Assembly (NCBI RefSeq): GCF_000219625.1
Contig: NC_018218.1
Coordinates: forward strand, 4,774,001-4,838,000
Length of the DNA stretch: 64,000 bases
From: Zymoseptoria tritici IPO323
Lineage: Eukaryota; Ascomycota; Dothideomycetes; Mycosphaerellales; Mycosphaerellaceae
Reading direction: 5' to 3'
Position numbers and translations under genes: made by a program. Numbering within the stretch: position 1 is the first letter of the stretch; every line of letters starts with the position of its first letter. This document shows, piece after piece, positions 1-64,000 of this stretch. The notes under the pieces are model-generated. The model was given only the letters and a program-made list of their open reading frames with translations. It was not told where the DNA came from and did not search any database.

Positions 1-1
1 G

Positions 2-58
2 AGAAAAGCGGTGGTCACGAAGATGCCGTTCGTGCCCAGCAAGTATCACAAGGAGTAA
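2..58 (+). CDS. possible 3' end of a gene cut by the window start
   Basis: From base 2 one frame is open and ends at TAA 56-58. It encodes a short basic tail ending PFVPSKYHKE. The gene at 179-1216 on the other strand would then be convergent with it. Nothing more can be seen of the protein, and the frame is too short to prove coding. The alternative is that this is simply the 3' flank of a gene lying to the left. Confidence 0.25.
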   Translation, partial: RKAVVTKMPFVPSKYHKE

Positions 59-178
59 TGGAATGGGCAGTAATGTGGAAGCAAATTCATGAATTCGTCC
101 GATCGTCATTCCGTCTCCTTCGTCTCGTTCTGCACTTCAAATTGCATTACACCGATCCGGCCTCGTTCTCCTCCTCTC

Positions 179-1216
179 TCATGCTTCAACCCTCACCGCG
201 ATCCCACTCTCCATGCGCACCGAAGTGCTCACTCGCTTGCCTCCCCCGCCCTCGCCAGAGCGCTCACTCTCTCCACTGGAGCGCGGCGAGTCTCTCCTCT
301 TCAACACACCCTTCACTGGGCTCGGCCGACTCGCCGACGGCCTCAACGCCCGATGCGGCACCCGATCGCCCCGCGAGAACGACCTCACCTCTCTCGGCGT
401 CTCGCACTCCTCGAAGGAGCGGAGAACCGGCGGATCGTTCTCTCGGGCGGGTGCCGCTTTGATGGTCATGCCGGCGGAGATGGTGGCGGAGTCGCCGGCG
501 CAGGAGGAGGAGCGGCGGGCCAAGAGCGATTGAGCTTGGAGAGCGCGACGCTGGAAGTAAGTGGGCTTCGCCCGCATGGCGGCAATACCGCACTGCTTGG
601 GGTGAGTGAACTCCTCTTCCTCCTCCGACTCGCTGTCCGATTCGATTGCATTCTCCGCGTCGCAGGCTGCGACTATGATAATGGCGTTTTTGCTATCCGT
701 TCGAACCGGCTGCGGGCAAGGGAGAGGGATTCTTGATTGGAGATGGAGTTGGGCTATGCCCGAGACGACTTTGCAGGTGGTTTGCTCAAGATCGCTTGTG
801 GCCCAGCGTCCGGTCTTCTGCGGTGGTGGTTCGGTCTGGCGGCGTGGTGGCATTGGTGGACGGGAGAGAGTGCCTGTCGGAGCAGTGGGAGGGAGCATCG
901 AGCTTGTGGACATCCTCTTAAGGATCTGCATCTCTGGTGCGTGATAGAGGGATCCCGTTGGTTGCTGGTATCCTGGCGGTGCGATCGAAATTGGTGATGC
1001 TGGAGTGCCCGGAATTTCGGACGGGTTGATGGATGATGTGCTGGAGGATCTGGCCATGCTTTCGAGGGAGGATTTGGAGGACGATCTGCTGGGAATGATA
1101 AAGCCGTGGGTGATGACACAACCCCTGTCGCTGATGATGGTAGACGGGCGCCTGGGCGTGCTATGAGGGATAGGGCGCTGCTTGGCTTCGAAGATGATTT
1201 GCTCGGTGGTAGGCAT
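179..1216 (-). CDS. hypothetical Ser/Arg/Pro-rich protein
   Basis: This is a single uninterrupted 345-codon frame with an ATG start at 1216. The protein is not recognised. It is low in complexity: a Ser-rich stretch near residues 45-60, Pro-rich PPMPPRR around 115-125, an acidic SDSESEEEEE patch near 190-200, and a basic Ser/Arg C-terminal third containing SPVKGVLKRRDSP. No membrane segment or enzyme motif is visible. The acidic patch and the SP/RS-rich tail suggest a phosphorylated, mostly disordered nuclear or cytoskeletal protein, but that is inference. An unspotted intron could alter either end. Confidence 0.5.
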   Translation of the reverse strand: MPTTEQIIFEAKQRPIPHSTPRRPSTIISDRGCVITHGFIIPSRSSSKSSLESMARSSSTSSINPSEIPGTPASPISIAPPGYQQPTGSLYHAPEMQILKRMSTSSMLPPTAPTGTLSRPPMPPRRQTEPPPQKTGRWATSDLEQTTCKVVSGIAQLHLQSRIPLPCPQPVRTDSKNAIIIVAACDAENAIESDSESEEEEEFTHPKQCGIAAMRAKPTYFQRRALQAQSLLARRSSSCAGDSATISAGMTIKAAPARENDPPVLRSFEECETPREVRSFSRGDRVPHRALRPSASRPSPVKGVLKRRDSPRSSGESERSGEGGGGKRVSTSVRMESGIAVRVEA

Positions 1217-2629
1217 GATGTCCTGGCTCTTGGTAAAGTCGCCTGAACGTGCGTATTTTCCAGCGCTGTGAAAAGCTTGCCCTGGTTGTCTCGATCACTT
1301 GCGACTGGCGAAAGCAATACCCAATGGTCTTGAAATTGCAGAATGCTGGAGCCGGCTCCAAAATTATGCTTCTCTGTTGTGATGGTGTTTGAAGAAGAGG
1401 AACTGCTTGCCAATGGTGCGGTAGTCGTGAATGCTGCAGATGATCGGATGCTTTGCTGGAAGTGCTGCAAATTTGAGGCAAGCATCAAAGAGGTGAGGTC
1501 CGATGAAGCTGCGTTATGACAATGCTGGGAAAGTGCTGCAAGTTCTTGAGTACCTTATGTTGTTGCTGGAGAATTTGAAAAGATGGAACAAAGTGGAAGA
1601 AGCAGACGAGACGGAGGGAATGCGAGCAAAGGTAGCGCACTGCAAAATCTGACAATAAGAAGAAAGCATGAGGTAGAATGGTAGGGAAAGGTCGTGGCTG
1701 TGTAACCACAAACGCTGCAATGGAGAAGATGAAGTGAAATTCTTCGGCGACTCCGAAACGGGAGATCACTTTCCGACTGACATCTCGAGCTCTTTCCGAC
1801 GGAGCAACTGCGCGGCATGATGTGAGTGCAAAGCATCTCCGTCTCGAAGTGATTGCAACCATTCAGTGCGATCATGAGCAGCGCAGTCGATGCTGAAGGA
1901 GGGTGAGCGATGAAGCCAAGGGCGACGCTACCAGCTTTTTGAGACGCGGTAAGTCATTCTCTGGCCCTGACCGCGACAATCCCTGGATCGCACAATCGGG
2001 CGCCATGGAACTTGCTGAGAATGGGGCCACGGCTTCAAGTCCATGTGTCAAGACCGCCCAGCAGTGCGATGGAAAGAAATGTTGAACGTCTCGAGACTGC
2101 CGCGATGTTGGTGCGCATGTGTGTTGCACTTGACGACAAAAGCATCTCGCCTTCCCAAGAGCCTTAGCATCCACAATGCTGCCAGGTAGTTGTTCGTCCG
2201 ACATCTCCTTCAGATGGTCAGCGTCGTCGTCGAGCTAAGAGTGCCATGTCGGCCGTCCGTTCTTGTTGGTAGGCTGGTTTGCTCCGGCATCGACCTCCTC
2301 TCATACGCCGCAGTGAGACCTCGCACACTCCAGCGACGGCTCGTGCATTCTCAACGATCGATTCTCGACGTCGAGACGGAGCAGATGAAGTGAAGGTCGT
2401 CGACTCGTCATGTAGTGAGACCGATGCACCTCTCGGGACGGTCCGGCAACGGCATGGTGGGATGGTTCGTGAGCCCTGCGCATCCGCATCGTCGTGGGGT
2501 CTTGTGAGATTTTGCTGATGGCGCCATAGTGAATGCACAAATGTCCTATACCCACATCTCCACCCAGGATTTTGATCTTGACTCGACAGAACTGTAGCAC
2601 GACTCTCAAAGAACTCATTATAAGAAGTC
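1217..2629. other. intergenic region, no gene recognised
   Basis: About 1.4 kb between the divergent unknown and MET14. Several short frames exist on both strands, but none has family motifs or convincing splice signals. It probably holds two promoters and 5' leaders. Confidence 0.5.
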
Positions 2630-3359
2630 ATGGCAACGTAAGTCAATACTCCACGAGAGGGAAACGCCCAGCCATTGACACAAGCTACAGCAACATTACC
2701 TGGCACGAGGGCTTGAGCCGTAAAGAGCGCACTGATCTGCGCAAGCAAAAGGGCGCGACCGTCTGGTTTACTGGTCTTTCTGCTTCCGGCAAGTCGACGA
2801 TTGCAATCGCTCTCGAGCAACATCTCCTCCAAAAGGGCCTCCAAACTTACCGACTGGACGGCGACAATGTTCGATTTGGTCTGAACAAGGACCTGGGCTT
2901 TTCGCCCAAGGACCGCGAGGAGAACATTCGCCGAATCGCGGAGGTATGCATTGAAGCTGTGTCGAGAGACGCCCGGTGCTGCAAATGCTGACATCTTCCA
3001 AGGTCGCCAAACTCTTCGCCGACTCCACCACCATCGCCCTCACATCCTTCATTTCGCCCTACAAGGCTGATCGCGAGCTTGCCCGTCAACTCCACGCCGA
3101 GACTAAGACCAACGAGTCGCCGCTACCATTCATCGAAGTCTTCATCGATATTCCGGTTGAGGAGGCGGAGAAGCGTGATCCCAAAGGACTGTACAAAAAG
3201 GCAAGAGCTGGCGAGATCAAAGAGTTCACAGGAATCAGCGCTCCGTACGAGGCACCGGAAAAGCCAGAGGTTCATATTCACTCGGAGAAGACGAGCGTTG
3301 AGGAAGCCGTTGTGATCATCACGAAATACTTGGAGGAGCAAGGTCTGTTGGGCAACTAG
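2630..3359 (+). CDS. MET14: adenylylsulfate (APS) kinase, three exons
   Basis: ATP-dependent phosphorylation of adenylylsulfate to PAPS, the second step of sulfate assimilation in the cytosol. Exons are 2630-2637, 2691-2943 and 3003-3359, giving 205 aa, the usual size for a single-domain APS kinase. The first coding exon is only 8 nt (ATG GCA AC). Joined to exon 2 it gives MATNITWH, the family's usual N-terminus, which fixes the start. Introns are 53 and 59 nt and the second has a CTGAC branch site. The P-loop GLSASGKST lies at residues 31-39. The [15 protein letters not shown] and [18 protein letters not shown] motifs of the active site are all present. No fused ATP-sulfurylase domain is seen. 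Confidence 0.97.
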
Positions 3360-3782
3360 ACATCGAACGACACGTACAGAGCACGACGATCACGATTAAT
3401 ACAGAGGCGTGCTATGTACGTACACCGCTTCATAGAGAAAAGCAATGTTATTAAAATTCACGCTACGCAGGGTTGGCACATCGAATGGCGCATACAGAGT
3501 TCTGGCCATACGCGAAGCCAATCACGCCATGCTATCCACCTCTCTGATGAGCTCTTATCCAACCTCGCGACACCGCTTGCAAGAAGCAAGTACAACTAAC
3601 TATTGTACAGCAATTCCCGAAATATGCCTTGATTCCTCCTTCCAACAACACGCATTCAGCTCGTCCTGCCAAAGAATGAAGGAATGACAAGTTCTTTGTT
3701 GTCAACCACCACTGCCGGATCCGAGTCCTCCTGCTCGACATCTCGTGTTTATCTCAACATTCACAAGCGGTGAACGACACTC

Positions 3783-4247
3783 ATGGTCTCTGACGGACCG
3801 CCAAATCAACCAGGAGACATCATGTCCAGGTTTCAGCTCAAACAAAAGCTGCTCTCAATAAAAAGCAAGTCCTTGAGAAGAGCAAAGTCCTCGAGAAGAG
3901 CATACTCCGCCGTGTCGCAGTCTGAACCAACACACCTCTCTACGAACCGGGCAAACTTCGACACGAGTCCAAGATGGATCGCACGAACACAACAGCGACT
4001 GTTCTACCAAAACGCATTGTACCCACCGGTTGGACCAACGTCTATTCATGCTCCCAGGACTGCAACGATGGAGAGACCAGCAGTCGCGTATCCGGAATAT
4101 CTGGCGAGACGGCTCCGAAGGCGTGAGGGACTTGACGAGGGACTGGAGGACGATGATCACAAGACTGCACGGGTCTTGGTTGCAGAGATCGAGCGAGAGA
4201 GCTGGGACGAGGAGGATGACTTGATTGAGATTACGTCCTTTGTTTGA
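3783..4247 (+). CDS. hypothetical small basic protein
   Basis: A 154-codon frame with a genuine ATG at 3783, possibly starting instead at the Met near residue 14. The N-terminal half is rich in Lys, Arg and Ser (SKSLRRAKSSRRAYSAVSQ), which could act as a mitochondrial presequence. The C-terminal third is acidic and ends EEDDLIEITSFV. No family is recognised. It lies convergent with TRM8 about 410 bp away. It may be a real short gene or a chance frame. Confidence 0.4.
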   Translation: MVSDGPPNQPGDIMSRFQLKQKLLSIKSKSLRRAKSSRRAYSAVSQSEPTHLSTNRANFDTSPRWIARTQQRLFYQNALYPPVGPTSIHAPRTATMERPAVAYPEYLARRLRRREGLDEGLEDDDHKTARVLVAEIERESWDEEDDLIEITSFV

Positions 4248-4656
4248 GACGGAGAGATGGCTTTTTGGATTCGAAGGACTTGGATGGCGCATCTTGGATG
4301 GTGAGAGTTGCATCTATCATGGCTGCATATTGTTGCATTTTAAATCACGACGACAGCGGGCATTCTGATGAAGCATAGTTTAGTATACCCATTGCATTCA
4401 CTTCGAATTTATTCTTTATGTAACCTGACAAGGATCATATTTTGAACCAGGGCTTGTCCGACCTCTGTCGGGAGGAGAGCGTTGATGCTGCTGTCTATGG
4501 TAACAGTGGCAGGGACTGCTGCCGATGTTGCGGAGAGTGTGACGGAGAGGCGCACTCTGCATGGCTGAACGTGCTATGGATGTGTCGATATCAATCGTTC
4601 AGACGAATCTTCGAGGCCGCGACTATAACGAATACCATCCCTCACAACACGCCGCA

Positions 4657-5506
<850 letters not shown>

Positions 5507-5754
5507 GACCGCCTATTGATACTCCAGAGGATCAATGAAAGAGAAATGGTATTTGTTTCTGAAGAGAGAGAGCCTTTTCTGGATTGAGGCGTATGCACAA
5601 AAGTTCTTGCCTGAAAAATTCAGGCATCTACACTCGAAATGGAAAATCGGTCCTCCCTCACTCCTAGATAGATGCGAAAGAGGCCGCACATCTTCGAAGA
5701 CACTCCATTGCGAGCGGCAGCCATCACATGCTGATTCGTTTAGCGAACACGTCT

Positions 5755-6085
5755 AAGTACACGCCAGTTCGCGTACAGATCGCCGGGCACTTGACTCTGC
5801 AGGACATACATCGGTACCGTGCAGGGAAGTGAGCAGGCCAGCTTATTGGCAAGCATAATTGAGGCAACACATGCGAAAATCATCCAACCTAGCAGACCTG
5901 ACAAATAGGCGTACAGGTACGTGTGCCGGTAAGCTGTCAACCACGCCTCCGAAGCCGTGCAGGTAAGTTACTTTGCCGTCCAGATAACCGTACATGTAAC
6001 CGTACATGTAACCGTCGTGTAACCGTGCAGAACATGCCAATTAGACCTGCAGGTCATTTAGCAGGACACGTACAAGTTACCGGAA
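5755..6085. repeat. degenerate tandem-repeat tract (dispersed ~33-bp family)
   Basis: The tract holds repeated variants of CGTACAGRTA(A/C)GT, for example GGCGTACAGGTACGTG near 5909 and GTGCAGGTAAGTTA near 5957. It also contains a short local duplication, CCGTACATGTAA twice around 5988-6010. The same motif family recurs at 12.65, 23.36, 50.7 and 53.5 kb. It sits just downstream of the CLC gene's 3' end. No coding signal is seen. Confidence 0.6.
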
Positions 6086-6133
6086 TGTCGATTTAGCGGG
6101 ATATGTACGTTGCGTTGCATTTGAGTGAGCAGA

Positions 6134-8443
6134 TCAAGAATGCTTGAGCTGGTCCAAGTATGCCACAAGTCTCTTCTTGATGATGACTCCCACGAGTCGT
6201 CCGGAGCCCTCTTCCAACATCACGAGATGTCGCAGCCCGAGCTTTGCGAACATCTCGACAGCATACTCGAGTGGCGCCGCTGCGGATATCGTCAACGGCG
6301 TACGCTCGACGGTCTTTGCGATGCTCAGGCCGTGGTCGCCAGTATGACTCTGGCCGAAGAGACGTACCAGTGCTTCGCTTTCGAATGATGCTGGCATCTG
6401 ATCGAGACAGAAGGCTAGCTCATTCTGCGTGACATAGCCAAGGAGTCGATGCTCGCCATCGACGAGAACAAGGCCTGCATCCATCAAGCCTCTCGCCTTC
6501 AGCTGGTTCAGCTTCCTCGCCAACATCGATCGTGGAACCTCCTTCGATTCCGGCACCACAACCGTAATTTCCTCCATCGTCTGTCTGGGCGGAATCAGCT
6601 CCTCCACTGTTGCCTGCAATCTCTGCACCTTTGCCATGGCACATTCGACATCCAAGAATGGATGTCCCAAGATCGACTGTGCCAGATCATAGACACTGTC
6701 TTTCCCAATCGCATCCGCAACCCATTTCGCCACTAAAATAGCAGTCATGTGAGGCACCACATACTCCAGCTCTCCCGTTAGCTCGAACATGATGACGCAC
6801 AGACTGATTGTCATCCTTGAGACGCCAGCGAGGAAGGCGGCAGAACCGACCATAGCGAAGATGCCGGGCGAAATCGATGGGATGAGCTGACCTATTAGGC
6901 GACCAAAGAAGGCGCCTGCGTCCAGGGCGGGTATGATCACGCCGGATGGTACCTTTATGCCGAAGGTCACAATCGTCAGTACGAGTTTAGTCAAGGTGCC
7001 GTGGATGAGCCATGCGTAGTATGAGGACCGAGAGCTGGTGGAGGTTTCCTGCTCGCAAATCCAAGTGGTGGCGGACGCATCCGAACTGCAGTCCACGAGG
7101 AGGTTCTTGATGATAATGTCGCCAGGTTCGCGGGCAATAGGATTCGGGTATTGAAGGAGGACTGTCACGAGGACGACGAGGAAGACTTCCAGGACAGGAT
7201 GTTTCTTGATAATGCCGAAGCCCCGGAACCATTTCGACCAGATGAAGTTGAGACGGCAAAAGAGTCCGCCAAAAACTCCGCCTGCAATGCCGAGGATTAC
7301 AAAGACCAGATAGTGAACAGGACTGTACATTGTCCCGTAGTTGGTCTCGAAAAGAACCAGTTTGCCGGTACCATTTGGGTTCAGTGCCTTCAGTGTTACC
7401 GCAGCACAAAGCGAGCACAGAAATGCCCTCCACAGCACTTTCCGAGGGAAGTACGTCGAGATCTCCTCATACGAGAACAATACACCGCCAATCGGTGCTC
7501 CGAAGGCAACACTCAGTCCCGCCGCACAAGCTGCCGAAAGCATCTCTCTCATCTTCCGACCATTGTCCCGATACTTGTGAAAGTGGCTGGCGACCAACCA
7601 TCCGACACAAGTGGAGATGTGCACAAATGGACCTTCTTTACCCAGACACATGCCTGTCGCAACGGCAAAGACGGCTCCAATAGCTTTGACGACCAATACT
7701 CGGAAGGAGAGGAAGTTTGGTATCACAAAGCCGGAGAGTATGGTTTTGATCTCGGGGATGCCAGAGCCCGCAGCCATGTACATCATTTTGCCAGCTAATG
7801 GTGCGTGTGAGGACAGTCTGTCTTTGGCTGTTGGTGCTGTGGCAGGGAGAGATGTCTTGGTGAGGAGTGTCACGCTCGCGCTGATGATGCCAAAGACGAG
7901 GGCGAAGGCAAGATAGATAGCGTAGGACGATGCGAAGCTGTTCGACCAAGGTTTGAAATGTATACAGTCCGATGCGGTCTCGCCGAGAGTGTTGGCGCTC
8001 CCACTGAGACTCGGGAACCCTTTCTGACAACATGCCTCTCGTGTGGCTAGGATATTCGTCGCACAGTATCCGATCTTCCAGTCGCTCACGGACGCTTCAG
8101 CAATGTCCACGAGGAAAGCTACACAGGCTGTGAATACGCCTATGAGTGCTGCGGCAATCCAGCCAGAAGCCTGATCGAACCAGATGGTCACTCGATGCCG
8201 GACACCTTTCTTCGTCTGTATGGCACGCAATCGAGAGGAGTCCTTTACGAGATCCTGGAGCCAATCGATGGTGGTGTAGTCGTTATAGGCCAGTCTCTCA
8301 CCAGCTGGGATATCAAAGAGCTTTGCTTCTTCTTCCATGACCGGACTTGGACCACCAGCGTCGACCTCATCGCCTCGGACTATCTGGCCAAGTCCGTGAT
8401 CTCCAGTCCTTGGTAGCAGCGGGCTCGCCTCATGGGCAGGCAT
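6134..8443 (-). CDS. GEF1: CLC-type voltage-gated chloride channel / Cl-/H+ exchanger
   Basis: Intronless 769-aa membrane protein of the CLC family, most like the fungal Gef1 group that acidifies Golgi, endosome and vacuole compartments. The ATG at 8443 gives MPAHEASPLLPR. Frame upstream of this is open only from a non-ATG codon. Family signatures are GSGIPEIK (Ser about residue 227), GKEGPFVH with the gating glutamate at about residue 270, and a conserved helix-N region near GVIIPALDAGAFFGR. About ten hydrophobic segments span residues 90-560. Two CBS domains fill the C-terminus (GLVLVDGEHRLLGYV; LRHLVMLEEGSGRLVGVI). The N-terminal acidic/dileucine ASPLLPR resembles an endosomal sorting signal. 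The exact paralogue is inferred. Confidence 0.93.
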   Translation of the reverse strand: MPAHEASPLLPRTGDHGLGQIVRGDEVDAGGPSPVMEEEAKLFDIPAGERLAYNDYTTIDWLQDLVKDSSRLRAIQTKKGVRHRVTIWFDQASGWIAAALIGVFTACVAFLVDIAEASVSDWKIGYCATNILATREACCQKGFPSLSGSANTLGETASDCIHFKPWSNSFASSYAIYLAFALVFGIISASVTLLTKTSLPATAPTAKDRLSSHAPLAGKMMYMAAGSGIPEIKTILSGFVIPNFLSFRVLVVKAIGAVFAVATGMCLGKEGPFVHISTCVGWLVASHFHKYRDNGRKMREMLSAACAAGLSVAFGAPIGGVLFSYEEISTYFPRKVLWRAFLCSLCAAVTLKALNPNGTGKLVLFETNYGTMYSPVHYLVFVILGIAGGVFGGLFCRLNFIWSKWFRGFGIIKKHPVLEVFLVVLVTVLLQYPNPIAREPGDIIIKNLLVDCSSDASATTWICEQETSTSSRSSYYAWLIHGTLTKLVLTIVTFGIKVPSGVIIPALDAGAFFGRLIGQLIPSISPGIFAMVGSAAFLAGVSRMTISLCVIMFELTGELEYVVPHMTAILVAKWVADAIGKDSVYDLAQSILGHPFLDVECAMAKVQRLQATVEELIPPRQTMEEITVVVPESKEVPRSMLARKLNQLKARGLMDAGLVLVDGEHRLLGYVTQNELAFCLDQMPASFESEALVRLFGQSHTGDHGLSIAKTVERTPLTISAAAPLEYAVEMFAKLGLRHLVMLEEGSGRLVGVIIKKRLVAYLDQLKHS

Positions 8444-9687
8444 CCTGTCCGTTTGTTCGTGGCACTTTTGGTCTTGTACGGTATGAAATGTGAGTGATGG
8501 GCTTACGTTGTATATGAGCAACGAGATAACGCGCGCTCGGTATCATGCTCCTGCGGCAATATGAGCCCACTACGCAGAGCGTACGTTCTGGTGGCAGTCT
8601 CTCCATAGCTTGCAGCGATAAGAGCAGCGAGGCACCTCACTGGCTGATAAGACGGCTGCTTCAGCCACCATGCTGCGATTGCTGTGATCAGATGCATCAG
8701 GCGCCACTCGTCAACGAGCCTCCGTGATATGTTCATAAAGCCGGACGTCGAGTCCTGGTACGATGTCTGCCCCTTTCTTCACACGAGACCACCTTCCTTT
8801 GTGGTTCATTGCCGGACTGGACCTTGGCACCGCCAGTGCGACTAGGGGCTCAGGGTCGCGTACCAGGAAAGTCGTGGACTGTAAACGAGCGCAATCCTCT
8901 GCGTCGAATGGCTGTAGTGCAGCCCATAAAGAAGAGAGTGTGTATGTCGGGTACAGCTTCGTACAAGGTCCCAAGGTCATTGAGTTCGGAACTGAATTGC
9001 CAACATCGGAGAAATTTGTCTCTGTCCACGAGATCGGCATGTGCTGCACCGAGCGTGTATCGCTACCGTCGGAAGCCTCCATCGAGCTCGGCCCTTGAAC
9101 CATGCAGCGTACTTGAAGTGCTGCTGCTGCGCGAGTGTGATATGGACGCACTCGATACGATAAACAGCCTGAAATGTTGAGGAAGATGAGCAGATCACAC
9201 CTCTTGCCGACGGTGATGTCGAGATGGAAACGACGATGCGACCGATTTCTCCGCCCTGGCTCTCTCTCACATGCAAAGCGCACCTGACTCGGGCCACAAC
9301 GTCCCCGCTCTGCACGCCAACGTCAAGGCACAGGCATTTACCAGAGCCTAAGGGTCCACCACTACTCCGAAGGTTTCCAGGCACAATCCTCCCGTCCAAA
9401 AAGCAAACCCTCGAATTAGTCCCTCAAACCGCGGTTTCTCAAACACAAGTCGCTCACACGGACATTCAATTTGCCAACCTCGCACTGGCCTTACGAAACC
9501 ACACCGCGTCGCCCGCCGACCATTCTTTTCCGACCCTTGTCCACGCAAATTGAGCCTCTGCCAGGAGCTACCGCCGAGTTTCCCTAGTAGACCGAACGAA
9601 ACGCCGCGTGTCGATTGCGACTCCAGGATTTCCAAATCTGTATCATGAGAGAGAGCTCTCTCAGGATCTGATCGCACAACCAGTACA
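8444..9687. other. intergenic region between divergent genes
   Basis: About 1.2 kb separating the CLC gene and EKI1, which are transcribed away from each other. A GTAAGC..CAG pair just upstream of the CLC ATG (about 8505-8444) could be a 5'-leader intron. Frames of up to 190 codons here show no family resemblance and no consistent splice sites. I see no further gene. Confidence 0.5.
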
Positions 9688-10965
9688 ATGTCTTCGGGAG
9701 CCAGCACAACCAACGGCCACCGAGACGATCGAGTCGACTCCCCACTTGCTCTACGGCATATCAAGTTATCCTTCGACAATGCCAATGGCGAGAAGTGCGC
9801 GAGAGAGCTTGTCGAGGCCTATTCGCCGGAGTGGAAGAACGAGGAGGGCGCGATCGAGTTCGTCCGCTTCACTGACGGCATCACAAATACCCTTATGAAA
9901 GCCACAAAACGACGCCCGGGCAAGACGGACCTCGAAATAGAGCTGGATGCTATTCTGATCAGAGCATATGGCAAGGACACGGATATCCTCATAGATCGCG
10001 AGAGAGAGCTCCGAGCACACAGTCTACTGGCAAATCTTGGTCTGGCACCACCGCTCCTTGCCCGTTTTGACAATGGCTTGATGTATTCCTTCATACCGGG
10101 CGATGTGTGCACACCGGAAGACCTTCGCAAGCCGGAGGTGTATTGTCAAATAGCAAAGCGATTGGGTCAATGGCACGGCGCTCTGCCTATCTCCGCGATT
10201 ACGTCCACTCCTATACTTGACGGTCCCGACAAGAGTCAGAAGCACCTCGCAACGAAGAACGGCAACCAGACTAGGCCGTCGCCGAACACGTGGATCGTAA
10301 TGGAACAGTGGCTGGAGGTGCTTCCTATTAGAACGGACAAAGAGAAGGAACGCAAGAAGGTGTTGACGGCCGAAGTTGCTGAAGTATCAGCAAAGTTTGG
10401 TGACATGCCAGGTTTCGATGGACACGACTACGTCTTCGCCCACTGTGATCTTCTATCTGGCAACGTGATCATTCCGACAACGGATCCTTCTTCACAGAAC
10501 GGCGAGTCCGTTGAGAAGGAAGTTCAGTTCATCGACTACGAATATGCCACACCGGGTCACGCTGCATTTGACATTGCCAACCACTTCGCAGAATGGTGCG
10601 GTTTCGCATGCGACCACAGCCAAGTTCCGACTCGATCACAGCGTCGAGAGTTCTTGAAACACTATGTTGGTTCATACAGATATCACTCCATCTCCGACGA
10701 GGACAACATCGCGGTGGAGATTGATTTCAAGAAAGATATCGACCGGCTCTACGACCAGGTGGAGCAGTTCCGTGGGATTCCAGGATTATATTGGGGCATA
10801 TGGGCTCTAATACAGAATGAGATCAGCCAGATCGACTTTGACTATGCGACGTATGCTGAGCATCGATTGCACGAATACTGGGCATACAAGGAGGAGACTG
10901 ACGGCTCGAGAAAGAGAGAAGGTCGCGAGATGTACGTGCGCGAACAGAGGTGGCATTCGGAGTGA
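9688..10965 (+). CDS. EKI1: ethanolamine kinase (choline/ethanolamine kinase family)
   Basis: First step of the CDP-ethanolamine branch of the Kennedy pathway: ATP plus ethanolamine gives phosphoethanolamine. Single-exon 425-aa protein, ATG at 9688. The Brenner-type phosphotransfer motif HCDLLSGN is at residues 252-259 and the metal-binding FIDYEYATPGHAAFDIANHF begins at about 281. Upstream, RFTDGITNTLMK and the IDRERELRAHSLLANLGLAPPLLARFDNGLMYSFIPG segment follow the ethanolamine-kinase pattern. The run ANHFAEWCGFACD is also typical. Choline kinase is the alternative, but the nucleotide-loop and the GLAPPLLARFDNG segment fit Eki1/EtnK better. No regulatory element was identified. Confidence 0.93.
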   Translation: MSSGASTTNGHRDDRVDSPLALRHIKLSFDNANGEKCARELVEAYSPEWKNEEGAIEFVRFTDGITNTLMKATKRRPGKTDLEIELDAILIRAYGKDTDILIDRERELRAHSLLANLGLAPPLLARFDNGLMYSFIPGDVCTPEDLRKPEVYCQIAKRLGQWHGALPISAITSTPILDGPDKSQKHLATKNGNQTRPSPNTWIVMEQWLEVLPIRTDKEKERKKVLTAEVAEVSAKFGDMPGFDGHDYVFAHCDLLSGNVIIPTTDPSSQNGESVEKEVQFIDYEYATPGHAAFDIANHFAEWCGFACDHSQVPTRSQRREFLKHYVGSYRYHSISDEDNIAVEIDFKKDIDRLYDQVEQFRGIPGLYWGIWALIQNEISQIDFDYATYAEHRLHEYWAYKEETDGSRKREGREMYVREQRWHSE

Positions 10966-11751
10966 ACAGCGATTGGTTAAAATGGGCATTGACTGCGGGC
11001 CATTCGTTCAACACTTGCCCTGGCCCGCAAGGGACTGGTAATTCTAGGATTTGAGGAGTCTGGAGGGAAGAGAAGGAGGGTGTTCGAGGGCGAGAACCGA
11101 CTCTGCTGATGCATGCTGCTACGTCGTTCCGACCGACGAGCTCAACATGGAGAGTCGAGATTCTGCGGAGAAAAGCATGAGCGTATTGGCATACAGCACA
11201 TTGTTATGTGCTTCTTCCCGTCTTTTTTCATGACCCTATTTGGCAAGGGTCGGTGGTTGCTTCATGGTGTTGGTGTCTGTTCTGCGAAAGTTTTCGGCTT
11301 GCTCTGTGTCTTTCGAGTCTTCAACACGACGATACCCGTTGCTACTGAGTCGCGCGATCTGGGAAGAGATGGAATGAGGTTGGGAACGAACATTTGAAAG
11401 ACTCTTGTGCATATGTTTAGGTCAATGTGTAGTGACCTGATAGGGAATATGTGATTGAGTGACTGAAGTGAACCTGGAAGGTTCAAGATTGACACATGAG
11501 GCGCTCGTGGTCATAGGCGGTATCATTCTAAATATCGGCCATGTCAATTTTCTGCCTCAGGCACTTACTTACACGCGCATGTGAACTTCACAAGTGAAAG
11601 AGCTCAAAGCACTTCAGCGATTCGAGTCCAGCCCGAACACTGACACGCAGTGATTGTCACACGCCTCGGGCCTTTCGATGCTCGCTTGTGCCAACACTTT
11701 GTCCGCGCCATGATATTGCGATAGAAACGACAACATCCCACTCGCGCGACC
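10966..11751. other. intergenic region, nothing recognised
   Basis: About 0.8 kb between two same-strand genes. It shows no repeat, RNA gene or convincing frame. Confidence 0.5.
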
Positions 11752-12531
11752 ATGTCGCAAGCTCACGACTTGCACCGCGCGCTCCTCAGACCCGCCATTA
11801 TTCACACCCTCCGAGCCGCAGGTTTCCACAGCACGAAACCCTCAGTCCTCGACACTCTTGTCAACCTCGCCGAGCGTCACCTCCTCCTTCTCGCCTCCAC
11901 CACAGCACAACATGCCTGGTCCAGCCATAATGACCCGGTCCCGACCATCACCGACCTGCGCATGGCGCTGTCCGACTGTGGTGTCCTAATACCCTACTCC
12001 GACCCCTCAGAAGAAGCCTGGAAAGAGCGCATGCGCAAGCCCTTGTCAGAAGTCGCCGACGTTCCCTCTGGTGGTGCCGCACGCAAGGTCGCAGAAAAGC
12101 GCAAGCGTGACGACGAGGACACGAAGGACGTGCGAGAGTTTACGAGATGGTACGATTCTCCTCAGTACCGCGAGATCAAGCGTGTGGCGGGCATCATACC
12201 GGACGATAGTATCGCTCGGATGGGAGTTGGTGGACAAATGATGCAAGGAGATGACTTCTTCACGGCGTTGAAGAAGAAGCTGAGCAAGGCGGCGGATGAC
12301 ACGAGGCTACAGGGTACGGCGCTGGGAAGGCCAAATGAGTTCAAGGAGGTGGTGGTTGAAGGTGGTCCCGTGCAGCACGTGAGAGATTGGAAGCCGAAGT
12401 TGGAGGAGAGATCTGTGAATGTTCAGGCACAGAACACGGCGGAGAGATCAAAAGAACCACAGGACGGACTGGATACAGTGGACGATATCGCAAAGGACTC
12501 CGCTATGGAAGAAGTCGAGGCTGCAAGCTGA
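11752..12531 (+). CDS. bromodomain-associated (histone-fold) TFIID-type subunit
   Basis: A 259-aa intronless protein with ATG at 11752. Residues about 5-80 (LHRALLRPAIIHTLRAAGFHSTKPSVLDTLVNLAERHLLLLA...TITDLRMALSDCGVL) form a bromodomain-associated histone fold as in TAF3 and TAF8. These pair with another histone-fold TAF inside TFIID. After it come a bipartite basic stretch (KVAEKRKRDDED) and a conserved segment WYDSPQYREIKRVAG, followed by an acidic low-complexity tail. No PHD finger is present, unlike animal TAF3, which fits the fungal form. Assignment to TAF3 rather than TAF8 is not settled. Confidence 0.8.
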   Translation: MSQAHDLHRALLRPAIIHTLRAAGFHSTKPSVLDTLVNLAERHLLLLASTTAQHAWSSHNDPVPTITDLRMALSDCGVLIPYSDPSEEAWKERMRKPLSEVADVPSGGAARKVAEKRKRDDEDTKDVREFTRWYDSPQYREIKRVAGIIPDDSIARMGVGGQMMQGDDFFTALKKKLSKAADDTRLQGTALGRPNEFKEVVVEGGPVQHVRDWKPKLEERSVNVQAQNTAERSKEPQDGLDTVDDIAKDSAMEEVEAAS

Positions 12532-12654
12532 CGAAAATGTGGTTGTGCTGTGCTTTGATATCAAATTAGCGAAGGCGCTCGGCGATTGGGATTCTTTCAT
12601 ACTGGAATTGAAGTGTTCAGCTTACTACCGGGCTAGCAAGACATGCCAACTTAT

Positions 12655-12900
12655 CTAAAAGTACAGGTAGGCGTGCAGGTAACTTAGCAGCCGTACAGGT
12701 AAGCGCGCGAATACGGCTATGGAGTCGTTCGGCTAAGTTAGCAGACAGAAGACCGGTATGTTAGCAAGACGGCTGATTAGGCGTATAGGTGAGTTAGCAG
12801 GTCGCCCACAGCTACGATAGCAGCACGGCTTGCTAGGCGTTCAATTAAGCCAGTAGAATGAAGAACATATCTTAACAGGATTTTGTATTAGGAGGGCAGA
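12655..12900. repeat. degenerate tandem-repeat tract (dispersed ~33-bp family)
   Basis: Begins about 120 bp after the TAF-like stop. Repeated variants include AGTACAGGTAGGCGTGCAGG, CCGTACAGGTAAG and GGCTAAGTTAGCAGAC. The TAAGTTAGCAG and GTACAGGTAAG cores match those at 23.4 kb in the same orientation. The units are strongly diverged and no frame is conserved. Confidence 0.65.
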
Positions 12901-13209
12901 TGAGCAAGCGGGTCATTCTATTTTGACGCGCAGGTACTCTGGCGGGTACGACCGCAGCTCTTGCGCACTGTTCGAAGCAATCAGAACGTATCCGATCCAC
13001 TGCTGAGAGTCCGCATCAAACAACGATGCATGGCCTGTGAAGCAACAATCTGTACAAGTGCTAGGCTTTCAACTTCCATCATATCCGCAGTCATCCCGCA
13101 AACCTGTCCCCTGCCCAAATCTATGCCGCGGAACGCTTCAAAGTAATCTTCATCAAAATCATCAGGACTCAGCGCGTGTACCAACGCGTTGAACTGCACT
13201 TCACTCTCG

Positions 13210-13986
13210 TCATTTCGCATGGCAGTTGGCAGATCCATTCGATTTCACGCTGCCGTTCAATCGCTTGGCTTCCTTGTCAGCCTTGAACTTCCCAATCTCG
13301 GACTGAACCGCCTTGTCCAGACGAGCCTTCAGCTCTGGGCGATAGCCGAAAACAAACAGGATCTCCAGCCAGACGAAGAAAGGTGCAAGGAAGAGAGCCT
13401 GCACCAAGTTGTCGAGAAGCGCTGGGGCTCGGCCTTCAAAGGCAAGGTGGCCGACAAACTGGAAGATCCAGGAGGCCACGTGGACGGCGATCGCGGCGTA
13501 GTTGGCGGTCATTCCGTAGGTGGATGTCAAGTGGTTTGCGTAGGCTGTGCCGGCAAGCAAAAGAGGAGCGAGCATGGCTCCGGCCACGGGTTCCATTAAG
13601 ATGTATAATGAGCTATACATCACGCATGCTAAGGTCCCGAGATTGAGTGGGAGGTAGGGTATTTCTGCCCAGTCTGGAAGTGGTATTGCTGGCGTGTTGG
13701 TAGCCTTGACATGTCTGTCAGCATGCATATGATAGGGAGGAAGTGATTTCGTACGAATAGGAAGCCGGTCAAAAGGAGGACAGGCACGAATATGATGTGA
13801 ATGCCGACATTGACCTTCAAGTGCGATCTGTCAGTCGTCGATCATCAAGATCGCGCTCATATGCCCGTCGTCGTACCGAATCGTGGTGATATGATCCATA
13901 CTGCGAAGTGGGTCAGCAACTTGAGGCAGCTTGAGAAGTTGGTTGAAGCTCACAAATAGAAGTTGTTTCTCCAAATTTAACGCCAT
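13210..13986 (-). CDS. MPO1: Mpo1-like (DUF962) ER dioxygenase, four exons
   Basis: Mpo1 is an Fe(II)-dependent ER dioxygenase that removes one carbon from 2-hydroxy fatty acids during phytosphingosine breakdown. Minus-strand exons are 13986-13954, 13900-13877, 13814-13755 and 13704-13210 (203 aa). Exon 2 is only 24 nt. Splicing yields MALNLEKQLLF-YGSYHHDS-VNVGIHIIFVP, the family's N-terminal His-rich signature (His16, His17, His25). All introns are phase 0 and 50-62 nt. Several hydrophobic segments follow, with the conserved HVASWIFQFVGHLAFEGRAPALLDNLVQALFLAPFFVWLE (residues about 90-130) containing the second His pair. A short Ser/Asn tail ends the protein. It is head-to-head with ATP1, 313 bp apart. 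Confidence 0.93.
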
Positions 13987-14299
13987 TGTCCTGAAGTTAT
14001 CGCGAGCCCTGGAGACAAGAGCACTTCGGTCTCCGTGGTTCTGTTGAATGACTTCGAATGAGGTGAGGTTGTTTTGGATGTCGTCGGAACCGTGAGAGCA
14101 TGCGCTCTACACTCAGCGCCGCCGGCAAGCCGGATCCACCCGGTCGGCAAGTTCCTTGGCGAAAACTGGAAGAGTCTCTCTCCTCCTCACAGCTTGCCGT
14201 CCAACGACGAACTTCACCACCGCCCTTCTCCGCTCAACATCAACTCATCATCCGCAGTGGGAGCGGTAATCAATACATTCAGCTTCCATCGCCATCACA

Positions 14300-16661
14300 A
14301 TGTTCCGCACCGCGCTCCGGACGAGCGCCCGCGTGGCCGCTGCCAGCAGCAGCAAAATCGTCGCCGTACGTACACACCACGCCCGCGCCGCCCAACGCCA
14401 GCGAGGGAGCTCCAATGGCGCTCAAAATGTCGATATGCCAGCTCAAAGGAGCCATCAGTGGCATTGGAGGACAAATTGAGGCGTTTTGGAGCTTCCGCCG
14501 CGCGCGCAGGCGTACTGGAAACAGAGAGCGAGCTCTCGGCTATTAGGGGACAGCACACTAACATTGGATTTGCATCGACAGCAGCGCACCACACCCGCCA
14601 TCGCCTCCACGCTCGCCCGTGGCTATGCCTCCGAATCCAAGGCCCAGCCGACCGAGGTCTCCTCGATCCTCGAGCAGCGCATCCGTGGCGTACAGGAGGA
14701 CACTGGTCTCGCCGAGACTGGTCGCGTCCTGACTGTCGGGTATGATGGGACAACACAATAGCCTACTCGCAGGAGCACAGGCGCTGACAGATTTGATAGT
14801 GACGGTATCGCTCGTGTCTACGGCATGAGGAACGTCCAGGCTGAGGAGCTCGTCGAGTACGTGGGACAATACACTCGAGTGCACGGACCATGGCTAACAT
14901 TGGCACTTCAGGTTCGCCTCCGGCGTCAAGGGAATGTGCATGAACCTCGAAGCCGGCCAGGTCGGTGTCGTGCTTTTCGGTTCCGATCGTCTGGTCAAGG
15001 AAGGCGAGACCGTCAAGCGTACCGGCGAGATTGTGGGTTATGGCGGATATCTGGCTATGTAGCACAACGCTGACAAGGCCGCAGGTCGATGTCCCAGTCG
15101 GCGAGGCTATGCTTGGTCGTGTCGTCGACGCTCTCGGCAACCCCATCGATGGCAAGGGCCCAATCAAGACCACCGAGCGCCGCCGTGCCCAGATGAAGGC
15201 CCCTGGTATTCTTCCCCGCCAGTCTGTCAACCAGCCCGTGCAGACCGGCCTCAAGTCCGTCGACGCCATGGTGCCAATTGGCCGTGGTCAGCGTGAGTTG
15301 ATCATCGGTGATCGTCAGACCGGAAAGACTGCCGTCGCTCTCGACACCATGCTCAACCAGAAGCGCTGGAACGAGGGTAACGACGAGACCAAGAAGCTTT
15401 ACTGCATCTACGTCGCCGTTGGTCAGAAGCGATCCACCGTGGCCCAGCTCGTCAAGACTCTTGAGGAGAACGACGCCATGAAGTACACTTGCATTGTCGC
15501 CGCCACCGCCTCCGAGGCCGCTCCTCTTCAGTACATCGCGCCTTTCACTGGTACCTCCATCGGAGAGTGAGTGTATTCTGAGAATCCGCTCGTTCAATAG
15601 TTGCTGACCTCGACCGCAGGTACTTCCGTGACAACGGCAAGCACGCTGTCATCATCTTCGACGTAAGCATGGCTCTGAAACTGTCAGACCGGACGATTTG
15701 CTAACACTCATTCAGGATCTCTCCAAGCAGGCCGTGGCCTACCGCCAAATGTCTCTCCTTCTCCGTCGTCCCCCCGGGCGCGAAGCGTATCCCGGTAGAC
15801 CTTTTTTTGGAATATCGGTCTTCCCATCACCTTTACTGACACTTCTCAGGTGACGTCTTCTACCTCCACTCCCGTCTGCTGGAGCGTGCTGCCAAGATGA
15901 GCAACAAGACCCACGGAGGTGGTTCCCTCACTGCTCTGCCCATCATCGAGACTCAGGGTGGTGATGTGTCTGCCTACATCCCAACCAACGTCATTTCCAT
16001 TACCGACGGACAGATTTTCCTCGAATGTAAGTCATTCACGCAACCCAAATGACATGCAAACACTTACTGACACCCTTCGAGCGGAGCTCTTCTATAAGGC
16101 CGGTCCCCTACAAAGTACTCATTTCCGCACCCTCACTGACTTTCACCTCAGGGAATTCGCCCGGCCATCAACGTCGGTCTTTCCGTGTCCCGTGTCGGAT
16201 CCGCTGCCCAGCTCAAGGGTGAGTGAATCAATCCCGCATTGCAAATGTCTGCGCCCCCACTGACCATCACAACAGCCATGAAGCAAGTCGCCGGATCTCT
16301 CAAGCTCTTCTTGGCCCAATACCGTGAGGTCGCCGCTTTCGCCCAATTCGGTTCCGATCTCGATGCCTCCACCAAGCAGACCCTCAGCCGTGGCGAGCGT
16401 CTTACCGAGCTTCTCAAGCAGAAGCAGTACCAGCCCATGCCCGTCAGCGAGATGGTGCCGCTCATCTACGCCGGTGTCAACGGTCACCTCGACAAGATCC
16501 CCGTCAACAAGATCCTCAAGTGGGAGTCCGACTACCTCAGCCACCTCCGCAGCAACGAGTCCGAGCTTTTGTCCACCATTGACAAGGAGGGTGCTTTGAG
16601 CAAGGACCTCGAGGGCAAGCTCAAGAGCAGCATCACCAGCTTCATCTCAAGCTTCTCGTAG
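14300..16661 (+). CDS. ATP1: mitochondrial ATP synthase F1 subunit alpha, eleven exons
   Basis: Regulatory nucleotide-binding subunit of mitochondrial F1-ATPase. Exons: 14300-14365, 14582-14739, 14800-14856, 14912-15032, 15085-15566, 15620-15662, 15716-15794, 15850-16026, 16082-16098, 16152-16218, 16276-16661. Together they give 550 aa, the normal size. The N-terminus [18 protein letters not shown] is a mitochondrial presequence, and mature sequence begins near [19 protein letters not shown]. The P-loop GDRQTGKT, the family signature P-x-S-x(S/A) region and the VSRVGSAAQ motif are intact. Intron 1 is 216 nt, the other nine 52-60 nt. Intron 9 (16099-16151) can only be spliced in frame with a GC donor (AAG|GCCGGT). 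Exon 9 is just 17 nt. Ten introns is high for this gene. Confidence 0.98.
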
Positions 16662-17257
16662 AGGAATGTTGGAATGATTGGGTGTGTGTACAATTACAAA
16701 AGGCGAAGGTTGAGCTCTCCGAGACGACAAGACGTCCTTCGCGGGTGTTGTGGTAGAGGAGGAGACGGTGCAACGAAAGCATTGTAGATACGCGAGAACC
16801 TTTTCCTTTGTATCAGTGATGCTGTCTGAACGTGTTACTCGTTGTGTCTGTGCCGGAGAGACTGGTCAAGCACTGGCGAGATACGACTTTGTACCCAGTC
16901 ACTTGGCGCGTACTCCTTACAGGATTTCCAGATAACTTAGCAATACGTGGAGAGACACATTTCATAGTCTATTGTTGCAAGGCTTTTGACAAGACTAGTA
17001 ACCATACCTGGCGCCTTGACTGACGGTACAAAGACATGAGAAGTAAAGTAGTGGACGTCCGGCCCTGCCAAACAGATAAGGTAGCAGGACGGTATCACTG
17101 ATGAGGGAACTGCAATGGTCAGACGCAGGGGATCATCGAAAGTTGACTATGATTGAGTGGTAGAGATGCTCTCCCACAATAGTCATTTCGCTTTTGTGCT
17201 ACGCTGTTCTATCGCACGTATCGTCTATCATGCCGTGAAGCTCATAAGCATTTCTCG
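16662..17257. other. 3' intergenic region between convergent genes
   Basis: About 0.6 kb after the ATP1 stop up to the stop of the convergent unknown. It presumably contains both 3' UTRs. No repeat or RNA gene is seen. Confidence 0.5.
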
Positions 17258-18298
17258 TTAATTCCGACTCCTCGTCTCCATCGGATGCTCGCTGATCGTG
17301 CCCGTGGCCGACACAGGCGTCGAACCCGAATCCTGGCGTATCTCCTGCCCATCATGTCTCGGCTGTGCCTCGAGCGCGTCCAGAAATGGATTGTAGGGCG
17401 CTGCTATCGAGTACTCTCTGCCTCGATCTCGTGTGAAGTTCTCGCTACCGGGCCATCGTTGCTGCTGCGCGTGGATGCTGTCTAGTGGGCCGCCTACCAC
17501 GCCGTATTTCTCCCAGTTGACGTAGGGTGTTCTGACTATGTCTTGTGGGCCTGGTATTCGTGGGAAGGACTTTGCTTTGTCGATGTCCATGGATGATCGT
17601 GAAGACCTCTTCGATGGCAGTTGCGAGGGTTGGGAGGGTTGTGAGTCTGGTATCTCAGTCCGCAGCTCGGTCGATTGTGTTGAAATTCCGGCCTCGTCTT
17701 CCCTCTCAGCGCCCAGAGTGACCGGCTCCTCTTCATCGTCACTATCGCTGCCATTCGACCCATCAAGAATCGCTCGCAGATCGCCAATCTTGGGCCGCTC
17801 CTCCTTCAGCTTGCCCGCTGATAGCTCCGCCTTGAAGTGCTCTGGGTCATCGAGCGCCAGCTTCTTGATATCTGCCAAAGTCTTCAGATCATCCTGCGCC
17901 TTCTTCTTCTGGAACTGTAGGGTTGAAATTGCGGCTCTTAATGCTATCGCATCTGTCGAATCCTCGCCGGAGAACGGTAATGTTGGTGGTGGAGCGATGT
18001 ATTGTGCGATTGGCGGGTTCATCGTTGAGGTCGCCTCCGGCTGAGGTTGTTGGCCGGGCGTGTTTGGGTGGGAGAATGTGAAGTTCCCTCCATTTTCAGG
18101 TGGAACAAACGCGGCGGGTGAAGTGTTGTTTGTGACTGGGAGGGCCGGCTGGACTTTTGGCGTGATCGGTGAGTAGGGTGGAGCGGAAGGACTTGCGCTG
18201 CGCTGCGTCGGAGTGGGATATTGTGAGTGATGTTGCTGCTGTGGGTATTCCGCTTGGTGGTGGCCGATGTTGGATCGTGGTGCAATGATCGAGGACAT
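17258..18298 (-). CDS. conserved-looking fungal protein of unknown function
   Basis: Uninterrupted 346-aa frame, ATG at 18298. Residues 1-110 are Pro/Gln/Ser-rich and disordered (YPQQQHHSQYPTPTQR). Residues about 115-165 form a predicted helical block (ALRAAISTLQFQKKKAQDDLKTLADIKKLALDDPEHFKAEL) that looks like the conserved core. An acidic linker (SDSDDEEE) and a second ordered-looking block VRTPYVNWEKYGVVGGPLDSIHAQQQRWPG around 255-285 follow. No enzyme motif, signal peptide or membrane segment was found. The layout suggests a nuclear scaffold or transcription-related protein, but this is inference only. Confidence 0.65.
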   Translation of the reverse strand: MSSIIAPRSNIGHHQAEYPQQQHHSQYPTPTQRSASPSAPPYSPITPKVQPALPVTNNTSPAAFVPPENGGNFTFSHPNTPGQQPQPEATSTMNPPIAQYIAPPPTLPFSGEDSTDAIALRAAISTLQFQKKKAQDDLKTLADIKKLALDDPEHFKAELSAGKLKEERPKIGDLRAILDGSNGSDSDDEEEPVTLGAEREDEAGISTQSTELRTEIPDSQPSQPSQLPSKRSSRSSMDIDKAKSFPRIPGPQDIVRTPYVNWEKYGVVGGPLDSIHAQQQRWPGSENFTRDRGREYSIAAPYNPFLDALEAQPRHDGQEIRQDSGSTPVSATGTISEHPMETRSRN

Positions 18299-18456
18299 GA
18301 AGATCGCTTCTGCCGTGCCGGTGGACTGTGCGCTGGCCTGGTCTGGTCTACGAACAGTCGTTCAAGTGTGAAAAGCTGACCGGGACGTTCGTTCACGCAC
18401 AGTAGAAGGCTATTGTTTCAAGGGCGCTACGCACTGAGGATGTTGTAATTTGTGAA

Positions 18457-18795
18457 TCACAAATACAAGTCCCGACGGAATTCTGGTTTCGCAATTGTCG
18501 GTCTCCTTGGGGGCGGGGCAGGAAGGCGGTCGCGGACCTCTTCGGGCTGTTTCTCCAGAATTTGCCTCGCACGTGACCGACAGAAGTCGAGTGACGCATG
18601 TGCGATCTCTCCTTTTGGTGCGAATCTCGCTCGTACAGCATGGAGATCATTGTCGCGGTCTAGGAGAACTACGTCGGAGACCATTCCAGCTTCTGGCCAT
18701 CTCACGCTGGCGACACTTGTTTCTGGCATCCTGGCGAGTGCTTTCCACGCTGTACGCATGAGCAATAAACCCCCCCAGCGGAGCAAGGATAGCAT
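18457..18795 (-). CDS. small hypothetical protein, Arg-rich
   Basis: A 112-codon frame with ATG at 18795. The start MLSLLRWGGLLLMRTAWKALARMPE is amphipathic and could be a mitochondrial presequence. The C-terminus is basic and proline-rich (RRPTIAKPEFRRDLYL). The middle (VSDVVLLDRDNDLHAVRARFAPKGEIAHASLDFCRSRARQIL) looks folded. An upstream exon on the same strand ending near HEKRWYGVKIAS is possible, so the start is uncertain. Family not recognised. The divergent racemase-like gene begins 200 bp away. Confidence 0.4.
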   Translation of the reverse strand: MLSLLRWGGLLLMRTAWKALARMPETSVASVRWPEAGMVSDVVLLDRDNDLHAVRARFAPKGEIAHASLDFCRSRARQILEKQPEEVRDRLPAPPPRRPTIAKPEFRRDLYL

Positions 18796-18994
18796 TGTGA
18801 TGCTATCTTCACTCCGTACCAGCGCTTCTCGTGCATGGCGATGCCCTCGGAGGCAGATGTACGAATCTGCATGGGAGAATCGCAGCGATAGGCATGCGAG
18901 AATGCCAAGAGTCCCTGCCCATCGATATGCATACCAATCTACTGCTTGATCTTCTCTGCTCGAACGTCAAGCTTGCCCTTCTACATTTTTCGCC

Positions 18995-19820
18995 ATGTCG
19001 TTAATACCAGATCTGAGAACGGCCAAGAAGATCGGCTTCATTGTGCCTTCTTCCAATGTCGCAGTCGAAGCGATAACCACGGCCATACTGGCTTCTCTAA
19101 ACGTCAACATCATCCCTATCGTATGGTGTCACGCCTGGATTTTGCACTATCCGAGCTGACTCGAAGTCCCAGTTCACACGCATTCGAGTCCTCACCGTAG
19201 GAACAGACGCAACATCCCGCTCTCAATTCAGCCCAGACGTCTTCACCAGCGCCGCTCAGCTCCTAACAGACGCAGAATGCTCTGCTATTCTCTGGAACGG
19301 AACCTCGGGCATGTTCATGGGCCACGATCTCGAGGCCGATCGTGCATTAGCGAAAGCCATGAGCGATGCCGCAGGAGGAATTCCCTGTAGCACCACCACT
19401 CTCGCTACTGTGGCTGCACTGGAGCATCTCAGCATTCGCGATGTTAGCATTGCCGTACCCTACACTCCTGAGCTCACGGAGAAAGTGAACCAGTTCTTCT
19501 CCGGCGAGGAGTTCAAAGTCCACGCAGCTGTCCGCATGGACAAGACTCCGGCTCCAAATCGAGAGATCGCGAAGTGTACAGAGGACGAGATGGAAACTGT
19601 CATCCGGAAAGCAGCTGTTCCTGAAGCTAAAGCGATACTGGTCACCTGTACCAACTGGCCAGCCACAGGACTGGTCCAGAGGCTGGAGGACGACTTAGAC
19701 TTGACTATTGTCGACAGTATTGGTGTGACGCTTTGGGAAGGTCTGAGGATGATCGGGTACAATGGCAAAGGTGAAGATTTGCGACAGTGGGGCAGATTGT
19801 TCACTTCGTTGGCGCAGTAG
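18995..19820 (+). CDS. Asp/Glu racemase superfamily enzyme, arylmalonate-decarboxylase/maleate-isomerase-like
   Basis: Two exons, 18995-19120 and 19173-19820 (52-nt intron with GCTGAC branch site), 257 aa. The N-terminus IGFIVPSSNVAVEAITTAIL is the typical start of the maleate cis-trans isomerase/AMDase group. The first active-site position reads NGTSG (Gly85-Thr86-Ser87) where two-cysteine racemases have a Cys. A Tyr in AVPYTPEL (Tyr139) and the second active-site Cys in VTCTNWPAT (Cys201) are present. This single-Cys, GTS arrangement resembles arylmalonate decarboxylase rather than a racemase (established residues from the bacterial enzyme, applied here by eye). Substrate unknown. Likely cytosolic, as no targeting signal is seen. 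Confidence 0.88.
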
Positions 19821-19861
19821 GTAAGAGTGGAGGCTACCGGACAGTGCCGATCAGACTGTGC

Positions 19862-20104
19862 TGGTACCTTCGCCGTACCTCCGTGCTTCCGCTCAAAGTG
19901 CACCATCCAAGCCAACCGAGCGATACCTATACGGTGAAAGCTGCGCGCAAGATTGGGGAGATGTGCACCAGAACCGTTGCTATCACGTTCTTGTCGGCAA
20001 TGTGTCTCTACGCTGTCGTGTGAAATTCACCGCACGAGGTGGGCCTGATGGGTTTGGTTGAAGTGTTGCAGTTTGAGCGGAAGGATGGAGGTAGAGTGTA
20101 CATG
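19862..20104. mobile_element. short inverted-repeat (MITE-like) element
   Basis: About 240 bp bounded by inverted repeats. The left arm (19862-19917) contains TACCTCCGTGCTTCCGCTCA. The right arm (20051-20100) contains the complement-type sequence TTTGAGCGGAAGGATGGAGG, preceded by GGTTTGGTTGAAGTG. The arms match over roughly 45-50 bp with mainly transition differences. The right half (about 19989-20082) recurs at 27541-27636 with mostly C/T and G/A changes. No transposase is present, so this is a non-autonomous element or hairpin repeat. Target duplications could not be assigned. Confidence 0.6.
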
Positions 20105-20973
20105 TCGACACTGTTAAGACGGTCAGATCCACCTCCTCTCTAAAAATAGGCCCACAAAGCATCCCTGTCTTCCGAAAGCTGAACTCACTTCCAACATCCA
20201 AGATGAGACTTCTTCCAACTTCGACAGAATCGTTCTCGCGGAGCAACGATCTCACCGCAACCCTTATGCCGCGTCACCCACACCTTGGCTTTGCCTCGCC
20301 TCTCCACCGGTTTAAAAGGACGGCGATAGATAAAGCATGTATCTCGTAAGCTATGATGTGTCCCTTCATACAGCCTCCAAGGACACGCAAATTGACCTTG
20401 GCATTCGGCATGTACTTTTCGGACGGCACAGTACATGCACAAATCATTTCCTGGATTTGCTGAAACATTGCACACTGAAACTTCGATATGAGCCGAGTCG
20501 GCTCGTCACTGACATTCCTGTCATCTACTGTCAACGCCGCCTTTCGAATGGAGCCATACGTTCGGCGTGCACAAATCAGCAGGGATGACCGCAGAGGGTT
20601 GCATCTGACAAGAGATCTAGCTTCCTTTACGGCTCTGTTGACATGGAACATAGCTCGTGTTCAGCCCTGCGGAGTTGGTCAGACCAACGTACACCCCTCA
20701 CCGATCTCCCTTCTGAGCTTCATCTGCGTTCTACCCGTGGGGCGTCGCAGAGAAATGCATGGCATCTGGAACATAGCCACGGGCGACGTCTCCCTCCCGC
20801 CCGTTGGAGGGCGGGCCTGGGCGGCCTGCCTTGTGACCTTCGCTCAGCCGTGGACAACTCATACATACTTACCATTCCTCCCAGGTAGGCTTACCTTCGG
20901 TCTCTTTCCTTCTTGCCGCATTGATCTCTGCCAATCTTCCTTTCCTATTCTACTATAGGACACAATCGCCTCC

Positions 20974-21888
20974 ATGGTCACTCCGAAAATGTCTTGCCCG
21001 TCAGGGGCTTCCTTTTACGCCTGTGGAGCGGGCTCAAAATTCGTCGGCTGTTGTGCTTCCAATCCTTGCGGCACGACCGGCTGCGCTGCTGGATCATTGC
21101 GGTCGACGAGCTTCGATAGTGGACAATACAATGAGGTGAGTCAGTCGATGTTCAATGGTGAAGCCAATCCTGACCTGCCGTCACAGCTTCCTGATCAAGA
21201 ATGCTCAAAAGGTCGATTCTACAAGTGCAGCGCCATAGATCCACCATTCTGGGGCTGTTGTTCGAGCAATCCGTGTGGTACTGGCTGTCCGCAAAGCGAT
21301 CTGGCCGGCGCATTCCTTTCGGCAAACGAGGCCACAGCACAACCCTACCTGAGCTTGAACACGACGTGGTCGGACAGTTCGCCCGGCAAGACACCCAAGG
21401 ATGATTCTGACTCCAAATCAGGCGGACCAAAAGACAAGCATGAAACCAACATCGGTGCCATCGCGGGAGGTATCGTTGGCGGTATCGTCCTCATCGCGAT
21501 CGTGGCGGCGATCATCCTGTTGCTCCGTCGGCGGAAGAGAAGGGCGGCTGCCAAATACAAGGCTGGAATTCATCGACCACAGCCGGAACTGCAGGCCATG
21601 TACCCTGACATGGACGAGAGTATGGCGAAACACGGAACTCGTTAGTGTTGACCCTGCACTTCCGACGTTAAAGGTTTGCTGACAATGCTTACAGATAGTT
21701 ACGAGACATCTCCGGCCTTGTCGTCCAACCCAAGATCACCTGGTCAACCACCCTACTCTCCTCAACCGCCGAGCTACTGGACCGAAGCACAAGCGCGGCA
21801 TGTATCGCACGAGTTACGAGGGGAGAGCGCGGTCGAGATGGAGGACAATAGCGTACCGGCGCCGGTGTCTGCGAATGCAACGCCATAA
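20974..21888 (+). CDS. single-pass membrane protein with duplicated Cys-rich module
   Basis: Exons 20974-21135, 21187-21640 and 21695-21888 encode 269 aa (introns 51 and 54 nt). Two copies of a Cys-rich module occupy residues about 7-40 and 60-90: C-x7-8-FY-x-C...F-x-GCC-x-SNPCGT-x-GC. A Ser/Asp/Lys-rich linker is followed by one transmembrane segment (GAIAGGIVGGIVLIAIVAAIILLL), a stop-transfer RRRKRR and a Pro/Ser cytoplasmic tail ending SANATP. No classical signal peptide precedes the first module, so either the TM acts as a reverse signal anchor or an upstream exon is missing. A possible AG acceptor lies at 20959. Role unknown; a cell-surface sensor is a guess. Confidence 0.82.
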
Positions 21889-22092
21889 TAAGGACAATCT
21901 ACAGAGCTTTTCGACTGGACATGCAACTTCTCCCCTCCGTGCCCAACGTGATAGTGTTATGTACAGGCCGGCTCTGGGCGAGGTCCCGTCTTCCTCCCGC
22001 CTTAGGAATGGACCGCCGAGCAGGGTCTTCGCCGTTTGCGAAAACAACGGATATGTACGCTTTTGCCCGTTCTCCTCGATTAAACTGCTTAA

Positions 22093-22420
22093 GGGGAAGT
22101 AGCCTAATAGTAAGGCGCTGAGTCAAAATCCCTCTCAGGCTTGTCCTGAGTTTTCCATACAGTCTTGTACTGTACTTTGCTCACAGTCTTGTACTGTGTT
22201 ACTCCCTCAGGCTTGTCCTGAGTTTTCCGGAGATTGTGTCTCCTTTCAGGCTTGTCTTGAATTTCCCACAGGCTTGTCTTGTGTTACTTGTCAGGCTTGT
22301 CCTGCGTTTTCCACACAGTCTTGAATTGTGCTACCTGTCAGGCTTGTCCTGCGTTTTCCACACAGTCTTGAACTGTGATACTGTTGACTCAGAGATGCCG
22401 GTTCGAATCCGGCCTTCTCC
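22093..22420 (+). tRNA. tRNA-like Pol III gene 1 with an 11-hairpin insert in the anticodon loop
   Basis: Acceptor stem GGGGAAG (22093-22099) pairs with CTTCTCC (22414-22420) with one G-U. The A box TAGCCTAATAG fits TRGYNNARNNG exactly, with D stem GCC/GGC. T arm GCCGG-TTCGAAT-CCGGC contains the B box GGTTCGAATCC. Anticodon stem CTGAG (22118-22122) pairs with CTCAG (22388-22392). Between the two halves are 265 nt rather than 7. The bases inside the stem extend the pairing to nine pairs (CTGAGTCAA/TTGACTCAG). A T8 terminator follows at 22424. No 7-nt loop with U33 and a purine at 37 can be assembled by removing an intron at the usual position 37/38, so the isotype is not assigned. Ordinary fungal tRNA introns are far shorter. 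Confidence 0.8.
22134..22377 (+). repeat. array of 11 tandem hairpins inside tRNA-like gene 1
   Basis: Hairpins start at 22134, 22158, 22182, 22206, 22229, 22245, 22267, 22290, 22314, 22337 and 22361. Spacing is 23-24 nt except for 16 and 22 around the fifth and sixth. Typical units have a 6-bp stem and a 5-nt loop CTTGT (CTTGA in two). Stems differ but pair: CTCAGG/CCTGAG, TACAGT/ACTGTA, CACAGT/ACTGTG, GGAGA/TCTCC, TTCAGG/CTTGAA, CACAGG/CTTGTG. Units 8 and 10 (GTCAGG/CCTGCG) keep only four pairs. Spacers are pyrimidine-rich, TTTTCC or similar. Confidence 0.85.
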
Positions 22421-22423
22421 ATC

Positions 22424-22431
22424 TTTTTTTT
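22424..22431 (+). terminator. Pol III T-run terminator of tRNA-like gene 1
   Basis: Eight consecutive T residues begin 3 nt after the 3' base of the acceptor stem, the usual RNA polymerase III stop. Confidence 0.85.
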
Positions 22432-22701
22432 CCTCCATCGAGATACTGATTTCTTATGAACACGCCAGCACCCTGCTCCCTCGTTGTCATCTTGTCGATG
22501 GTCGGCTCGTCACTTCTTAGAGTAGGTCAAACATGCTGTGTGGTCGATTGCATGCATGTCTCTTCACTCTGGCAAAGCCGATACTTTGACGAAAAGCCGT
22601 TGCAATCGTCTGGTTTTCCTCCCGCCTTGATCGAGAGCGACAATCGACCTGGAGTCCTGGACCTTCCTTAGCTGCTAAGTCAAGTGTGCCGTAACAACCG
22701 G

Positions 22702-22707
22702 TATATA
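22702..22707 (+). promoter_or_regulatory. TATA-like element upstream of tRNA-like gene 2
   Basis: TATATA within CCGGTATATACCC, about 40 bp before the first base of the second tRNA-like body. Gene 1 has the related sequence CGGATATGTACGC at nearly the same distance, inside a flank of some 50 bp that resembles this one. TATA elements near -30 to -40 assist Pol III initiation in fungi. Confidence 0.5.
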
Positions 22708-22742
22708 CCCTTTGAATCTTTCCGCTCCATCAATATATCAAA

Positions 22743-22909
22743 GGGGAAGTGGTCTAATGGTAGAATACCGAGAGTGAACCCCCATGGCCTCTGTGCTGTG
22801 CTCTTAGCGGACTCTGCTCTGCTCTCCCTACGGACTCTGTTCTGTATTTCCCCATGGCCACTGTGCTGTGTTTTCACTCGGAGATGTCGGTTCGATTCCG
22901 ACCTTCCCC
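22743..22909 (+). tRNA. tRNA-like Pol III gene 2 with a 4-hairpin insert in the anticodon loop
   Basis: Acceptor stem GGGGAAG (22743-22749) pairs perfectly with CTTCCCC (22903-22909), followed by a discriminator A. A box TGGTCTAATGG fits the consensus. T arm GTCGG-TTCGATT-CCGAC contains B box GGTTCGATTCC. Anticodon stem CCGAG (22768-22772) pairs with CTCGG (22877-22881). The enclosed segment is 104 nt rather than 7. Inside it GTGAA and TTCAC can extend the stem with a small bulge. The D arm resembles fungal Gly or Gln tRNAs, but no anticodon with U33 and a purine 37 can be read, so the isotype is left open. It is a diverged paralogue of gene 1: same acceptor 5' strand, same AGAT variable loop, same architecture. 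Confidence 0.8.
22783..22870 (+). repeat. array of 4 tandem hairpins inside tRNA-like gene 2
   Basis: Hairpins start at 22783, 22806, 22829 and 22853, a 23-24-nt period as in gene 1. Each has a 6-bp stem and a 6-nt loop CTCTGT, CTCTGC or CACTGT. Stems are CATGGC/GCTGTG, AGCGGA/TCTGCT, TACGGA/TCTGTA and CATGGC/GCTGTG. Outer pairs change together (A-T, T-A, C-G), while G-U pairs are tolerated. The loop and stem sequences are unlike those of gene 1 although period and geometry agree. Confidence 0.82.
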
Positions 22910-22915
22910 AGTTCC

Positions 22916-22920
22916 TTTTT
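22916..22920 (+). terminator. Pol III T-run terminator of tRNA-like gene 2
   Basis: Five T residues 6 nt after the discriminator base, sufficient for Pol III termination in fungi. Confidence 0.65.
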
Positions 22921-23354
22921 GCTATTGCATCAAATCTCTTCCTGCGACGCTAGTGGAGGCAGGACGCACTTCACTTTCTCAATGCCCACGTGTGCCTTCA
23001 ATTGCGACTTCACCGATGTCCCGCCTATCACATGCTTCGAAACTGGATATCATTCTATTTTTGTCAAGACGTCAACAACTTCAACGCTTGTCCACATCCT
23101 TGTTACTATATTCCCTTGCCTCCCGAACACACCACACCGAACGCCGCATCGAGGGCCTCGATCAGCAGGCCGCAGGCCATCGAGTTTGCATTGAGCAGGG
23201 TATTGATTGAGGACTGCTTCGGCCGCGACCAGGTTGGAGACACTCTTGCGAAATGTAAATTGTCGCAGCTGCCAAGACCGGTCTAGCGCATGTGAAGCGA
23301 AGTGAAGTGAATCGAAGCTTAGTCAACCCTGACAGACTACGTCTAACGACAGCA

Positions 23355-23815
23355 GAACTGTTAAATAGCCGTACAGATAAGTTAGCCGGACAGTCAATTA
23401 GCTGCACCGGTATTATAGCAGGACAGGTAATTAAGCGTACAGATAAGTTAGCCGGACGGTCTATTAGCCGTGCCAGTATGATAGCAGGACAGGCAATTGA
23501 GCGTACAGATAAGTTACAGATAATTTAGCCGGACAGTCAATTAGCTGTGCCAGTATGATAGTAGGACAGGCAATTAAGCGTACAGATAAGTTAGCCGGTC
23601 AGTCTAATTGACCGTACAGGTACAATAGCCGGACAGGCAATTAAGAGTACAGATAAGTTAGCCGGACTGGCAATTAAGCGTACAGATAAGTTAGCCGGAC
23701 AGTCTAATTGAACGTACAGGTACGATAGCAGGCCCGTCGAAGTAATTGTACAGGTACGATAGCAGGACAGACTAATAGGCGTAACGGTAAACATATGCGG
23801 CAGCCTAATAACGGA
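23355..23815 (+). repeat. long degenerate minisatellite, ~33-bp unit
   Basis: Roughly 13 units around CGTACAGATAAGTTAGC followed by CGGACAGTCAATTA. Variants include CGTACAGGTACGATAGCAGG and TGCCAGTATGATAGCAGGAC. Many units differ by transitions, and unit length varies by a few bases. No frame is conserved through the array. It is the best-preserved copy of the repeat family also seen at 5.8, 12.7, 50.7 and 53.5 kb. It starts about 430 bp after tRNA-like gene 2. Confidence 0.88.
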
Positions 23816-24299
23816 CAGGTACCAATGAAGGTCAGAGTCGCGAACATGCGCTTTTGGACTGACGATGCCCGATGGAGAGGATGTGGAGATGGAAACTTGA
23901 GGATGCAGAAGTAGTCCAATCGAACTTTCGAAGAGTGCTGGTTCATCAGGATTACGGATTCCGGAAAGCAGTGTTCGCCGCTACGAGGTCGCCAGCTGCT
24001 TGCTGACATGTGCTTCATTAGGACAGTGCTCACTCATGGGTCGAGCTTTATTTAGCATTCAGGCTGATCTGGCATCACATCCAAAGGCAAACGAACCAAC
24101 TGTACCGTGCCATTCTCATTTCGTGTCTGTTCGTAGTTGTGTTGCATATCGATATCGGTCCTTCGTCGTCGTGCTCCTATGTCCATTCCATACCCTCCGT
24201 CGGAAACCAAGGGAACGCCTGAAACACCACACATATGCCCAGCATACCCAAGCGCCAGGAAACAATGCATTTTCATCGCCTGCTTTCCGCAAAAGCCAT

Positions 24300-26504
24300 C
24301 TAGAACGCCCAAGACCCTCTCCTCGCTGCTCCCCAAGTCGACACAGGCTGGTCCGCATAGCCCTTCTTCTCCTGCCTCGCCCACTCCCTGACGTACAACT
24401 TCAATGCCCGCCATCTCGCACATCCATTACCTTCAATGCCATCTCCACCCTGGCCCTCGTACGCGGGATCCAGACGGATATGACCTCTCGGGTTTTGCTT
24501 GGCTTTGACGTCGTCCTGTCGCAGTTCGGCGATGGGGATGCCCGAGATTTTCGACAGCTCCTCGTCGAAGGGCCTTGCGAGAGTCGGATAGCCGAGCGAG
24601 AGGTAGTTGTACACCTGCGTGACGAATTGATCCGGATACTCGCGTTCGATCATCTCGTCGAGGTCGCGGGCGGAGTCAAGGACGGCGTCGAGATTAGCGA
24701 GGTCGCCGCCAGTGAGACCTTCAGGCGGTGGTGTGGGAGGCTGAACAACACCTGGAGCGCCGTTGCGGGCAGCGAACGACTGTTCGAAGGGGTTGGAAGA
24801 AGGTTCGGCGCGTGGGAGAGGGGTCATAAGACCGGTGGGTATGTTGGGCACCGCGAGACCACCAGTATTAGTAGAAGGCGCCGCGGGTGTCGCAACACAG
24901 AAGCCACCCCACAGACCGCCGCCTTTGTTAGAGCTGTTAGCCTTGGATGAGGCACTGGTAACGGAGATGTTCGAAGTTTTGCCCGCAGGTGCATTCCACA
25001 GCCCGCCTTTGTCCTCTTTCGGAGCTTGCGGCTTGTTGCTTTCGGCGAGCATTTGTTGCCGAAGCTTGGCAGATCCTTGTGTCACATCGAAACGCGCCGG
25101 TTCTGGAGACGGACATCTGGGGAACACCAAATCGTTTCCAAGCATTGGCGGACGAGCTCGATCACGCATGGACTGCATGTCAGCGTCTGGCTGCTGTATG
25201 GTCATTCCAGCGTCAGGGTTCCACCACGGAGAGTTGTCCGGAGGCGCTTTGCTGGCCGCGGTGGTTTGATCGGCCTTGCGGTCCCTCTCGAGCTGCTCCG
25301 CATGTCGCTGCATTTCCATCTGCTCCCATGATATCTTGACAGAGCTCTCACGTCTTGCCCGTTTAAAGAACACTTCCTCGTCATAATCCATCCAAGGCAC
25401 AGGACGATCTTCAATCTCGTCAGTCTCCATATCGTCATTAACGTAATGTTGGACCGGCTCGTGGAAATCGGAGTTGGGAAATGCAGCCAGTGCCTGTTCC
25501 TGCAATCTCTGCTGTGCCTTCTTCGCCTCGAGCTGGAAGTAGTACGAGCCGAAATCCACGCTGTCTCGTTGTCGGGTAGCATCGGCGTTTCTGTAAAAGT
25601 CGTGAAAGGAGGAATCTGAAGCAGTAATCGGTGAGCCTCGTCCAGCACTACCAGACCGCGATGACGGACCCGAACCATGTTCACTTTCTCCACGATCGCT
25701 TTCCGAGCTTTCGATTGTCTCCAGATCCGGCAGGCGGAACGAATGAGTCCGCTCTGGCGTTCTCGAACCCGAGCCACCTTCTGAAGGCGCAATCTGCTCT
25801 CTCAATTTGCCGGAGAAGTCGAAACGCTGTAATTGTGAGGTAGGATCACTTCCTCCTAGACCAGCTTTGGCCTCCACTGGTGTCTTCCATCCTGCATGTT
25901 TCCTATGCTCTCGAGCATGTATCTGATGGCCATCTTCGGTCCTGTAATCCTGACGATTGGTCTTGTCCGCCTCGCCGACCCGACGTGATCTTGATGCTGT
26001 GGACAACACGACTGGTGTGAATCTCTTCGGTGTCGTCTCGTCTCCATTGGTCGTGGAATCATCTTGAGTGTTCTTGCGGCTAGCAGACTTCCGGTTCCCT
26101 CCAAAAACGGTCTCTACGAGCTGTGGCTTGAATCTCGAGCTCCCAGTGTTGTCCTTTGAATTGTTCCTGCTACTTTTATGCGACGTCTCAACCGGTTGAG
26201 GTGCAAACCGTCGCGTTGCCGGCTTGCCTTCTGCAGGTTCCTTGCGTGACGATTTCGTAGATGTCTCCACCGGCTCTGGAGCGAATCTCCTCGTTATCGG
26301 TTTACTCCCCGAAACCGCAGCATCTTTTCGAGATGACTTGGAGGAAGAGTCAATCGCTTCTGGTATGAATCGGCGTACTTTGGAAGCGTCCTCTTTCTCC
26401 GGTGAATGCTTCCGCGTCTGTTTGGAGGACTTCGTCGTAGTTTCAATCGGCTGAGGAGCGAATCGTCTCGGTGGTGGATTAGTCGACGCGGTGGGCGAAG
26501 ACAT
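24300..26504 (-). CDS. fungal protein of unknown function with N-terminal RRFxPxP(V/I)ET repeats
   Basis: A long single frame; the first ATG at 26504 (MSSPTASTNPPPRRFAPQPIET) gives 734 aa. The N-terminal 180 residues contain about six diverged copies of a motif R-R-F-x-P-x-x-(V/I)-(E/D)-(T/S)-x-x-K-S-S-R, spaced some 30 residues apart. The middle is Ser/Glu-rich. A helical block (FGSYYFQLEAKKAQQRLQEQALAAF...MDYDEEVFFKRARRESSVKISWEQMEMQRHAEQLERDRK) follows. The last 150 residues look folded (DLDEMIEREYPDQFVTQVYNYLSLGYPTLARPFDEELSKISGIPI...KLYVREWARQ) and are probably the conserved domain. No catalytic motif, signal or TM segment. Function unknown. Confidence 0.8.
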   Translation of the reverse strand: MSSPTASTNPPPRRFAPQPIETTTKSSKQTRKHSPEKEDASKVRRFIPEAIDSSSKSSRKDAAVSGSKPITRRFAPEPVETSTKSSRKEPAEGKPATRRFAPQPVETSHKSSRNNSKDNTGSSRFKPQLVETVFGGNRKSASRKNTQDDSTTNGDETTPKRFTPVVLSTASRSRRVGEADKTNRQDYRTEDGHQIHAREHRKHAGWKTPVEAKAGLGGSDPTSQLQRFDFSGKLREQIAPSEGGSGSRTPERTHSFRLPDLETIESSESDRGESEHGSGPSSRSGSAGRGSPITASDSSFHDFYRNADATRQRDSVDFGSYYFQLEAKKAQQRLQEQALAAFPNSDFHEPVQHYVNDDMETDEIEDRPVPWMDYDEEVFFKRARRESSVKISWEQMEMQRHAEQLERDRKADQTTAASKAPPDNSPWWNPDAGMTIQQPDADMQSMRDRARPPMLGNDLVFPRCPSPEPARFDVTQGSAKLRQQMLAESNKPQAPKEDKGGLWNAPAGKTSNISVTSASSKANSSNKGGGLWGGFCVATPAAPSTNTGGLAVPNIPTGLMTPLPRAEPSSNPFEQSFAARNGAPGVVQPPTPPPEGLTGGDLANLDAVLDSARDLDEMIEREYPDQFVTQVYNYLSLGYPTLARPFDEELSKISGIPIAELRQDDVKAKQNPRGHIRLDPAYEGQGGDGIEGNGCARWRALKLYVREWARQEKKGYADQPVSTWGAARRGSWAF

Positions 26505-28257
26505 GGCGGTGGTGACCGAGGAAAGGGCAATTGGCCCGCGAAGTCGATGCTGTTGTTGCAATCATGCGCTCCTTGTCCGAGTGGTGACAGAGGCCGACCA
26601 GGCCGGACGTGGTGAGTGAGGTGATCGACCGAGCTGTGGATGTACTGCTCCGTCGAATGGGTGAAATGCAGTGCGACCAGATTCTAGAGTGTGGATGCAG
26701 CAGCAGCAATGGTCACCGGGCGATATGTCGGCGGTATTACCCAGTGGATTGGTAGGGTGTCCAGGTCAGGCGGTGTATCCAAGAACGTGTGGGAAGTTTG
26801 GACGTGAGATCGTGGCGCATACGCGGTTTCCGCGCTGTTGAGGTCGGGATGACGAAAGCAGCAGTTTGAGCCCTCGAGAAGCCGAAGTGAACTTCTTCAG
26901 CTGATATTCTGTCGTGAATCGAAATTACGTTCACAAGAGGATTACAATACTGGTAATAGGCACACAGAACAGAGAAATGGAACGAGCAATGTACGGTGAG
27001 GGCGATACAGTAGTAGCATCGTCTTTAGAAACAGCGGTATAGGAGGAGTGAGATGGCAGCAGGGTCGTCGATTTCATGAAGCAAGGATGCCTGTTAGTGG
27101 CAGTTTGATAGGTGTATTGATGAGACGGGTGCCCGCCATTGACGACTAGTGCCTCAATACTTCCATGCCATCAACCACGCGGCTTGAATCGTCGCTTCTT
27201 CGTGCTCTTCCACTGTGTCTGGCATCTATGAGTGGCCGAGGACCGGATCGCCTCATGATCGAGATGGTCAGACTCACATCGCAGCGTGGGCTGCACCACA
27301 TGAGGCACTCCCAAGAACTTCCATCCCTCCCATAGGATCCATTTCAGCTTGCGAAAAGAGCTGTGTAGTCCTTTCCGGCGACATCCATGTCCATCACCAA
27401 CACGAACGATCATCCGCATGTGCGCCTCTGGCTCCTAGCCCGCCCTTAGCTTCCCCCACGCCCGCAGCCGACGGACCACGCTGCCGCGGCATGGTTCAAA
27501 AGTGATCGACAGAGGTCTCGACTCCTTCGTGTCCGCTGAGGTCTTGTCGGCAATATGTCTTTACGCTGTCGTGTGACATGCACCGCACGAAGTGGTCCTA
27601 ATTGGCTTGGTTTGGAGTGTTGCAGTTTGAGCGGAATCGAGTTTCTCGGAACACCTCGACGTCAACTGGTACCTACCTCCGTGGCTCCGCTTAAACCGCA
27701 GCACTCAACCTGGACATCGGTGGCTCGGATCGTCCAGTCTGAGCCGGAGCACGAAAGTATTGTTGCTGATGTGGCTCCTTCGTAGGCACATGCATTCCGC
27801 TCGAAGAAGATCTCCATGCTCCCTCGCGCAGTCTGGACACCTTAGGCCACCAGAGTTCGACACATGCGGTGCAGTTTGGCGGGGTCCAGGAGGTACCACA
27901 AGTCCACAGTCAGCTTCAACTCTTCAGAATCGACGACTTTGGCTGAGAGTGCTTCGCTTCTGAGCTGTTCGACCAGACCAATAATGGTGTTCAGGGCACA
28001 CTCAACGAAAGTATGGAGAGGGAGAGGACGAGAAAGCAGCTTCATCGCATCACACGTTCGATCTCAAGCCTTGACAAGACGGCACATCAAATTGTCACGC
28101 ATGAAGATGATTTTGCTGATAGTTCTGTCTGCCATACTACGCATTGGCTCTCTTGGTTCGAAATTACATCGGCCAGCCTGCCCCCTATAACCTCCACTAA
28201 CGAACTCCACGGCCCACGTCGAAGAGCAACTGGCCGCAACGAGCTGCTCGTTGTCGA
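26505..28257. other. intergenic region with repeat fragments
   Basis: About 1.75 kb holding no recognisable gene. The only structure found is the pair of inverted-repeat element fragments at 27541-27717, listed separately. Short frames here lack splice consistency or family motifs. Confidence 0.5.
27541..27717. mobile_element. fragments of the 19.9-kb inverted-repeat element
   Basis: 27541-27636 matches 19989-20082 (shared blocks CTTGTCGGCAAT, ACGCTGTCGTGTGA, CACCGCACGA, GTGTTGCAGTTTGAGCGGAA), with differences mostly transitions. About 30 bp later, 27667-27717 (TGGTACCTACCTCCGTGGCT, CCGCTTAAACC) matches the opposite terminal arm. The ends are therefore in reversed order compared with the 19.9-kb copy, as expected of two adjacent truncated copies or a rearranged one. 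Confidence 0.6.
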
Positions 28258-29066
28258 TCAGGCAGAGGATGCTTTCCCGCCAATTTCGCCCGCCTCGCCC
28301 GTCTCGATGGTATCGCTGGTCTCGTTATTGTCGCCCGTGTCTCCCGCCTCAATCCCGAGAATCTCACGCACGGTCCTTGGGCCCATCATACGCTGTCTGA
28401 ACTCCTCCAAGTCAATCAGTCCAGGAATCTCTGGTGGAGCCCAGTTGAAGCCGCCTTCGTCATCAGAAGACTCTTCTCCATCTTCATCATCATCCTCCGG
28501 ACAGTTGGCTGTCGAGGTGTTAGCAGAATGATTATGATTCAGAACGCTCCTACCGTACCTTTCATCGCCTCGAAGTACGCCTCAAGCGCATCCTCTAGCC
28601 GCACCCGCTGAACGGAAGACAGCTCCTCCGCCCCATCTTCCTCGCCAGGGATAGCGAAACCGAAAGCATGAATGAATCCAGCAACGAGGTCCTCGTTGTC
28701 GGGAAGAAATCCTCTGTCCTTGGGGTCGACCTCTGCCTCGATTCTCATGTAGGCATCGTCCTGCTTCTTGTACATGAAGGCGGAGAGTGTGCCTCTTGGT
28801 TGCTCGCCAGAGACAGTAGCACTGCCTGTACCCTTTGTTGCCCACGCCGTCAATGCGCGATGCACCTCAGCGATGTCTCTCGCACGGCGTTGGTCGGTAT
28901 CCGGATCCTCTGCACCTTCGGCACGCTGATCTGCCGCACGTTCCTCGGTTTCGACACATGTGTCGAGTGCCTGTGCGAATGCTTCGAAGCGAGCATCTGC
29001 TGGAGTCGCGACCGCAGTGCTGGCACCTGTCTGGACTGCCTCGTTGTCTGCTCGCATGGCCGCCAT
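28258..29066 (-). CDS. hypothetical acidic protein, two exons
   Basis: Exons on the minus strand are 29066-28559 and 28508-28258 (50-nt intron with GCTAAC branch), 252 aa. The start is taken at MAAMRADNE; an in-frame ATG at 29150 would add 28 low-complexity residues. The protein is rich in Ala, Glu and Asp. Residues about 25-75 look helical (RFEAFAQALDTCVETEERAADQ...RRARDIAEVHRALTAW). A central block has FLPDNEDLVAGFIHAFGFAI. Exon 2 carries an acidic run CPEDDDEDGEESSDDEGGFNW and IPGLIDLEEFRQRMMGPRTVREILGIE. No family recognised. Shared frame across the junction supports that it is a real gene. Confidence 0.65.
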
Positions 29067-29623
29067 CGTGCTACTCGTTGTGTGAGGATGTGTTGTATGT
29101 TGGGGCGAAGGATGTGGAGAAGGTGAGAATTTGAGGGTATGAAGAGACATACAGCGAGTAGTGGAAGAAGGAAGGGATCATGAGCATATGAGAGAGGCCG
29201 TGCACAGATCTCGAGAAGTGAGCGATATGATGCGAAGTGAGGCGCAGAAGCTTCAAATTGTGAGAAATTTGCTGCTGCTGCGAGCATTCACATGCCGCGT
29301 CTCTGCATTCGCATATGACAGGGAATTCAGATGACGGTCCTGTGAAGGGTCGGTGTGATCTTCGTATCCTCTAAACACAATTGTACGGCCACGCCTAACG
29401 CCAGATGTGTTTTCACGGGCGCGTTTGCTTTCGAGTAAAGTGTGATACACATATGATCTCACTACATAAAAGTCAAGGCTTCGGGGTATCTGAATAGTGC
29501 TCATATGCACGCCCAATCCGCTCGCTTGTTGTGTCATATCGACATAAGAAGTTGATACTGGTTCCACGACCAGACCATGTCTATCATCCTTCTTCCAAAC
29601 ATACAGCCACCCTGCTGTCATTG

Positions 29624-31882
29624 TCATTGCTGGCCGGTCGGAAGCTGTGTATGCGATCCGAATTGGCCGGTCTGCGGTCGAAATGCAGATGCAGGATATG
29701 TGTCGTTGACCTTCATGCTGCCGTGCCCGAATTGATAATGCGGGCCAGATGGATCTTTGGACATGCCTGGCATTGCGCTCCTCTTCATCGTTCCTCGCTC
29801 CTTTTCTGCCGAATCGGGTGGCGCGTCTATGGTGCTGGCACCTGAAATGTTGGAGATGTTTCGAAATCCAGTAAGCTCTCTCTCGGCGCCATTTTGTCGT
29901 TGTTTGGTCACCGGTATAGGAGATGGCATGGTCGCTAAGTCTCGCGGCACATACATGTGAGGGTAGTGTACTCTGTCCGTCGTTGGCGGGGCTGCTACGA
30001 CACTCGATGGTGCGTCGACCGGATCACTATTGGCCGGAATCGTTCCTGCACTCGAATGCTCGGGCAGCCGCCTCTGTGGATTGGGCGTAGCATACGGGCT
30101 ATGTGCGTTTGTGGCTGTCCCGTTGAGACTCCGCATCAATTGCTTCGCGGTGTGCGCACCGGGCTCCGAAGCCCAGTCGGGAGTATGTGTCAAACCAGGG
30201 GGTCCATGGTTGAGTATCGGACCTTGCGACCTGGCCCAAGCATTCTGCTCGACAAACTGCTCGTGTGCGATTCGTTCGCTTTGCGCCTGTACAAAACCAG
30301 TGCGGTTGGGAAAGTACACAGGCTGGGCTGCTGGCTGAGCCGCGCGCTTGTTGATCTGCTTCTCCATCAGCCAGGTGCCTCATGCTACTTGTAGTTGGCG
30401 GAAACATACCTTCATCGACTTGAGGTCGGAGTCCAGTGCATCGCCCTCGGCGCCTGCGATATCCGGTGCAGCTGGGAAGCCGACATACTTTGCAATGCCG
30501 CTCAACACGGATACCTCCTGGTTGTATTTGGCCTGTTGTCGGATCTGCACGCTCTTCTTTGTCGGGAACTTGAACATGTACGCCTCGTCATCGCTTTGAT
30601 TCGCTTGGCGACGCTCTTTCTGAATATTGTACCAGTCCTCCCCGAGCTTGACCATGACATTTTCTCTGAGTTCGCGCGCGTGTTGGAAGTATTGGCTATG
30701 CAGTTGACTCCGCTCTGCCAATGTGGTCCGTCGGAGGCTTTCCAGCTTGAACTTTCGCAGCGCGCGGGTCTCGGTGGCCTGCTTCGAATATCGTGCGTCT
30801 ATGCATGCGATTTGTCGCAAGTATTCTGGATGTTTGCAGTCGGGCTGCTTGAGAAGATCAAGCTCTGCGTCCATTGCAGCCAATCTCTCTCCATGCACCT
30901 TGTCTCGAAAAGCGGCGAATTGTTTTGCCAGGTCCTCGAATGCTGTCGACGCAGGCAATTTGCGCTCCGACTCTTCTTTTGACCTGGCAGCCGCTTCTTC
31001 ATTCTGCTCTTCCTCTGGCTGTACCACTGCATCACTTTGCACCACTTCAGTCTCTTTCGCGGGCTCAAGCTTTGGACGACCCTTTTTCGGCGGTCGACCA
31101 CCCTTTTTGCGTCCCGGTTTTACAGGCTCTGGTATCGCTGCAGCTTCAGCCTCTTCGTCGATTGGTTCGTCGGCGTCTGCAGGCGCATCTTCGGGTTGCG
31201 TTTCGCCGTTCGCGGTGGTATCGTTGGCGACCGCACTGTGGCTCCGCTTTCGAGGCGACTCGCCTAGATCGGATTCTGGACTGCTCAACGAGCTCTCCTC
31301 TGATTGTGATCGCTTTCGCTTTTTCGCTGCTTCCTCAAGGTCAGTGTCGACTTCACCGCGGGTTGCTGCTGAGTGCCACTGACCAGCTGCGTCAATGGTG
31401 CTTGTGCTTGACGGCCCACCCTGTGCGAGGAGAATCGGTGATGGAGGCTCTGAAAGGTCGTCCAATGCCTCGTCATCAGCGGTAGCAGCGTGGACCAATT
31501 TACTGGGCGTCCTTCCAACGTTCTCTGCTTGCTTGCGCAATTTGTCTGGTGTATTCTCGAGACGCTCTGTCTCTGCTTCCGAGTCAATCTCCATAGACTG
31601 ATGCGCCGTGAGCTCTTCTGCTGCGATATTTGCAGAACTGCTGCCAAAAACTTCGCCATCTTCTTCTAGATCGTCCTCAGGATCACTAAGACTGCTGGAG
31701 CGATCGTCGCCGACGTCGGCGGCGAGGTCGACAGTTCCGTCGGGGAGAGCGTCGTCCTCCGCTTCAGTGTCTCGCATAGGGGCATCGCGATTCGCAATCG
31801 GTGAGGCTTTTGAGCTGAGCGGACTGATGCTGGGTCGCTGAGCGTGCATCATGTGAGGGGAGCGACGCGCAGTGGTCGCCAT
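29624..31882 (-). CDS. DEP1: Dep1/Sds3-like subunit of the Rpd3L histone deacetylase complex
   Basis: Exons 31882-30410 and 30355-29624 (54-nt intron), 734 aa. Residues 1-290 are acidic and disordered with a GRKKGGRPPKKGRPK AT-hook-like stretch near 255. The Sds3-like domain follows at about 320-440: FAAFRDKVHGERLAAMDAEL, HPEYLRQIACIDARYSKQ, LAERSQLHSQYFQHARELRE and LGEDWYNIQKERRQ, which are diagnostic. A short YVGFPAAPDI motif lies before the splice site. The C-terminal exon is low-complexity. Sds3 and Dep1 proteins scaffold Rpd3L on chromatin. Which yeast subunit this corresponds to is inferred; the length and acidic N-terminus favour Dep1. Confidence 0.87.
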
Positions 31883-32631
31883 TTGTGCGGATCACAGACG
31901 GTGTGAGGCCTGCGTCGCTGATGCCGACCACGCGATGGTGGTGTGTAGTCGAGTCGTGTCGGGCGCTCTGCTGCGTGAGAAGTTTTGTGGTGAAAATGGG
32001 AGGGCGGTTCGATCGAGGAGGTCAAAGTGCGTGCCGTGCGCGGCGGATTCGTGGGTGTGAGGGTGAGGGTCGGAACTGAAGCGAATTGGAGGATTGTCAG
32101 TCCATCGGTAGTATGAATTACTCAGTCGCTCCGTGAGAGAAATGTGAGAGAATGGTCAAAGGTGATTCTTGGTGGCAGACGCGGTGAGAGGTGGGCGGAG
32201 AAGATGGTCACAGTGGAGCGGGAGAAGAAGCGCAAGCAGCAGATGCAGAGCAGCATGACATCGGCATCACTTTCAAGCGTTGTGCCGACTCGGGATCTGC
32301 CCTGACACCCACCAGATAGATCAAGGGTCCGAGCTCAGTCTTCTTTCTCTTTGATTGAACATGAGCATGACAGCATGTGATATCGAGTTGTGTAATATTT
32401 GTAGATCATGTGAATAGCAGGAAATAAATCTGTAGTTCATTTCCTACTAGAACACCTCGACCGCGCTGCTCCTGCGCTTGTCGTTCATATGAAAGTGATG
32501 TGCAGATTGGGGAAGGAATCTCGAAATGTCCGAGCTCGACTTTTTGGTACCTTGAATTTGCGACAGAGAATTTATAGACAACTCTTGATTCTTCTCATCA
32601 ACACACACAACGCATTGCGCTTACAGCGAAA
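31883..32631. other. divergent promoter region DEP1/NOP12
   Basis: About 750 bp between two genes transcribed apart. No repeat or conserved site could be identified by eye. Confidence 0.5.
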
Positions 32632-34459
32632 ATGGCAGCAGAGAAGATCAAGAAGGAAAAGACGGGCAAGGTGGAGAAATCCTCGAAGAAACCGTCAAAG
32701 GAGAAGAAGGATAAAAAGGACAAGAAGGAGAAGAAGAGACACAGCGCCGCTTCAGCATTCGCATTGCTGGCCGATGATCAGACTGTTGATCCTACACTGT
32801 CATCTCTATTCGCAGTGAAGGTGAGAAACAGCAAGATGATTGTCACGAATGAAGCACTCAACTGACATTTTGTAGCAACCTGCTGTCAAAGCAAAACCAG
32901 CAGAGGTCCCGATCAAATCCTCAAAAGCAAACGATGAAAGTGAGGACGAGAACGACGAAGAATTGTCAAGTATCGATGGCGAGCTGGAGGACGATGTCGA
33001 CGATTCGGCAGATGGAGCGGTCGAAGAAGAGCTCACTCCAGCAAAGGCATTGGCTGGCGAAGAAGTCGATGAGGTGAAGCCTAAGAGGAAACGCAAGAGA
33101 AAGGACGCGGACGAAGAGCTTGAGGATGCATACATGAATCGTCTGGCTCGCGAGGAGGAGAAGGACGCAGATCGAGCGGCGAAGGAACGTGGGGCGAAGA
33201 GGCAGAAGCAGAGTCTGAAGGATGGAGTGGACGTTGAGGAAGGCGCAAAAGATGATGAGGAGGAGGCGGCAGACGACGACAGTGACATGGAGGATATCGA
33301 CGATGATGAGGACGACGAAGCAGAAGCAAACACACCACCACCCAAACACGAAACCGAGACAGCAGCAGACGACGAGCTTCAGAAAGCCAACCGCACGGTC
33401 TTCCTCGGGAACGTGTCGACTTCTGCTATCATATCAAAGGTCGCTCGCAAAGCACTGCTCTCACACCTTGCCTCCTTCTTCACCGACCTGCCCGAGACGA
33501 AGAAGGGCGATGCGAAGCCCAAAGTGGAATCACTCCGTTTCCGCTCGACTCCGTTCGCCTCAGCCATTCCTAAAAAGGCTGCTTTCGCCAAGAAGGAGCT
33601 CATGGACGCCACGACCAAGTCGACCAACGCATATGCTGTCTACTCGACCCCGGCGCTCGCACGTGAAGCCTGCACGCGGCTCAACGGAACGTCAGTACTC
33701 GCACGCCACATGCGTGTGGACTCAGTTGCCCATCCCGCAAAGGTCGACAACCACCGCTGTATCTTCATTGGCAACCTCGGATTCGTGGACGACGAGACGA
33801 ACATCCAGGATGCCAACGAAGCGGACGGCCGCGAGATCCGCAAACGCGGCAAGGAGCCCGCCGACGTCGAAGAGGGCCTCTGGCGCACATTCAGCAAATG
33901 TGGAACCGTCGAAAGCGTTCGTGTGATCCGTGATAGCACCACACGAGTCGGCAAAGGAATCGCATACGTCCAATTCACCGATGAGAACGCGGTTGAGGCC
34001 GCCCTCCTCTACAACGAGAAGAAATTTCCGCCCATGCTGCCTCGCAAACTGCGTGTCACCCGTGCGAAAGCCATCAAGAGGAACGCCAAACCCGGCTCCG
34101 GTCGTCCAACAACTAAATCTCGCGCAACGGGCTATCAACGCAAGTACACAAGCGAGGAAGCTTCGCAAATGGGACGCACGAGCAAATTGTTCGGACGTGC
34201 TGCGGCTGCACAGCAGGCCAAGTCTACGCCGAGACCGAAAGGTACGGCGGCTAATAACACGCCGCTGGGAGATGGGACGAAGAAGTCCGTGGTGCCTGAG
34301 GGCATCCGCAAGCCGGAGAATTTCATCTTTGAGGGTCATCGAGCTAGTGCGAAGGGTGGAAAGAGTGGATTGAAGTTGGGTGGGAAGAAGAAGGGAACGA
34401 AGGTCACAGGACGGAGTGCTTCGTTCAAGGCAAAGAAGAGAACTGGTGGTGGGAAGTAG
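32632..34459 (+). CDS. NOP12: nucleolar RNA-binding protein, two RRMs (Nop12-like)
   Basis: Exons 32632-32820 and 32876-34459 (55-nt intron), 590 aa. Nop12 acts in 60S pre-rRNA processing in the nucleolus. The N-terminus is Lys-rich (KKEKTGKVEKSSKKPSKEKKDKKDKKEKKR) with the conserved SAFALLADDQTVDPTLSSLFA motif. Long acidic runs follow. RRM1 starts near residue 234 (RTVFLGNVSTSA) and RRM2 near 357 (CIFIGNLGFVDDE...GIAYVQFTD). The C-terminus is basic, with SKLFGRAAAAQQAK and GIRKPENFIFEGHRAS, as in fungal Nop12. The order and spacing of domains match the family. Confidence 0.93.
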
Positions 34460-34915
34460 AGGACAATCCATGCTACAATGCACGGGACAGTAGAGGCTTA
34501 AAATTGTTCGCATCATCTTGCCCCTGTCTTCCATGAGCAGGGTTTCCCTGCTGATAGACCTGTCTCTTTGAGATACATGTGCGCGTGATAACAGCTGAAC
34601 GAATGCATCTGTATTGGCTTATGCGTGTCTTGCTTGTCCGCATCGATAGGAGATGCTCGTCCGACGCACATTGCGAAAACGCGTAGAAGACGCGGCGATC
34701 CGGCACGTGCAAGGGGCTACCCGTGAATACGACCATTGGGTTGCTTGACCCTTTGAAAGCTGGCCTCGAAAGTCAAATGTTCAGCTCCCCAACTTTCCAC
34801 CAACTTCACACAACACGCACTCCTTTCCTCTCTTTACCTCTTCTTCTTCTCTTCTCTCAACTCTGTTTGGTTCCATCGACTTACATCAGCCCAGCGCGGC
34901 TGATCACGACACGCC

Positions 34916-37365
34916 ATGTCCTCTCCCCAGAGCACGGTCCGCCAACGAGGGCCTAAAGACAAGAGTCGCCCAGTGACACCGAACGCAGCCGCATTGAATG
35001 GCAAGGTCGAGGATACCTTGGACTCGGTGAAAAAGTCGGGAAAAGAGGCTGTCAAGAGTGAATGGGACTACAAGCTTGGTTTCACAATCATCACGATCCT
35101 CGCATTCCTGACGCGCTTCTGGGGCATCAGCCATCCCGACCAGGTTGTGTTCGATGAGGTGCACTTTGGCAAGGTAAGGACGATCATATGATGGAAATGG
35201 ACACAGTTGCTGATGAACGTCTTGCGATGCAGTTCGCCTCGTATTACCTCCAACGCACCTACTTCTTCGATGTCCACCCTCCCTTTGGCAAGCTACTTTT
35301 CGCATTCGCCGGCTGGCTCGTTGGATACGATGGCTCCTTCCTCTTCGAGAACATCGGCGACTCGTACATCACCAACCACGTGCCTTACGTGGCATACCGA
35401 TCCATGCCAGCGCTGATGGGCGCGCTGACAGTTTCAACTGTATACCTGATCATGTGGGAGTCTGGATACAGTCTGCCTGCTGCCATCCTGGCCTCTTCGC
35501 TCGTGCTTTTCGACAACGCGCACATTGGTCAGACTCGTCTGATTCTCCTCGACGCGACTCTAGTGCTGTTCATGGCGCTGAGCATCCTTTGCTACATTCG
35601 ATTCTACAAGCTCCGCCACGCGCCATTCGGAAGGAAGTGGTGGAAGTGGCTCCTGCTCACTGGAGTATGCATGAGCTGTGTCATCAGCACGAAATACGTG
35701 GGAGCTTTCACCTTCTTCTCCATTGGCGTGCCGGTCTTGATCGATCTCTGGGAGTTGATGGATGTCAACCGCAAGCAAGGAGCTCTGACGCTGCCGACAT
35801 TCTTCAAGCACTTTGCTGCACGTGTCATCGGTCTGATCATTGTGCCCTTCATGATGTACCTGTTCTGGTTCCAAGTGCACTTTGCGATTCTGTCTCGATC
35901 GGGTCCTGGCGACGATTTCATGACTCCGGCCTTCCAGGAGACGCTCTCGGACAACCTCATGTCGCAAAATGCTGTGAGCATTGAGTACTTTGACAACATC
36001 TCCATGCGTCACAAGGACACCAAGGTTTATCTGCACTCGCATGTGGACAAGTACCCGCTTCGCTACGATGATGGCCGCGTTTCGTCTCAGGGTCAGCAGG
36101 TTACTGGATACCCTCACAACGACACCAACAACCTGTGGCAGATTCTCCCGTCGAATGGTGTGGAAGGCACGGGTCACAAGGTCAGGACTGGCGACCACGT
36201 TCGTCTTCGCCATCTCGTCACCGATTCTTACCTGCTCACTCACGATGTTGCGTCTCCCTTCTTCCCTACCAACCAGGAATTCACCGCAGTCCCAATCGAG
36301 CAGGCGAATGGAGATCGATACAACGACACTCTCTTTGAGATTCGTGTCGACGAGAAGAAGATTGGACAGGAGTTCAAGACACTCGCATCGCATTTTAAGC
36401 TCGTCCACGTTCCTACCAAGGTCGCCATGTGGACGCACACCAAGCCTTTGCCTGACTGGGGTTACAAGCAAGCCGAGATCAATGGCAACAAGAATGCCGC
36501 GCAGACGTCGAACTTGTGGTACGCCGAAGACATCCAGGGCATTCCGGCCGACTCGCCTCGATTGGTCAAGACGATCCGCAAGCCCAAGAGCATGCCATTC
36601 TTGAAGAAGTATATTGAGGTCCAGCGGGCCATGTTCTACCACAACAACGCGTTGACATCGTCTCACCCGTACGCATCGCAGCCAATTCAGTGGCCATTCC
36701 TTCTCCGCGGCGTCAGCTTCTGGACGGAGAACGAGACCAAGCGTCAAATCTACTTTATGGGCAATCCTCTCGGATGGTGGTTCGCATCGTCGGTTTTGGC
36801 GATCTTCGCCGGCATTCTGTTCGCGGATCAGATGTCTGTCCGCCGTGGCGTCGACGCTCTTGACAGACGTGAGTGCATTGCATATCAGCCAAATTGAATC
36901 ACACTAACATGTTTCACAGGCACTCGGTCTCGTCTCTACAACAGCACGGGTTTCTTCTTCCTCGTTTGGGGCGCCCACTACCTTCCCTTCTTCATCATGG
37001 GTCGCCAACTCTTCTTGCACCACTACCTGCCAGCACACTTGGCTTCCTGTCTCGTGGCCGGCGCGATTGTTGAATTCGTCTTCAACATCGAGCCGCAAGA
37101 CCTCACCCGCGTGTCCTCAACCAACCCTATCACGGACGGCAAGAAGGACAGCGCTGCGCAAGCTGCTCAGCGCGCCAAGCCGATCCGCGAACGTATTGCG
37201 GGTCAGAGCTTGATGGCGACGTGGGCGGCGAGTGGAGTGTTGGTTTCGATACTGGTGTGGAGTTTCTGGTACTTTAGCCCGTTGACGTACGGCAAACCCG
37301 GATTGACCGTTGCGCAAGTGTTGGCAAGGAAGTGGTTGAACTACGACTTCCACTTTGCGAAGTAG
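34916..37365 (+). CDS. PMT1: dolichyl-phosphate-mannose-protein mannosyltransferase, PMT1 type
   Basis: Transfers mannose from Dol-P-Man to Ser/Thr of secretory proteins in the ER lumen. Exons 34916-35173, 35233-36868 and 36920-37365 give 779 aa. The catalytic acidic pair is in VVFDEVHFGK (Asp80-Glu81), followed after the intron by FASYYLQRTYFFDVHPPFGKLL. Multiple transmembrane helices flank a luminal MIR region (about residues 335-520: YLHSHVDKYP, LWQILPSNG, VRLRHLVTDSYLLTHD, FKLVHVPTKVAMWTH). LRGVSFW and the C-terminal TM bundle with MGRQLFLHHYLPAHL are typical. The Val-Phe and Phe-Gly motif spelling favours PMT1 over PMT2 or PMT4. PMT1-type enzymes work as heterodimers with PMT2. Confidence 0.95.
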
Positions 37366-38691
37366 ATTGGTGGGATGTAATGGGATTGCATGGCGGTGAC
37401 TGGAGTCGGGCAGTTTCTACTGTGAGAGCGTCGAAAACCGGAGTATTGGCTAGATTGGGGATGGGTCTTTTACTGTAAGAACACAGAGAAGCACTGGAAC
37501 GCAGGACGGAAAATGAAACTGTAACAACAATATGAAGAGCGATGCCTTCGCTTGACCCGAAGGAGGCAATGCGAGGTCCCGTTCCCCAGAACCCCTGCTT
37601 CCTCGAGGGTGGTACCGCAATCTTCACGAGTTTCATGTGACTGGAATAAACAGGAACAGGTATTTACTCCAGCTTTCGTAGCACACCTGTGGCCTGTGGA
37701 TTCACGATTCTCACGAACATGGAGACAGAGTTTCTTACAAGCCATGGCACACGCCATCGTTGGCTCGTAGCCTTGGAGTCGCCGGGCACAAGCACTCAGC
37801 CGCTTAAGCTCTGATCGGAGTTCGACAAGGCCATCATGACAAAACTCGGATCAGCGGTCGAGCGGAGGTCTGAGGAACAGAGCGCCGAGACCAGGGCCAA
37901 GAACGTGAGGCTTTGACGGATTGCGGGACGTGCTCCAGAGGGATGACCCCGCTGTCGGCTGGCTTTTTGGTGGGGTCGGACATTGGACATGTCATCAGAA
38001 TCGGAAGCGACGACAATGATGGATCGCGGAGGATGCCAATTGCTGTGGCCTTCTTGGGAGCTTCAATCATGCTGACTGCGATGCCATGAGCTGCAGCTAC
38101 CAGGTCATGCTATTGCTATGAAGGTCGCCGCTACTATAGAAGGCAACGTCGCTCTCTTCTCTGCTGCTGGGTTCCAAATTCCCCATTGCCCCGCCATACA
38201 CTGCCCATAGCACCACAATATCAAATTCCTCCATTGATCCAGACCGCAAGCAAGAGAGAGAGAGAGAGAGATATCGCACACTTCCGCACAATCGCCGCCC
38301 GAGACTAGTCCATCAGACACACGTCTCACGCGATCTGGTACTAAGTACGATTTGTTGATCAACCTCGGGTGACGGCGAGTTCAAACCCACCGCCGCGGGA
38401 CCTGGACCTCTTGTTGCTCGCTTTCACTACGCAACCCGCTAATCCGTCCAGCCCTTAGCCGAAGCTACACACACTAGTAGGAGGGAATCCAAAGCTCACA
38501 GCCGGGAGCTCGCGATTACTGCACCGGAGGCCATTCTTACCTCATACCTACCTCTTTGTTTATCCCGGTCGTCCTTTCGCTCTTGCTCTTCCTCTCTCCC
38601 TCCATTCTACACCACACCACCACCAACACCACCATCCGCACGAGCGACGACTTTCCTCTCCCAGAGCTATCACCACACACCACCACACAGC
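37366..38691. other. long promoter region of acetyl-CoA synthetase
   Basis: About 1.3 kb. It contains a (GA)n run at 38253-38271 and a C/A/T-rich 5' leader (about 38570-38690). No gene is apparent. A long leader is common for carbon-regulated genes, but no specific activator or CreA site was assigned. Confidence 0.5.
38253..38271. repeat. (GA)n microsatellite
   Basis: Uninterrupted AG/GA dinucleotide run of about nine units in the region upstream of the acetyl-CoA synthetase gene. Confidence 0.85.
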
Positions 38692-40853
38692 ATGTCTGAA
38701 GGCGACGTGCAGCCATCCGCTGGCATTCCCGAGTCCAAGTCGGCGGAGACGTACCATGTCCCAGAAGCTCTCCTAAAGTACGTCACACCAGCTATGCGAT
38801 TCCACCGCAGCACAGCACAGCACAGCAATGCAATGCCATGCATGCAGCAACCCGCTGACATTTTCCCCACAGAAAGCATCCCAAGAGCCCGCACATCGGG
38901 TCCATGGACGAGTACAAGAAAATGTACAAGGAGTCCATCGAAGAGCCCGACAAGTTCTGGGGTAAAATGGCACGAGACCTCCTCACCTGGGAGCGGGACT
39001 TCCAGACCGTCCGCTCCGGCACTCTGGCCGGCGGCGACACCGCCTGGTTCGTCGAAGGCAAGCTCAATGCCTCGTACAACTGCGTCGACCGACACGCGAT
39101 CAAGAACCCCGACAAGCCCGCCATCATCTACGAGGCCGACGAAAAGGGCGAGGGCCGCACCATCACCTACGGCGAGCTCCTCCGAGAAGTCTCCCGCCTG
39201 TCCTGGGTACTCACCCAGATGGGCGTCAAGAAGGGCGACACCGTCGCTCTCTACCTCCCCATGATTCCCGAAGCGCTGGTCGCTTTCCTCGCTTGCACAC
39301 GTATTGGAGCCGTTCACTCGGTCGTCTTTGCCGGTTTCAGCGCCGACTCTCTCCGCGACCGCATCATTGATGCCAACTCCAAGGTTGTCATTACCTCGGA
39401 CGAGGGCAAGCGTGGCGGCAAGCTGATCGGCACCAAGAAGATTGTCGACGAGGCCTTGAAGCAGTGCAAGGATGTGACCCACTGTCTCGTCTACCAGCGA
39501 ACAGGTGCTGAGGTTCCATGGACTGAGGGCAGAGATTTGTGGTGGCACGAGGAGATGGAGAAGTGGCCGGCCTACTACCCTCCTGTATCCATGAGCTCCG
39601 AGGATCCTCTGTTCTTGCTGTACACTTCTGGTTCGACTGGCAAGCCCAAGGGTGTCATGCACACCACCGGTGGCTACCTCCTCGGAGCCGCGGCGACCGG
39701 AAAGTACGTCTTTGACATTCACGACAACGACGTCTTTTTCTGCGGTGGTGATGTCGGTTGGATTACAGGCCACACCTATGTTGTATACGCTCCGTTGGTT
39801 CTTGGTGTCGCCACGGTCGTGTTCGAGGGCACTCCAGCCTACCCCGACTTCAGCCGATACTGGGACGTGTGCGAGCTGCACAAGGTTACTCAGTTCTACG
39901 TTGCACCAACTGCTCTGCGTCTGCTCAAGCGTGCCGGAGACGAGCACGTTAAGGCGCAGATGAAGTCCCTCCGCGTGTTGGGTTCCGTCGGTGAGCCCAT
40001 TGCCGCAGAGGTCTGGAAGTGGTACCACTCCACTGTCGGAAAGGAGGAGGCTCACATTGTCGATGTAAGTGTTGAAGTGCTGCTAAAATATACATGTCGA
40101 AACTAACACAACTTTCTCAAGACTTACTGGCAAACCGAAACCGGCTCCCACGTCATCACACCCCTCGGCGGTGTCACGCCCACCAAGCCCGGTTCCGCCT
40201 CCCTCCCCTTCTTCGGCATCGAAGCGGCGATCATCGACCCCGTCTCCGGCGAAGAAATCTCCGGCAACGATGTCGAAGGTGTGCTGGCCTTCAAGCAGGC
40301 TTGGCCCTCGATGGCCCGCACCGTCTACGGCGCCCACAAGCGCTACATGGACACCTACCTCAACGTGTACAAGGGATACTACTTCACGGGCGATGGCGCC
40401 GCGAGAGATTTCGAAGGATACTACTGGATCCGTGGACGTGTCGACGATGTCGTCAACGTCTCCGGTCATCGCTTGTCGACGGCGGAGATTGAGGCGGCGC
40501 TCATCGAACACCAGGCTGTTGGCGAGGCGGCAGTGGTGGGCATCAACGACGAACTCACCGGTCAAGCGGTCAATGCGTTCGTCTCGATTAAGGACGGACA
40601 CGAGATCAACGATCAGTTGAAGAAGGACTTGGTCCTGCAAGTGCGCAAGTCGATCGGACCATTTGCGGCGCCGAAAGCGATCTTCGCAATTCCCGATCTG
40701 CCCAAGACGAGGTCGGGTAAGATTATGAGGAGAATTCTGAGGAAGATTTTGGCGGGTGAGGAGGATCAGTTGGGTGATACTAGTACGTTGGCGGATCCGA
40801 GTGTGGTGGATAAGATTATTGAGACGGTTAAGGAGGGGAGGGAGAAGAAGTGA
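38692..40853 (+). CDS. ACS1: acetyl-coenzyme A synthetase
   Basis: Converts acetate, CoA and ATP to acetyl-CoA plus AMP (facA of Aspergillus). Exons 38692-38777, 38873-40064 and 40122-40853 give 669 aa. Splicing at intron 1 (95 nt) restores [26 protein letters not shown], the normal N-terminal region. The AMP-binding core [11 protein letters not shown] lies at 279-289. WQTETGSH follows the second junction. The adenylation hinge [16 protein letters not shown] and the catalytic, regulated lysine in [14 protein letters not shown] (about Lys626) are present. Length is standard. A cytosolic/peroxisomal form is likely, since no mitochondrial presequence is seen. Confidence 0.98.
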
Positions 40854-41533
40854 GAGGGAGAAGAGGAGGGATTGATATGTGAGTGATTTTATGGAGGATA
40901 CCACTATGAGTTTGAAGATAGTTTTGGCAGGTTTATTTATTCGAATGATATGTACATGTAATGTACCTCGCCTCTCCATGGTCTCGCATGAACTGCTCAT
41001 GTGGTCGTCCTGAATTCGCCGGGTCGATGCCTACCATATCGACCAATCTCCAAATGCCATCATCTCATCTCGTCTCTTCCTTCAGCGCTGGGCATGACCA
41101 CTTATACAATCGGCCAACAGCGACACCTCCCTGTTGTGCCGTTCTCGCAAGCCGACCGCAGCTCTGCCATTCCAGCCATTCTCTTTCGAGACCATGAAGG
41201 CCTTTGATGTACCGCTTTTCCTGGCCCTACATTCTGTGCCACGGATCCAGATGCGCCAAGCCCATCTCAATCTACATCTGATCTCTGACATCTTCGCGTG
41301 AACAGACGTCCACGCCGCTGCTTCGCCACGCCGACTCCTTCCACGAGCACGTCAACTGCCCGGCTCACGGCTGGAGAGGTGCGCCCACTAGATGATCGTC
41401 CAGACTCAGGCTTTCTGAAGCAAAAAATGCCACGCATTCACACGGATTTATGCCCAGTCTGTCCAGCACCATCCAGTGATACCAAGTCATCGGTCCTTCG
41501 GTAGAGATTTTATCGTTCTCCCTCCCTGCATCC
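40854..41533. other. intergenic region between convergent genes
   Basis: About 0.7 kb after the acetyl-CoA synthetase stop up to the stop of the GatC-like gene. Nothing recognised beyond 3' flanks. Confidence 0.5.
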
Positions 41534-42109
41534 TCATCTATCCTTCCCTCCCTCCACAACGAAGTACCGACCAGTCTTTCTCTCCGCGTGTCCCAAAACA
41601 TCCCACTTCTCAGCATCCTGCACCTCTCTCTTCCTCCTAATCCGCTTGTGAAACTTCCCCCTCACCTCCTCCTTTGCCAACGCACCCTTCAAAGCCTCCA
41701 GTCCCAACTCCGCCTCTTTCTCACCCTCTTCCGTCTCGTCTCGTAGACTCCGCAACGGTTCCACGTTGGTTGTGTCGACGGATTGAACTTGTTTGACGAA
41801 GTGCAGTTGGGAGGTGAGGGTTTGTAGCATGGCAGTTTCTTCGACGGGGGAGGTTGGCGGTGGGAGGGCGGAGAGGCGGAGGAGATGGTGAAGTTGGGTT
41901 GAGGAGACTTTTGGAGTCTCCGTCGCTGCAGTGTCGGACGGTAAGAGAGATGCGACGGACCAGGTGGGTTTCGAGAGGAGGGCTTCTACGTCGAGCTGTT
42001 TCCTTTGCGATAAGGGATGGCAGCTCGAGAATGTTCGTCTGGATGCCTTTGCTGTTGGACGGAGCTGTAATCGGCCGATCGCACGGCAAGGATTCCGTAC
42101 TGCTGCCAT
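41534..42109 (-). CDS. mitochondrial glutamyl-tRNA(Gln) amidotransferase subunit C-like
   Basis: A 191-aa single-exon protein; the first ATG is at 42109 (MAAVRNPCRAIGRL). The N-terminus is rich in Arg, Ser and Ala and ends in RRTFSSCHPLSQRK, a clear mitochondrial presequence. The GatC-type core follows: VEALLSKPTWSVASLLPS, then VSSTQLHHLLRLSALPPPTSPVEETAMLQTLTSQLHFVKQVQSVDTTNVEPLRSLRDE. This matches the short helical GatC domain that bridges GatA and GatB in the mitochondrial complex making Gln-tRNA(Gln). The basic C-terminal extension (KRIRRKREVQDAEKWDVLGHAERKTGRYFVVE) is typical of filamentous fungi. Confidence 0.87.
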   Translation of the reverse strand: MAAVRNPCRAIGRLQLRPTAKASRRTFSSCHPLSQRKQLDVEALLSKPTWSVASLLPSDTAATETPKVSSTQLHHLLRLSALPPPTSPVEETAMLQTLTSQLHFVKQVQSVDTTNVEPLRSLRDETEEGEKEAELGLEALKGALAKEEVRGKFHKRIRRKREVQDAEKWDVLGHAERKTGRYFVVEGGKDR

Positions 42110-42352
42110 GCTTGTGTGTTGATTCACTGAGAGACTTCGTATTTGGTCGCAAAGAGTTCACCTGCAAGCACTTAAAAGCACGGGCCACATCCCCGTCGCG
42201 CGGCGCGTCTTCCGGAACCTGTCGATCACTTGCCGCCTGCCTAGGGAAAGTCGGCTTGTGGCAAACAATTCAATGTCAGACATTCAACCTTCCAGTCTTT
42301 GCATCTCCTCTTTCGTTCGATTCTACACCACACGCACCGTACACCAGTCAAA

Positions 42353-44280
42353 ATGACGGGCAGACGAGGAGGAAATCGCAATATTCGTGGGCCGCAGAGT
42401 GCCTTGACGGACTTTCTTGCTGTTCGTCCTCATCGCAATGTGATAGGAGTGGATCTCACTGACTTTTCCAGGCCAACAACATCTCTGCCGCCCAGATCCG
42501 AGACGACTACGAGAGACGCCGACGCGAGGCCGATCAAGATGAGAATGCAGGAGAAGGAGCCGCAGCCGACCCGGCGAACATCGACGAAGCGGTGGCATTA
42601 GCCGTCGCAGCTGAAGTCGCAGACGAGGTGGAGAAGGCCGAGAAGACGAAGAAGAGGAAACGCAATGAAAAGGAGGCTATTGAGAAGATCAAGAAGGCGA
42701 AAGCTTCGGCGTCCGAGAAGGGCAAGGGGAATAAAAAGAAGGACGATGACGACTCAATGGACTCCGACGCCGACTACGACGATGCCATCACATACAAGAA
42801 AGCACGGCCTGCACCGGGACAATTCGAGCACTGCGAGCTGTGCAACAAGCGCTTCACGGTCACGCCCTATAGCAAGGAAGGACCAGATGGAGGGCTGTTG
42901 TGCGCTCCATGTGGGAAAGCACAGACGAAGGATTTGAAGGCTGAGAAAAAGGTGGCTACGAAACCTGTGGGTCGCAAGAGACGGAAGATGGAGAGTGATC
43001 GGTTGGATGGTATTGCTTCTGGCGGCGCGAAGTCGTTACAGCAACTTTGCATCTCGAAGGTTGCGGAAAGCCATGAGGATATTGAAGAGCTGGGAGAGCT
43101 GCCACAATCTTTGCTGCAGCGGTTGGGAGAGATCTTCTCAAAGAAGCGTGTGCTGAAGCCGAAGAATCTGCCGCTGTTCCTGCGACCGGATCTGGACTCT
43201 GTCATTGTACATGACGCAGCATACCTGGAGGTGGAGAACTACAACCAGATCTTCGCGACGGTTCCAAATGTTGAAAAGCTGGTGCTCGGAAACTGCTGTC
43301 AGATGAAGGATGAGTCAATCGACTACATGCTGGAGAGGTGCCACAATCTGAAGCATCTTCAACTCTACGCTGCGAACCTCGTCACCGACGCAATGTGGAG
43401 ACGTCTGTTTCAAGAGATTGGCGAGAAGCTCGAGGTGGTCAAGCTGTCGTGGCTAGATGCATCATTCGATGATGCCTCCGTTCAGCAGATGGTTGAGAAC
43501 ACGCCAAATCTACTACGACTCAAGCTCAAGCTCTGCCGGCGAATGGGAGAAGACGCTGTCAAGGCCATCTCACAGCTTCCCCAGCTCGAGCATCTGTCTC
43601 TACTAATGAGTAAGGATGTTCCGGTGGAAGTTCTAAACGACATGATCTCAAAGCGTGGTCCTCTCCTTCGCACTCTGTCCCTGGAGAAGTTCATAGACGC
43701 CGACGACACAGTGCTTGCTGCCATCCACGACCACTGCACGCAACTTTCCAAATTACGACTCAGCGAGAACGATACCGCCACGGACGCTGGTTTCGCAGCT
43801 CTCTTCACCAACTGGAACAACCCACCCCTTACCTTCGTCGACTTCAACTCCACCCGTGATATGGATAACAACAACCCCAACGGGCCCGAAGATGCCATCG
43901 GCCTCTCCTCCACCGGCTTCAAAGCCCTCATGTCCCATTCCGGCGAAGCTCTCCGCCACGTCGACATCTCCTCCTGCCGCCACATTGAGCTCTCCGCCTT
44001 CATGGACGTCTTCAACGGCGCGATGACGTATCCTGCGCTGGAGTACATCAACGTCAGCTTCTGCAATCGCATCGACAATAGTGTCATCGCGGGCATCTTC
44101 AAGAGTTGTCCGGCTCTGAAGAAGCTGGTGGCGTTTGGATGTTTCGATGTTCAGGAGATTGTGGTGCCGAGGAAGATTGCCCTGATTGGAGTTCCGAGGG
44201 CGCAGGATGCGATTGAGCAGCATGGAGTCGGGATTGACGTCGAGGAGGCGATTAGTCGGATGGTGGAGGTCGCGGCGTGA
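42353..44280 (+). CDS. RAD7: DNA repair protein Rad7-like (LRR protein)
   Basis: Exons 42353-42421 and 42472-44280 (50-nt intron with GTTCGT donor), 625 aa. In yeast, Rad7 with Rad16 and Abf1 drives global-genome nucleotide excision repair and is part of a cullin ubiquitin ligase. The N-terminus RGPQSALTDFLA-ANNISAAQIRDDYERRR is conserved and is restored only by splicing. A Lys/Glu-rich stretch is followed by a small zinc-binding module C-x2-C...C-x2-C (CELCNKRF...CAPCGK, about residues 143-170). Leucine-rich repeats occupy residues 240-600 (LEKLVLGNCCQMKDESIDYML, LRLKLCRRMGEDAV, LEYINVSFCNRIDNSVI). Size and order match fungal Rad7. Confidence 0.93.
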
Positions 44281-44617
44281 TGGGTGAAGGCTCTTCATGC
44301 GGATTTGCGATGTGGGAAATTATCGGGAGACTTCGAACAGTGAAGTTTCCAGAGCTTTGTATGACTTATGGATGACATGTACTAAATGAAGAAGCAGCCT
44401 TGCCAATGACCTTGCTTTCATGCTAAGTATGTTCTCAATACCAGGACGTAGGATAACCGACCATCGCAGAGTCGCGAACAGCTACGCGGGCTCGTGCACG
44501 ACAAGCACGACAGGGGGACCTGGAAAGGTAACGGTGGCGGGAATCTGACAACGACAGGGACATTTATTGACGTCGCCTGTAGTACTTCGTTTGTTTGTTC
44601 TTTCTTCCCTTTTCCCT

Positions 44618-46009
44618 CTAAGCAGAGAGATCAAGTACAACACGTCCAACAACCTCACCCCTCTCCATCTGCTCAAAGATGCCAGTCAACTCCTCCATCT
44701 TCGCCGTCCGGAAATGCGTCTTGACAATTCCTCGGGCAGCAAAGTCGAGCGTCTCAATAGCTTCCCGACGGTTACCCACCGCCACGCCCACGATCTTCTG
44801 AGCCTTAGCGACCAAGAGGCCAGGGAAAGCACCGGCAATAGCAACAAAGTCGCCCTCGGGAATACCAACGCAGACGAGGGTACCGCCGAACCTGAGGAGG
44901 TTCATGGATCTGGAGAGGTGGAATGGTCGGTCAGCAGAGGATCTCACACCTGATGTACTGAACGCAATCAGGAAACCACTCACGAAGCGTATGCGCCGTT
45001 GGCGGCCGTCAGTACGAGGACTGATTGGGCGCCGAGACCGCCGGTTGCCTTCTTGACTTCCTCCTCGACGTTGCCCTGGGTGTGGTCGATGAAGACTTCG
45101 GCTCCGCACTCGGTCGCGAGCTCCTTTTTGCTACCGTGGTCAATACCAATGACGCGGAGTCCGAGACCCTTGGAGGCGATCTGGCAGGCAAGATGTCCTG
45201 AAAGTATTCACATCAGCCAATGCTCGATGCTTCATTGTTATCCCTCAGCACAAGACTCACCAAGTCCACCACCCGCACCCATAATCGCAACCCAGTCTCC
45301 CGCCTGCGCCGTGCTCTTTCTCAACGCACTGTACACGGTGACACCGGCACACAGCATTGGTGCCGCCATGGCGCTGTCCAGACCATCGGGAATCGGGGTG
45401 ACGTAGTTGGCGGGCGCGAGGGTGTATTGCTGGAAGGTTCCCGGTGTGTAGTATCCGGAGACCTTCTGGTTGAAGCAGACGCCATCGTGGCCGGCGAGAC
45501 AGGCGGGGCAGGTATCGCAGATGCCGCTGATCTGGAAGAGGAGAATATCAGTCTCAAGGAGAGGTTTGTGGAGTTGGGATTGAGAGAAGGTGCTGTACCC
45601 ATTTGATGCCCACGCGCTGTCCGACTTTCACGGCGGAGCCGTCGGTGCCGGGTCCCATCTTGACGATCTTGCCGATGCCTTCGTGGCCACCAACTTGGCC
45701 GGGCTATGGTGGATTAGCTGTGGGTTACAAGGGGATCGTGGGAGATTTTGGTCGTACAGATGTAGGAGCTGGGAGTCCTCTCCAGGCATTGGTCATGACA
45801 CCGAAATCCTGCGATTGGAGTCAGTAAAAGCCCATGTCCTCTTTCAATCAATCATGAGAACTGACCGAATGACAAACGCCAGAATGAGTGAGGTTCACGA
45901 GGACCTCACCTGGGCCTGGCTCCGGCATGTCCAACTCGACGACCTTTGTCGAGACTTTGCCGGGCTCATCGTAGATGACGGCCTTGTACTTCTTAGGGAT
46001 GTCGCCCAT
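44618..46009 (-). CDS. NAD-dependent zinc alcohol dehydrogenase, six exons
   Basis: Medium-chain dehydrogenase of the fungal ADH1/ADH3 type, interconverting ethanol and acetaldehyde. Exons: 46009-45866, 45808-45758, 45703-45599, 45531-45261, 45197-44984, 44909-44618; 358 aa. Catalytic zinc ligands are Cys46 (SGVCHSD) and His72 (GGHEG). The structural zinc site is Cys105, 108, 111 and 119 (CDTCPACLAGHDGVC). The Rossmann GAGGGLGH is followed by VIGIDHGSKK, whose Asp indicates NAD rather than NADP. No mitochondrial presequence is present (MGDIPKKYKAVIYDEPG), so it is cytosolic. Introns of 54-74 nt are unusually numerous. The 5' flank is shared with the ACT-domain gene. Confidence 0.95.
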
Positions 46010-46634
46010 GATGTCTGCTGTTATATAGCGAGGTCGGTTTGTTGATTGAGCGGTAAAGATACGAGAGGAAGCTGTAATAAAAGTGCTGAACTTGTCCTTT
46101 CTGTCGTCGATAGAAGTGGGAGCTCACGGGATCCCGCGAACGTATACCGGGCATGATGCATATTATACATCCCTGTGGGCCTTCCTTCAAGAAGCCAACC
46201 TCGGCGAGCCTGTCCTACGGCATATGGCTCCACACAAACCAATGTCATATGAATGCGGGGGCGCGGGGCGCGGGGGTGTATGGTGGCGTCCTGGTCGTTG
46301 CTAGGGTGGGTGCGGCTTGGACGTCTGAACACCGGTGGTAGGCCGTGTGCCACGACATAGTGAATTCATTCATCAATCAAGGTGTGAAAACTAGCAGCGA
46401 ACAAGAAAGTGCGACCGCCGTCAGTTCGAGGAAGCTCAACCCGAAGACTGCATACCTTACTGCATGCGAGCCACGTGTTGACGGGCAAGATCAAGCCTCA
46501 GCTTCCATTTGGCTTCCATCACTCCACGCTCGGAACTGCCGAATCGAATTGAACGACAGGGACCACAAGACAGCGACAGGGATCCGAAGTATATCATCGA
46601 GATTTACCCGCGTGACAACTTTGAGACACGGCAC
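46010..46634. other. divergent promoter region ADH / ACT-domain gene
   Basis: About 0.6 kb. It contains a G-rich run GGGGGCGCGGGGCGCGGGGG at about 46257. No other structure was identified. Confidence 0.5.
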
Positions 46635-47099
46635 ATGGCTTCTCCAACAACAACAACACCTCCCGCCAGCAGCGGCGGTGGAGGCACCAATCTGGACGAC
46701 CTCATCAAAACCATGAATCCGACCCTCGACGCAGAAGAGTACGTCTTCGCGGAGCTCTCACTGGAAGCACCACACTTCGCAGAATTCCTCGGAGCCGTGT
46801 CCAAGGATGTGAAGATGCTGTTTCGCGAGAAGGAGGCCTGGACGATTATTCTGCCAAAGTCTGCCGCGGATAGAGAAGGACTGTATTATACTTTTCCGTG
46901 CCGACAGGTCACGTTGAATGTGCACTCCAGTTTGGAGGCTGTTGGGTTTCTGGCGGCCATCACCACGAGGTTAGCGGAGAAGGTGAATGTTGGCGTCAAT
47001 GCGATCAGTGGATATTATCACGATCATCTGTTTGTGCCGGTGGGAAAGGAGGATGCGGTTATGGAGGAGCTGCTGTCGTTGGCCGCTGAGAAGGCTTGA
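46635..47099 (+). CDS. ACT-domain (DUF2241/ACT_3) protein
   Basis: Single-exon 154-aa protein; ATG at 46635 (MASPTTTTPP). An upstream open frame exists but begins at a non-ATG codon. After a Thr/Gly-rich leader comes LDDLIKTMNPTLDAEEYVFAELS, the typical start of this small family. A small-molecule-binding ACT-like fold follows (LFREKEAWTIILPKSAADREGL...FPCRQVTLNVHSSLEAVGFLAAITTRLAEKVNVGVNAISGYYHDHLFVPVGKEDAVMEEL). Such proteins are widespread in bacteria and fungi. The ligand is not known; amino-acid sensing is a family-level guess. Confidence 0.85.
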   Translation: MASPTTTTPPASSGGGGTNLDDLIKTMNPTLDAEEYVFAELSLEAPHFAEFLGAVSKDVKMLFREKEAWTIILPKSAADREGLYYTFPCRQVTLNVHSSLEAVGFLAAITTRLAEKVNVGVNAISGYYHDHLFVPVGKEDAVMEELLSLAAEKA

Positions 47100-47263
47100 G
47101 TCGTGCTCGGTGCTGGACTAAGGCATAGTAGATGCATGTCACAGATGGAGGTTTTCAACAACTCGAGGGCGATATCGATATAGCTCGTAAATTCATAAGA
47201 GTTACCGCAGCTGTCTATGATGTATCGCTCCTGCCAGACGCCATGCAGCTAAATCACTTAGAT

Positions 47264-48523
47264 CTAATCGCGCTTGCCAAAGACGGCATCGTATTCGTTC
47301 AGCACGAATCGGTATCGCACACCATCGTTGTCGTTGACGGCCGTGACCGCCTTCTTGCAACCCTCCTCGCTGATTGGAATCTTGGTGATCCAGCTCTTGA
47401 TCTGCTGCTTGCTCGCAAGGTCGAACATCGCCAACATTTCTGGACGGTTGCCGATGTGAGAAGCGCCGATGTAGCATCCGTTGCCGGCGAAGTCTTGCGC
47501 CATAAGTTCTGGAAGAGGAGAGTCGCCGAGACCGACGTTGTGGAAGCGGCCCATGACTGCGAGAAATGTTAGCAGACTGGTATGGTGGAGAATGTACCAT
47601 GCAACTACTAACCCTTCATGGTGCCAAAGTAGTCCTTGAGGTTGAACTTGTGCGTGGCATCGGCGCAGTTGAGGATGAAGTCAAAGGTATAAGCGTAAGG
47701 CTTGAACCAGTCCTTCTCGCCGGTCACGATGAACTCCTTAGCGCCCATCTTGAGGGCATCCTCTCGCTTTCCGGGGCTGTGAGACAGAACGTAGACCTCA
47801 GCGCCGAGAGCGACAGCCCAAAGGACGGCGAAGTGGCCTAGACCGCCCATGCCAACGATGGCGACCTTCTTGCCGGGACCTGCACCCAGGCGGACCAGTG
47901 GCGAGTAGACGGTCAGACCGGCGCACAGCATGGGAGCTGCGATCTCGCTCTCGATGTTGTCTGGAATCTTGAAAGTGAAGTACTCGTGAGCACGCATGTG
48001 CGAAGAGTATCCTCCCTGGGAGATCGTGCCGTCAGAGTATGGAGCTCCGTATGTGTCGACCATGCTATTGTCGTCGTCAGCAGACTGCTTCCCAAGTTGT
48101 CCTGCTCACACCACTCACTTGGGGCAGTAGTTCTCCTGATCCGCCTTGCAGTTGCCACAAGTCAAATCGGCCTGGATTTGTGCACCGACACCGACACGGT
48201 CTCCAACCTTGATCGTCTTGACATCTTTTCCGACCTTGATGGCCTTGCCGACGACTTCGTGGCCGACGCAAATTGGGAGTGGGGACTCGCCCCAGCCGCC
48301 GTTGATGGTGTGGACGTCGGAGCCGCCTGCGCAGAGAGGGAAATGTCAGCGTGGATTCTCTCCCGAAGAATTGATGGGAAGTCGTACAAACTCCACAGCA
48401 CTCAATGGCAATGTCAATGTCGCGGTCTTCGAAAGGCTTGAGCTTGAACTCCTCCTTGTGAAACTCCTGCCACTTCTTTTGATCCTTGATCACGAAGCCC
48501 GTTGCGGTCTCTGGGTAAGGCAT
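47264..48523 (-). CDS. NADP-type alcohol dehydrogenase, ADH6/cinnamyl-alcohol-dehydrogenase group
   Basis: Exons 48523-48388, 48326-48119, 48064-47613 and 47556-47264 give 362 aa. Reduces medium-chain and aromatic aldehydes in related enzymes. Catalytic zinc ligands are Cys46 (CGVCGSDVH, completed across intron 1) and His68 (VGHEVVG). The structural zinc cysteines lie in LTCGNCKADQENYCP. NMVDTYGAPYSDGTISQGGYSSHMRAHEYF is the signature of the Adh6/CAD subgroup. Rossmann motif VAIVGMGGLGHFAV is followed by VYVLSHSPGKREDAL, where Ser-His-Ser in place of Asp suggests NADPH. The C-terminus VRYRFVLNEYDAVFGKRD is typical. Introns 54-61 nt. Confidence 0.95.
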
Positions 48524-49450
48524 GATTGCTGTGTATTTGGGTGGTCCTGCTGTAGGTTGAGAGTTTGTGTTGAGGGAAATGAGAGGAAAATGTAAGAGCA
48601 ATGTCAATGACCAGGAACAAAGGGCACGCGCGAAGAAAAGGTAAGCACAGTACTTATACGGCAGCGGTATCTGTCGGGAAAACATTTTGCGAGCAGCAGC
48701 ACAGCAGGTGACCTCATGCCACCGTCAGAGTGCTATCCGCCCCGTCGAGTCCGCATTGCACTGCTTCGACTGGTCACTCCGCGTGGCTTTTTTCGATGGA
48801 ATTTCCAGCGTGTTGACGCGTAACAGCATCGTGTGTTCATCGTCGTGATGATACTCTGGGCACGGGAAGGAATGAGGTTGAAGTATGCTGCTCCATCAAT
48901 GTCTTTTTCCCACTTGATCCTTTATCCGCAGAGCCTCAATGACGATCGGGATCGTCGGGACAATGTTGTCCGGATGTGAGTTGGCGGGGCAGACGTGGCA
49001 TTCGTGTCTTTTCTCGAGTTGTACCGGAGTGACCACTCCGCGGAGCACTGTTGCTTGCACCATTCCGTCACGCTACGGATGGCAGGGCGTCTCGACACCT
49101 TCACAGTGTGCTGCTTTGTCGAGGCCAACTCGTGGAGAGTGTGCGACTCGCAACGTAGAGGGCAACTTAGCCGTGCCTCCCACTCAGGCCTCCCCTCATC
49201 ATGCCCCGCTCTCTCCACGTCTTGGGCCAAGGCATTGGGTACAACCTCGCATTCCCAGATCAGGAATACCGTTCGCGATGCCGTCGGGCTGTGAGCATGT
49301 GATCCATGGGTAAATCGGTACAGTAGGCAGATTCATTACCACTTCGCGCCCTTGTTCTTCCTTCCTGTCGTTCAACACGTTCTGAGACTCCCTCATCTGT
49401 TCATTTCGATCGATCGAGCTCCCACGTTTCCTCACTGTACAGCAGCAAGG
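48524..49450. other. divergent promoter region of two dehydrogenase genes
   Basis: About 0.9 kb separating the ADH6-type and butanediol-dehydrogenase-type genes, which are transcribed apart and could share regulation. No gene is visible and no site could be assigned with confidence. Confidence 0.5.
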
Positions 49451-50668
49451 ATGAGCGGAGGAACCATGAAAGCGGTACGCAATACAGCCTCGTGGTACTT
49501 CTCTCGTTCGAATCGCTAATTGCAGAGGGATGTTGAATAGGTGCGATTTCACGGCAAAGAAGACCTGCGATACGAGGACATTCCCGAACCGAAATGTGGC
49601 CCCGGCCAGGTCAAAGTGAAGCCGGCATGGTGCGGTATGTGCGTTCAAGGGTCGTTGTCGCACGTCCCATAGAGCTGACATCATCCGTGACTAGGAATCT
49701 GCGGCAGTGATCTCCACGAGTACATGGGCGGTCCATCACTCTGTCCGGAAAAGACACCTCATCCCATCACTGGCGAAACCGTCCCGTTGACTTTCGGCCA
49801 CGAATTCGCGGGCGTGATTGAAGAGGTGGGAGAAGGCGTGTCGGACAGATTCAAAGTCGGAAGTCGCGTGGTCGTCGCTCCGATCATCTACGATGGTGAC
49901 TGCGGTGCGTGCGAGGATGGATTGGTCAACTGCTGTTGGAAGAATGGATTCGTGGGACTGAGTGGGTGGGGAGGTGGACTGTCGGAACATTTGGTCGTGC
50001 CGGAATACACACTGTACAACTGTCCGGACAATGTCCCGTTGGATGTCGCAGCGCTGGTGGAACCGCTCGCAGTTGGATGGCATGCTGTTGCCTCGTCTCC
50101 GTTCCAGGAGGGCGATTCGGCGTTGATTCTGGGTGGAGGTCCGATCGGTCTGTCGGTGATCCAAGCGCTACGAGCACGAGGATGTGAGAAGATCATCGTG
50201 TCGGAGATTTCGGGCATGCGGAAACAATTTGCGAAAGACTTTGGCGCGCACTACGTTCTGGACCCGACGAAGGATGATATTGTCAAGAGGTGTTTGGAGC
50301 TGACGAACAACAAGGGAGTGGACGTGACATTTGACGCAGCCGGCGTGCAAGCGGGTCTGGATCAAGCTGTCAACTCGCTGAAAGCGCGAGGGACGCATGT
50401 CAACATTGCCATCTGGGAGAAGCGAGCGACGTTCTGGCCGAATGATCTTGTCTTCAAGGAGAGAAAGTATCTCGGTGTTGCGACATACGTCAAGGCTGAC
50501 TTCCAAGCGGTGATTGATGCGCTGAGTGATGGGAGATTGGACATGGCGCAGAAGATGATCACGAAGCGCATTGAAATGGGTGAGGTGCTGGAGGAGGGAT
50601 TCCTGACGTTGATCAACGACAAGGACAATCAGGTGAAGATTTTGGTGAAGGGGAGTGGTGAAAAGTAG
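49451..50668 (+). CDS. BDH1: (R,R)-butanediol/polyol dehydrogenase-like zinc enzyme
   Basis: Exons 49451-49474, 49541-49634 and 49695-50668 give 363 aa. The first coding exon is 24 nt (MSGGTMKA), and exon 2 begins VRFHGKEDLRYEDIPEP, the usual start of butanediol dehydrogenases. Catalytic zinc residues are Cys42 (CGICGSDLHEYMGGP) and the GHEFAG His. The structural loop is GDCGACEDGLVNCCWKNGFVGLSGWGGGLSEHLVV. LVEPLAVGWHAV and GGGPIGL complete the cofactor side. GGLSEH and NGFVGLSGWGGG are typical of fungal Bdh1-like proteins, which oxidise 2,3-butanediol or acetoin. Sorbitol or xylitol dehydrogenase is the alternative. The first intron is 66 nt. Confidence 0.92.
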
Positions 50669-50699
50669 GAAGGCTACCTAGTAGCTAGAGAATTGAAAC

Positions 50700-50960
50700 G
50701 TTCTCAATGATCTTCCTCGCTAGCAGGCCTGCTGCCACTCTGCGCGTACAGACGAGCCAGGAGATATATCGACCTGTCCTGCTCGCGATACGACATGCCA
50801 ATGTACCTGGACGGTCATGCATATGATCAGGAAGATGTCCCGCTGAGTTACCTGCACGGCTAAGAGGGCATATTCGCAGCTTACCTGGACTGCTAAGAAG
50901 GCGTCCTGCTAACTTACATGCACAACTGTCAACATGTCCTGGTAATTCCAGTGCAGTAGA
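50700..50960. repeat. degenerate tandem-repeat tract, reverse orientation
   Basis: Contains GTCCTGCTAACTTACATGCA, AGCTTACCTGGACTGCTAAG and GAGTTACCTGCACGGCTAAG, spaced at roughly 30-35 bp. These are complements of the motif family at 23.4 kb. Strongly diverged. It starts about 30 bp after the Bdh1-like stop. Confidence 0.6.
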
Positions 50961-52259
50961 CTCGACATCACGTCCGCTATGCACCAAATTCGTGCAGGCC
51001 GGAGTTGTCTGGTTAGCACGTGCTTCACTTCCATCTGATGTGCTCTAGACTTGTTGATCTGTCCAAGTACTGTCTCTCATGCCGTCGATCGGATATGCTG
51101 GTTTCCACCGCCAGATGGTACGGTTTGCATCATCTGGCCTTAGTTCATGTATAGGCGACAATGCAAGTTGGAAGTATGCCAGTGCGGTGTGTCGAGACTC
51201 GCGTGAAGGACGGAGAAACTTGGACAGGTGCAGTGGGGTCCGAGTCGGGGAACATGATGAAACGAACTATTATAGTTCTTCGAATGCATGTGATCGAAGC
51301 CAAGGTACGGTATGGGAGAGTCGGTGACATCAGGGTTGTTGCTTCCGCGGCGGTGAAGTCTCATCGACACATTGAAGGCTTCTGATGATCCTTATGGCAT
51401 CGGGACCACGAAGTTATTGTAATTGCCTCAAAATCTTCTATGTCGTGCTTGCGTCTGCAGTGCATCACAGCCGTCATGATGTCTCGAGGGACTGGTTAGC
51501 TGGAATACAGCGCTCGTGGCTTGTTCGTGGACAATGGTTGACAGCCGTACCACGTTGATCGACCCCGATCGCGCTCCCGATCTCGTGGGGCTCATGCGAC
51601 ATTAGGACTTCCCCAGCCAAGGCATCGCAAGAGCAAGAAGAACCAGATCGCTTCCGTCGTAGTTCCTCACTTCCACAGAGCATATGCACCTGATCGTCTC
51701 AATATCCTGGTCGGCAAGGCTCAAGGATGATGACTGTGGCTTTGGACCCGTGGCGTCGAGCAAAATGTTCCCGGATCTTGTCTTGCACATGGACAGAATC
51801 TGGGCCAGAACCAGGGGAGGAACAGGCCTTTGACATCACCGTCGACCATGAATGTGGCCATGGCTTGTGGCTGTGCGGGAAAAGAAGCTCATGATCCGCG
51901 GTCGTAGGCGAGATGACTGCCGGGATCGACTGCCAACAAATCCATGGTCGCCTTGCTGGGACGGCATTGGATTGGTCGAGTCGTTGGAGTTGGTGTGGCT
52001 TTGCGCCTGAATTTCGGAACAGGGTCGATCGAGTGCACGTCATTGGCGTGAATCTGGTGATCGTGACGACGGCGCAACGGCTGCAGATGCTCAATTTTAA
52101 ATAAATCATTCACGTCCCGTCGCAGCAACACGTCTAGCACACCGACCTTTGTACGACTGTCCGACCTCCTTTGCCTACGGACGACCTTCGTCTTTGTTCT
52201 TCGTCGCTCTTCCTACCACCGAACAACCACACCACTCTCGACATCTCCCTACCGCGGAA
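50961..52259. other. intergenic region, no gene recognised
   Basis: About 1.3 kb leading into the SUR7-like gene. Frames of up to about 136 codons are present on the minus strand without motifs or splice support. The last 150 bp are C/T-rich and look like a promoter and leader. Confidence 0.5.
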
Positions 52260-53232
52260 ATGGGTCTCATCAAGGGAGGCTTCATGCGCGTCACGCAAAC
52301 CTTCATCTACTTCCTCGCATTCCTTTGCTCCGCTGTTGCGCTCGGAATCTACGCCTACTTCTTGTCCGTCCTCGCGGACCGCGACGTTGGCATTCCGGTA
52401 TGTTGGAAGTCCTCCAGACCTCCTGTTCATCTACTAATTTTCTTTCCCAGACGTACGAGAAGGCTGTGATAGGAATCGCTGGCGCTGGTGTCTTGTACAC
52501 TATCATTGCAGTCGTCTTGACTTGCTGCCTCGGAGGTGAGTGTCACTGGGCGATGACTTGTGGTGCGGCAGAACTGACTTTCTCCAAGGCATCACCTTCT
52601 TCGGCTTTCTCGCCGTGCTTTTGGACATTGCCTTTGTCGGTGGATTCATCGCCATCGCTATTCTCACAAGAGACGGCGCGCACTCATGTTCGGGCATTAT
52701 CCGGACTCCCCTCGGCCGCGGCCCAGCAACCAGCGACGGCGCCGGCTTTGACAATGGTGTCCTTGGAAGCCAAGAAAACGAAGTGACCTACGCTGTCAGC
52801 CAAAGGACCGCCTGCCGCCTGAACAAAGCCGTCTTCGCCGTCTCCATCATCGGCGCATTCCTCTTCCTTATCGCCGCCGCTTTCCAGGTCCTCCTCGTCC
52901 GCTCACACAAGAAGGAGAAGCGCTACGGTCCATCTCCAGCCAACAACTACACTTCCGGCTCGGCCAAGCGCAACTTCTGGCAGCGCAAGAAGAAGGAGCC
53001 CGAGATGGCTCGCGACGCTGAAATGGGCACAACCGCAGCGCCCCTTGCCGTCCCACACCACGACAACCGCCCAAGCTACGAGACCGGTACGACTGTCGGC
53101 GGCGGCAACGGCCACTTGACCGCCACCCAGATCGACAAGGTTGTTGGAGCCGACGGCTCACACAGCGGCTACTACACCCAGCCCACTGGCACCGCCGCCA
53201 ACCCATACACCAACACCGCTGCCAACTATTAG
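52260..53232 (+). CDS. SUR7/PalI/MARVEL-type four-helix membrane protein
   Basis: Exons 52260-52397, 52451-52535 and 52589-53232 give 288 aa (two 53-nt introns). Four hydrophobic segments: FIYFLAFLCSAVALGIYAYFL, AVIGIAGAGVLYTIIAVVLTCCLG, FFGFLAVLLDIAFVGGFIAIAIL and AVFAVSIIGAFLFLIAAAFQVLL. An extracellular loop between TM3 and TM4 contains Cys residues (HSCSGII, RTACRLNK). The cytoplasmic tail is basic, then Thr/Gly/Asn-rich. The layout fits fungal MARVEL-like and SUR7/PalI-related proteins of the plasma membrane (eisosome or cortex). Which subfamily is uncertain, and no function is claimed beyond a cortical membrane role. Confidence 0.85.
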
Positions 53233-53474
53233 AGTAAGGAGGATTTACGGGCAGGAGGAAGAGCTTTGGTCTGCAGGGAGACTTACGACATGATGTCAAC
53301 GTATACCCACAATGGAATACCCAGGAACGATGATAGCGCGGCGTTCGGGAATGTTGCCAGCGCACGAGCGTGTTTAAACCAGAATACGTACGGAAGATAT
53401 CCCATTAATTGTAATCAACTTCAAGGCATGCGCTGCTCCACTGGTTGTGAATGCGAATGGCAACGGTGCCTGCG

Positions 53475-54080
53475 CAACTGATTGACCTGTCTCGCTAACT
53501 TGCTTGCACAACGATCTAGCATGTCTTAGTAACTTACATAGTGCACCGATTTCGCATGCTTATTACGGTACATGCACGACTATTCAGCACGTCTTGCTAA
53601 CTTAACTGTACGCTTATTTATGATTCCAACTACGGTACGTGTACGACTATTTAGCACGTCTTGGTAACGTACCTGTACGCCTATTTAGCATGCCTCATCG
53701 TACATGAACCCCTATTTTCCGAACCATTTACAGTACCTGTACGACTACCGAACATGCCTTCCTAACTTAAATGTACGCCTGTTTAGCATACCTGCTATGG
53801 TACGTGTACGACTATTTAGCATGTCTGGTAACTTAGATGTACGCCGGTCTAGCACGTCTAGCTAACTTATCGGAACGACTGTTTGGCATGTCGCATAAGT
53901 TAAATAAACAGCTATATAGCATGTCTTGCCAGCTCACTTTTACGACTATCGAGCAACTCTTGCTAGCTTAATTGTACGACGATTTAGCATGTCTCGATAA
54001 CTTAACTGTACGACTATGTAGCATGTCTGCAAACTTACCTTGGACGACTGTTTAGCATTGTCTGCTAGTCTATCTAGGAC
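53475..54080 (-). repeat. long degenerate minisatellite, ~34-bp unit, reverse orientation
   Basis: About 17 units read on the + strand as CTGTACGACTATTTAGCATG followed by TCTTGCTAACTTA, the complement of the 23.4-kb unit. Well-kept cores are TAGCATGTC, GCTAACTTA and TGTACG. Unit lengths range about 32-38 bp and substitutions are heavy. No open frame runs through. The block lies between the SUR7-like gene and an orphan gene. Confidence 0.88.
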
Positions 54081-54409
54081 TGTATCTGGCACTTCCGCCA
54101 TATCGACTGAAGGGCTGTAGCCAGCATATCACCTCGTGAATGTGCTATGGCCGAAGATCTTAGGCAGGAGATTGTGCGATCTTCTGGGACGATTCGTACT
54201 GCTTCGTCCTCTTGTCGTTTGAATGGAAACCTTACCGCCGTCGACGATAGAACAAAGGTAGGAAGTCTCTCTCCCTTCTCCCGTATGCCGTAGCAAACTC
54301 CAACAAACAGACGGAGTTGCTGTATAATAAGGCTATGCCTCTCGTCTTCAGCGATCTCCCATTCCCCGGTCCCTTGCCATCCCTAAAGACATCTTATCCT
54401 CCGACCACA

Positions 54410-55660
54410 ATGGCAGACGACAGCAATGATCCACCAAAGCTGACCGATGAGGAAGAGAACGCGGGCAGAGATGTTTCCATCGACAGGGTCATCAACGCAG
54501 CCAGTGAAATCGCAGCTACGTTTACGAACATCGTCACCTGCTTGAAGGTATTGAGGATGGAGAACTCCATGGACAGAAGCCGCGCAAGCGGAATCGACCA
54601 TGCCGACGATCAAGACCCTGCCATTGCCAACGGTGCCAATGCTGCCGAGTCCGTTGGCGGTTCCGAAGCAAGCAGAGTGAAAGCATCCGTCCACGGCGCA
54701 AAAGACCCTGCCACCAACATTCCCACCGATCGGCCAGCGTCCGCCACAAATTCTGAATCGAGCTTCGTCACCGCCGCTTCCAGACAAACAGAACAACAGC
54801 CTGTCATCTCTCCCGCGACCAGTTCCATCGATGTTCACGATGTCTCCAAATCAGGCCAGCCCTCGTCGGAGTCAACGCAGAGCCCAAATGCTGCCCGGGA
54901 ACTTGAAGCCTATAGAAGTGCGAGCAGCGACTGTATCAATGACGTGGCGATGTTCCTGCGTGTGGAATGGTGCGCGGCGCGGTCGGATGATCGGAAACGT
55001 CTCTTGCACCTGCTCGCGAAGATGACGAGTGTTGCATACTACGCGATCGGCATGAGCTGGGGCGCCAACGGCGAGGCGACGAATGATTTGCTCAGGGAGA
55101 TTGGCTCTTGGGAGGGATTACCAGGCCGTCATGAGAACGAGAACAAGCTCGATCCTAGCTCTGCCATCAGCTCCGCCAGCTATATTCTCAGAATGACTGG
55201 CTGGCTTTCAGAGTTTTGGCCGGGGACCGAAGGATCGGAGCAAGTCAGAGTAGCTCTCAGGTCGTATGCGCGCTTGATTGTGATCTCGCACAGCTTTCTA
55301 GACATGGCATGGGATGATGGTGGGAAGACCGAAGACCTGCTGAGTGAGATCGTGACATGGAAGTCGAGAGTCGAGAAAAGAACAAGTGAGCATGATGCAG
55401 CTCAATTGAAGCGAGAGGAGGCTCGTAACGCGATTGTAAGCGACCAAAAAGCGCGTGCTGCGGCGGCTGAGATGGCAGAGGAGACTCGCAAAGCGACGGC
55501 TGCCAAAGCAGAGGAAGAGCGCGATGCGGCGGCTGCAGAGAAATTGGCGGAGGAAGATGCGACAGTCTTGGCGGCTGAGGAAAAGGAGAAGAAAATCAAG
55601 AGGAAGAAGGCCGAAAAGAGGAAGCGATACAAGAACAATCGCTCTCGGGCGATGGTGTAG
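54410..55660 (+). CDS. orphan protein with Ala/Glu/Lys-rich C-terminal coiled coil
   Basis: Start chosen at ATG 54410 (MADDSNDPPK), giving 416 aa. An in-frame ATG at 54335 would add 25 residues from leader-like sequence. The N-terminal 180 residues are Ser/Ala/Asp-rich and disordered. Residues about 190-330 seem folded and helical (DCINDVAMFLRVEWCAARSDDRKRLLHLLAKMTSVAYYAIGMSWG...SYILRMTGWLSEFWPG...LRSYARLIVISHSFLDMAWDDGG). The last 90 residues are a charged helix (ARAAAAEMAEETRKATAAKAEEERDAAAAEKLAEE) ending in KKIKRKKAEKRKRYKNNRSR, a likely nuclear signal. Not recognised. It lies directly beside the long minisatellite, a setting where lineage-specific genes are often found. Confidence 0.7.
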   Translation: MADDSNDPPKLTDEEENAGRDVSIDRVINAASEIAATFTNIVTCLKVLRMENSMDRSRASGIDHADDQDPAIANGANAAESVGGSEASRVKASVHGAKDPATNIPTDRPASATNSESSFVTAASRQTEQQPVISPATSSIDVHDVSKSGQPSSESTQSPNAARELEAYRSASSDCINDVAMFLRVEWCAARSDDRKRLLHLLAKMTSVAYYAIGMSWGANGEATNDLLREIGSWEGLPGRHENENKLDPSSAISSASYILRMTGWLSEFWPGTEGSEQVRVALRSYARLIVISHSFLDMAWDDGGKTEDLLSEIVTWKSRVEKRTSEHDAAQLKREEARNAIVSDQKARAAAAEMAEETRKATAAKAEEERDAAAAEKLAEEDATVLAAEEKEKKIKRKKAEKRKRYKNNRSRAMV

Positions 55661-56249
55661 GTCGTCTTCCAACAAGCGCGGTACGCCTAACGCTGGTCAA
55701 GGACTGTTTAGTGGTTACTCGGGAATTCTTCAGTCAGTCAGAGGGGCTTCGTTGGGAGTAATATGCGAGCGAAGCACCTCAGCCCTCATCGACGAGGCAA
55801 GTGTACGTAGTCCTTCTGAACGCAATCGTTGCACGAAAGCCCGCAACACTCTTCGCACATTGTGTTCTGTCCATCTCACCGCTGCCGCACAATCCTCACA
55901 GGCCGTGTGCTACTAGAAGTAGACGTGGTGCCTTCGTAGTTGGCCACGGTGCTTTTTGATCTTGGTTGAAGTAGACTCGGAACCGCGCATTCTTGTCTTA
56001 CGAGGAGGTAATGATCGTGCCGATGACAAAAGGAACTCACATTCCGTGCCTATGAGCTGCAGGCAGCTCATGATCTTAAAGTGATATTGTCGAAAATGAC
56101 GAGGTGAGGTGTACTTCGTGGTTTGGCAGGCCCGGAGTTGGCGGAGTTTGTGCTGGAAAGCTCGGACCCTCGAGAGTCGTCCGCATCTTCGAGAGCTTTT
56201 GTTGAAAACATGGCCATCTTCATCCACTACGCCCATATCACCCCTTCGA
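55661..56249. other. intergenic region, nothing recognised
   Basis: About 0.6 kb between two same-strand genes. The frame of the AAA protein is open a further 47 codons upstream of its first ATG, from a GTG. Confidence 0.45.
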
Positions 56250-59200
56250 ATGCGACCCATCGCTCGCCAGAGCTTCCGCTTGGCTACCAACAGTAGCCGC
56301 GTTCGCCAGCCATCTCGTTCACGTCACAATCCTACACAGCACATCCGAAGTCTAAGCAGAAGCACAAGATGTTGGAACGACACACGTGGGCCAAATGGAA
56401 ACGGTCTACCCGACCACGACAGCCATGTCAACCCCCAGAAAGACGGTCAGACGACTCGAGAAGATGATCACGCGACTCCATCGCAGGAGGGCGAATCTGC
56501 AGAGGCAAAAGCTAGTGCAGAGGGACGAGAATCAGGCTTGAAGAAGACGCGGCGACAAAGGATAATACAAGCAAATGGTGTGCCTGAAGTTCCTAAACCT
56601 CCACCTATACCGGAATGGTTCCTCGACCACAATGTCAAGCTGCAAGTGGACAGTTTCGAGCCGAATCGCAAAGCCAAGAATGCTCAGGTGTTGAGATGCG
56701 TTGACAAAGAGACTGGACATACGGTATTCACGCTGCCGTGGTATGAGGCATGGCCTGTACCGGGACTACGACCCGGATCAGAAGGCGAAGCTGGAGGTGC
56801 AGAGGGGAAGCAGCCGATCGACGAGGGCTTCCTCGACAACGAAGTCGATTCCCAGACCACCAAGGAGACGCCAAAGACAAGTTCCACAGCGACTCCAATC
56901 CTCACACCGCCGACTGGAGAAGGTTACGAGGACATCACGCCGCACTCTCTGCTAAGATGGAGTCTGTTGGAAGCCGAGACAGCGATCAGTGCGGGCTTCA
57001 CTGTCGCAGCGCAAGCACAGCCGAAGTCCTCACATGCAGCATCAAAAGTCGACATATCATTGCAATGTCCAGATTCGAAATCACATAGTCAAATGGACGA
57101 CCTCGTGGAGGATCTTGCGGCAATAACTCAGTCGAACCTCATCCGCCTGGACGCGAACGACTTTGGAGAACTCACGGCGGACTACATTGGTAACGGCGCA
57201 GATTCGCTTGGATCGTTTTCCTCGCTTGGATATGATGTTTTTGATGGCTACACATCTTCGCCATTCCGGACTGCGCGTATCATAGAGGAGGAGGAGGAGG
57301 ACGAGATGGACGAGGACGAAGAAGAGGACGATGAATCTCACGGCTCGAGCAAAGGTCGATCGTTTGGAGGGATGGAGAACATTAAGAAAGCTCTCATGGG
57401 TCATGGGAGCAGCCTTGCGAAAGCGTTGGGAAACATCAACGTTACTGGCATTGCGATTGCACCCTCTTCGATGATGAAGACATGGCCACCCAACGGGCAA
57501 CGGCCCTTTCAAAGAGCGGAGCCCCAGGGCTCCTTCGATGCACTCGATCTGGACACTGCGAAATTGGGTCATTTGCTGGACGATTTGCTCAACGCACCTG
57601 AAAAGAAAAAGGCTCGTTCGCAATCGACGAAAAGCGAAGGGCTTCGCCGACGCCTGCCAGAGACTCTACTTGAGAACGGACCGGCAGCCACTAAGAAGTC
57701 TTTGGCAGACTCTGACGCTGCTCATCAGACACTGTGGCGAGTCTGGCGATCTAGCCCTGGGTGCTGGCTACCTGATGTTTCTGGCCTCATCGCAAATCGT
57801 ATTCAGTGCGCGACCGAGCTCCCTCTTACACTGGCAGCCAATGACGAAAAAGGGTCTTCAGCGCCATGGACGAGCGCCAACGCAGCATCGCGGACTATTG
57901 TACACGTGCGCGACTTGAAAGATATCAGCAATTCCCGGATTGGCGAAGCCATTGTACGCAAGCTGGTCAGTGTGGTCAGTAAGCGACGCTTGGCCGGCGA
58001 AGAGATCCTCATAGTGGGTACATCGTCGCAAGACGCAAATGCCATGGGCGGGCTGTTCGCGAACTTCGCTCAGGACACCGATAATTCCGCATTCCGAACC
58101 ATCACTGTGCCGCCTTTCTTCAGCTTGTCCAAAGCGCAAATCTCGCGATTCCAGCCGGAAGATCCCAACAAAGCCGGTGGTCATGCGGCACCCATGGACC
58201 GCCGAATACTGGAGATCAATACTCGCCACATTGAAACTATGCTGCGACGCCTCCGACCTGACGATGCGACCGATCTATTCTCAGAGACAGCGCAGAAGCA
58301 GTTGCAGCTAGCTGGTACTCCAGTTCTGGCTCAGAAGGTGCTCCCATTAGACCAAGTGCAACGCCTTGTCCTCACAGCAATTGGTCTGTCCAAGACTCAT
58401 GCCAGATCCCAGTCAGTCAATGCCAGTCACATTGGCTTGGCTGCTTTGGTCATTGGGCAGGCCGATCGAAATGCTCGTGAGTGGACGAAGTTCAACTTCA
58501 ATCTGGACCCGAAGAAGAGTCTCGCCGATGGCAAAGATGGGCCGGACGGATCATCGGCTGCGGTGAAAGCGAAGGCAAAACTGGACGAGCTGGCCAAGGG
58601 GTGCAATCAGCACGAGAGCAGACTGTTGACTGGTGTGGTGGATGCGCAGAATATCAAGACCGGGTTCGGACAGGTGCATGCACCGGAGGAAACGATTGAT
58701 GCTTTGAAGACGATGACATCTTTGTCACTACTTCGACCGGAGGCATTCAAGTATGGTGTCCTTGCCGCGGACCGATTGCCTGGTCTGATGTTGTATGGCC
58801 CTCCCGGAACTGGAAAGACCTTGCTCGCCAGAGCGGTTGCCAAGGAGTCGAAGGCCACAGTGCTAGAAATCAGTGGAGCCCAGATCTACGAGAAATACGT
58901 TGGTGAAGGCGAAAAGATGGTGCGAGCCGTCTTCAGCTTGGCCAAGAAGCTCTCGCCTTGCATCGTCTTCATCGATGAAGCCGATGCCATATTCGGGAGC
59001 CGCAGCAATGCCGGCAACAAAACCACTCACCGAGAGATCATCAATCAATTCCTCCGCGAGTGGGATGGTATGGGCATGAGCAATGTCTTCATCATGGTTG
59101 CGAGCAATCGACCCTTCGACCTGGACGATGCTGTTTTACGACGACTACCGAGAAGAATACTTGTTGACCTACCAGTGACCAAAGATCGAGAGTCCATCCT

Positions 59201-59597
59201 CAAAATCCACCTCAACGATGAGATCCTCGATGACTCGGTCAAGCTCAACGAACTAGCCGAGCAAACACCTCTCTACTCCGGCAGCGACCTGAAAAATCTC
59301 TGCGTCTCCGCCGCACTGGCCTGCGTACGGGAAGAGAACGACCTCGCCAACAGCAAGCAAGACGACAAAGACTTCAAGCTCCCCGAGAAGCGCACGCTGT
59401 CGGGCCGCCACTTTGAGAAAGCCATCAAGGAGATCAGCGCGTCCATCTCAGAGGACATGAGTTCCTTGACGGCGATCAGGAAATTCGATGAGCAATATGG
59501 TGATCGTAGGGGAAGGCGCAAGAAGTCGGCGTATGGATTTGGGTTGGGAGATGGGAGCGTGGATGAGAGTGCCGCTAGAGTTCGGCCGCCGAAGTAG
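56250..59597 (+). CDS. large AAA ATPase with mitochondrial-type N-terminus
   Basis: Intronless; first ATG at 56250 gives 1115 aa. The start MRPIARQSFRLATNSSRVRQPSRSRHNP is a good mitochondrial presequence. A long N-terminal region includes PPIPEWFLDHNVKLQ (conserved in fungal orthologues by recollection), acidic runs, and a segment around 540-640 with a possible substrate or degenerate domain. The single AAA module has Walker A GPPGTGKT at 850-857, Walker B CIVFIDEADAIFG (Asp909-Glu910), sensor ASNRPFDLDDAVLRRLPRRI with arginine fingers, and a C-terminal helical lid. The AAA core resembles Msp1/ATAD1, which extracts mistargeted proteins from the outer membrane, but the long N-terminus is different. 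Family-level function only. Confidence 0.88.
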   Translation: MRPIARQSFRLATNSSRVRQPSRSRHNPTQHIRSLSRSTRCWNDTRGPNGNGLPDHDSHVNPQKDGQTTREDDHATPSQEGESAEAKASAEGRESGLKKTRRQRIIQANGVPEVPKPPPIPEWFLDHNVKLQVDSFEPNRKAKNAQVLRCVDKETGHTVFTLPWYEAWPVPGLRPGSEGEAGGAEGKQPIDEGFLDNEVDSQTTKETPKTSSTATPILTPPTGEGYEDITPHSLLRWSLLEAETAISAGFTVAAQAQPKSSHAASKVDISLQCPDSKSHSQMDDLVEDLAAITQSNLIRLDANDFGELTADYIGNGADSLGSFSSLGYDVFDGYTSSPFRTARIIEEEEEDEMDEDEEEDDESHGSSKGRSFGGMENIKKALMGHGSSLAKALGNINVTGIAIAPSSMMKTWPPNGQRPFQRAEPQGSFDALDLDTAKLGHLLDDLLNAPEKKKARSQSTKSEGLRRRLPETLLENGPAATKKSLADSDAAHQTLWRVWRSSPGCWLPDVSGLIANRIQCATELPLTLAANDEKGSSAPWTSANAASRTIVHVRDLKDISNSRIGEAIVRKLVSVVSKRRLAGEEILIVGTSSQDANAMGGLFANFAQDTDNSAFRTITVPPFFSLSKAQISRFQPEDPNKAGGHAAPMDRRILEINTRHIETMLRRLRPDDATDLFSETAQKQLQLAGTPVLAQKVLPLDQVQRLVLTAIGLSKTHARSQSVNASHIGLAALVIGQADRNAREWTKFNFNLDPKKSLADGKDGPDGSSAAVKAKAKLDELAKGCNQHESRLLTGVVDAQNIKTGFGQVHAPEETIDALKTMTSLSLLRPEAFKYGVLAADRLPGLMLYGPPGTGKTLLARAVAKESKATVLEISGAQIYEKYVGEGEKMVRAVFSLAKKLSPCIVFIDEADAIFGSRSNAGNKTTHREIINQFLREWDGMGMSNVFIMVASNRPFDLDDAVLRRLPRRILVDLPVTKDRESILKIHLNDEILDDSVKLNELAEQTPLYSGSDLKNLCVSAALACVREENDLANSKQDDKDFKLPEKRTLSGRHFEKAIKEISASISEDMSSLTAIRKFDEQYGDRRGRRKKSAYGFGLGDGSVDESAARVRPPK

Positions 59598-60793
59598 GCA
59601 GAGTGGATCGATTTAGGAGAGAGACTGTGTGAAGCATAGTCCTAGGATCGAACTTCTTCGGGATAATCTGATCGCACGGCCTCTCACGCCGTGTACGTAC
59701 TAGGCCAGTTTTTTGTCGCAAAGCTCTCTAGCCAAGCTCTTCGCTCTGACAACCAACGGACATATCCTGGTACATGTCCATGGCATGTCAAGGTATCTTT
59801 CCAGCTTGAGTAGGCGGCATGCACTGATCCATGTGCTGAGTGTCTGACTTACCGGTCAAGCTTTTGAAGCTGGTATGCTCTGTGCCATGCCACTCGGATG
59901 ACCGGCCCATTCACTTGGGCATATCAGCTTACAAGCCGTACCTATACGAGTACATGCACGCCGGATAAGGCGTCCTGCTGTTGCCGGGCACTTGAAGTGA
60001 CTGGCCTGCCGAGTAAAATCTCTACACTCCCAAGAGCTCTTGGATGCAGCCGAATGAGATCATGACTGCGTGCCGCTTTGAAGCTACCGGGCTTGCAAGG
60101 GAAAGAAAAAGCGCCTCTCGAAGGCAGTTCTTACTGTGCCCGCGGAGCCACGCACGCCATCTACATGAGACGACGTCCACGCAATAAGCGGGCTTAGACG
60201 TCTTGGCTACACCAAAGCTGTGGGTTTTGACGCCGGTGTGACGGAGGGCAAGTTGTGCCGTCTTGGGAGCTGTTGGCATTGTGTCAGTGAGGCTGATGTG
60301 ACCTGTATGTTGTGGTTGGAATGCTTGTTGTGTACACGGAAGGGATCCAGGGTGAACAATATAGAGATCGCACAAAGTCCATCTGTAGTTCGTATGGCCG
60401 ATCATGGATCAACGATGAAAATAGCGGAGGATGGATGGATCTTGCGGCGGAAAACGAGGCTGGCGCCAAACTCTGTTTTGCTGGGCGATGGCGAGTCGAT
60501 GAGATAGATCTTTCTACTGCATGCAGGCGGAGGCGGAGGCTACATCCATACATCCATACATCCATGTGCCAACCACACTCCCCTCCCTCTACACATTCGC
60601 TTCTTTGTTCGTCGTGACTTTGGACTTCGCCTTCGAACACGACGGGAGTCTTTCGCTAATTACCCACGGACCTACTCCCTTCTAGCCGAAGCCCTACCAT
60701 TCACCTCGAAGGCAGCAGTACAACAACGACGAGTATACGGGAGACCACTCTTTTGCCTCGCGTTCGTTCCTCCACGCATCTGCCCACGCGGCC
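59598..60793. other. intergenic region with faint repeat traces
   Basis: About 1.2 kb. Around 59750-59990 faint copies of the dispersed motif occur (CCGTACCTATACGAGTACAT, GGCGTCCTGCTG). Near 60540 there are short GGAGGC and CATCCATA direct repeats in the leader of the ADAM gene. No further gene was recognised. Confidence 0.45.
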
Positions 60794-63332
60794 ATGCGTC
60801 TCCCTTTCCATCTCCTCTCGCTGGTCGCCACAATCATCACAAACCCGCTCGTCAGCGCTTCTTCAGCGATTCGAAGTCCTCTAGGCGCCGTAACTACCCT
60901 CCAAAATGCGACCATCCACACCCACAACGGCCGCCTAACGCATGTCTCGGAATTCGACCTCACATTCAACATTCACGATGAGCTACATGTCAAGCTACGA
61001 CTCGAGCCGAACCACGATATCGTCGGAGAAGGTGCAACTGTAACATACTTGAACCAGGATGGTAGCATCAGGCATACAGAGGGCATCGATCGTGCACAGC
61101 ATAGGGTCTACAAAGGCACCACTTTCATACAGCGGCTGGGACATGAAGAGGAGACATGGAAAAATGTGGGTTGGGCTCGGATAACAGTAACGAGAGATGG
61201 AAGACAACCGGTATTTGGAGGCGCATTCAAGGTGGATCGCGATCACCATCATATTCAGACATCTACAAACTACCAACGGACAAAACACGCTCTGGACCCC
61301 GAGGTGGTGAGAGCAAATGGCGAAGAAGAGTTTATGGTTGTGTGGCGAGACTCGGATATCGGAAAGACACCCTTGGGACTCCATCAGGATCTCCGACGTG
61401 ATGTCGACGGTCAAGCCTCCGAGTGCAGTTCGGACGAGTTAAACTTCAATTCACAGCCGGATCATCCAGTGTACATGGCTATGAAGTCGAAGCGCTCGGA
61501 GAAGCTCAGTCGATTCATGGACCCTGCGTACATCTTCAAGCGACAGGATATTGATGGAACCACAGTTGGCAACAGTGCCGGCGTGGACTTGAAAAGCACA
61601 ATCGGTTCGACCGCAGGCTGTCCCAGCACACGTAAAGTCGCACTTCTGGGAATCGCAACCGACTGCACATATGCGCAAGATTTCGGTGGCGATACGCAAA
61701 AGGCTCGGGAGAACGTGCTCGACATGATGAATTCCGCGTCGGCAATCTACGAGCGAACCTTCAACATCTCTCTCGGACTACAGAATCTGAACGTCCTTCC
61801 ACCGGAATGTCCTGGCACTCCCGCATCTGGCACCGAATGGAACCAAGCATGCTCGTCCTCGGTCGACATTTCGGAGCGCCTCAATCTCTTCTCTGCGTGG
61901 CGCGGCAATCAGAAAGACTCCAACAGCTATTGGACGCTTCTCAGCACTTGCAATACCGGATCGGCTGTTGGTCTCGCGTGGCTGGGTCAGCTTTGCGTTG
62001 GCACTGCCATCACAACGAACGGCAGTGTCACTGGAGATGGCTCGACGAACGGCGGCTCGGAGACGGTCACAGGAGCCAACGTCGTAGTCCGTACGAACGG
62101 TGCAAGCGAGTGGCAAGTCATGGCCCACGAGACCGGACACACCTTTGGTGCTGTTCACGACTGCACCGACTCATCATGCCAGAACCAGCAATTTGTCGAC
62201 TCGCAACAGTGCTGTCCTTTCTCCGCACAGGGTTGTTCCGCTGGTGGCAGCTACATCATGAACCCCTCCACCACACCAGGCATCGAAGACTTCTCTCCTT
62301 GCTCAATCGGTAACATCTGCAGCGCACTGAACCGCAATTCCGTTGACGGCTCCTGTCTCACCAGCAACCGCAACGTGAACCTTGTCACAGGTCAACAATG
62401 CGGCAACGGCATCGTCGAAGAAGGTGAAGACTGCGACTGCGGCGGTGAAGTCGGCTGTGCCGGTGACACATGCTGCAACCCTACCACCTGCAAGTTTACC
62501 ACCGGCTCCGTCTGTGACGATGCCAACGAAGACTGCTGCCGCAATTGCCAGTTTGCCACTGCTCAGACCGTCTGCCGCGCTAGCACCGGGCAGTGCGATC
62601 CTGAGGAGACTTGCCCTGGTAACGCGGGAACCTGCCCGGCCGACAACACTACAGAAGATGGCACGAAGTGTGGTGATGGATTGTCCTGCGCCTCTGGTCA
62701 GTGCACCAGCCGTGACATGCAATGTAAGACTGTCATGGGCAGCTACACCCAAGGCAACGACACCTACGCATGTCAATCATCCGGCTGCGCTCTCAGTTGC
62801 GCCAGCCCCGAGTTCGGTCGCGGCGTCTGCTATCGTCTGCAGCAGAACTTCCTTGACGGTACATCCTGCGGCGGAGGCGGTCGATGCAACAATGTAAGCT
62901 CACTCTTCCAACCCTACATCTCAGCCAAACACTAACACTACTCAGGGACAATGCAAAGGCTCCACCGTCGGCGGCTCCGTTCGCTCTTGGATTGACGACA
63001 ATAAAACCATCGTCATCGCCGTCGCCTCCGCTGTGGGCGGCATTCTCGTCCTTGCCATTCTCAGCTGCATTCTCAGCAGGTGTCGCCGCCGTCGCGGTCG
63101 GCGGACCGCACAACGAGGGCCTGGCGGCGCTCCTATTCCTCCGCCGATGGGCCATACGGGTGGATGGAATGGTCCACCGCCGCCGAACATGGCACAGCAG
63201 AACAGCAGCCCGAACTTCTATGCGCCTTCGCATCCGAGTCAGGGGTGGGCCAGTCAGTCCTTCGCACCGCCGACTTCGCCTCCACCACCGCCGCCGGCGT
63301 ATCAACAGCATGGGAGTACGCGGTATGCTTGA
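60794..63332 (+). CDS. ADAM-family zinc metalloprotease
   Basis: Membrane-anchored metalloprotease of the fungal ADAM (AdmA/AdmB) type. Exons 60794-62893 and 62946-63332 (52-nt intron), 828 aa. Signal peptide MRLPFHLLSLVATIITNPLVSAS. A pro-domain follows to about residue 250. The reprolysin catalytic motif HETGHTFGAVHD has His445, Glu446, His449 and His455, with a Met-turn in SYIMNPS. A disintegrin domain (GIVEEGEDCDCGG...CCRNCQF...CDPEETCPG) and a Cys-rich region precede the TM segment TIVIAVASAVGGILVLAILSCIL. The short cytoplasmic tail is basic and then Pro-rich (PPTSPPPPPPAYQQ). All catalytic residues are intact. It should act at the cell surface or in the secretory pathway. Confidence 0.95.
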
Positions 63333-63809
63333 GTGACAGTCAAGTGACTGCATATTTGCGGCGTCGATTGTTGCACTTTTCATCACGATTTACGACTTTT
63401 GCATTGAGGAGAAGACTTGTATATAAATAGTACGGTTCGACCGGCCGATCACATTGTTGGAGGAAAAAGGAATTCCGAGATCTAGAGGCAATACATTCGC
63501 GGCTCTCGCTGACAGCAGAGAGTCCCGTTCTGATTCTTGAATCTGTTGATCTTTTCTATTGTCTTTCTGTTGACCACTGTCGTGTCCTCGTGCCAGTCGT
63601 AACATTCTGAACTGCAGCCAAAGCCGACCCGCACTAGGTCTGCTCGGTAGGACTCAGCTCGTTGATGCATCCGTGTGACTCTTGCTGTTTCGTCTCTCTG
63701 CTTCAGCTGCCCATGTCTTGCTCCATATCCAAGCTCATCCTCGGAAGCTCTCGTTCTATCAAAACCGCTGCCATCTCGCCTATCGATCCTTCCTTTTCCA
63801 CATGCCGTA

Positions 63810-64000
63810 TCACTGTGGATCAGGCAGCTGATCCGGCAGTCCACGAAGAAACTGAATCTCTCCTCCCACCCGTCCTCCATCTCTCGTGACCAGAACCGTA
63901 TCGTACTCGAAGAGCTCCTCTGCTTGCTCCCTGTCTGCAGCACTTCTCAAGTCTACGACCGTTTCCACCATCGTGGCGAAGCGATCTCCGAAGTGCACCT
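63810..64000 (-). CDS. 3' end of a gene truncated by the window edge
   Basis: An open frame enters from the right edge and stops at 63810. About 62 C-terminal residues are visible, including FATMVETVVDLRSAADREQAEELFEYDTVLVTRDGGRVGGEIQFLRGLPDQLPDPQ. The composition looks coding. It is convergent with the ADAM gene. The family cannot be named from this fragment. Confidence 0.5.
   Translation of the reverse strand, partial: VHFGDRFATMVETVVDLRSAADREQAEELFEYDTVLVTRDGGRVGGEIQFLRGLPDQLPDPQ

Follow-up and report, generated by a model that had tools for sequence, protein, structure and literature searches.

tRNA-like genes with hairpin arrays in the anticodon loop

The window analysed, a 64,000-nucleotide stretch of the Zymoseptoria tritici IPO323 genome, contains on its forward strand a tRNA-like gene with a 265-nt insert in the anticodon loop (gene 1, 22093-22421; chromosome 1, 4,796,093-4,796,421), which we studied by sequence anatomy, folding and a family model. 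The two strands of its acceptor stem, at 22093-22099 and, together with a discriminator A, at 22414-22421, pair as GGGGAAG/CTTCTCC over all 7 positions, one of them as G-U. Between them lie, on the same strand, a D arm of 4 bp (22102-22116), the 5' strand of the anticodon stem with a 4-nt extension (22118-22126), the 3' extension and 3' strand of that stem (22384-22392) and the T arm (22397-22413). The D (4/4), anticodon (5/5) and T (5/5) stems are fully paired, and the anticodon stem is lengthened by 4 further pairs (TCAA/TTGA) to a total of 9 bp; counted by eye, 21 of 21 body pairs are intact. Matching acceptor, D, T and anticodon stems and a 265-nt anticodon loop had been claimed in a preliminary description of the locus and are borne out here, the loop lying at 22123-22387. 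The same description called the A and B boxes perfect, which holds for the B box, GGTTCGAATCC at 22400-22410 within the T arm, and for the match of the A box to its consensus; but in the latter, which we recognized by eye as TAGCCTAATAG at 22100-22110, an A takes the place of G18, a near-invariant position of the tRNA D loop. Gene 1 was called neither by the Rfam tRNA search nor by ARAGORN run with the bacterial code.

Eleven hairpin units could be delineated within the insert. Eight of these have stems of 6 bp, namely units 1 to 4 (22134-22150, with the loop CTTGT, 22158-22174, 22182-22198 and 22206-22222), units 6, 7 and 9 with one G-U pair each (22245-22261, 22267-22283 and 22314-22330) and unit 11 (22361-22377), with the loop CTTGA in both units 9 and 11. 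Unit 5 (22229-22243) displays a 5-bp stem and a divergent loop, TTGTG, and the stems of units 8 and 10 are reduced to 4 bp (22292-22304 and 22339-22351, with unit starts at 22290 and 22337). The steps between successive units measure 22-24 nt with a single exception of 17 nt; the number of units given in the preliminary description stands. Most linkers, judged by eye, consist of pyrimidines followed by YAG. Across the array 61 of 66 stem cells are paired, a value that was never attained when the 3' arms were permuted 5000 times.

A second gene of this type (gene 2, 22743-22910, forward strand), overlooked in the earlier description, starts 321 nt downstream of gene 1 and is detected by the Rfam tRNA model at 43.2 bits. 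Its body matches that of gene 1, with 20 of 21 body pairs formed (by eye), and its 104-nt insert contains four hairpin units of 6 bp each (22783-22800, 22806-22823, 22829-22846 and 22853-22870) with the loops CTCTGT, CTCTGC, CTCTGT and CACTGT in that order, as against CTTGT in gene 1. The steps between these units are 23, 23 and 24 nt; period and geometry are those of gene 1 while the letters differ. All 24 stem cells of gene 2 are paired, six as G-U, a degree of pairing that is unexceptional by itself, being matched in 416 of 5000 arm permutations. Taking the units of both genes together (n=15), 85 of 90 stem cells are paired, and none of 5000 arm permutations comes as high. We further aligned the units of both genes in 14 rows, one duplicate among the 15 units being omitted and the row of unit 5 standing out of register. 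In this alignment 96.4% of 83 cells are paired against a shuffled mean of 76.0%, a level found in 0 of 500 shuffles; the covariation score reaches 0.705 as compared to at most 0.139 in slid registers. Two other measures are unexceptional, with 209 of 500 shuffles for pairs in which both sides changed and 63 of 500 for pair types. The evidential value of gene 2 is that it preserves the geometry of gene 1 in other letters.

Folding calculations revealed that the RNA of gene 1 (22093-22424) is more stable than its shuffled versions (z = -4.41, 0 of 100 shuffles equally stable), as is the insert taken separately (22127-22382; z = -3.36, 0 of 200), and that the whole-gene fold of gene 2 is weak (z = -1.05, with 32 of 200 shuffles equally stable). 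The local hairpins appear in the minimum-energy fold for 3 of 11 units in the whole of gene 1, for 5 of 11 in its insert alone and for 2 of 4 in gene 2. The remaining units of gene 1 pair elsewhere, mostly with other units, since they are alike in sequence; as a result, the minimum-energy folds of the gene and of its insert contain longer, interrupted helices between units, as against the 4-6 bp of the individual unit stems. With all eleven local hairpins formed the insert attains -55.3 kcal/mol, compared with -72.5 kcal/mol for its minimum-energy fold. Thus, it is the covariation within units, rather than the energies alone, that argues for the local hairpins.

A family with a shared body and divergent inserts

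We searched the genome, in all 21 contigs and 39,686,251 bases, with a 24-letter pattern taken from the start of the body, allowing up to 3 mismatches, and recovered 8 places as against 0 in the control. One of these is gene 2; the other seven fall into two chromosome 11 clusters, with two copies near 1.525 Mb and five near 1.549 Mb. The pattern missed gene 1, which has diverged further. Both halves of the body are present in six of the seven chromosome 11 copies, and the one lacking a clear 3' half is degenerate. From a loose pattern for the 3' half, which gave 27 matches against 59 in its control, the family matches alone were retained. The intact family accordingly has eight genes (genes 1 and 2 and six on chromosome 11), a count that is a lower bound on its size. 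Whole-gene DNA searches of the genome, a procedure that can miss copies, returned only the query itself for gene 1 and for gene 2. A family model was scored on 24 sequences: the eight members reach 90.6-113 bits, as expected by construction, the degenerate copy stands at 39.2 bits and other tRNA-like genes at 33.7 bits or less. Besides gene 2, the Rfam tRNA model detects two members on chromosome 11; the corresponding genome-wide search scored 63 of 1206 candidates and is hence not a census. Similarly, of the 184 B-box places in the genome, 79 sites were examined among the 100 matches listed, and ARAGORN with the bacterial code reported 1 tRNA among 60 B-box loci. The letter N occurs in 0 of the first 140 loci checked. 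Genome-wide, one A-box pattern for tRNAs, which fits few isoacceptors, had 0 matches and a second had 3, and a U6 core pattern had 0; such near or complete absence would mean either that these genes are interrupted or that letters are withheld from the sequence.

The inserts of the eight intact genes range from 36 to 265 nt, taken as gene length minus 64. By eye, two pairs of genes between both chromosome 11 clusters have insert letters in common, the other inserts seem unrelated, and none of the chromosome 11 inserts is a hairpin array like those of genes 1 and 2. In an alignment of the eight bodies, with the degenerate copy omitted, 86.9% of 168 stem cells are paired as against at most 58.3% in slid registers. 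Shuffling its columns gives an average of 85.1% and reaches 86.9% in 2 of 500 trials, and pairs changed on both sides (30 of 500) and pair types (463 of 500) are unexceptional; the family body is too uniform to yield a strong covariation signal. Pairs 1-3 of the anticodon stem are kept in all eight genes, with three compensatory cells. The six genes on chromosome 11, by contrast, are mismatched at two positions, acceptor pair 6 and the outermost pair of the T stem. The cloverleaf stems and A and B boxes of a decoding tRNA are present, apart from the missing G18 of gene 1 and these two broken pairs on chromosome 11. Dispersed retrocopies, as would mark a SINE, were not found by the body pattern or by the whole-gene DNA searches, which can miss copies; the places recovered lie in clusters on two chromosomes. 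We also considered a dispersed repeat and rejected it: the whole-gene searches returned the query alone, and the hairpin word with one mismatch has 259 matches in the genome against 203 for the reversed control, and among the matches listed (the first 100 of the 259) it stands in tandem in gene 1 only.

The flanks of these genes carry signals of the kind used by RNA polymerase III. A TATA-like element lies 41 nt upstream of gene 1 (TATGTA, a loose motif, at 22052-22057) and of gene 2 (TATAT at 22702-22706). Such words, in a loose form of the motif picked after inspection, occur at -34 to -43 in seven of the eight family genes, and the strict form TATAW is found upstream of five, gene 1 not being among them. 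At the other end, predicted Pol III terminators are formed by the T8 at 22424-22431 in gene 1, which had been pointed out before, and by a T5 at 22916-22920 in gene 2. In all eight genes a run of T5 or longer begins within 10 nt of the 3' end, against a background of 0.8-2.6% of 20-nt windows, and none of the eight intact genes contains an internal T5 run; every member hence has a T-run just 3' of the gene and none equally long inside. Shuffled inserts contain T5 in 3889 of 5000 cases for gene 1 and in 1275 of 5000 for gene 2. There are four internal T4 runs in gene 1 and one in gene 2, which might stop Pol III early. Taken together the promoter and terminator signals fit predicted transcription by Pol III. 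The original proposal of a Pol III-type, tRNA-like gene with a modular insert is thereby upheld as a prediction, and gains strength from the sister gene and the family.

A candidate tRNA scaffold and the competing explanations

Our best explanation, which we hold tentatively and a little short of even confidence, is that gene 1 is a tRNA-like, probably non-decoding gene with predicted Pol III transcription, in which the anticodon loop is replaced by an array of eleven units, each able to form a short hairpin with covarying stems, and that it belongs to a family with the same body and other inserts. Of the options raised in the preliminary description, namely an extreme tRNA intron, a new non-coding RNA built on a tRNA scaffold and a source of small hairpin RNAs, the second would fit best and the other two are disfavoured. 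The gene 1 sequence follows the design of such a scaffold, with a structured RNA set in the anticodon stem of a body that is otherwise intact.

The first of the disfavoured options treats the family as decoding tRNAs whose very long introns are cut out by the tRNA splicing endonuclease. It would agree with the location of the insert in the anticodon loop, with the short introns at the canonical site that are apparent by eye in other tRNA genes of this genome, and with the presence of U33 in two of the eight family genes. If an intron is assumed after position 37, though, the eight genes read AAA, TGA, GAG, GAA, CAA, CAA, AAA and CAG, that is, six different anticodons; U33 is missing from the other six, including both window genes, and a loop of the decoding kind, 7 nt in length with U33 and one fixed anticodon, was not found. 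A loose pattern for the 5' splice-site word and GT-branch-AG likewise has no match in any of the eight. These differing anticodons, the U33 in two of eight genes and the lack of GT-AG signals make an ordinary tRNA intron unlikely. In the predicted fold of gene 1, moreover, positions 32-35 lie inside a continuous 9-bp helix that carries the stem four pairs into the loop, with no bulge at the expected sites, although 179 of 1000 insert shuffles equal its total length. Over the eight genes the shuffles with an extension at least as long number from 10 to 985 of 1000, and the extension of the anticodon stem is not a rule of the family. The 265 nt of gene 1 also far exceed the 113-nt intron that is termed large in an excerpt of the tRNAscan-SE 2.0 paper (PMC8450103). 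Eukaryotic tRNA introns, as partly described in PMC4090602 and PMC8450103, resemble the family inserts in lying within the anticodon loop, and differ in that the inserts are much longer, modular and devoid of a canonical splice-site context or a conserved anticodon. On balance we regard the decoding alternative as improbable. Mimicry of splice acceptors by the array was rejected as well, as YAG follows the pyrimidine linkers in most units of gene 1 but in only one of the four units of gene 2 (by eye).

Still less probable, in our view, is that the transcript is a precursor from whose hairpins microRNA-like or other small RNAs are cut. Taken singly, the stems of the units, at 4-6 bp, fall short of what Dicer requires for a small-RNA duplex of about 20 nt, even though pairing between units could yield longer ones. 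A precedent is nonetheless available in Neurospora, where milR-4 is a tRNA-linked milRNA transcribed by Pol III (PMC3547838, in part); like the miRNAs of murine gammaherpesvirus 68 treated in the same excerpt, it shares with the predicted product of gene 1 a Pol III transcript that joins a tRNA moiety to hairpins. In both of those systems, as given there, RNase Z sets free a hairpin that sits outside the tRNA, whereas the units of gene 1 lie inside the anticodon loop. A more serious contender, albeit an unlikely one, is that a minisatellite has invaded decayed copies of a tRNA gene; the body would then be a relic, and the hairpins would stem from a palindromic repeat unit in the absence of selection. 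The paired changes across hairpin units, the geometry that genes 1 and 2 have in common despite different letters, their body pairs (21/21 and 20/21, by eye) and the retention of terminal T-runs in all eight genes with no internal T5 are at odds with such decay. In keeping with it are the arrays that Tandem Repeats Finder reports at the gene 1 insert, along with further minisatellites in the window, the loss of G18 in gene 1, the unpaired positions common to the chromosome 11 members, the degenerate copy on that chromosome and the failure of the minimum-energy folds to favour the local hairpins. Template switching in DNA could also create inverted repeats without selection, which counts against our best explanation. 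A viral origin was discarded, as the hairpin-pair pattern matched two IMG/VR records, both with one identical stretch, by chance; the first match falls in an open reading frame that we take to resemble a phage terminase.

Returning to the scaffold explanation, we consider it possible, with low confidence, that the genes form a natural tRNA scaffold system, that is, a predicted Pol III family in which one non-decoding, stabilising body carries hypervariable payloads in the anticodon arm, and that the arrays of the window pair sequester an RNA-binding protein. Under our best explanation the TATA element and the A and B boxes would start transcription and the T-run would end it. The tRNA cap could undergo the end trimming of a tRNA and shield the RNA from nucleases, and the extended anticodon stem would display the insert as an arm. 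The regularity of the array and the pyrimidine-rich linkers in the window pair suggest several copies of one protein side by side; the evenly spaced hairpins, each with a 6-bp stem, a UG-containing loop and a pyrimidine-rich linker, might bind these copies, and such binding would also shift the balance to local hairpins over inter-unit pairing. The RNA may then work as a scaffold or a sponge. The tRNA body would be retained for transcription and stability and the anticodon arm would serve as a payload bay, so that between members the body is kept and the payload changes. What the sequence itself shows is the tRNA body, the array of units, the sister gene, the relatives on chromosome 11 and the T-runs; the existence of the RNA, its stability and its binding of a protein are inferred.

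A comparable arrangement has been built by design. The engineered tRNA scaffold for recombinant RNA, as partly described in PMC3753655, likewise keeps the acceptor, D and T arms, accepts a structured RNA in the anticodon stem-loop and protects this unrelated insert; it is man-made and expressed in E. coli, whereas the gene 1 family is natural and fungal, shows predicted Pol III signals and carries inserts of several kinds. Our literature searches, which covered open-licence papers, listed no comparable family of tRNA-shaped payload RNAs. Parts of two Z. tritici small-RNA studies indicate that reads or loci annotated as tRNA were set aside (PMC6960233, PMC6620828), Zymoseptoria is not named in the main text of PMC9757828, and the word tRNA is absent from that of the IPO323 genome paper (PMC3111534). 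If expressed, the family would represent an independent, evolutionary tRNA scaffold in a major wheat pathogen, akin to those that biotechnologists built to protect RNA payloads. It would also constitute a class of Pol III RNAs that tRNA searches can miss, as Rfam and ARAGORN with the bacterial code did gene 1 (Rfam does pick up gene 2 and two of the members on chromosome 11), and provide a test system for the stabilisation of unrelated RNA by tRNA-end processing. A further likeness, in the form of a tRNA-derived internal promoter on a non-decoding RNA, is offered by SINEs of tRNA origin and by Pol III RNAs of the BC1 kind; in contrast to these, genes 1 and 2 hold their extra domain inside a closed cloverleaf and were not seen dispersed.

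Other tRNA-like genes and repeats

On chromosome 3, at about 2.41 Mb, three tRNA-like genes stand in tandem (locus L062, 51-189, 310-509 and 700-852). Their body is a different one, their anticodon loops likewise hold long inserts, and a T5 lies after the second gene and a T4 and then a T6 after the third. As their design is similar, we considered them as family members and rejected this, given that the family model finds only one of the three, at 24.7 bits; the trio was therefore not merged into the family. On the same chromosome, at about 350.5 kb, a gene that by eye is tRNA-Gly-like (L141, 290-432, reverse strand) carries an anticodon-loop insert of ~100 nt and is followed by a T5.

Six further tRNA genes contain inserts of the form GT...branch...AG outside the usual intron site. 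Labelled by eye from their loops, they are two tRNA-Ile genes (L056, 858-1041, and L094, 240-382, reverse strand), two tRNA-Thr genes (L138, reverse strand, and L140), a tRNA-Asp gene (L086, 240-386, reverse strand) and a tRNA-Arg gene (L054, 126-250). The inserts lie in the D arm of both tRNA-Ile genes and, in one of these, also in the 3' strand of the acceptor; in the anticodon stem of L140; at the junction of the D and anticodon arms and in the T stem of L138; in the anticodon stem of the tRNA-Asp gene; and inside the B box of the tRNA-Arg gene. Alignments of paralogues place the tRNA-Thr T-stem, tRNA-Ile acceptor and tRNA-Arg B-box inserts in one gene with the other lacking them. The loose GT-AG pattern applied above to the family matches all six of these genes, which had been flagged beforehand by eye, none of the three chromosome 3 genes and not L141. 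Introns of the spliceosomal type would be highly unusual in genes of the Pol III type, and this finding may matter more than the scaffold family.

Most of the loci L002-L031 represent a single tRNA-like sequence that recurs many times at dispersed sites and probably belongs to a transposon; its copies show C-to-T and G-to-A changes of the kind left by RIP. Within the window itself, minisatellites with units of 33-34 and 66-67 bp occupy 23370-23783, 50837-50923 and 53568-54067, and those near 23.5 kb and near 53.8 kb seem by eye to be inverted relatives of each other.
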